Origin: Thermoproteota archaeon
GTDB lineage: Archaea; Korarchaeota; Korarchaeia; Korarchaeales; Korarchaeaceae
DNA: 33,140 nucleotides
Direction: 5' to 3'
Assembly (NCBI GenBank): GCA_027078475.1
Contig: JALWYH010000132.1
Coordinates: 1-33,140, forward strand
Shown here: piece after piece, positions 1 through 33,140 of the stretch
Position numbering within the stretch: position 1 is the first letter of the stretch
Layout: each line of letters begins with the position of its first letter
Notes under the pieces: model-generated
What the model was told of the DNA's origin: nothing
Database searches by the model: none
Seen by the model: only the letters and a program-made list of their open reading frames with translations
Made by a program: the position numbers and the translations under genes

Positions 1-1320
<1,320 letters not shown>

Positions 1321-1335
1321 CCCCTCCTCAGGTAA

Positions 1336-1345
1336 TCTTTTTACT
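1336..1345 (+). promoter_or_regulatory. Probable TATA box of the GAPDH gene (also T-rich end of cdc48)
   Basis: TCTTTTTACT is centred about 25 bases upstream of the GAPDH ATG. The region just before the ATG (GCGTAGGCCT) has no convincing Shine-Dalgarno sequence, so the mRNA is probably leaderless. The same T-rich stretch could also end cdc48 transcription, since archaeal termination often uses T runs. Confidence 0.5.
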
Positions 1346-1364
1346 TTCATCCTCGCGTAGGCCT

Positions 1365-2375
1365 ATGCCGATCAGGATCGGGATAAACGGATTCGGCAGG
1401 ATAGGGAGACAGGTCTTCAAGATAGGACAGAGGAACTCCAAGCTGGAGTTCGTCGCCATAAACGATGTGGCCGAGCCTAAAGTCCTAGCCCACCTTCTCA
1501 AGTACGACTCGGTCTTCGGCAGATATCCCGGCAGGGTGGAGGCTGAGGGCTCGAACCTGCTGGTGGACGGTCGGGAGGTCAGGGTGTTCAGCGTCAGGGA
1601 TCCGGCCAAGATTCCCTGGGACGAGCTGGGCGTCGACGTCGTGGTCGAGGCGACGGGACTCTTCCGGTCGAGGGGGGACGCCGCCAAGCACCTGAGGGGG
1701 AGCGTCAGGAAGGTGGTGATAACCGCTCCCGCTAAGGGGGAACCAGCTGACTACACCGTGGTTATGGGCGTGAACGAGGGCGGACTCGATCTGGAGAGAC
1801 ACCACGTCATAAGCAACGCTTCCTGCACCACAAACGCCTTCGCCATGCTTGTCAAGGTCCTCCACGAGAACTTCGGCGTGAGGAGGGGCTTAATGACCAC
1901 GGTTCACTCCTACACGAACGACCAGAGGATACTGGACGCGCCTCACAGGGACCTGAGGAGAGCCAGGGCTGCCGCCATGTCGATAATACCCACCTCCACT
2001 GGAGCGGCCAAGGCGATAGAGCTGATATTCCCCGAGCTCAGGGGGAGGTTGGCGGCGATGGCCCTGAGGGTGCCCACGCCGGATGTGTCGATAGTCGACT
2101 TCTCGGCCGAGGTGGAGAGGGAGACCAACATCCACGAGGTCAACAGGGCATTCGAGGAGGCGGCCAGGGGTCCTCTGTCGAGATACTTGGGCATAGCGTA
2201 CGATCCGGTGGTCTCCGTGGACCTGACCGGGGACGAGCACAGCGCGATATTCGATCCCGGACTCACCCAGGTGGTGGAGGGCACCTTCGTCAAGGTATTC
2301 GGCTGGTACGACAACGAGTGGGGGTATTCGGCAAGGGTCGTCGATCTGCTGGATTATATGGCCAGCAGGATGTGA
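1365..2375 (+). CDS. gap: Glyceraldehyde-3-phosphate dehydrogenase, class I (bacterial/eukaryotic type)
   Basis: The 336-residue product has the class I GAPDH layout. It starts with the NAD-binding motif GINGFGRIGR (residues 6-15). The catalytic cysteine motif NASCTTN is at 151-157 (Cys154), and TVHSYTNDQ carries the active-site histidine. The C-terminal WYDNEWGYS signature is present. The enzyme oxidises glyceraldehyde 3-phosphate to 1,3-bisphosphoglycerate using NAD(P) in glycolysis/gluconeogenesis. Most archaea use the unrelated class II enzyme (active site around SCNTTG) or bypass it with GAPN or GAPOR. A class I enzyme in this otherwise archaeal setting therefore suggests an old gene transfer. 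Its GC content and codon use look like those of its neighbours, so any transfer is not recent. The ATG start is supported by the TATA-like box about 25 bases upstream. Confidence 0.93.
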   Translation: MPIRIGINGFGRIGRQVFKIGQRNSKLEFVAINDVAEPKVLAHLLKYDSVFGRYPGRVEAEGSNLLVDGREVRVFSVRDPAKIPWDELGVDVVVEATGLFRSRGDAAKHLRGSVRKVVITAPAKGEPADYTVVMGVNEGGLDLERHHVISNASCTTNAFAMLVKVLHENFGVRRGLMTTVHSYTNDQRILDAPHRDLRRARAAAMSIIPTSTGAAKAIELIFPELRGRLAAMALRVPTPDVSIVDFSAEVERETNIHEVNRAFEEAARGPLSRYLGIAYDPVVSVDLTGDEHSAIFDPGLTQVVEGTFVKVFGWYDNEWGYSARVVDLLDYMASRM

Positions 2376-2396
2376 CGCTGACGAAATAGTTGAGAA

Positions 2397-2408
2397 GGGC
2401 GGCCGCCC
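2397..2408. repeat. 12-base GC palindrome between convergent genes
   Basis: GGGCGGCCGCCC is a perfect palindrome in the 39-base gap between the ends of gap and leuS. It could fold at the 3' end of either transcript. No T run follows on either side, so calling it a terminator would be guesswork. Confidence 0.4.
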
Positions 2409-2414
2409 GCGGAC

Positions 2415-5285
2415 TCACTCTATGTATATGGCCGGTTTCCCGGGAGCCGCCCTGGAGGCCCTCTTTTTAGGATCGTACGATGGGGAGTCCTCGTCCTCTA
2501 TAATTATCTCCATTCCCAATCTCCTCTCCAGGAGAGACTTCGCGTCCTCAAGGGCTCTGCGTTCCTCTTCCTTACTCGGCAGCCATGGCCATCCCCCTGT
2601 GGCGAACTGCCTGACAAGCTCCACCGCCTGCTTGCCCATCTCCTTGAACCTGCCCTCCCTCATCACCTCCGGTATTATCTTGCGAGGATCAAGTCCGTGC
2701 ACCTTCCTCAGCTCATCTATCCTCCTGAAGAGGTCGTACTTCCAGGATGAGGCTAGGTAGAGGTAGAGCTTCTTCCCCCTGACACCGGAGGCGAGCACGC
2801 TCCTCACGTCCTCCATCACGTTGGACACGATCTCGTACGAGAGCTCGGCGTCGGGATAGTGCGGCATCTCTTCGGGATCTGGCCACCTGGCGAGGGAGAC
2901 GAAGCCCTCACCACCGAGCATCTCCCAGACCTCCTCGGCCATATGGGGGGCGAAGGGAGCAAGGAGCCTCGCCCAAACCTTCAGGACCGACTTGACTATC
3001 CCCTCATTGGGTCTATCCTTGGCATCGAGGTAATCCTCCATCTCGTTGAGTATCAGGTAGAGTGAGTGCTGTATCGCCTCCCTGGCTCTGCATTCCTCCA
3101 TGGCCTCGGTCGCCGAGATTATGTGGGTCCTGGTCCTGCTCAGTATCCACCTGTCCCAGAAGTCCGCGGGTTCCAGGCTCTCCTTGGCGCCGGCGAATCT
3201 CCGGGCTATCTCGTGCATCCTGAAGAGCTTCTTGAGGGTGCTCGCCGCCACCTGCGGGGAGAAGTCCGCATCTGAGAGGAGCTCGGCAGATCCGAGCACC
3301 GAGAGCCTTATCGGATCGGCGCCGAAGATCTCCACCGCCTCCCTTATGGGTATTATGTTACCGAGGGATTTGGACATCTTCTTGCCCTCCATGGTCACAG
3401 ATCCGTTAACGACGATCTGCCTGGGCCAGAGCTCCCTAGGGAATATAGCCACGTGGTTGAAGATGAAGAAAGTGAGGTGGTTCCAAATCAGGTCTCTGCC
3501 ACTGTGCCTGGAGTCGAGGGGATACCAGTACATGAACTCGTCCCTGAGCCGCCTGAGCAGGTTCACGTCCAGGCCCTTCTTCCGGGCTATCTCATCGGGA
3601 TCTCCCTTCCCGAGGAATATGTAGTCGAACGTCTCGTCGTCCAAGTGTTCGGCCCCCACCAGGCCGGCGTTTATGTACTTGCTTATGGTGTAGTACGCCA
3701 TGTAGATGGTGGAATCGCTGAGGCTCTCTATTATCCAGTCGGGGTCGAAGGGGAGCCTGGTCCCGAGACCGCTCTTCCTCGCGCACGCCTTCTCCCTCAT
3801 CCAGTCTATGGCTTCCTCGAACTCCCTCCTGACCTCTTTCGGTATGATCCTCATTCTGTCGAGGGCCTCGTGGGCCAGCCTCTTCCACTCGGGATTGGAG
3901 TAGTCTATGAACCACTGGTCCTCCACTATGTTCACCACTATCTTTGCCCCGCACCTGCAGTACACAGGCGCGTTGGCTATCTCGTAGAAGACGTGGGCCT
4001 TCCCGGCTTTTATCAGGTCCTCTTTTACCCTCTCCTTGGCCTCACTCACCGGCAGACCCGCGTACCTTCCAGTGTTGGGCTTCATCCTGCCGGAGTGGTA
4101 CTCCTTCGAGTAGACCAGTTCCGTTGCCTTCTCCGCCCTCTCGTCTTTCTGGTCCCTGACCCCCAAGGACTCCACCGCGTCCCTGGCCGGGAACTCGCTG
4201 AACCCCTCCACCTCTATTATCGAGATAGGCTCTATCCCCCCTACTATCTCTGGGGAGAGACCATACTTCCTGAGGAGATCCGGGTTTCTCTTGAGGTCCA
4301 TCAGGGCGAGGTAATCATAGGGAGCGTGGCCGGGAACGGACATGACGATGCCCGTTCCGTAGTCAGGGTCCACGAACTCAGCCGGGAGGATCACGACCTC
4401 CTCCCCCGTGAGGGGATTCTTAACCTTCCTCCCTATGAGCTCCCTCCCCTGAATCTCCCCGATCTCACCCCTGATGGGGAACTTCTGGAACCTGAGCTTG
4501 ATCACCGCCTCTTCTGACACCACCCACTTCTCCCCGTCCACCTCCACTATCTTGTACTTCACCTCCGGGTTGACCCATATGTTGGTTACCCCGAGGATGG
4601 TCTCTGGTCTGAAGGTGACGACCGGGATCACCAGATCATCCTCGAACTTTATCAGGGTCGTCTCAGCTATCTCCGGCTCAACATCGCCTATAGTATCGTG
4701 CTGGCCCACCGCATTGTTGCACCTGGGACACCATCCAACGGGATGCCTTCCCTTCGTGAGGAGTCCCTTCTCGTGAAGCTTGTGGAACTGCCACGTTATG
4801 AAGTTGTTGTACGGCGGATCTATTGTTGTGAACTCCCTCCTCCAGTCGATTGAGTAGCCCATGAGCTTCATCCCAGACTTTATCTCCTCGTGGAAATAGC
4901 GGGCCATCTTGAGGGGATCCTCCAGATCCCTGAGTTTCTCCCTCGGTATGTGAAATACCTCGGTGAATATCCTTATGAGCTCCTCATCTCCCTCCCTGAG
5001 CCTCTTGGCCATGGCAAGAATTGGGGTGCCGGTGTAGTGGAAGGCCATGGGGAAGAGGACGTTGTATCCCCTCATCCTCTTGAAGCGGGCGTAGGCGTCA
5101 GTGAGCCCGTAGGTCCTGCCGTGCCCGACGTGCTGGGGGCTGTTAGGGTAGGGATAGGCCACGGTGAGGTAGAACTTCTTCCTCTCGTCGGGATCGGCCT
5201 CGAATATCTTGGCCTTCTCCCACCTAGCCTGCCATTTCCTCTCTATCTTCCTGAGCTTACTCACGAGGTTGGCCTCAGCCTCCAA
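2415..5285 (-). CDS. leuS: Leucyl-tRNA synthetase, archaeal/eukaryotic type
   Basis: The 956-residue protein is a class I aminoacyl-tRNA synthetase that charges tRNA(Leu). The HIGH motif appears as HVGHG (residues 52-56) and the KMSKS loop is exact (residues 636-640). Between them lies the CP1 editing domain, with the threonine-rich stretch TFRPETILGVTNIWVNP and GTGIVMSVPGHAPYDY. A zinc-binding motif WCPRCNN precedes the editing domain. Length and layout match archaeal LeuRS, including the long C-terminal extension. The frame opens at TTG 5285, supported by an upstream GGTGGTG four bases away; no in-frame ATG or GTG fits better. It converges with gap, and the gene upstream is the small pilin-like ORF on the same strand. 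Nothing in the sequence suggests truncation or inactivation. Confidence 0.97.
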   Translation of the reverse strand: MEAEANLVSKLRKIERKWQARWEKAKIFEADPDERKKFYLTVAYPYPNSPQHVGHGRTYGLTDAYARFKRMRGYNVLFPMAFHYTGTPILAMAKRLREGDEELIRIFTEVFHIPREKLRDLEDPLKMARYFHEEIKSGMKLMGYSIDWRREFTTIDPPYNNFITWQFHKLHEKGLLTKGRHPVGWCPRCNNAVGQHDTIGDVEPEIAETTLIKFEDDLVIPVVTFRPETILGVTNIWVNPEVKYKIVEVDGEKWVVSEEAVIKLRFQKFPIRGEIGEIQGRELIGRKVKNPLTGEEVVILPAEFVDPDYGTGIVMSVPGHAPYDYLALMDLKRNPDLLRKYGLSPEIVGGIEPISIIEVEGFSEFPARDAVESLGVRDQKDERAEKATELVYSKEYHSGRMKPNTGRYAGLPVSEAKERVKEDLIKAGKAHVFYEIANAPVYCRCGAKIVVNIVEDQWFIDYSNPEWKRLAHEALDRMRIIPKEVRREFEEAIDWMREKACARKSGLGTRLPFDPDWIIESLSDSTIYMAYYTISKYINAGLVGAEHLDDETFDYIFLGKGDPDEIARKKGLDVNLLRRLRDEFMYWYPLDSRHSGRDLIWNHLTFFIFNHVAIFPRELWPRQIVVNGSVTMEGKKMSKSLGNIIPIREAVEIFGADPIRLSVLGSAELLSDADFSPQVAASTLKKLFRMHEIARRFAGAKESLEPADFWDRWILSRTRTHIISATEAMEECRAREAIQHSLYLILNEMEDYLDAKDRPNEGIVKSVLKVWARLLAPFAPHMAEEVWEMLGGEGFVSLARWPDPEEMPHYPDAELSYEIVSNVMEDVRSVLASGVRGKKLYLYLASSWKYDLFRRIDELRKVHGLDPRKIIPEVMREGRFKEMGKQAVELVRQFATGGWPWLPSKEEERRALEDAKSLLERRLGMEIIIEDEDSPSYDPKKRASRAAPGKPAIYIE

Positions 5286-5416
5286 ATCACACCACCTTCT
5301 TCACCGGAATCCCTCAAATGTGAGCCTACCAATGAAAAAGTTACCCTCAACCACACGCGGATAAAAATGGGGACGGGTGAGATCCTCCCGGTTGCCCCGG
5401 ATTGAATTGAGAAGGA
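5286..5416 (-). other. Intergenic stretch upstream of leuS with TATA-like tracts
   Basis: This 131-base gap separates the pilin-like gene's stop from leuS. Read on the minus strand it holds two candidate TATA tracts, CATTTTTATCC (around 5360-5370) and AACTTTTTCATT (around 5330-5341). leuS therefore probably has its own promoter with a longer leader carrying the GGTGGTG ribosome site. I see no RNA gene in it. Confidence 0.4.
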
Positions 5417-5665
5417 TCAACCTCCTCCAGAGGTTCCTCCTGTTCCGGAGCTGGAGCCTGAACTGAACACACTACCTATTAGCCCGTCCACCCAGTCGAC
5501 GAAGCTGCTCCAGTTATCCCAGGCCTTCTGCGGCATATCCCACACGAACTTGGCAGCATTTGCCATGGGAGTCACCACTATACCTAGGAAGAAAGCCAGC
5601 GTCACGGCTATGAGAAGGGCCTGCTCCAGGGTACCGGTGATCCCTCTCCTCCTTCTCGCTCCCAT
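5417..5665 (-). CDS. Small type IV pilin-like membrane protein (82 aa)
   Basis: The longer open frame in this phase reaches back to 5935. Only the part from ATG 5665 looks like protein, and that ATG has GGTGA upstream and a TATA-type palindrome 33 bases away. The N-terminus, MGARRRRG followed by ITGTLEQALLIAVTLAFFL, has the form of an archaeal class III (prepilin) signal. It shows a basic stretch, a Gly at position 8 as the likely cut site, a Glu at +6 after the cut, and then about 20 hydrophobic residues. A tryptophan-rich amphipathic stretch (WDMPQKAWDNWSSFVDW) and a Gly/Ser tail complete it. No globular head domain fits in 82 residues, so it would be a minimal pilin or pilin-like membrane subunit. 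It sits 19 kb from the TadA/TadC genes in this window, with no assembly genes beside it. The gene call is fairly sure; the pilin role is inferred from the N-terminus alone. Confidence 0.65.
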   Translation of the reverse strand: MGARRRRGITGTLEQALLIAVTLAFFLGIVVTPMANAAKFVWDMPQKAWDNWSSFVDWVDGLIGSVFSSGSSSGTGGTSGGG

Positions 5666-5690
5666 CGAGTCACCATTTTTTATTTGGGAG

Positions 5691-5706
5691 GTCCCATATA
5701 TGGGAC
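5691..5706. promoter_or_regulatory. 16-base perfect palindrome with TATA core, likely bidirectional promoter
   Basis: GTCCCATATATGGGAC is perfectly self-complementary. Its centre is 33.5 bases from the ATG of the minus-strand pilin-like gene and about 37 bases from ATG 5736 of the plus-strand zinc-ribbon gene. If the CATATATG core acts as a TATA box, starts about 27 bases away give a leader of roughly 6 bases on one side and 11 on the other. A closely similar element, CCATATATGG, lies at 9578-9587. Confidence 0.55.
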
Positions 5707-5735
5707 GGACACCACGAGGGAAATGGGAAAGTGTG

Positions 5736-5960
5736 ATGGAAGTGGGAAGGTCTAAGAGGACGATCAAGATCACAGTGTGCCCAGTATGCGGGAGCACCAA
5801 TATAAGGAAGGTTTCCCCCTTCTCAGGCTGGCTCCTGCCGGAGGAGTACGTTTGCCTCGACTGCGGGTACAGGGGCCCCATCGTGGCCGAGATTGAGGTG
5901 GACGAGGATGAGATCGAGGAGGATGAGGGATCCAACCGAAGCGGTGGAGAGGGTGATTAA
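5736..5960 (+). CDS. Zinc-ribbon protein (about 74 aa)
   Basis: Two CxxC knuckles, CPVCGS and CLDCGY, are separated by about 22 residues and make a classic zinc ribbon. The protein ends in an acidic tail rich in D and E. Such small archaeal zinc ribbons often bind nucleic acid or act as subunits of transcription or translation complexes, but nothing here says which. I place the start at ATG 5736, because the palindromic TATA element at 5691-5706 would put transcription start near 5725. An alternative is ATG 5700, preceded by GGGAGGT; that ribosome site would lie outside a transcript begun at the palindrome. The next gene starts inside the 3' end of this one, so the two are translated from one mRNA. 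Confidence 0.7.
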   Translation: MEVGRSKRTIKITVCPVCGSTNIRKVSPFSGWLLPEEYVCLDCGYRGPIVAEIEVDEDEIEEDEGSNRSGGEGD

Positions 5961-6348
5961 CGATCTGGGACTCGACGAGGTCACCCGGATCTCGAGCATG
6001 GGTAATATGATCAGGGTGGAGGTGTCGTATGACCCCCTCCAGCAGGAGAAGAGGAACCTGATTTCCTTCAGGCAGAGGCTCAGAAGGATCGGCGATCCGG
6101 CAAACTCAGTGGAAAGGCACCTCATTCAGCAGATTGATTATCTCTTGGAGAGGCTGGATAGGATAGCCTTGGAGAGAGTCCTCGTCGGAGTATCTTCGTC
6201 AGATGGCATAAAGAGGTTAGAGGAGCAACTGATTCTTCTCCAGAGAGAGATGGAGGAAAGACGAAAGAAAGCTAGAGAGATGAGAAGATTGGTAAGATCG
6301 CTCTCCTCGTACATAAGAGAGTATTTGAGAAACGCTAAAGTGCCTTAA
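5923..6348 (+). CDS. Uncharacterised coiled-coil protein (141 aa)
   Basis: ATG 5923 has GAGGAGG directly upstream and overlaps the zinc-ribbon gene by 38 bases, so the two are probably translationally coupled. The first 80 or so residues look globular (FRQRLRRIGDPANSVERHLI in the middle). From about residue 95 the chain becomes a highly charged helix likely to form a coiled coil (QREMEERRKKAREMRRLVRS). I do not recognise the family. There is no signal peptide or membrane segment, so it should be cytoplasmic. The tight pairing with a zinc ribbon suggests that the two act together. Confidence 0.65.
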   Translation: MRDPTEAVERVINDLGLDEVTRISSMGNMIRVEVSYDPLQQEKRNLISFRQRLRRIGDPANSVERHLIQQIDYLLERLDRIALERVLVGVSSSDGIKRLEEQLILLQREMEERRKKAREMRRLVRSLSSYIREYLRNAKVP

Positions 6349-6565
6349 CTTCATTTTAAGTTAGACTTACCTAAACAAGCATATAACGTTCAAATAAGCC
6401 GTTCATCGAATTGGTTAGGGACCCCTTATTGTCCACCTGCCGGCCGTATAATCAATTTTATTGCTTTACCATAGTTATTATATCTCTATACATCATGATT
6501 TTCCCGGATGGCTGGTAAACATTTATTAAGAAAGGGGCGGTAGTAGTGAATGAGGAGGTGATCTG
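6349..6565 (+). other. AT-rich intergenic region (217 bases)
   Basis: This is the longest gap in the window and clearly richer in A and T than the surrounding DNA. It holds the end of the zinc-ribbon operon, with a small inverted repeat (AAGT, TAG, ACTT) just after the stop. The promoter of the winged-helix gene is at its right end. I found no open frame, tRNA-like arm or strong hairpin in it. Confidence 0.5.
6519..6530 (+). promoter_or_regulatory. Probable TATA box of the winged-helix regulator
   Basis: ACATTTATTAAG lies about 40 bases before the GTG start. A start point about 27 bases from its centre falls near 6551, just in front of the strong ribosome site GAGGAGGTGAT (6552 on). Confidence 0.5.
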
Positions 6566-6814
6566 GTGGTAATACTGAAATCCCACGTTCGGATCCTAAG
6601 GGAGCTGGTGAAGCGCGGCGAGAAAGGCATGACGGCCAGTAAGCTGATAGCTAAGCGGGAATATCGGATCAAGGTCATAAGGTACCTTGAGAGCGAGGGG
6701 CTGGTTAGGGTCACCTACAGCGGAGGGGGAATGAGGGTTTACGCCACCGACAGGGCTAAGAGGCTCCTCGAGAGGCTGGAGAAGGAAAAACCCGAGCTCC
6801 TAGTCAACTCCTAA
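6566..6814 (+). CDS. Small winged-helix DNA-binding protein (82 aa)
   Basis: The product is a single winged helix-turn-helix domain. A first helix (VRILRELVKRGEKGMTASKL) is followed by a recognition helix region (REYRIKVIRYLESEGLVRVT) and a wing (YSGGGMRVYATDRAKRLLERLE). The pattern is that of stand-alone archaeal ArsR/MarR-like transcription regulators, with no ligand or metal domain attached. The GTG start is set by a strong Shine-Dalgarno sequence, GAGGAGGTGAT. The gene stands alone behind the AT-rich gap. Its last 15 bases overlap, tail to tail, the end of the HAD gene. Its target is unknown; autoregulation is possible given the long AT-rich upstream region. Confidence 0.8.
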   Translation: MVILKSHVRILRELVKRGEKGMTASKLIAKREYRIKVIRYLESEGLVRVTYSGGGMRVYATDRAKRLLERLEKEKPELLVNS

Positions 6815-7396
6815 GGCTTCTTCAAAACTTTTAGCGTGTAAATCCGCACCTTGTATCTCCCTTCCGACCACCACCGTCAGGCATCCCAGCTTCTTACCGG
6901 CCCTGATGTCCCACTCCATGTCTCCTAGAAACGCGCATTCCCTTCCCTTCACACCCAATTTTTTGATCGCGTATTCCAGCTGTTCCCATCTGTTCAGCGA
7001 GTAATCCCGGGTCACCACAACATCGAATAGGTCCAACACATCCATCCTTTTTAGGACTAGTACCGCCGACCTGCTGGCCTGCATGGTCACCAGCCCTATC
7101 CTGAGGCCGACCCTCCTAAGCCCGATCAGCGGGCCCCTCATGTCTCCGGGGAGAGGCGCCGTAGAGGCCGCCCTCAATTCCTCCTCCTCGACTATCCGGA
7201 AGGCCCTCCTGATCTCCTCATCGTTCCTCGCCGCCAGGGGGATGCTCATCCCGAGCGGCCTGAGAGGGTGGGACCACCCCATCTCCCTCCTTACTCTCTC
7301 CCTCAGGGAGTCCCAGTCTATGCGCAGGTCGACCAGCGTGCCGTCTAGATCGGTGATCAGCGCCTTCTTACTCTGAAGAAGTTGACCGATCCGCAC
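6800..7396 (-). CDS. HAD-superfamily phosphatase/hydrolase (198 aa)
   Basis: Motif I of the haloacid dehalogenase superfamily is present as DLDGTLVDL (the nucleophile Asp and the general acid Asp at residues 16 and 18 from the GTG). It is followed by a helical cap region. VTMQASRSA supplies the motif II Ser/Thr. The motif III Lys region (AIKKLGVKGRECAFLGD) is followed by motif IV GDMEWDIRAGKKLG. Length fits phosphoglycolate- or pyrophosphatase-type members, which dephosphorylate small metabolites; the substrate cannot be told. I start it at GTG 7396. Upstream codons in this frame merely shadow the zinc fingers of topA, whose 3' end overlaps this gene by 40 bases. The ribosome site is weak, so translation may depend on coupling to topA. 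Confidence 0.8.
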   Translation of the reverse strand: MRIGQLLQSKKALITDLDGTLVDLRIDWDSLRERVRREMGWSHPLRPLGMSIPLAARNDEEIRRAFRIVEEEELRAASTAPLPGDMRGPLIGLRRVGLRIGLVTMQASRSAVLVLKRMDVLDLFDVVVTRDYSLNRWEQLEYAIKKLGVKGRECAFLGDMEWDIRAGKKLGCLTVVVGREIQGADLHAKSFEEALGVD

Positions 7397-9516
7397 TCCC
7401 TGCACTGGAGGTAAACCCCGAACCTCCCCTTCTTCGGCACCATCACCCCTCCGCATTTCGCGCACCTCACGGGACTGCGATCGCAGTTACCCAAGCACCT
7501 GACGTACCTCAGGGTCTTCTTGCTCTTAGTCCTGATCCTCCCCTCCACCAGGGGGAGGCCGCACTCGCACTCCTCCTTGAGTATCCTCTCCCCCGGGAAG
7601 AGGTTATACTTGACGTCGCACTCGTTTGGATAACCCGAGCATATGACGAAGTAGCCGTACTTGCTCTTCTTGAGCAGCAGGTCCCTCCCGCACTTGGGGC
7701 ACTTCCCCACCACATACTGGGAGGCCCTGTACTCCTGGACGGCCCTAGCTAGTTTCTCCGATATGGGGCCCTCCTTGCTCTTAAACTCCCTCATTATCCC
7801 CTCCAACTTGACCAGGGCATCCCTGAGGAATGAATCGTGATCCAGCTCCCCCTTTTCTATCTTGGTCATGGCTTCCTCAAGCCTAGCCGTGAGCTCCGGG
7901 CTGGTGAGATCCGGGACGTACTCCTCCAGAACCTCGGCTACCGCCTCACCCAGGGGTGTCGGCTTGAAGCTCTTCCCCTCTACGTACCCCCTCTCCTTCA
8001 GGATGTCCAGGATCTGTACTCTAGTGTTCTTGGTCCCAAGGCCGAGCTTCTCCATCTCCTTTATTATGGACACGGGAGTGTACCTCTTGGGCGGCTGGGT
8101 CTCCTTCTCCTCCACGCGCACATCGATGCACCTGACCTCCTCGCCGTTCTCCACCGGGGGCATGGAGTAGTCCTTCCTCGCGTACGGGTACACCTTGAGC
8201 CACCCTTCCTCCAGCAGGGCCGCGCCGCTCGCCTTGAACCTGAATTCCTCCACCTGAAGCTCCACATTGACCCTCCTTATCACAGCGTCAGGGGCGAGAG
8301 TTGCTAGGTTCCTCCTAGCTATTATCTCGTAGACCTTCCTGTGGTTCCTGCTCTGGAACTCCTCCTCGGGGGAACCGACCACGTGTATAGCCGGATGGGC
8401 CGGGTCGTCCTTCCTTCCCTCAACCGGCTTGTCCCTCATGTTCCTCAGGACGAATGCAGCATCCTCCCTCAGGGGAGAGTAGCTCCCTATTGTCTCCACC
8501 ATCCTCGCGAAGTCTTCCCTAGACCAGTTCTTTGGATACCTCTGGCTCTCAGTTCCGATGTAGCTTATCAGTCCAGCCTCGTACAACTGCTGGGCTATTC
8601 CGGATGTTCTGTCAGCTATCTGCTTGGGCGTGAGTCCGGTTATCCTGCTGACCTCCACCTGCATGGACGTCCCATCGAAGGGTGGTGGGGGGGAGAGACT
8701 GACCTTCCTAGACCTGACCTTGGCCACGAGGGTCCTCCCCTTTATGGCCTCAGCCGCCCTCTCCGCGTACTCCCTATCCCATACCCTCTCCTCTCCCTTG
8801 GGAGGGGAGAGCTTCACCTCGAAGGTTCCCTTTCCGCTCTCCATGATAGCGGTGACCACGTAGTACTTCTTGGGCACGAAGTTCCTTATCTCCCTCTCCC
8901 TCCTCACTATCAGGGAGAGTGTCGGTCCCTGAACCCTCCCGGAGCTCAGGACCCTCACCCAGCTCCTCTTCCTGGTGCTGAGAGTTAGCCCCCTCGACAC
9001 GTTGGCCCCCCACTCTAAGTCCAGCACCCTCCTAGTGAAGCCCGCGTTGGCCCTAGGGTAGTCGAAGGGCTTCAGGTTGCGAAATGCCTCCCTTATCTCC
9101 TCGGCGTTCAGGGATGAGAACTCCATCCTGTATATCTTCTTCTCGCCCTCCCATCCCAAGGCCCTCATTATCTCCAAGGCGATGGAACTTCCCTCGGCGT
9201 CGAGATCGGTGGCCACTATCACCCTTTCGGCCTTCCTGCCCAGCTTCTCTATCACTCTGAGGAACTGACCCTTTCCCTCTATCTCTCTGAGGACCAGCTC
9301 TTCAGGAGGCAGGATCACCGGATAGATCCACTTGCCCTCCGGGTAGTCCAGCTCCAGCAGGTGACCGGCCGCCGGGACCACCACGTAGTCCTCACCGTCG
9401 AGCTGGAATGTGTAGTAGGTCAGCCTGCCAACCTTCTTTTGCTGGGGATTCTCAGATAGGATGGAGGCTATCCTCTTGGCGACCTTGGGTTTTTCGGTAA
9501 GTATTAGGGTGGTCAT
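7357..9516 (-). CDS. topA: DNA topoisomerase I (type IA)
   Basis: The 719-residue protein relaxes negative supercoils by transient single-strand cleavage. The Toprim domain holds the metal ligands in ATDLDAEGSS (Asp104, Asp106, Glu108). The body carries TRRVLDLEWGANVSRGLT and SSGRVQGPTLSLIV, typical of the family. The catalytic tyrosine is Tyr319 in GLISYIGTESQRYP. The C-terminus has three cysteine-rich zinc fingers, CPKCGRDLLL...CSGYPNECD, CECG...CLGNCD and CAKCGG...CRECG. Unusually, the residue two after the tyrosine is Gly where almost all type IA enzymes have Arg (YxRT). The codon is GGA, one base from AGA. The ATG start has AGGTG about ten bases upstream. A HAD gene overlaps its 3' end, and a large surface-protein gene diverges from its 5' end. 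Confidence 0.95.
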   Translation of the reverse strand: MTTLILTEKPKVAKRIASILSENPQQKKVGRLTYYTFQLDGEDYVVVPAAGHLLELDYPEGKWIYPVILPPEELVLREIEGKGQFLRVIEKLGRKAERVIVATDLDAEGSSIALEIMRALGWEGEKKIYRMEFSSLNAEEIREAFRNLKPFDYPRANAGFTRRVLDLEWGANVSRGLTLSTRKRSWVRVLSSGRVQGPTLSLIVRREREIRNFVPKKYYVVTAIMESGKGTFEVKLSPPKGEERVWDREYAERAAEAIKGRTLVAKVRSRKVSLSPPPPFDGTSMQVEVSRITGLTPKQIADRTSGIAQQLYEAGLISYIGTESQRYPKNWSREDFARMVETIGSYSPLREDAAFVLRNMRDKPVEGRKDDPAHPAIHVVGSPEEEFQSRNHRKVYEIIARRNLATLAPDAVIRRVNVELQVEEFRFKASGAALLEEGWLKVYPYARKDYSMPPVENGEEVRCIDVRVEEKETQPPKRYTPVSIIKEMEKLGLGTKNTRVQILDILKERGYVEGKSFKPTPLGEAVAEVLEEYVPDLTSPELTARLEEAMTKIEKGELDHDSFLRDALVKLEGIMREFKSKEGPISEKLARAVQEYRASQYVVGKCPKCGRDLLLKKSKYGYFVICSGYPNECDVKYNLFPGERILKEECECGLPLVEGRIRTKSKKTLRYVRCLGNCDRSPVRCAKCGGVMVPKKGRFGVYLQCRECGSVNFFRVRRR

Positions 9517-9577
9517 ATCATGGCACCTGCTTTCTCATAGCGGGGGAATAACGACGCATTACATGCGCCCTCTCCTC

Positions 9578-9587
9578 CATATATGGG
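9578..9587 (+). promoter_or_regulatory. Palindromic TATA element upstream of the surface protein gene
   Basis: CCATATATGG is palindromic, and its centre lies 32.5 bases before the ATG at 9615. This is nearly the distance seen for the related 16-base palindrome before the pilin-like gene. Transcription would start near 9609, giving a leader of about 6 bases. It could also serve topA on the other strand, with a leader of about 40 bases. Confidence 0.55.
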
Positions 9588-9602
9588 TGTTTCGGTACAC
9601 CC
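9585..9602 (+). repeat. 6-base inverted repeat between TATA element and start
   Basis: GGGTGT and ACACCC flank the six-base spacer TTCGGT. If transcription starts about 27 bases after the TATA centre, the repeat lies between the TATA box and the start point. That is a typical place for an archaeal repressor operator. If transcription starts further upstream, it would be a hairpin in the leader. Confidence 0.4.
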
Positions 9603-9614
9603 GATCGAGGCCTC

Positions 9615-12600
9615 ATGAGAGGAAAATTCGCGATCTTGCTGATGTTTCTATTCCTGTTTCCAGCCTACGGAGTTGGTGCCAGTCCACCGAGAACGCTGGT
9701 GGTCCACACGGGCAGCGCCTGTACTACGGGCGATGCCTACTTCGACCTGCCAAGCGAGGCCTTGGCATCAGCCGCCCCTGGAGACACGGTGGTGATATGT
9801 CCGGGAACCTACAGGGACAACGTGAAGATCACCGTGAACGATGTGATGGTTAGGGGTCTTGGAGACCCGGGGGACGTGAGAATAGAGGCCCTTAACACGA
9901 CCCAGAACGTGATAGAGCTGTGGAACGTCAGGAATGTGACCGTTGAGAACCTGACTGCAGTCGGGGCTATCGGATCCCAGATGGCCGGGATACACGTCCA
10001 GCTCTCAAGCGAGAGTCACGTTAGGAACGTGATTGCCAGCGGCAACTACTTCGGGATAAACGTGGTTTCCAGCTCTAACATAACCCTGAGCGGTGTGGAG
10101 GCCGACAATAACACCAATGTGGGGATAAACCTGAAGGGATCAGTCATATCGTCGGTCACTGACTCGGCGACCTCAGGCAACAGAGTGGGACTTCTCCTCC
10201 TCTTCACATCGGAGAGCACCATTGAGGGGGTTAACGCCACCGGGAACTCGGAGGGAGGAATATTGCTTGAGTACTCGGCCAACAACACCTTCACGGGAGT
10301 GTTCTCATCGGAGAACGGATGGTACGGCATCTACCTGGAGGACTCGGACGGAAACTCGTTCTCGGAGGTGAGGCTGGAGAACAACACAGCATCTGGGAGC
10401 GACGGCTACGGGGCCTACATCTATCTCAGGTCGGGGAGTAACACCTTCTCGAACATGAGTGTGAGTGACAACGTCTACGGAGTGGCCTTCGTTTCAAGCT
10501 CCGATGGAAACGAGCTGACGAACTCCACCCTCCTCAACAACACCATAGCGGGTGTCTACGTGGAGGCCAGCGGCAACAACACCGTGAGGACCACCATAAA
10601 CGGTAGCATGTATGGAATCTGGATTCAGAACGGCAACGGTAACAGGGTCACTGACGGGGAGATAAGCGGCTGCAGGTGGGGGGTAATGATCTCCGGATCA
10701 TCGGGCTCATCCAACAACTCGATCAACGGCACATCCATTCACAACAACTCATACTCAGGCGTCGTGATCGAGGGTAATTCCTCCAGGGGCAATGTCGTCA
10801 CCATGGTGTCCACCTACAACAACACCCTCCTCGGGATCGATCTCGGCGGGGACTTCGTCACCCTCAACGACGGAGCCTTCTCGACGGGTCCCAACGACCT
10901 CATAGATTACCCGGTATTCGAGTGGGCCGCAGTTTACGGGGACAGGCTTATAGTCAGAGGGTACATAAACACCGAGGGCTCCGGAGACGGCAATCCGGCC
11001 CTCAACGGATCGACCGTAGAGATATACCAGGCCGACGGGGATCCCAGCGGTTACGGAGAGGGATTCAGGTATCTGGGCAGACTCACATCCCATGACGGCG
11101 AGTTCATGGGGTGGATCGATCTGCCGTCGGATCTGGTATCTAGGCCCATAAACATAACGGCCACGACCACGCTCCTGCCCCACGGCACGTCGGAGTTTGG
11201 CCCGGTCTACGAGGCCCCGCTGGTGGCCCCTAACCTGTCCATATCCAAATCGGTTAATCCGTCGACAGTGACACCCAACTCCACGGCCGAAGTCCTCCTG
11301 CTGATCAGTAACCATGGCAACGGGACGGCCTACAACGTGACGGTGACAGACGTGCTCCCGGATGGTATGGACTACATAAACGGCACTTCGAGGGTGGACG
11401 GGGACCTGATCGAGCCAGAAATAAGTGGCAGGAACCTCAGCTGGCTGGTGGACGTGCCGGCGGGCTCGGACGTCACCATAAGATTCAACGTCTCAGTGAC
11501 AGCTCCGGCTGGTTCCGTTCTCGAGAACGTGGCAGTCTTCAGGGGGGAGGATGGATCTGGAAACGACACCCAGGAAGTTCACGTCATAAGGCCCGCCATA
11601 ATAGGGGCCACCAAGGACGCCCATCCCGACTTGGTGGATGTCAACCAGACGGTCAATTATACGGTCGTTCTCTCCAACACTGGCGGTCTCTCAGCACTTC
11701 TCTTGGTTGATGACGCGCTTCCACCAGGGATGAGCTACGTGAACGGTTCCTTCTCCTCCAACGTATCTGTCGACGGTCCCGTCGTGTCGTCCGGGCACCT
11801 GAGGTACAACCTAACTCTAGATCCGGGGCATGCCGCCAGGATCTCGTACGCGCTCAGGGCAATAACCCCGGGAACCAAGCAGAACAGGGTTCACGTGAAT
11901 GGGACCTTCCTGGCCTCCGCCTCCGTCTTGGTGAGAGATCCACCATCCGGAGGGGATTCCGGTGGAGGTGGAGGGGGCAGCTCGTCCGACGATGACAATT
12001 CGGACGATGATTACACACCGCCGCCCTGCGGCTGGGTTCCCCCGCCGGGAGGTAGCACCGGATCCCAGGTGGAGGAGCCTGAGGAGCACCACAACTACAG
12101 ACTCACTCATCTACCAATAGTCCTCGTGTCGCTCGGCTCCCAGGGGATCTCCTACTCCAGCTCCAGCTCGACTCCCTCCTCTGGTTTCAGCTCCGGTGGC
12201 TCTGGCTCCGGGTCAGGAGGATCAACTGGCCAGTCCACGGGATCGCCGGCCTCGTCCGGGCCAAGGGGACTGCCCCTGATAGTGGTGGAGATCATGGCGA
12301 CGCCTGTGCTGGCGGAAACTGGGACGGTGGTGACATTCGTGGTCAGGGTCAGCAATATAGGGGATGGTCCGTCAGAAAACCTGTCCCTCACCGTCGACCT
12401 CACCAGTGGCCTCGACTACGTGAAGGGAAGCTCCATGGTCGGCGGAGTGAGGATGGAGCCAGATAATGAGAATAACAGGCTCACATGGCGTATAGGGGAG
12501 CTGACTCCCAACAGAGCAGTCGAGGTGAACTTCAGGGCCGAGCTCCTCGCCACTTCAGGGAGCTTCAATGTGGTCGCAAGGGCCTCCTCCAGCTCTGACA

Positions 12601-13514
12601 GCGTTCTGATATCGGTCAAACCCAAGTACAAGCCCTCGCCCCCGAAGCCCCCGGCACCGCCGCCCGAGGTGGTCGACCTCAACGCATCGGCCACGAGCTC
12701 GTCCAGGAGCGGCAGGATCAGGATCGTGCTCACGAGCCCCACGGGTGCTAAGGCGGTCAAGGTGGTGGCGACACTCGATCCCTCCCTCAGGTACGTCCAG
12801 GGTAGCGCCAGGATAGGAGGAATGCCATCCCCGCCCTCTGCAGGTGGGAACACCCTCGGATGGCAGCTCTCCATATCGAAGGGAGGCAGGGCAGTCATAA
12901 CCTTCGAGGTATCGCCTGCCAATGAGGACTCCACTGGAGGGAGCGTGCTGATCTCGCTTCCCAAGTACGGCAAGAGCGCCCGCGTGGAGGTGGAGTTCAC
13001 CCCAGCCCAGAGGGGGGTTGCCCCTCCACCTTCCTTCAGCATAGGGCTTCCCTCCCTCCCATCCATCCCATGGTGGGCGATCCTCTCTCCACTGATCCTC
13101 CTACCGGTCATCCTGGCTGTCAGGAGGAGAAAGGGGATCAAGAGGGTTGTCATGGACTACGAGGCGCTCAAGTGGGCCGTCAGGAGGGGGGTGCTCGAGG
13201 ACTTGGTGAGGGATCACGAGGTTCTCATACCCATGCAGACCTTCAATAAGCTGAGCAGGGACCGCTCGCTCATGGCCTCTGTGGAGAGGTTGATAGTGGA
13301 CAGGGCTATAAGGGTGGAGAAGGCACCCAAAAGAAGGATTGCAGTAAAGGGAGCAGACGAGGAGCTTTCGGCAGCTCTCGGGCTGGCGGACAGGGAAGGG
13401 ATACCGATCTACATAGGTAGGGAGGATCTACTGAAGGAGCTCAGGAGAAGGGGGTTCGACGCTAGGCTGATAAGAGAGGCCCCGCCTCCCATCCTGAGGA
13501 CGGATCTCCCCTGA
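9615..13514 (+). CDS. Large membrane-anchored surface protein: beta-helix, DUF11 repeats, cytoplasmic PIN-like tail
   Basis: The protein has 1299 residues. A signal peptide (about 1-22) precedes a parallel beta-helix of the NosD/PbH1 kind (about 30-425), rich in N-x-S/T sequons. An Ig-like segment (about 430-535) follows. Two DUF11-type domains lie at about 538-655 and 660-775, each with the LPDGMDYINGTSRVDG-type core. A Gly/Ser/Asp-rich linker (776-885) leads to two more DUF11-like domains (about 886-1000 and 1018-1130). One membrane helix (1152-1170) is followed by RRRKGIKR, which places the last 130 residues in the cytoplasm. That tail begins VVMDYEALKWA, contains HEVLIPMQTF, and ends with GADEELSAALGLADREGIPIYIGREDL, which resembles a PIN domain. 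Two of the acidic positions are kept (Asp1181, Asp1248), but the central Glu seems absent. The exodomains suggest a surface-layer or adhesion role. The PIN likeness is my inference. Confidence 0.9.
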   Translation: MRGKFAILLMFLFLFPAYGVGASPPRTLVVHTGSACTTGDAYFDLPSEALASAAPGDTVVICPGTYRDNVKITVNDVMVRGLGDPGDVRIEALNTTQNVIELWNVRNVTVENLTAVGAIGSQMAGIHVQLSSESHVRNVIASGNYFGINVVSSSNITLSGVEADNNTNVGINLKGSVISSVTDSATSGNRVGLLLLFTSESTIEGVNATGNSEGGILLEYSANNTFTGVFSSENGWYGIYLEDSDGNSFSEVRLENNTASGSDGYGAYIYLRSGSNTFSNMSVSDNVYGVAFVSSSDGNELTNSTLLNNTIAGVYVEASGNNTVRTTINGSMYGIWIQNGNGNRVTDGEISGCRWGVMISGSSGSSNNSINGTSIHNNSYSGVVIEGNSSRGNVVTMVSTYNNTLLGIDLGGDFVTLNDGAFSTGPNDLIDYPVFEWAAVYGDRLIVRGYINTEGSGDGNPALNGSTVEIYQADGDPSGYGEGFRYLGRLTSHDGEFMGWIDLPSDLVSRPINITATTTLLPHGTSEFGPVYEAPLVAPNLSISKSVNPSTVTPNSTAEVLLLISNHGNGTAYNVTVTDVLPDGMDYINGTSRVDGDLIEPEISGRNLSWLVDVPAGSDVTIRFNVSVTAPAGSVLENVAVFRGEDGSGNDTQEVHVIRPAIIGATKDAHPDLVDVNQTVNYTVVLSNTGGLSALLLVDDALPPGMSYVNGSFSSNVSVDGPVVSSGHLRYNLTLDPGHAARISYALRAITPGTKQNRVHVNGTFLASASVLVRDPPSGGDSGGGGGGSSSDDDNSDDDYTPPPCGWVPPPGGSTGSQVEEPEEHHNYRLTHLPIVLVSLGSQGISYSSSSSTPSSGFSSGGSGSGSGGSTGQSTGSPASSGPRGLPLIVVEIMATPVLAETGTVVTFVVRVSNIGDGPSENLSLTVDLTSGLDYVKGSSMVGGVRMEPDNENNRLTWRIGELTPNRAVEVNFRAELLATSGSFNVVARASSSSDSVLISVKPKYKPSPPKPPAPPPEVVDLNASATSSSRSGRIRIVLTSPTGAKAVKVVATLDPSLRYVQGSARIGGMPSPPSAGGNTLGWQLSISKGGRAVITFEVSPANEDSTGGSVLISLPKYGKSARVEVEFTPAQRGVAPPPSFSIGLPSLPSIPWWAILSPLILLPVILAVRRRKGIKRVVMDYEALKWAVRRGVLEDLVRDHEVLIPMQTFNKLSRDRSLMASVERLIVDRAIRVEKAPKRRIAVKGADEELSAALGLADREGIPIYIGREDLLKELRRRGFDARLIREAPPPILRTDLP

Positions 13515-13525
13515 GACGGAGATCC
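13502..13525 (+). terminator. 8-base perfect inverted repeat around the surface-protein stop codon
   Basis: GGATCTCC (13502-13509) and GGAGATCC (13518-13525) pair perfectly across an eight-base loop that contains the TGA stop. Together with the next hairpin it may end or protect the transcript. There is no long T run directly after it, so the terminator label is tentative. Confidence 0.45.
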
Positions 13526-13534
13526 AAGGGGGCT

Positions 13535-13551
13535 AGCAGGATGCCCCTGCT
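13535..13551 (+). terminator. Second hairpin after the surface-protein gene
   Basis: AGCAGG and CCTGCT form a six-base stem with loop ATGCC, followed about 13 bases on by TCTTTTG. It lies in the 68-base gap between two convergent genes and may be a terminator for the plus strand. Confidence 0.4.
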
Positions 13552-13582
13552 CATGCCCCTCAATCTTTTGCCTCCCGGTCCC

Positions 13583-15217
13583 TCATCCCCTTTTTATCTC
13601 GTCCGCGAGTCTCATCCTACCCTCGCTGAATATCCTCCCATCCATCTCCCTCAGGTTCCGGGAAATGATCGGTTTGAACTGCATCTTCTCCAGCACGTCC
13701 CTCTCTAGGTCAACGCCGGGCGCCACCTCCTCTAGGACGAGCCCCTCTCTGGTCAGCCTGAAGACCGCCCTCTCAGTTACGTAGAGTACATCCTTTCCCT
13801 CCTGAAGGGCGATCCTGCCGTTGAAGACTATCTTGTAGACTCTCCTCACGAACTTGATCACGTCACCGTCCTCCTCAATGACGAGCCTGCCCTCCCCGAC
13901 CCTGAATTTCTTCTTGCCCGCGGTGAATCCGCCCCCGAAGAAGACCCTGGGAGATCCAGCCGCTATGACGGGAAATCCGCCCGGGCCAGGCATCCTACCC
14001 GGCAGCATCGATGGGTTTACGTTCCCCTCCTCATCCACCTGCATGAATCCGAGCGAGGCCGCGTCTATGATCCCGCCCTCGTAATTGGTGAACATGTCCG
14101 GCATCGGTATGATGGCGAAGGGGCCTATGGAGACCCCGAAGTCCTCTCCCATGAGGGCGAGACCACCCCAAGGTCCGGACTCTATCGTCGTGACTATGTA
14201 GTCTGAGATGCCCTCCTCCGCCGCCACGTTGGTGACCAAGGCGGGTATCCCTATGCCCAAGTTCACCAGGATGGGTCCACCTCTCTCATTGACCAGTCGA
14301 ACCATCTCCAAGGCGATCCTCCTGGCTATAACCTTCCTCTCGTTGAGCTCCATCTTGGGGAGCAGACTCGGAGTTATGGGAGGTATTATGGTCCCGCTTA
14401 TCCTCGGGTCGTACATCACGGTGCCGCTCTGCCAGTGATACTGCGGCGGGGCCACCACAAGGTAGTCGACCAAGGGGCCGGGCACGTGTACACTCTTAGG
14501 ATTCAGCGAGCCGAACCTGGCCTCTCTCTCGACTTGGGCTATCACGATGCCAGGATCTGGCTGCGCCTTCGCCGCCTGAGCGATGGCTAGGACGGTTCCG
14601 AAGATCCCCTCCTTCTCCATGGTTATATTACCCATCTCATCGGCCGTCGTGCCCCTTATCATCGAGATATTCGGCTTAGGGGCCTCGTAGAATAGATACT
14701 CCTCTTCATCTATCTCTATGAGGGAGACGCGACAGGTCCTCCTCTCCCTCGCCAGATCGTTCATGGCCCCTCCATCCTGCCTGGGATCCAGGAAGGTTCC
14801 CCTCCCGATGGAGGTGAGGAGGCCCGGCCTCCCAGAGGCGACCTCCCTGAACCAGTAGGCTGCCATCCCTATGGACCAAGAGTAAAGCTCTATTCTGTTC
14901 TCCAAGGCAAGCTTCTGGATGTAGGGAGCCCAACCCGTGAACGGGAGGAGCATCCCCCTGATGAAGCTCTGACCCTCCTCCTCGTAGATCCTCCTTGCGA
15001 CGAAGTCCAGCGCCCTGTTAGGGGTCGCCGGCAGGGTGTCCGAGATTATGAAGAGGTCCGTGGGGTGGCCCGTATCCCTGTACCTCTCCCAGAGCTTCAT
15101 TATCAGATATTCCGGGGTCGTGGCCATGTTGAAACCGGAGATGGCGACAACGGAGCCATCTGGAATGTGGGAGAGGGCCTCATCCACTCCCACGAACTTG
15201 TTGTAGGGGAGAGACAT
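13583..15217 (-). CDS. Family I CoA-transferase with fused alpha and beta domains (acetate/propionate CoA-transferase-like)
   Basis: The 544-residue protein joins both halves of a family I CoA-transferase, as in Pct and YdiF. The first half contains FLDPRQDGGAMNDLARE and RGTTADEMGNITMEKEG, and the second has LVNLGIGIPALV. The catalytic glutamate is Glu346 in TTIESGPWGG, where a glutamyl-CoA thioester forms. Such enzymes move CoA between short-chain acids (acetate, propionate, lactate, 3-oxoacids), often at the end of amino-acid fermentation. Substrate choice cannot be read from sequence. I use ATG 15217, preceded by GGTGTTGGG. The frame also has a TTG at 15247, but that would lie upstream of the transcription start predicted from the TATA element at 15251-15257. 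It diverges from an ornithine cyclodeaminase family gene, perhaps a shared amino-acid catabolic unit. Confidence 0.9.
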   Translation of the reverse strand: MSLPYNKFVGVDEALSHIPDGSVVAISGFNMATTPEYLIMKLWERYRDTGHPTDLFIISDTLPATPNRALDFVARRIYEEEGQSFIRGMLLPFTGWAPYIQKLALENRIELYSWSIGMAAYWFREVASGRPGLLTSIGRGTFLDPRQDGGAMNDLARERRTCRVSLIEIDEEEYLFYEAPKPNISMIRGTTADEMGNITMEKEGIFGTVLAIAQAAKAQPDPGIVIAQVEREARFGSLNPKSVHVPGPLVDYLVVAPPQYHWQSGTVMYDPRISGTIIPPITPSLLPKMELNERKVIARRIALEMVRLVNERGGPILVNLGIGIPALVTNVAAEEGISDYIVTTIESGPWGGLALMGEDFGVSIGPFAIIPMPDMFTNYEGGIIDAASLGFMQVDEEGNVNPSMLPGRMPGPGGFPVIAAGSPRVFFGGGFTAGKKKFRVGEGRLVIEEDGDVIKFVRRVYKIVFNGRIALQEGKDVLYVTERAVFRLTREGLVLEEVAPGVDLERDVLEKMQFKPIISRNLREMDGRIFSEGRMRLADEIKRG

Positions 15218-15250
15218 CCCAACACCATTGTGATATTGTATGTTCAAAGA

Positions 15251-15257
15251 TTAAATT
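15251..15257. promoter_or_regulatory. Shared TATA-like element between divergent genes
   Basis: TTAAATT is the only strong AT tract in the 78-base gap. A start about 27 bases to either side leaves a leader of roughly 10 bases with GGTG for the CoA-transferase, and about 15 bases with GGTGGG for the cyclodeaminase family gene. One element may serve both strands. Confidence 0.45.
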
Positions 15258-15295
15258 GCTACCTCGGTGATCGCGCCGTTGGGTGGGCGTCCATG

Positions 15296-16258
15296 ATCCT
15301 CCTGTCATCCGGGGATGTGAGGGAGGCAATAGAGAGCGACATAAGGGGTTTCCTGGATGCCCTGAAAACCTCACTGATAGAGAAAGCGACGGGAGGAGGG
15401 TGGTATCCGCCGAGACCCTCCGCCAATCTGCCCAAGGGATGGATCGGCTTCATGCCAGCCTACTCCGGGAAGCTGGGGGCAGTCGCTATCAAGGTCGTGG
15501 GGGTCTTCCCTGGTAACGCGGATAGGGGACTGCCCACCGTTCCGGCGTCGATCCTCCTGCTGGATGCCGACACCGGGATGCCCCTGGCGCTCATGGACGG
15601 GACGGTCGTCACGGAGTACAGGACGGGTGGCGCCAGCGCCCTGTCCGCCGAGGTCATGTCAAGGGAGGACTCCGAGACTCTGCTGGTCATCGGAGCCGGG
15701 ACTCAGGGTAGGTCCCACTCCAAGCTCATCCCGGAGGTGAGACCCGTCAGCAGGGTGTACGTGAGGGACCTGAATCGGAGCAGGGCCGAGTCCCTGGTGG
15801 CAGAACTGAGGAAGAGGGGCCTGGATGCCGCCGTGGTGGATGAGAATCGGCGGGCTGATATAATAGCGACGGTGACCACTTCGAGGAGCCCGGTGCTGTT
15901 CGGCGGGGACCTGCAGGAGGGAACGCACGTGTGCGCCGTTGGGGCCTACACTCCCGACGCCAGGGAGCTGGATGACTCGGCCATCTCGTCCTTCGACAGG
16001 ATAGTGGTCGACACTAAGGAGGCGCTCGAGGCCGGCGACCTCAGGATCCCGCTGGAGAGGGGGATCATCCCGAGGGAGAGGATAGTGGGGGAGCTGGGGG
16101 AGGTGCTCGCCGGGCTCAAGCGGGGCAGGGCATCCTCCAGCGAGAGAACCCTGTACAAGTCAGTGGGAACGTCGGCTCTCGATGTGGCGGCAGCCTCCTT
16201 CGTGTACAGCAGGGCGAGGATCCTGGGCCTCGGGAGGGAAGTTGACCTCTCCCCCTAA
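15296..16258 (+). CDS. Ornithine cyclodeaminase / mu-crystallin family dehydrogenase (possible alanine dehydrogenase)
   Basis: The 320-residue product has the family's split layout. The N-terminal substrate domain holds WIGFMPAYSGKLGAVAIKVVG, with the conserved Lys, and the TEYRTGGASALSAEVMSRED helix. A Rossmann domain follows with GAGTQGRSHSKL (residues 134 on). Downstream, CAVGAYTPDARELDDS carries the usual active-site Asp region. Members are ornithine cyclodeaminases (ornithine to proline plus ammonia), NAD-dependent alanine dehydrogenases as in Archaeoglobus, or ketimine reductases; the sequence alone does not decide. The ATG at 15296 has GGTGGG upstream and gives the normal family length. 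The longer frame to 15065 only shadows the CoA-transferase. The divergent CoA-transferase partner fits a role in amino-acid breakdown. Confidence 0.88.
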   Translation: MLLSSGDVREAIESDIRGFLDALKTSLIEKATGGGWYPPRPSANLPKGWIGFMPAYSGKLGAVAIKVVGVFPGNADRGLPTVPASILLLDADTGMPLALMDGTVVTEYRTGGASALSAEVMSREDSETLLVIGAGTQGRSHSKLIPEVRPVSRVYVRDLNRSRAESLVAELRKRGLDAAVVDENRRADIIATVTTSRSPVLFGGDLQEGTHVCAVGAYTPDARELDDSAISSFDRIVVDTKEALEAGDLRIPLERGIIPRERIVGELGEVLAGLKRGRASSSERTLYKSVGTSALDVAAASFVYSRARILGLGREVDLSP

Positions 16259-16259
16259 C

Positions 16260-16271
16260 CATTTATTATTT
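16260..16271 (+). promoter_or_regulatory. TATA box of the methyltransferase gene
   Basis: CATTTATTATTT is centred about 25 bases before GTG 16290, the spacing expected for a leaderless mRNA. It begins two bases after the stop of the preceding gene, so the methyltransferase need not depend on read-through. Confidence 0.5.
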
Positions 16272-16272
16272 C

Positions 16273-16295
16273 GGCCACCACTCATCTGGGTGGCC
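16273..16295 (+). repeat. 7-base perfect inverted repeat spanning the methyltransferase start
   Basis: GGCCACC and GGTGGCC flank a nine-base spacer, and the right arm covers the proposed GTG start. It sits directly behind the TATA box. It could be an operator, or a hairpin at the 3' end of the preceding transcript. Confidence 0.45.
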
Positions 16296-17090
16296 GGACT
16301 GAGCTGGGTGCAGAGGGTATTCGTGGAGAGAGCTGATCTTTACATCGAGATCATGAACGGGACCTGGTCCGAGGGGGAGCAGATAGCCAGGTCCATAGTG
16401 AGGATCCTGAGGGAGAACGGGCTCGACTCCGGGAGGATCTTAGACGCCTTCTGCGGTAACGGCAGAGTGGCCATCCCCTTGGCCATGGAGGGATACGAGG
16501 TGGTGGGCGTCGACATCTCGCTCCCCTTCATAGAGGACGCGAGGCAGAAGGCAGAGAGGTACAGGGTCTCCGAGAGGACCAAGTTCGTGGTCTCCGACGC
16601 CCGGATGATAGATCGAGTGCTTGAGGGGGAGAAGTTCGACGCGGTAATAATAGTGTCTACTTCCTTGGGCTACTACGACGGGACCACAGACGAGGAGATA
16701 TTGAGGAAGCTCAGGTCCCTGGCTAAGGACGGGGCCATCCTGATAATAGCGAACACCCTTCACAGGGAGACTCCCGACTGGAGGTACTGTAACAGGACAT
16801 TCCAGAGGTATGGCTCCCTCCTCCTGATGGAGGAGAGGAGGTTTGACCCCCTCTGGTCTAGGCTGACGTCGAAGTGGATCATCCTGAGGGATGATGGCGA
16901 GGGAAACCTGAACAAGGAGCTGGAGGTGAACACCGACATGAGGGTCTACACATCTACCGAGCTGGCCGAGATACTGAGGAAGGCCGGATGGGGGGTGGAC
17001 TCCATATACGGCGACATAAGGAGGATGGAGAAGTTCATGCCCCCGTGCACTCACCTAAGCCTGGTCGCCAAGGCCATCCAGACAGGCTAG
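16290..17090 (+). CDS. SAM-dependent class I methyltransferase (266 aa)
   Basis: The Rossmann methyltransferase motifs are clear. Motif I is ILDAFCGNGRVAIPLAMEGY, the acidic end of strand 2 is VVGVDIS, and the post-motif VVSDARMID and motif IV region FDAVIIVSTSLGYYD follow. The C-terminal half contains a beta-rich region and YTSTELAEILRKAGW, as in small-molecule or tRNA/protein methyltransferases of the Methyltransf_11/25 type. The substrate cannot be told. I place the start at GTG 16290, directly at the distance expected from the TATA box; GTG 16308 and ATG 16350 are later options. Its last 36 bases overlap the 3' end of tmcA on the other strand. That overlap forces both C-termini to share DNA and may create antisense transcript ends. 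Confidence 0.82.
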   Translation: MAGLSWVQRVFVERADLYIEIMNGTWSEGEQIARSIVRILRENGLDSGRILDAFCGNGRVAIPLAMEGYEVVGVDISLPFIEDARQKAERYRVSERTKFVVSDARMIDRVLEGEKFDAVIIVSTSLGYYDGTTDEEILRKLRSLAKDGAILIIANTLHRETPDWRYCNRTFQRYGSLLLMEERRFDPLWSRLTSKWIILRDDGEGNLNKELEVNTDMRVYTSTELAEILRKAGWGVDSIYGDIRRMEKFMPPCTHLSLVAKAIQTG

Positions 17091-19250
17091 GAGGTTCCTC
17101 ACCAGCTCCCTGAACATCTCGTAGGGATCCACCTTGAGGCCGAACCTCGACCTCACCATTTCCCAGCCCTTCCCCTGAAGCACCTTGGCCAGGAGGATCG
17201 AGTCCTCCAGCGTGGTCAGGCAGTCCCTCCCCAGCCAGAAGTAGTGCCTCGCCAGCTCGTATATGGCGTCGGAGGCGAGCTCGTATATGTACGTCCCTCT
17301 GACGAAGCCCATCAACCTGCTTCTTTGAGACTGGCTGAGCCTGAGCCTCCCGGAGGGAAGGGGGGTCTTGAGGAGGTGCCTCGCCACCACTGGATTCAAG
17401 GGGAAATAAACGTCGTGCAAGCTGTTGAGGAGCCTCCTCTTGAACTCCTTCACTATCTCCCCAAGGAGGTTTCGGGCCTTGCCGCTGAGGGGCTTCACCA
17501 CCAGGACGCTGTATTCTCCAGTCACCGGGTTCCTCCTCGGACTTATGTGAATGGGGATGTAGTCGTTCCTCACCCAGAATCTGAGGAGATCGTCTGTCGC
17601 CCCGAATCCAGCTCCCACCCAATCAATCCCCTCCGAGAGAGCCTCGCCCTCTACCTCCTCCAAGGCTCGGGTCCCGAAGCCCCTCCCCTGGAGATCTGGG
17701 TGAGTGGCTATCCTGACGATCCTCCAGCCCCTGAGCCTCCCGAAGGACTTGAAGTCGTAGTGCAGGACCACCCTCGAGGGTATCATGTGACCCGGCAGGT
17801 CCCTCCTCCCCTCCATCATGTCCTCGAGGATCCTGTTGGGAAGACCGCCCTCCTCGGCCAGGTGCAGGCTCACCACCGGCTCTCCCGATAGGCTGAGCAC
17901 CCTGGCGAAGTGATGAGGGGCGTCCAGAAGGGTGGCCAGGTCGTTCGGCCTGTTCCTGTAGTGAGCCAGCACGTATATCCCGTAGAATTTCCTCAGGAAA
18001 CCCTCGTCCACCCCCTCTAGGTCCAGGCGCTCGTAAACCGCCTCCTCCGGCTCTCCCTCGGGGGGCTCTTCCGGCTCGGCGTTGAGGAGGAGGAAGTCGT
18101 AGAGCCACGCCTCGACGGGATCGCCTGGAGGATACCTGATCGGTTCCTCCATCCTCTCCTCGACGAATGGGAGGTTCGAATTCCTGATCCTCCTCAGGAA
18201 CCTCAGGGTGAATCCCCTTCCGGCCCCCTCGTACCCGTGGACGGTGCTGGAGAAGATGGCGAACCTGCTGCTGTGCAGTATCCTGAAGAGGGTGGAGATG
18301 GGTATGGCTGCCGCCTCGTCGACCACCTTCAGCCTCACCCCGACCTCGGCGGCGCTGTCCGGGGTTAGGTAGAAGACGTTACCGTCCCTGAACCTGACGT
18401 CTATCACGTGTCCGTTCCTTATCAGGGGCTCGTACTTCACCCCGAGGCTGTCGAATCCCTTCATCAGGAACTGGAAGAGGGTCTGTATCCCCTCCATGCT
18501 GGGCGACGTCACCACGGCCCTCCTCATCTTGGTCTTGGTGACTATGCGGGCCAGAGCCAGCCCGATGACGGCTGACTTGCCCCTCCCCCTGTTGGCCGTC
18601 AGGATGAACGCCCTCTTCCTTGAACCAGCGGCCTCCACCAGCGATGAGAAGACCCTCTGCTGGTCCAAGGTGGCGCAGAGATCGAGGAGGGGATCGCCGG
18701 TCCTCTCGGGAGGGGTCCTCTTCCCCGAGAGCCTGCCGACGAGCTGCCCCCTGATCTCCCCATCCATGAGAAAGGTGCCGGGCCTGCCCAAGAAGGAGAG
18801 GAACCTCCGCTTGAACAGCTGCCTCACTCCCCTGTCCTCGAAGGGGGGCACCAGGAACCTCCTCTGGAACTCGGTCAGGGTCGAGAGCCAGTCCTCCACC
18901 GGGGGGATGGTCAGGAGGATCAGACCTCCACCCCGGATCACCTCCACCAGCCTCCCGAGATCGTTGGCGCGGAACTGCCTTGATAGATCGGCTATCAGGA
19001 CATCCCAGGTCCCTCCTAGGATCTCGCCGGTCTGGTCGAAGTCTATGGAGGTGAGGCTCGCCTCGTCCACGTCCACCCTCTCGGTGCCGATTCCCCTGTG
19101 GGTTGCCAGGAGGACTCTACCTCCCCCATTCCTACTGATCCACTCCTTAGCTATGTCCGAGGCCCTCTCCAGGGAGTCCACGGAGCTTATGGTCAGGAGC
19201 CTCCTCTCACCCGTGATCAGGGCCTCCTCGACTACATCCCTGGGTTCCAC
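17055..19250 (-). CDS. tmcA: tRNA(Met) cytidine acetyltransferase TmcA
   Basis: This is the archaeal/bacterial TmcA (relative of eukaryotic NAT10/Kre33), which makes N4-acetylcytidine in RNA using acetyl-CoA and ATP. The order of parts is typical: an N-terminal DUF1726-like domain, then a RecD-like ATPase domain with Walker A ILTANRGRGKSAVIG (around residues 216-230) and Walker B VVDEAAAIP. The GNAT acetyltransferase domain follows with RIATHPDLQGRGFGTRALEE, and the protein ends with an RNA-binding tail. The frame extends to ATG 19289. GTG 19250 has an ideal GGGAGGT site six bases upstream and starts just after the stop of the preceding gene, so I prefer it (731 residues). In thermophiles the enzyme may also modify rRNA at many sites. 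The 3' end overlaps the methyltransferase gene by 36 bases. Confidence 0.93.
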   Translation of the reverse strand: MEPRDVVEEALITGERRLLTISSVDSLERASDIAKEWISRNGGGRVLLATHRGIGTERVDVDEASLTSIDFDQTGEILGGTWDVLIADLSRQFRANDLGRLVEVIRGGGLILLTIPPVEDWLSTLTEFQRRFLVPPFEDRGVRQLFKRRFLSFLGRPGTFLMDGEIRGQLVGRLSGKRTPPERTGDPLLDLCATLDQQRVFSSLVEAAGSRKRAFILTANRGRGKSAVIGLALARIVTKTKMRRAVVTSPSMEGIQTLFQFLMKGFDSLGVKYEPLIRNGHVIDVRFRDGNVFYLTPDSAAEVGVRLKVVDEAAAIPISTLFRILHSSRFAIFSSTVHGYEGAGRGFTLRFLRRIRNSNLPFVEERMEEPIRYPPGDPVEAWLYDFLLLNAEPEEPPEGEPEEAVYERLDLEGVDEGFLRKFYGIYVLAHYRNRPNDLATLLDAPHHFARVLSLSGEPVVSLHLAEEGGLPNRILEDMMEGRRDLPGHMIPSRVVLHYDFKSFGRLRGWRIVRIATHPDLQGRGFGTRALEEVEGEALSEGIDWVGAGFGATDDLLRFWVRNDYIPIHISPRRNPVTGEYSVLVVKPLSGKARNLLGEIVKEFKRRLLNSLHDVYFPLNPVVARHLLKTPLPSGRLRLSQSQRSRLMGFVRGTYIYELASDAIYELARHYFWLGRDCLTTLEDSILLAKVLQGKGWEMVRSRFGLKVDPYEMFRELVRNLLACLDGLGDQA

Positions 19251-19254
19251 AAAC

Positions 19255-20106
19255 CTACCTCCCGTATAGCTCCCTCCTCCTGGCCTCAAGCAGGTCGTTC
19301 CTCATTCCGGATGCCTCGGCCGCAGTCCTGAACCTGTTCGAGATGGCGGGCATCCTGCTCCTGAAGTCCAGCTCCCTGCACAGATGATGATCCAGGATCA
19401 AGAGCTCCAGTGACGGCAGCTCCAGTATCTCCCTCAGGTTCTCCTCGGCCGCCCTGAGGCTGTCCCCCGAGTACCTGAAGCCCAGCATGTAGGTCATCGG
19501 ACCATCGACCACCGCCACGTGGGGATCAGCTCTGAGGACGAACTCCGCCTGCTCACGCAGCGACGGGCCTTCCACGTCTGAGGAGAAGAGGAATCTCTCA
19601 CCTTGGCTCTCCACCAGAACCTCTATCACGTAGCCGAGCCTTGTGTTGGTACCGTGGGGGACGGCTCGCGAGAACCTGATGGTGGTGGATCCGTAGGTGA
19701 ACTCGCGGCCGTCCGCGAACTCGATCCTCCCGGGAAGGCCCTCTATGCTCCTCAGGAAGAGGGGCGCCCTCTCAACCCTCTGGCTCCTGTTTATGTTCTC
19801 CCTTGGATGCTTTATCAGCACGTCCTTCCCCTCGTATATTGAGAGGGAGATCTTCCTGCCCAGATCGAAGTGGTCGTAGTGGTAGTGGGTGATCACTATC
19901 ACGTCAGAGTCCCTCCCCTCCTCCTCGATCACCCGGGCCAGCTCCATCATCCTCTCCACCTCCCTCTCGTGAGGGGGGAGCCCGAACCTCCTTGGGGCGA
20001 GCGCCACGCTTGGGTCTATTAGTACCTTCACGTCGCCCGTCTCCACCACGGTTGCCATGCTCCTGACTCCCATACTGTCGAAGGCCAGCAGCCTGAAGCT
20101 CAGCAA
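19255..20106 (-). CDS. UPF0282-type metallo-beta-lactamase-fold hydrolase
   Basis: The 283-residue protein shows the metal site ITHYHYDHFD (His74, His76, Asp78, His79) of the metallo-beta-lactamase fold. Later ligands are VPHGTNT and LFSSDVEGP, and LLILDHHLCR occurs near the end. Length and motif variants match the archaeal UPF0282 (COG2248) family, whose function is not established; the fold suggests a metal-dependent hydrolase, possibly on nucleic acid. It overlaps the stop of pyrD by 7 bases and is followed after a few bases by tmcA. It therefore belongs to the scpB-pyrD-tmcA transcription unit. Confidence 0.85.
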   Translation of the reverse strand: MLSFRLLAFDSMGVRSMATVVETGDVKVLIDPSVALAPRRFGLPPHEREVERMMELARVIEEEGRDSDVIVITHYHYDHFDLGRKISLSIYEGKDVLIKHPRENINRSQRVERAPLFLRSIEGLPGRIEFADGREFTYGSTTIRFSRAVPHGTNTRLGYVIEVLVESQGERFLFSSDVEGPSLREQAEFVLRADPHVAVVDGPMTYMLGFRYSGDSLRAAEENLREILELPSLELLILDHHLCRELDFRSRMPAISNRFRTAAEASGMRNDLLEARRRELYGR

Positions 20107-21023
20107 TCCCTCCTTCCCCTCCCCACCAGCTCCGGAAGTGTGAGACCCTTCTTCCTCAGGTAGGAGGTCAGCCCCTCCCCTATCTCCGAGAACACCCGGA
20201 GGCCCCTAGTCATCACCGCCGTGCCGATGCCCACCGCCCTGGCGCCGGCCAGCAGCATCTCGGCCGCGTCCCTCCAAGTCTCCACGCCCCCGGTCCCTAT
20301 CACGTCCCCGAACCTCGATACCTCGTAGACCGCCCTTACCGCTATCGGCCTTATTGCCGGGCCGCTCAGCCCCCCCACCGCGTTGGAGAGGACCGGAGCC
20401 ATGGCCTCCACATCTATGTACATGGCCTTGACCGTGTTTATGGCGGTGAGCCCGTCGGCACCTGCCCGGACCGCCGCCCTCGCTAAGGACGCGATGTCCG
20501 GGACCATGGGGGTAAGCTTCACCAGCAGGGGAACCCTCACGCTCCCCCTGACCTCTCTGACGAGTTCCTCTATGAGTTCGGGTGAGGACCCTATCTCCAG
20601 GCCGTGCCTCCTCACGTGGGGACAGGAGGCGTTGATCTCTACGGCATCGGCGCCCGCATCCTCCAGCCTCCCTGCCACGTGGGCCACCTCCTCCGGGCTC
20701 CCCCCTCCCGCGCTCGCTATGATGGGTATCGTCAGGTCCGACCTAGCCTCCCTCAGCTCGATCTCGAACTCGTCTATCCCCGGATTGGGGAGGCCCATGG
20801 CGTTTATCAGTCCGAAGGGGAGTTCCACCACCACCGGGTTTTCGTATCCCTTGGTAGGCTCGGGCAGGATGGTCTTGGTGGTCACGGCTCCGGCTCCTGC
20901 TGCTTCTGCCCTCCTGAGTAGGGAGGCCGTGTTCCCCAGAATCCCTGATGCGAGGACAAAGGGGTTCCTCAGCCTAAGACCCGCCACCTCGGTCGTCAGA
21001 AGATCGCTCTCCTCCAATTCCAT
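20100..21023 (-). CDS. pyrD: Dihydroorotate dehydrogenase, class 1 (PyrD)
   Basis: The 307-residue TIM barrel matches class 1B dihydroorotate dehydrogenases, which oxidise dihydroorotate to orotate in pyrimidine synthesis with FMN. Visible marks are NPFVLASGILG, the TKTI segment binding FMN, NAMGLPNPG, and the catalytic cysteine in EINASCPHVRRHG (Cys134). LLVKLTPMVPD and the phosphate-binding GTGGVETWRDA also occur. The class 1 family usually has SCPN; here His replaces that Asn after CP. No pyrK partner gene is in this window. The ATG 21023 start has GAGAGGT upstream and lies inside scpB, overlapping it by 50 bases. Its place between scpB and a UPF0282 gene is odd for a biosynthetic gene and may simply reflect dense packing. 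Confidence 0.92.
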   Translation of the reverse strand: MELEESDLLTTEVAGLRLRNPFVLASGILGNTASLLRRAEAAGAGAVTTKTILPEPTKGYENPVVVELPFGLINAMGLPNPGIDEFEIELREARSDLTIPIIASAGGGSPEEVAHVAGRLEDAGADAVEINASCPHVRRHGLEIGSSPELIEELVREVRGSVRVPLLVKLTPMVPDIASLARAAVRAGADGLTAINTVKAMYIDVEAMAPVLSNAVGGLSGPAIRPIAVRAVYEVSRFGDVIGTGGVETWRDAAEMLLAGARAVGIGTAVMTRGLRVFSEIGEGLTSYLRKKGLTLPELVGRGRRDC

Positions 21024-21492
21024 TGGACCTCTCGACCCTGAAGAGCATCGAGAATTTTTTAGTGGTGCGGTAGGTTCTCTTCCTCCCCTCCTTAGATTCC
21101 CTCACTAGGCCCAGCTGGATGAGCCTCCTCAGGTGATCCCTGGCCGCCCTTCCCCTCACCCTCACGATCTCGCTCAGGCCCACTGGCTCGTTGGCGGCGA
21201 TCAGGGCCAGGGTCCTCATCTCGGCCTTGGACAGGAGCCTCTGAGGGAACAGGTGGGCCACCCTCTCCTCGAACTCCCTCCTGAGCACCATGATCCAGCC
21301 ACCCTCGACCCTCTCGATCATAAAGGGGTGATCCCTCAGCTCCTCGTTTATCTCCGCCACGGCCTTCTCAACGGCTGGCCCGGTGAGCCCCGTTATCCTC
21401 CCTATCTCTCCGTCCGGGACCACGTCTCCAGAGGCGAAGAGAGCGGCCTCCAGCAGTCTCTTCGCCATCCTCCAGGATTCAGGCTCGCTCAT
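20974..21492 (-). CDS. scpB: SMC-associated subunit ScpB
   Basis: The 172-residue product has the tandem winged-helix form of ScpB. The first domain is WRMAKRLLEAALFASGDVVP...RITGLTGPAVEKAVAEINEEL, ending RVEGGWIMVLR. The second contains LLSKAEMRTLALIAANEPV and DHLRRLIQLGLVRESKEG. ScpB dimers bind the middle of the kleisin ScpA and help shape the SMC ring for chromosome organisation and segregation. I start at ATG 21492, 14 bases inside the scpA 3' end; upstream codons in this frame shadow scpA. The C-terminal tail is short and polar. It forms one transcription unit with smc and scpA. Confidence 0.88.
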   Translation of the reverse strand: MSEPESWRMAKRLLEAALFASGDVVPDGEIGRITGLTGPAVEKAVAEINEELRDHPFMIERVEGGWIMVLRREFEERVAHLFPQRLLSKAEMRTLALIAANEPVGLSEIVRVRGRAARDHLRRLIQLGLVRESKEGRKRTYRTTKKFSMLFRVERSNGIGGERSSDDRGGGS

Positions 21493-22009
21493 CGGAAAGC
21501 ACCACGTATATCTCCTCGAAAGGCTTCTCCTGCATGAGCTCCACCTCTCCATCCCGCTCCATGAAGAGGAGGGAGATGAGAGTGGGCACCAGGTCCTCCC
21601 CCGATACGACCAGCTCGCTAAGGGGGACCCTTCTCATCCCGCTCTCCCTAAGGGATCTTATCCTCTCCCTTATCCTTCCAATCTCAGCCACCAGGTCCCA
21701 CCTGGATACGATGGAGAGGCTTATGGAGCTGACCACGGTCCTGACTTTCCTCTCCACCCACCTGAAGGCGCTCACGATCTCGCCCCTCAGAGGGTACCTG
21801 CCGGGTGATCTCAGGATCCTGGGGACCAGAGCAACCCCCCTCCTCAATTTCCTGGGTCTGTACTCTCTCTTGGGGGCCTCCTCCACCGGGGGCTTCAGGT
21901 AGGCCTCAACATCCTCCCTAAGCTCTCTGGCCATGCGTAAGATCATTCTACCAGCTCTGGCTATGTCCCCGGTCCTCCTGAACTCCTTCCATACGTCCTC
22001 AGGCCTCAT
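21479..22009 (-). CDS. scpA: Short kleisin ScpA
   Basis: The gene lies between smc and scpB, and its ATG overlaps the smc stop (ATGA). The 176-residue product has the C-terminal winged helix of kleisins (LVVSGEDLVPTLISLLFMERDGEVELMQ), which docks on the SMC cap. A remnant of the N-terminal helical domain is also seen (DIARAGRMILRMARELREDVEAYL). It lacks most of the first 40 to 60 residues seen in typical ScpA, namely the region with the first helices of the SMC-neck-binding bundle. No upstream start codon in frame can lengthen it. The shortening matches the unusually short SMC upstream, so the pair may have shrunk together. Confidence 0.82.
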   Translation of the reverse strand: MRPEDVWKEFRRTGDIARAGRMILRMARELREDVEAYLKPPVEEAPKREYRPRKLRRGVALVPRILRSPGRYPLRGEIVSAFRWVERKVRTVVSSISLSIVSRWDLVAEIGRIRERIRSLRESGMRRVPLSELVVSGEDLVPTLISLLFMERDGEVELMQEKPFEEIYVVLSDERA

Positions 22010-24312
22010 GACGCAGCCTCCCTCGAAACTGCCACTATCTTGGACTCGCCGTCCCTCATGGTCACCCCTATGAGGTGATCCACCTCCTCCAGGGTCTCCT
22101 TCTTGAGTGAGATAGCCACCACCTGGGCCCTCTTGGAGAGTTCCTTCAGAGCCCTGACGTACCTCTTGCAGTTCACCCCATCTAGCATGGCATCTGCCTC
22201 ATCGAACACGTACAGGGAGGACGGTCTGAGCCTCTGGGCGGCTAGGATGAAGGCCAGCGCGCTCAGGGATTTCTCCCCGCCTGAGAGAGAGTCTATCGAG
22301 ACCGGCTTCTTGCTCGGCAGTCTCACCCTCATCTCGAGCCCTCGCTCGGTCAGCCTGAGCTCCCCTCCTCCTCCCCCAAAGAGGAGCCTTATCTGCTCGT
22401 CGAAGGCCCCGGAGAGCCTCTCCAAGGTTCTCTCTACCACCTCCTCCCTCTCCCTGTCCAGCCTCTCTATCAGCTCCTCTATTCCCCTCCTCCTCCCATC
22501 GAATTCCCTGTACCTGTTCGTGACCTCCTCGAGCTCCTTTCTCCTAGCCTCGTACTCCTCTCTGGCCTTTGGGTTCACTGGTCCCAGGAGCTTCAACCTG
22601 GTCCTGAGGGAGGCCACCTCCCCCGCTGGATCGGGGACGGACAGGGGTTCCACCTTGGCCAGCTTCCTCAGCTCGGATTCAAGAACCCTCATCTTCTCCT
22701 TGAGCACTCCCTTCTCCTCGCTGATCTCCTCCAGCCTGGAGAGATATGCCCGCCTTCTGGAGAGGGCCTCCTGATAGGACCTCCTGAGCCTGGACACCTC
22801 CCTCCTCAGGTCCTCCAGCCTCTCTAGGTCGGGGTCCTCCTCGGGCAGATCCCGCAATTCATCCTCTTTCCTTCTCCTCTCCTTCCTAAGGGACTCGAGT
22901 TCATTCTCGAGCTTCCTCATCTCCTCTCTTATCCTGTTGATTCTCTGCACGTCCCTCTCCGGCCTTCCAGCAAGGAGGCTCCCTTCTCTCTCCACGATCT
23001 CCCCCCCGAGCGTGACGAACCTGGCCCTCCCTATCATCTCCCTCGTGATGGAGTCAAGGTCCTCCACGAGCACGGCGTTGAAGACCAGCTTAGCCACGGC
23101 TCCGAACCTCTCATCGTACACCAGGAAGCGGTGCAGGGGACCCAGGGTTCCTGGGAGCTCGGGTGGCTCCCTCACCCTGATGACGTCCAGGGGGATTATC
23201 CTGAACCTCCCCCTGACGTTCCTCAGGACCTTGGCTATCCTCTTCGCCCCTTCGAGGTCCCTGACCACTATGTCCCCCAGCCTTCCTCCTCCCACAGCTA
23301 GGTAGGGTATCTCATACCCCTCGAGGGGGGTGACCAGGTCCGAGACGACCCCCAGGAAGGAGGGATCCTCCTTCACCACTCCCGGCACCTCCTTAGTCCT
23401 GGAGAGGGCGCTGAGAGCGTCCTTCTGCGATTCCAGGGCCCTCTCTAAGGCGCTTATCTGACGTGAGAGGGCCTCTATCTCGGCCTGGAGCTGCCTCCTC
23501 CTGCGCACAGGAGATCCCTTGACCCTCTCCTCCAGCTTCCTTAGCTCCGCCTCTCTCTCCTCGAGCTCCTCCCTCAGGGAATCGACATCGGAGAAATCCC
23601 CCTCAATGTGCACCCTCTCTAGGGTCTCGAGTTTCTCCTGGATCTCCTCCATCTGGACCATCAGCAGGTACTTCTCCACCCTTCTCAATCTCTCCTCCAT
23701 TTCCTCCTTCTCCTCGAGGGCTCTCACCTCCCTCTCGACCTTCCTTACCTCCCTCTCCCTCTCCTTGATCAGGACCTCCATCTCCCTCAGCAGCTGGTTT
23801 ACCTCCCTCAGCTCTTCCAGTGCCTTCTCCTTCCTCTCGTCGTATTCGGCCACGCCGCTTATCTCCTCAAGCAGTCTAGCCCTCTCCCTCGGGGACATCT
23901 CGACTATGGATGTGATGTCCCCTTGGGTTACGAAGGTGTACCTGTCGACTAGGAAGCCCATCTCCCTCAGCAGCTCCATTACCTCGGTCGCGCTCCTCCT
24001 CTTGCCGTTCACCCGGTAAACCCCCTCGCCGCTGGGCCTTATCTCCCTGCTCACGCTTATCCTCTCGGCCGAGTTCCTTATCAGCAGGCTGACCTCGGCG
24101 GCGTTGGACCCCTTACGGACGAGATTCTCCATCTTGGAGGCCCTGAGCCTGCTCGCCCTCCACCCCATCACAAAGGCTATTGCGTCGAGTATGTTGCTCT
24201 TCCCGGATCCGTTGGGCCCGGTTATGGCCACGAGTCCGGCGGGTAGGGGAATCACTGCCCTGCGGAACGACTTGAAGTTGACGATGCGGATGATGTCGAG
24301 AGCTGCTTTCAT
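22006..24312 (-). CDS. smc: SMC chromosome-segregation ATPase with shortened arms (768 aa)
   Basis: All SMC parts are present. The N-head has Walker A GPNGSGKSN (residues 32-40) and Q-loop FVTQGDI (127-133). A coiled coil (about 158-305) is followed by the hinge (about 310-450, with GVVSDLVTP, AVGGGRLGDIVV and FVTLGGEIVEREGSL). A second coiled coil (about 452-635) leads to the C-head with signature LSGGEKS (676-682) and Walker B YVFDEADAML (701-710). Canonical prokaryotic SMCs have about 1150-1200 residues and arms of some 300 or more residues per strand. Here each strand has only about 150-180, so the arm is roughly half as long. Every catalytic motif is intact and there is no sign of a frameshift, so this looks like a real short form. 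A TATA-like box about 27 bases before ATG 24312 suggests a leaderless start. The partner genes scpA and scpB follow. Confidence 0.95.
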   Translation of the reverse strand: MKAALDIIRIVNFKSFRRAVIPLPAGLVAITGPNGSGKSNILDAIAFVMGWRASRLRASKMENLVRKGSNAAEVSLLIRNSAERISVSREIRPSGEGVYRVNGKRRSATEVMELLREMGFLVDRYTFVTQGDITSIVEMSPRERARLLEEISGVAEYDERKEKALEELREVNQLLREMEVLIKEREREVRKVEREVRALEEKEEMEERLRRVEKYLLMVQMEEIQEKLETLERVHIEGDFSDVDSLREELEEREAELRKLEERVKGSPVRRRRQLQAEIEALSRQISALERALESQKDALSALSRTKEVPGVVKEDPSFLGVVSDLVTPLEGYEIPYLAVGGGRLGDIVVRDLEGAKRIAKVLRNVRGRFRIIPLDVIRVREPPELPGTLGPLHRFLVYDERFGAVAKLVFNAVLVEDLDSITREMIGRARFVTLGGEIVEREGSLLAGRPERDVQRINRIREEMRKLENELESLRKERRRKEDELRDLPEEDPDLERLEDLRREVSRLRRSYQEALSRRRAYLSRLEEISEEKGVLKEKMRVLESELRKLAKVEPLSVPDPAGEVASLRTRLKLLGPVNPKAREEYEARRKELEEVTNRYREFDGRRRGIEELIERLDREREEVVERTLERLSGAFDEQIRLLFGGGGGELRLTERGLEMRVRLPSKKPVSIDSLSGGEKSLSALAFILAAQRLRPSSLYVFDEADAMLDGVNCKRYVRALKELSKRAQVVAISLKKETLEEVDHLIGVTMRDGESKIVAVSREAAS

Positions 24313-24335
24313 TCATCAACGTCCCGGAGGTCAGG

Positions 24336-24342
24336 AATTTAA
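24336..24342 (-). promoter_or_regulatory. TATA-like box upstream of smc
   Basis: Read on the minus strand, GGTTAAATTCC is centred 27 bases before the smc ATG, in the 33-base gap after the TadC-like gene. smc can therefore be transcribed from its own start, without a leader, apart from the secretion locus. Confidence 0.5.
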
Positions 24343-24345
24343 CCT

Positions 24346-25287
24346 TTACGCGGGTATCAGTGCGTAGGCCAGTGAGAAGGCCGACAGGTAGGATACACCC
24401 GACTCAATGGAGGCACCGAGCGGCTTAGAGGAGAGGAGGGATGATAGGAGGCCAGATAGGAGCAGGGTGAGGGTCAGGCCAGCCGGGACCGCCATAGGAG
24501 AGAGGAGGGGAGAGGTGATCACTCTAAGCAGGATAACGTTGGAGAGCCCCATGGCCGCGGATATCACGACGGCCATGGCCTTCATCGACCTGAGGCGCGC
24601 GTTCCATGCGGAAGCAATCCTACTCAGCTCCCTCAGCAGGCCCGAGGTCCTCCTCATCACCCTAGCCAGCACCCTCCTGTCCGACATCTCCCTCATTATG
24701 TTGGCCCACGCGGGGAGGTCCGCCTCCTCGAGCGTCAGATCCATAACCAGGGCCTCGTACAGTCCCAGGTGCCTCAGGGCATATATCCTTCCCCCTCCCC
24801 TCTCCAGAGACGATGCCAAGTAATCGGCTATCGCTGGATCACCTACCTGTCCCCCCTTTGGAGGGCCGGGAATCAGGGGATAGAGGAGGAAGAAGGGAAG
24901 GATGTGGACCGAATCCAGTGCCAGCCCCCCTAGGGAGAGGGCCAGGGCTATGCCCACGGAGAGAGCCATTCCGAGGGTAAGGGAGAGGTACATCCACCTC
25001 TCCCTCGCTTGAGCATCGGCCTCCATCAGCTGCGAGACTAGGGTGAGGGCTGACCTGAGGGACTCCTCCCTGTCCCCTCCTTCCTCTATACCAGCCAGCA
25101 GTCTTCCCGATTCATCGAGTTTCCGTCTGAGAACCTCCCCCGCTCTCACCCCGTCCACAGCAACCTCACCGTAGGCCGACACGGCCCTCAGACCCAGAGC
25201 TGGGGAGGCGCTCCAGCCGAGGACCAGCCTCTGTAGGAGATCCGCCCTAGCCAGGTATCCCCTTAATCCTCTCGTAAACCTCCTCAT
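24346..25287 (-). CDS. TadC/FlaJ-like integral membrane protein of a pilus or secretion system
   Basis: The 313-residue protein has two membrane hairpins. The first is at about 99-140 (YLSLTLGMALSVGIALALSL then ILPFFLLYPLI), and the second lies near the C-terminus at about 236-256 and 264-287, possibly with a further helix at 298-312. Each is preceded by a charged cytoplasmic helical region (SLRSALTLVSQLMEADAQAR; LRELSRIASAWNARLRSMKA). This is the arrangement of a short TadC/T2SF-type platform protein, which sits in the membrane and couples the ATPase to pilin movement. The gene starts inside the TadA-like ATPase gene (overlap 41 bases), which supports the pairing. The sequence is diverged, so the call rests on topology and context. 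Confidence 0.72.
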   Translation of the reverse strand: MRRFTRGLRGYLARADLLQRLVLGWSASPALGLRAVSAYGEVAVDGVRAGEVLRRKLDESGRLLAGIEEGGDREESLRSALTLVSQLMEADAQARERWMYLSLTLGMALSVGIALALSLGGLALDSVHILPFFLLYPLIPGPPKGGQVGDPAIADYLASSLERGGGRIYALRHLGLYEALVMDLTLEEADLPAWANIMREMSDRRVLARVMRRTSGLLRELSRIASAWNARLRSMKAMAVVISAAMGLSNVILLRVITSPLLSPMAVPAGLTLTLLLSGLLSSLLSSKPLGASIESGVSYLSAFSLAYALIPA

Positions 25288-26614
25288 TGGTATCGGCCCC
25301 CTCCAAGGATCTCACATGATCCAGCCATGTCCCGGATGGACTCCTCGGATCCTCCCAACCTCCGTCCACCCACTGCCTCATCTCAACGACCCTCTTGGAA
25401 TTCATCCTGACCGCCAGCGTGCCCTCTGGCAGGCTCACCCCCCAGGAGGACCACTTCCCCACGAGCCCCCTGTAGTCCTTGGCATGGGTGGTGGCCATGA
25501 CCTTCATCCCGCTGAATGAGGTGAGATCGAGGGCCTCGGCGTGGTCCTTCCCCAGGATCTCCCCCAGGAAGACCAGATCGGGATTCCTGTGCAGGAGAAA
25601 TTGGATGAAGTCCAGCTTGCCCGAAGTAATCTCGTAAGGGGTGTGGTGCATCCCGTACCTCGTCAGGTCCTCTATCTCCCTAACCTCCTCGACGCTAACT
25701 ATCCTCCAGTGCCTGGGCAGGCTGGCCAGCAGGGCGTTGGACAGGGTCGTCTTGCCCACCCCCGTCCTCCCGAATATCAGCACGGGATCTCCCCTTCCGA
25801 TGGAATCGAGAATGGTGGCGGCATCCCACTCGCTGAGGGATCCTAGGGAGATCAGGCGTGGGAGGCTGAGCCTGGACATGGCGCTGAGGTTCCTCACGTC
25901 CACCGCCCCCCTGGAGGCGGGTGGGAAATCCAGGGCCATCCTGAAGTGATGTTCGCCCAGCGACAGATCGACCTCGCTCAGGGGGGAGCTGAAGTCGATC
26001 CCTGCATTAACATCGGCCTCCACGAAAGTAGTGAGCCTGCTGACCTCTTCCCCGTCCATCAGGTAGTTGTCAACGACCAGCCTACCCAGCTCCACGTGAT
26101 CCAGGTAGAGAGGACCTCCAAAGTGAGCGTAGGCCTCGGTGACGTCGGGTGCCATGGTCATGGCCAGCAGGGGCCACAGCTTGGTTGACCTGATGGAAGC
26201 CTCGATCACCAGATCCTCGTCTTCCACGCCCATCTCCCCTAGAATCCTTCTGGCCCTATCCATCCTCAGCTCAAGCGATCTCCAGATCAGGTCACCCTGG
26301 GACGCATACTCCTCAGCGTATATGCCCCTAAGCATGGTGGACAGGATCACGGACGACACCTGCCTCCCCGTCCTCCGGGTGAGGGGGTGGGCGATGGCCC
26401 CGCCGTCCCTCACCTCCAGTGTGCCTCCGGGGAACTCGAGATCTGCTGGTACTGGCATCCCGCTCACATCCAGGGGTCTGCATCTCCTCCTCAGGATCCT
26501 GCGGAGGAAACCCGGCCGCATCCCTAGGGAAGCGGCCAGAGCTCCTGGGCCGCAATCAGATAGGAGGACGGCCGCCCTTTCCAGCGCCTCCTCTTCTCCC
26601 ACCTTCAGAAGCAT
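25247..26614 (-). CDS. TadA/VirB11-like secretion ATPase
   Basis: The 455-residue ATPase has Walker A GRTGVGKTT (residues 282-290), an Asp box SVEEVREIED (307-316), Walker B NPDLVFLGEI (344-353) and a His box ATTHAKD (374-380). These are all marks of the GspE/TadA/VirB11 family that powers pilus assembly and type II/IV secretion. The N-terminal 250 residues include VTEAYAHFGGPLYLDHVELG, the family's usual N2-like domain. The start is ATG 26614, with GGGGAGG seven bases upstream; upstream codons in the frame shadow the previous gene. It overlaps the two-pass membrane protein gene by 59 bases and the TadC-like gene by 41. No pilin or prepilin peptidase gene lies in this operon. Confidence 0.9.
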   Translation of the reverse strand: MLLKVGEEEALERAAVLLSDCGPGALAASLGMRPGFLRRILRRRCRPLDVSGMPVPADLEFPGGTLEVRDGGAIAHPLTRRTGRQVSSVILSTMLRGIYAEEYASQGDLIWRSLELRMDRARRILGEMGVEDEDLVIEASIRSTKLWPLLAMTMAPDVTEAYAHFGGPLYLDHVELGRLVVDNYLMDGEEVSRLTTFVEADVNAGIDFSSPLSEVDLSLGEHHFRMALDFPPASRGAVDVRNLSAMSRLSLPRLISLGSLSEWDAATILDSIGRGDPVLIFGRTGVGKTTLSNALLASLPRHWRIVSVEEVREIEDLTRYGMHHTPYEITSGKLDFIQFLLHRNPDLVFLGEILGKDHAEALDLTSFSGMKVMATTHAKDYRGLVGKWSSWGVSLPEGTLAVRMNSKRVVEMRQWVDGGWEDPRSPSGTWLDHVRSLEGADTNEEVYERIKGIPG

Positions 26615-27251
26615 GCAGGCGCCTCCCCACAAGGATCGCAGCAAGAACCAGCGCAACCGAGGAGGCGATGAGCGCCGGGTTCGGCCCGGGTCCTCTCTCC
26701 ACTCTGAGGGCGACGGGGTGATCCGACGGGTTGTAGACCAGCACAGTAGCAACACCTAGACCGGGATCGGGACCGGGACACGAGACCTCCACGGATCCTG
26801 CTCTCCTGACGAGCCTTCCGTGGGCTGGCCTGAAGGACTGCACCTCGTAGAGGATGATCTGGCCGTCGGATGAGGCGGTGAGGTTCCATCTCCCCCTATC
26901 AAGGGGGATCAGGAAACCGCCGTCCACGAATCCGTAGCTGGCCCTCCACACGGCGTCGAGGTTTCGAACCTTCACGTACGCCCTCGTTCCTCTGACCTCC
27001 AGTAGGGGGAATGTTACCGGGGCATTCACGCGCCTCCCGGAGGAGACCCTCCTGAGCTTCATGTACCTGATATCCGCGCATATGCTCCCATTGGAGTGGA
27101 GGATCAGGGCCCCGCTGCACCTCACTACCTCGTGGGTCCCTCCCTCCAGCACCAACTCTCTCCCACCGGATCCAGCGGGATGGAGTCCCGCGATCAGGAG
27201 AGCGATCCCGGAGATGAGCAGGAGAATGGGGATCAGTCTAGCGAGTCTCAT
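26556..27251 (-). CDS. Two-pass exported membrane protein of the TadA/TadC-like locus
   Basis: The 231-residue protein has an N-terminal hydrophobic helix (about 5-23) that could be a signal or anchor. An outside domain of about 170 residues is rich in beta-strand, with Cys44, Cys58 and Cys158 and sequons such as NGS and NLT. A second membrane helix lies at about 191-209 (PALIASSVALVLAAILVG), and a short basic tail (RRLHASEGGRRGGAG) would sit in the cytoplasm. I do not recognise the family. Its ATG overlaps the stop of the upstream exoprotein gene (ATGA), and its own 3' end overlaps the ATPase gene, so it is translated as part of that locus. It may anchor or link the exoprotein to the TadA/TadC machine; that is inference from position. 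Confidence 0.75.
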   Translation of the reverse strand: MRLARLIPILLLISGIALLIAGLHPAGSGGRELVLEGGTHEVVRCSGALILHSNGSICADIRYMKLRRVSSGRRVNAPVTFPLLEVRGTRAYVKVRNLDAVWRASYGFVDGGFLIPLDRGRWNLTASSDGQIILYEVQSFRPAHGRLVRRAGSVEVSCPGPDPGLGVATVLVYNPSDHPVALRVERGPGPNPALIASSVALVLAAILVGRRLHASEGGRRGGAGKGGRPPI

Positions 27252-29695
27252 GAGAACCTCCTCCTGATCACCAGCAGCGCGATCAGGCTCACCGCCGTGA
27301 TGGCGATCAGCGCGTCTGGACCCCCGCTCTCACTCTCCTTTCTGTTGCCGATAACCCTGCACGAGGGGATGAAGGTCCTTATCATCCCTCGGGGGGCGAT
27401 GGATGCCCGAGCCTCTCCCTCGTTCCTCTCAATCCGCTCCTCCATCACGGGCTCATTATAGTGCCTCACTTTCACTCGGGGATTAGAGACGTTGAACTCC
27501 GTTTGGCCAAATTTGGTACCGTTGCCGCACCTGTAGGCCCATCTGACGGACCAGGGACCTGCCTCATCCACCCGCAGCTCAATCACCCTGCGGTTCGAGA
27601 TCGGCCGGTCAACAATCACGGATCCATCCGGGTTCACCACCCAGACGCTTCCCCTGCATCCCCTTCCCGGGGTGACGATCACGCTGACGTTGTCCCCGAT
27701 CTCGGGATCGGCTGGCAGGATAACCAGGGAGAACCCTCCCTCCTGAGAGGATCCGCTGGAGTTGAAACTGGAATCTGGAATGGAGCTAGGACCAGCACTT
27801 TCATCCTCCGCCGTTCCGTTCCTGGCGGTGAGGCTCGCGTTCCTTCCATCAGTCTCGTTCAAATATCCCTCTCCTGGCTGGACAGCCTCTCCAGCACCAG
27901 CGCTCCCATTGGAGGTCTCACCATCGGGCCCTCCTTCCCCGATATTCCTGACCATAAGGGTAGTCGAATCCCTGGCGGAGGCCCCATCGGCATCCACTAT
28001 CTCGGCCTCTACCCTTAAGGGCCCATTCACGGGGGGTACCTCAAGCCTGATTTCCTTCTCCGGGCAGGTATCTACTAGCCTGATAACCTCACTCCTTACT
28101 CTCAGCGTTACCTTCGCACCCGGCGAGTCATCGGAGCACTCCACCCTCAGCGTCACCCTCTCACCTGGAGGTGCCTCGTTGGGGGTGACGGTAACCCTTA
28201 CCCGTGGTGGGATATTCTCGAGCACGATTCTCCAGCTCTTGGACGCATCACCGAAGGGACTGGACACCTTGGCGGTCACCTGGTAGTCGCCTGCCCTCAC
28301 CTCCCTAGGTATGGGTATGGTATAGATCCCTGGGCCATTCACCTCCACCGCCCTTCCCATGTAATCGATTCGACCGTGCACCTTGTCCCCCCTCACCTCT
28401 ATCCGGTAGTCCTCCCCTCTGTGAACTACTCTCGGCAGATCCCCCTCTATGGAGGGAGGGATCCCAACGACCAGGCTCTCCCTGGCCGAGGCGCTGGCCC
28501 CGTCCCTATCGACGACACTTACCGTGAAGGTCAGCTCACCGGAGTATCCTTGGGGCACCCTGAATCTGATCTCGCCCCCATCCTCATCCAGATCGTGGGT
28601 CTCATGCACTCCATTCCCCGAGATCAGAAGCTTGGCACTCAGACCGGTGGAGTCATCCTCCACCGAGACGCTGGCCGTCACCACATCACCGGGTACGGCC
28701 AAGTCCCTGTCCAGCGAAAGGTGGACCTTGGGAGGAAGGTTCGAGACCTCGAGGGTCCAGCTACCGGAGCTGCTCCCATCGACATCCTCCACCGTGGCGT
28801 CGACGCGATAGCTGCCTGAGTCTATGTCCCTAGGCACCTCTATGATGTTCTCCCCCTTCTCCAGTCTGAAAGCCCTCCCGAAGGCCGATAGGCTGCCATT
28901 CACCGAGTCCCCATCCGGTTCTGTCACCGTAACCGTCAATGTATCACCCCTGTGGACCTCGCTGGGTGGATTGAAGCTCACGCTCGGCGGATCTCCAACC
29001 ACAGTGAAGGAGGAGCTCTTACGGGAGATGTCACTGACCCCTGCATAGGACTTGGTGACGGTGAAGGCTACCGTCCTGCTGCCGGATGGGGTGTTCACCA
29101 GGTTCACCCCGATTCTGGACCTGTAAACCCCTCTTGAAACTCTGCTCAGCCTGTACGTCTTGGATCCCAGCTTGGCGGTCACCGTCAGGTCCCCGACACC
29201 ATCGTCCACTTCATCCAGTCCGCTAGCTTCGAGGACGAGTTCACTCCTCTTCTCCACCGTCCTCGGCGAGATGGAGGGGGTCCACGAGTTGGGAACGTAC
29301 ACTATGTAGGAGCTCCCCATATACTTGCTGTCAGAGTCTCTCTCGTCCCCAACCCTGCAGGAGACTGTTATGGTCAGATCGACCTTGGCTCCGGGGTCTG
29401 TGTGGACGTAGAACCTGACGCTCCCGCTGTGCGTGCTGGCCGATATGCTCCTCGACAGCACATCCATGTTTCTTCCTGATGCTTCGACCTCGAGTTCAGT
29501 CGCCTGGGGATCGCTAGTGGTCAGGTCGAACCAGAACTTGACTATCTTCTCGCCCGGCTTGGTGGCTCGAGGCAGGCTGCTCGGGGACGTGCTGGTTATC
29601 CTTATACTGCAACCCTGCGCCGAGACCCTTCCCCAGGGCTCGAGCGCAAGCACTAGGAGGGAAATCGTGATAAGCGCCAGGCCTGATACCCTCAT
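27248..29695 (-). CDS. Secreted, membrane-anchored protein with Ig-like repeats (815 aa)
   Basis: A signal peptide (about 1-26, ending near RVSAQ) is followed by about five repeated Ig/PKD-like domains of some 85-95 residues. Linkers such as GDPPSVSF, NLPPKVHL, GIPPSIEG and NIPPRVRV mark where each repeat begins. A polar region full of N-x-S/T sequons (about 590-650) leads to one more beta domain with two cysteines (GRGCRGSVW, YRCGNGT). A C-terminal membrane helix (ALIAITAVSLIALLVI) then ends in RRRFS. The protein should therefore stand out from the cell, held by its tail. ATG 29695 has GGAGGT just upstream; the TTG before it (29698) is less likely. It is the first gene of the four-gene TadA/TadC-like locus. 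It may be a fibre, adhesin or cargo of that system. Confidence 0.88.
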   Translation of the reverse strand: MRVSGLALITISLLVLALEPWGRVSAQGCSIRITSTSPSSLPRATKPGEKIVKFWFDLTTSDPQATELEVEASGRNMDVLSRSISASTHSGSVRFYVHTDPGAKVDLTITVSCRVGDERDSDSKYMGSSYIVYVPNSWTPSISPRTVEKRSELVLEASGLDEVDDGVGDLTVTAKLGSKTYRLSRVSRGVYRSRIGVNLVNTPSGSRTVAFTVTKSYAGVSDISRKSSSFTVVGDPPSVSFNPPSEVHRGDTLTVTVTEPDGDSVNGSLSAFGRAFRLEKGENIIEVPRDIDSGSYRVDATVEDVDGSSSGSWTLEVSNLPPKVHLSLDRDLAVPGDVVTASVSVEDDSTGLSAKLLISGNGVHETHDLDEDGGEIRFRVPQGYSGELTFTVSVVDRDGASASARESLVVGIPPSIEGDLPRVVHRGEDYRIEVRGDKVHGRIDYMGRAVEVNGPGIYTIPIPREVRAGDYQVTAKVSSPFGDASKSWRIVLENIPPRVRVTVTPNEAPPGERVTLRVECSDDSPGAKVTLRVRSEVIRLVDTCPEKEIRLEVPPVNGPLRVEAEIVDADGASARDSTTLMVRNIGEGGPDGETSNGSAGAGEAVQPGEGYLNETDGRNASLTARNGTAEDESAGPSSIPDSSFNSSGSSQEGGFSLVILPADPEIGDNVSVIVTPGRGCRGSVWVVNPDGSVIVDRPISNRRVIELRVDEAGPWSVRWAYRCGNGTKFGQTEFNVSNPRVKVRHYNEPVMEERIERNEGEARASIAPRGMIRTFIPSCRVIGNRKESESGGPDALIAITAVSLIALLVIRRRFS

Positions 29696-29755
29696 CAAAC
29701 CTCCAAGGGAAGGGCCTTCAAATCCGGTAACGGGGTCAACTCAAAGGGAAAAGTA

Positions 29756-30166
29756 TCACCAAACTGCCAGCACCACCATGCTGAGGGTTCCGCTGACCCC
29801 CTCCATCCCCCTTATCATTTCTATGGTCCGGTTAAGGCTCAGGGTATCGGGGCTAGCTATCTCCACCACTATGTCGTACTCCCCTGTGACCTCGCAGGCC
29901 TTCACCACGTCGCCTATGTCGGAGATGGACTTGGCTATCTCGGGGATGTTATGTCCGGGCCTCACCTTGACCAGGACTATGGCCTTCATCCCCGACTCCC
30001 CTATCTCCACGGTGAACCTCTTTATCACGCCGCTCTTGATCAGCTTGCTGACCCTCTTCCTTATGGTCGCCTCGCTCACGTTCAGCCTCTTGGCTATCTC
30101 GGTATAGGGAGTCCTGGCATCCCTTATTAGCATCTCCAGGATCTTCCGATCCATGTCGTCCAGCAA
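29756..30166 (-). CDS. Lrp/AsnC family transcription regulator
   Basis: An N-terminal helix-turn-helix (DRKILEMLIRDARTPYTEIA, then KRLNVSEATIRKRVSKLIKSG) is joined to the RAM ligand-binding domain (MKAIVLVKVRPGH...VKACEVTGEYDIVVEIA). These are the normal parts of an Lrp/AsnC regulator, usually an octamer or dimer sensing amino acids. The frame opens at TTG 30196, but the TATA-like AATTAATTT at 30199-30207 would start transcription near 30176. I therefore use TTG 30166, which gives the typical N-terminus LLDDMDRKIL and has GGGGAGG three bases upstream; ATG 30154 is the other option. It lies 60 bases upstream of the exoprotein gene on the same strand and may control that locus. Confidence 0.88.
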   Translation of the reverse strand: MLDDMDRKILEMLIRDARTPYTEIAKRLNVSEATIRKRVSKLIKSGVIKRFTVEIGESGMKAIVLVKVRPGHNIPEIAKSISDIGDVVKACEVTGEYDIVVEIASPDTLSLNRTIEMIRGMEGVSGTLSMVVLAVW

Positions 30167-30198
30167 TGGCCTCCCCTCATCCCTGGCCCGGGACAAGT

Positions 30199-30207
30199 AA
30201 TTAATTT
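30199..30207 (-). promoter_or_regulatory. TATA-like box of the Lrp/AsnC gene
   Basis: AATTAATTT is the only AT-rich tract in the short gap after the Nudix gene. Its distance to the coding start argues against the TTG at 30196 as the initiation codon. Confidence 0.45.
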
Positions 30208-30229
30208 GCCTGAATAGGTCAGGGTATCG

Positions 30230-30712
30230 TCAACCCGACTTACGATCATCGCACCCCAAGGTGGAACTCAGCAGCCTGAGCAGCCTGTAGGACATGCCCC
30301 AGACCACGTATCCGCAGCAGCTCGCCGACCTGACCAGCATCCCCCTGCGCGGGATGAAGGCGTAGCCCTCCCTCATTCGCCTTAGATCCATCCAGAAGAC
30401 CTCGTCCACCTCGCTCCCAGCCACCGGCCTCACTTCGCCCACTCGAAACAGGAAGGGCATCACCCTGATCCTCCTAGTCAGGGGAGAGATCATGGGGAGC
30501 CTGACAGGAGATGAGCGGGGATCGAGGGAGATCCCGACCTCCTCCCTCACCTCCCTCATGGCGGTATCCAGACAGCTCCTGTCTCGGGGCTCCACACCCC
30601 CTCCCGGGAAGCTCACGTTCCAAGAGAAGGGATCGTCGATGCTGGCCCTCCTTTTTATCATGAGGACCTTGCAGTCCCTCAGAAGTATCCCCACGGCGGC
30701 ATCGCAGTCCAT
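30230..30712 (-). CDS. Nudix hydrolase, CoA-pyrophosphatase-like
   Basis: The Nudix box lies at residues 39-61 (GVEPRDRSCLDTAMREVREEVGI). Its first glutamate is replaced by Arg45, while the metal-binding REVREE core is intact. In front of it, RASIDDPFSWNVSFPGG has the same spacing as the CoA-pyrophosphatase (NudL/NUDT7) signature, although two fixed residues of that motif differ. The C-terminal YVVWGMSYRLLRLL also resembles that group. The likely role is hydrolysis of CoA or another nucleoside diphosphate derivative, but the substrate is uncertain. ATG 30712 stands 28 bases from a TATA-like TTTTATT, so the mRNA is probably leaderless; a TTG just upstream opens the frame. It diverges from uppS. 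Confidence 0.82.
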   Translation of the reverse strand: MDCDAAVGILLRDCKVLMIKRRASIDDPFSWNVSFPGGGVEPRDRSCLDTAMREVREEVGISLDPRSSPVRLPMISPLTRRIRVMPFLFRVGEVRPVAGSEVDEVFWMDLRRMREGYAFIPRRGMLVRSASCCGYVVWGMSYRLLRLLSSTLGCDDRKSG

Positions 30713-30719
30713 CAACTAG

Positions 30720-30727
30720 TTTAAATT
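30720..30727 (+). promoter_or_regulatory. TATA box of uppS
   Basis: TTTAAATT is centred 32.5 bases before the GTG start of uppS, the same distance found for the palindromic elements at 5691 and 9578. Because it is palindromic it may also act on the Nudix side. Confidence 0.5.
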
Positions 30728-30736
30728 CCGGACTCC

Positions 30737-30743
30737 AATAAAA
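30737..30743 (-). promoter_or_regulatory. TATA-like box of the Nudix gene
   Basis: Read on the minus strand, TTTTATT is centred 28 bases before ATG 30712. It overlaps the AAAGGAGG in front of uppS, so the two divergent promoters share about 30 bases. Confidence 0.4.
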
Positions 30744-30755
30744 GGAGGAGACAGG

Positions 30756-31556
30756 GTGCCTCGGTTGGGCCTACTGGACGTGCTTTACAGGCTGGCCAGC
30801 CTGCTGGAAATGCCCCTCTACCGGAGATACCTAGAGTCCAAGGTCAGGAGAGGTGAGATACCGAGGCACGTGGCCCTCATACTGGATGGGAACAGGAGGT
30901 TCGCTCAAAAGCTCGGCCTGGATTACTTGGAGGCCTACAGGATCGGGGCCGAGAGGACGGAGGAGCTGCTGGAGTGGCTGCTCGATCTGGGCGTGGATCA
31001 CGTGACCCTCTACGCCTTTTCCACCGAGAACTTCTCTAGGCCGAGGGATCAGGTGGTGGCGGTCTTCAGGGTGATAGAGGAGAGGCTGAGGTACCTGCTG
31101 GAGACCAGCGAGAGGCTGAGGAGGAACGGGGTCAGGTTCAGGCTGGTGGGTAAGAGGGAGCTCCTCCCTCAGAGCGTAAGAGAGCTGGCCGGGAGGCTGG
31201 AGGAGATGACGAGGGACTACGGGATGAAGACCCTTAACCTGGCGGTGGCCTACGGGGGAAGGGCAGAGATCCTCGATGCCGTCAGGGAGATCGCGCGGGA
31301 GGTGGCTGAAGGCACCCTCAGGCCCGAGGACATAGACGAGGAGGTCATGAGATCCCACCTCTACGCCCCCGATCTGCCGGATCCCGACCTCATCATAAGG
31401 ACGTCGGGGGAGGAGAGGCTCAGCAACTTCCTCCTGTGGCAGTCCGCCTACTCAGAGCTGTATTTCTGCGAGGTTTATCTGCCCGAGCTGAGGAAGGTGG
31501 ATATACTCAGGGCCATCAGGGACTACCAGAGGAGGAAGAGGAGATTTGGAGGCTAG
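30756..31556 (+). CDS. uppS: cis-Prenyltransferase (undecaprenyl/polyprenyl diphosphate synthase family)
   Basis: The 266-residue protein adds isopentenyl units in cis configuration to make the long polyprenyl carrier used in archaeal glycan and N-glycosylation pathways. The diphosphate-binding motif is LILDGNRRFA (Asp44). TLYAFSTENFSRP and TLNLAVAYGGRAEI follow, and the C-terminal signature RTSGEERLSNFLLWQSAYSE is intact. The frame begins at GTG 30756 behind a TATA box 32.5 bases upstream. An AAAGGAGG also lies nine bases before it, but may fall outside the transcript. The lipid product would serve the heavily sequon-bearing surface proteins encoded elsewhere in this window. Two further genes follow closely on the same strand. 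Confidence 0.94.
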   Translation: MPRLGLLDVLYRLASLLEMPLYRRYLESKVRRGEIPRHVALILDGNRRFAQKLGLDYLEAYRIGAERTEELLEWLLDLGVDHVTLYAFSTENFSRPRDQVVAVFRVIEERLRYLLETSERLRRNGVRFRLVGKRELLPQSVRELAGRLEEMTRDYGMKTLNLAVAYGGRAEILDAVREIAREVAEGTLRPEDIDEEVMRSHLYAPDLPDPDLIIRTSGEERLSNFLLWQSAYSELYFCEVYLPELRKVDILRAIRDYQRRKRRFGG

Positions 31557-31560
31557 AGAA

Positions 31561-32439
31561 TTGAGGATCGATGTGAACGGTGCCCTGCTGGATCTGGAAA
31601 TGCTCACTGAGGAATACGGGCTGAGGACGGACCTCACCCACCAAGTGAAGGTGGAGGGTCTCGATGGACGCCTGGTCAGGCTCTTGAGGGTCCTCATTTC
31701 CGACTTCAATGTCTACCTGGTGGAGACCCCTCACATCCTGAGGTACGTCTCCCATCCCTACATATCGGGCGAATCCCTAGAGGTCCTCATGTCCGAGAAC
31801 TCTCCCCTGCTCAGGAGAATAGTAGACAGGTTCACCCTCCGCAGGTTCGGATCCCTCGTGGCGGCGGACGAGCTGATAGGGAGGATGGGGATAGATGCTC
31901 CCCACATACAGGATCTCAGTGATCTGGGTGACGTCGTGGCCGCGATCCCCACTCCAGCCACCTCGGAAAGCATCGAGGCCGTGCACTCCCAGGTGAGGGA
32001 GAGGGGCGGGAGGCTGAGGGTGGTCCTGTTCATCGGCCCCATGGGAGAGGAGGACGTGCACCTGCTGGGCGACGCGGCCAACTCCTTGGGGGTGGACTCC
32101 ATATTCCTCGCCCCAGCCCTCCTCGGGAGCAGGGACAGCGGCGGCAGGCTGATGGCCTATGGTGTCGACCTGGATGCGCTCAGGCGGGGCAGGGTGGTGA
32201 CCCTTGGCTCTGTGGTGGATCCCCTGACCCTCTGTAGACTCCTCAGGGAGTATCCCCCGGGGATGGACATCTCCGGCCTCAGGGAGAGGATGGCCCCCGA
32301 TCCGGACTACCTCAGGTCCCTTCTGGAAGACCTGATCTTCCTGATGGAACAGCCCCTGTTCGAACCATGGCAGGTTGATATACTCCTGAGAGAGGCCAAG
32401 AACCTTAGGAGGCAGCTGATGAGGTATGAGGGCAGATGA
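31561..32439 (+). CDS. Uncharacterised protein (292 aa) downstream of uppS
   Basis: I do not recognise this family. The protein is soluble, with no signal peptide or membrane helix. It has an N-terminal alpha/beta part (LRIDVNGALLDLEMLTEEYG). Its middle stretch reads LRVVLFIGPMGEEDVHLLGD, then VVTLGSVVDPLTLCRLLREY, and a helical C-terminus ends in LLREAKNLRRQLMRYEG. I choose TTG 31561, eight bases after GGAGG and four after the uppS stop; TTG 31546 is possible but has a poorer site. Its 3' end overlaps the next gene, a URO-D family protein, by 14 bases, which suggests a joint function. Strand order in the middle region might fit a TIM-barrel or Rossmann-like fold, but this is only an impression. 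Confidence 0.7.
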   Translation: MRIDVNGALLDLEMLTEEYGLRTDLTHQVKVEGLDGRLVRLLRVLISDFNVYLVETPHILRYVSHPYISGESLEVLMSENSPLLRRIVDRFTLRRFGSLVAADELIGRMGIDAPHIQDLSDLGDVVAAIPTPATSESIEAVHSQVRERGGRLRVVLFIGPMGEEDVHLLGDAANSLGVDSIFLAPALLGSRDSGGRLMAYGVDLDALRRGRVVTLGSVVDPLTLCRLLREYPPGMDISGLRERMAPDPDYLRSLLEDLIFLMEQPLFEPWQVDILLREAKNLRRQLMRYEGR

Positions 32440-33140
32440 GGGAGAGTCCCGACCGGAGATACTCCTGATAGAGGTTGATGGGTACGTGGGCGACTACGTG
32501 ATCTCCGAGAGGCCGGTTGCGGGGGCGAAGTGGGGCGTGAGTCTCCCGGGACCCTCCGAGATCCTGATGGGGAGGATGGGCCTCGCCTCTATGGCCAGGA
32601 TGGCGGTCTTGGACAGGGGGAGTATGAGGAGAATCCACGAGGAGGCCTTGGATCTGGTCCTCCGGAGCATAAGGGCCCTCGATCCCGTCCCGAATTTCGT
32701 CCTGATCACAGATGACTGCGCCACGTACTCGGGCCCCCTCATGCCCAGGTGGTATATGGAGGAGCTTTACCTGACCTCCCACGCCGTCATAGCCGAGGAG
32801 GTGAGGGCGAGGGGTTCCTCTCCCTTCCTGCACGCGGATGGCAACTACGGACCACTCTTCAGGGAGCTGGGCAGGACTTGGGACCTGCTGCACCCCCTCG
32901 ATGTGCACCCGCGGGGTGACCCCGATGATTACGCCACTTGGATGAGGGTGGTGAGGAAGATCAGGCCACAGATAGAGAGCAGGATAGCGACCGGATTGGC
33001 CCTGGAGCTGGGGGACGAGGACCTGGTGGTCAGGGCGGCGATGGAGTTCTTGGGCATGGGTCTGCAGGGAGTGGTCCTCTCCAACTTCCACCCGCCCTTG
33101 ACGAGGTTGGACATGGGATCTATACTGGGGAGGCTGGGGC
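32426..33140 (+). CDS. URO-D (uroporphyrinogen decarboxylase/HemE-like) family protein, 5' part
   Basis: The frame from ATG 32426 stays open to the window edge (about 238 codons), so the C-terminus is missing. The segment LITDDCATYSGPLMPRWYME, followed by HAVIAEEVRARG and then FLHADGNYGPLFRELGRTWD and LLHPLDVHPRGDPDDYATW, matches the URO-D fold. In that family a DDxA loop, a helix and an H-x-D/C-G-N strand are standard. Members either decarboxylate uroporphyrinogen or transfer methyl groups to corrinoid or thiol carriers (MtaA/CmuA type). The His-x-Asp-Gly-Asn form is common in the second group, but zinc ligands cannot be confirmed without the C-terminus. It overlaps the preceding unknown gene by 14 bases. 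Confidence 0.75.
   Translation, partial: MRADEGESRPEILLIEVDGYVGDYVISERPVAGAKWGVSLPGPSEILMGRMGLASMARMAVLDRGSMRRIHEEALDLVLRSIRALDPVPNFVLITDDCATYSGPLMPRWYMEELYLTSHAVIAEEVRARGSSPFLHADGNYGPLFRELGRTWDLLHPLDVHPRGDPDDYATWMRVVRKIRPQIESRIATGLALELGDEDLVVRAAMEFLGMGLQGVVLSNFHPPLTRLDMGSILGRLG

Follow-up and report, generated by a model that had tools for sequence, protein, structure and literature searches.

A degenerate PIN-like domain predicted behind the membrane helix of archaeal surface proteins in two phyla

The window, which is the whole stretch of 33,140 nucleotides analysed here, contains a gene for a large surface protein whose features are collected in Table 1. In Pfam the exodomain matches Beta_helix (E 2e-25), NosD (E 4e-23) and, in three stretches, DUF11 (E 2e-26), and NCBIfam agrees with Pfam on this content; no S-layer family is among the exodomain matches in either collection, which are to Beta_helix, NosD and DUF11 only. 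The original prediction had described an exodomain joined by one membrane helix to a cytoplasmic tail of about 130 residues, and this arrangement is what the gene encodes, with every motif quoted in it present.

Table 1. Coordinates of the surface protein gene and its features in the window.
Feature	Coordinates	Strand	Basis
Surface protein gene, 1299 aa, ATG start	9615..13514	+	Open reading frame; orthologues; synteny
Signal peptide, residues 1-23, MRGKFAILLMFLFLFPAYGVGAS	9615..9683	+	Hydropathy (stretch 5-23)
Right-handed beta-helix / NosD-like repeats, about residues 48-363	9756..10703	+	Pfam, NCBIfam
Best DUF11 stretch, residues 541-654; more DUF11-type stretches downstream in exodomain	11235..11576	+	Pfam; NCBIfam TIGR01451
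Single transmembrane helix, residues 1151-1169	13065..13121	+	Hydropathy peak 2.19
Stop-transfer / positive-inside cluster RRRKGIKR, residues 1170-1177	13122..13145	+	RRR or KKKK in relatives
Predicted PIN-like cytosolic domain, about residues 1176-1286	13140..13472	+	AlphaFold2 model, Foldseek, hhalign
Asp1181 codon, sole acid kept at a PIN catalytic position, Tyr next	13155..13157	+	Alignment
Lys1212 codon in place of second PIN acid	13248..13250	+	Alignment; Glu in 10/10 ordinary PINs
Leu1251 codon in place of third PIN acid	13365..13367	+	hhalign, joint alignment
Gly1268-Arg1269 codons in place of fourth acid (DD in many ordinary PINs)	13416..13421	+	hhalign, joint alignment

The signal peptide, the one C-terminal transmembrane helix and the positive-inside bias are those of a single-pass surface protein, as judged by simple hydropathy and a charge count rather than by a trained predictor. 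The net charge is +1 in the 15 residues preceding the helix and +4 in the 15 residues past it. Signal peptide and charge bias together indicate an N-out/C-in orientation, and therefore the tail is predicted by the positive-inside rule to be cytosolic, directly behind the membrane helix; an outside location, which would have contradicted the original prediction, is not indicated.

Orthologues of 1258-1319 aa with the same tail are present in 13 of the 16 genomes of the genus, and the three genomes without one are 63-86% complete. In most genomes the gene order is leuS-HAD-topA-[surface gene]-CoA-transferase-methyltransferase-tmcA-pyrD. The two flanking genes, topA and the CoA-transferase gene, lie on the opposite strand, 98 and 68 bp away. 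The conserved order points to an old chromosomal gene with no obvious operon partner. Neither a small antitoxin gene, as in VapBC (flanks and synteny inspected), nor a PIN gene adjoins the locus. The opposite-strand gene directly downstream (13583-15247) encodes a FadX-like CoA-transferase (E 4e-91, under the curated cut-off), and within the syntenic block 17055-19289 encodes a TmcA-like tRNA(Met) cytidine acetyltransferase, also under the curated cut-off. In one assembly (G015) the surface gene occurs twice (L022 and L023), possibly owing to a strain mixture, with one copy ending at a contig end.

For three orthologues with useful divergence, the dN/dS (Nei-Gojobori) is 0.057-0.069 in the tail and 0.076-0.108 in the beta-helix, values that are rough because dS is near saturation. 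In two very close pairs the tail value is higher (0.16 and 0.42), with few changes. In near relatives the tail has a higher protein identity than the exodomain; in distant ones its identity is similar or lower. The tail is thus under purifying selection and is not a decaying remnant, and the selection is not clearly stronger than that on the exodomain. With orthologues in 13 of 16 genomes, a conserved gene order and a dN/dS of about 0.06, the tail is more than a product of chance.

The AlphaFold2 model computed from 15 tails (pLDDT 80.6, pTM 0.72) has the strand-helix order E-HH-E-HH-E-H-E-H-E. Its best PDB matches by Foldseek are PIN proteins, or larger proteins containing a PIN domain: SSO1118, VapC4, AF0591, PAE2754 and the Thermus domain 3ix7 are matched with probabilities of 0.99-1.00 and query TM-scores of 0.5-0.65, at modest E-values (best 2e-4). 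The RuvB-like helicase 5f4h, also matched, presumably carries a PIN domain. By hhalign, the window orthologues align over tail residues 2-116 with ten archaeal PINs labelled DUF3368-type by sequence pattern (probability 93%, E 3.3e-7). The probability rises to 97.2% (E 4.5e-11) when the tails of both phyla discussed below are used, and is 95.5% against a mixed PIN set. A PDB profile search with the tails returns the Nob1 PIN (2lcq, E 2e-4), and in tail-profile searches ordinary PIN proteins of about 120-210 aa also come up throughout the archaea. Pfam gives no match for the tail itself; single-tail Pfam scans gave nothing useful, a PDB search with a single tail sequence gave chance matches only, and one scanned DUF3368-type PIN itself matched Pfam PIN-TPR-GreABC weakly. 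The PIN topology claimed in the original prediction, for which structure prediction had been proposed as the check, is thus borne out by model and Foldseek, by profile-profile comparison and by the Nob1 match, and we conclude that the tail is predicted to have a PIN-like fold homologous to PIN families.

The catalytic positions of this fold were placed by joint alignment with the ten ordinary PINs and by hhalign. With Val1169 taken as tail residue 1, they correspond to D13, K44, L83 and G100/R101. Position 44 is Glu in all ten ordinary PINs and E/D in 3 of 21 tails in the joint alignment; every orthologue has Lys there, and of 24 tails compared within the phylum 19 have K/R. An acid lies at or beside position 83 in 10/10 ordinary PINs. 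PIN nucleases use three to four metal-binding acids, of which the window tail keeps one in four, so that the earlier remark that the central acidic residue appeared lost was an understatement: three of the four are absent in the window protein. Some relatives' tails retain two or three acids in the joint alignment, and in one lineage of the second phylum (L171, L178) the first Asp is also gone. Given the loss at these positions, the domain is predicted to be catalytically dead, and with most of the acid tetrad gone it is not credible as a nuclease. The description "nuclease-like" fits the predicted fold but is not supported for an activity, given the consistent replacement of the second acid by a basic residue.

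The tail is not confined to this gene. Profile searches find the same succession of transmembrane helix, RRR and DY tail on giant surface proteins of 2546-3328 aa within the phylum. A 2670 aa protein with a related tail occurs in another of its families, further tail-bearing frames range from 842 to 3206 aa, some of them ended by contig edges, and a full-length protein search of contigs gave five named loci. L037 (992 aa) was dropped, the matched part excluding the TM/DY region. The genome of the window itself encodes a giant paralogue of 3328 aa (L140:1539-11522, G000:C12) with one DUF11 match, a weak beta-helix and a PIN-like tail that is shortened. The small and giant tail genes are separated by about 35-41 kb in three contiguous genomes (G009:C1, 240.7k/278.0k; G011:C2, 142.2k/183.4k; G012:C2, 55.7k/21.1k). 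Genomes of the phylum also encode soluble PIN proteins. The tails of the paralogues are 14-29% identical to the window tail; across the paralogues of the phylum D13 is invariant and Y14, T41 and D48 are near-invariant, all four being placed near the edge of the former active site by alignment with ordinary PINs. Many giant-protein tails are without the last beta-alpha-beta unit, which means that not every tail requires the fold in full.

A search for the same helix-plus-tail arrangement in other archaeal surface proteins, which the original prediction had proposed, reveals a family that it had missed, spread over multiple proteins and two phyla. Among the 29 genomes covered from a second archaeal phylum, at least 15 surface proteins carry a related tail behind varied exodomains, with DUF11/Ig-like, Cys-rich repeat or other regions followed by a transmembrane helix, a basic cluster (RRKK, KKKK or RRTK) and the PIN-like tail. 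The tails of the two phyla match each other in profile comparison (97%, E 1e-10), and the model of the second-phylum tail (pLDDT 89.3) again returns PINs in Foldseek; the two sets are homologous. Three proteins of the second phylum (L171, L172, L178) have Cys-rich exodomains of CSDGVKNQxETDVDCGGPC-like repeats ahead of helix and tail, and one (L181:1516-2181, G401:C234) has two PIN-like tails in tandem behind a single transmembrane helix, each starting with KKKK. Elsewhere among archaea, samples of about 394 genomes each gave no anchored tail, only ordinary soluble PINs, an absence that is provisional because frame length and the matched part decided the reading of most rows. Three frames of about 530-630 aa from beyond these phyla (L234, L235 and L236) were inspected, others of that size (G319, G045 and G382) being left out, and are PIN-ATPase proteins, not anchored tails; L209 and L211 are chance matches.

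The tails resemble several known systems and differ from each. With DUF3368-type and VapC-like archaeal PINs and the Nob1 PIN they have in common the fold and sequence profile, the Asp ending strand 1, the IP strand before helix 3 and the last helix-strand-helix unit; those proteins, however, are soluble and have the acid tetrad, whereas the tails are anchored behind exodomains and have lost most of it. TTHA0540 of Thermus, which we take to be the source of 3ix7, has a PIN domain close to the tails by Foldseek. It is considered here together with the YacL-type PIN-TRAM proteins, which are attached to the membrane; no large exodomain is known in this group. TTHA0540 carries a TRAM domain (PMC4229858), which is absent from the tails; in the window protein Pfam finds no TRAM past the PIN-like domain, and about 14 residues follow the last modelled PIN strand before the chain stops. 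Archaeal DUF11 and NosD-like surface proteins have the exodomain architecture and C-terminal transmembrane helix of the window protein. They usually end in a short tail after that helix, whereas in the tail-bearing proteins the helix is followed by about 95-160 aa that form a folded domain. No description of an architecture of surface protein, transmembrane helix and PIN domain was found in the literature searched, which comprised open-licence papers only. Little is known of how the surface proteins of archaea are held and organized from inside, and they are usually drawn as a transmembrane helix with a few residues; a conserved, folded, nuclease-derived cytosolic domain that recurs on several surface proteins in two phyla offers a concrete handle on what joins the archaeal envelope to the cytoplasm, and the PIN superfamily gains a membrane-anchored, apparently non-catalytic branch.

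What would a disused PIN domain do on the inner side of the membrane? We propose that in the two phyla a PIN-like domain without its former catalytic metal site has been retained on the cytosolic side of membrane-anchored surface proteins and reused there for dimerization or docking, an explanation that we consider probable by a modest measure. The tail would be a protein-protein module, acting through PIN-PIN dimerization or by docking a shared cytosolic partner, and might thus group, immobilize or position surface proteins from inside. The retained Asp and the Lys that took the place of the second acid may form a charge pair that substitutes for the metal and keeps the old active site closed. 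Counted in favor of the module, besides the predicted fold, its homology to PINs, the lost acids and the purifying selection described above, are the presence of the same tail after the membrane helix of several non-orthologous surface proteins and the isolation of the gene. Inactive PINs that work through contacts have precedents: the catalytically inactive PIN of SMG5 completes SMG6 (PMC12923823), and the degenerate, non-catalytic PIN of Utp23 packs on and binds rRNA (PMC12095548). In both, the PIN fold has outlived catalysis, as predicted for the tails, and serves protein or RNA contacts; SMG5 and Utp23 are eukaryotic RNA-processing factors, whereas the tails belong to transmembrane surface proteins. 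Against the module count the shortened giant tails and the two close pairs without a lower tail dN/dS. A bolder form, in which the dead PIN is a transmembrane coupling module recruiting a common partner in both phyla (an active PIN, RNA or a cytoskeletal protein), is no better than a tentative possibility; if true, it would connect the interior of the cell with the protein coat outside.

An alternative interpretation is that the tail is an inert cytosolic plug, any stable small fold being able to anchor the exodomain or help insert it, with the PIN origin accidental and no partner involved. The strong divergence among paralogue tails and the shortened C-terminal half of many giants agree with this, and a plug that merely blocks pull-out would look alike in the present data. 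However, a pure plug should be exchangeable for other folds, whereas one fold is kept in two phyla, and among the paralogues of the phylum D13 and its three near-invariant companions persist; we regard the plug as unlikely, if a serious competitor. Distinctly less probable is an RNA- or nucleotide-binding tail, in which the dead PIN would connect mRNA, ribosomes or a signal with the envelope. RNA binding is common among PIN folds, even the degenerate one of Utp23 being capable of it, and the window tail has a mildly basic net charge of +4, but in the giant-protein tails the net charge is acidic in most cases (-2 to -9, with one at +1), and the tails carry no TRAM, KH or other RNA-binding domain. 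The tails of relatives span net +7 to -11, so there is no shared basic charge, and RNA binding based on charge is not supported as a property of the family. The surface sensor that the original prediction envisaged is a conjecture.

It is very doubtful that the tail, in place of the dimerization or docking module preferred above, is a pseudo-PIN pairing at the membrane with a separate active PIN nuclease in the way of SMG5 with SMG6: soluble PIN proteins of the phylum could supply such a partner and there is precedent for a dead PIN that completes the active site of another protein (PMC12923823), but no PIN gene adjoins the locus. A nuclease bound to the membrane and active despite a changed active site, for which the Asp13 invariant in the phylum and the two or three acids of some relatives would speak, is ruled out as far as acid positions can predict and deserves hardly any credence, given one acid of four with Lys for Glu in the window tail and the loss of even the first Asp in the L171/L178 lineage. 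A horizontal cassette or a toxin delivery system is ruled out by the vertically inherited syntenic locus, the signal peptide and the inside position of the tail.
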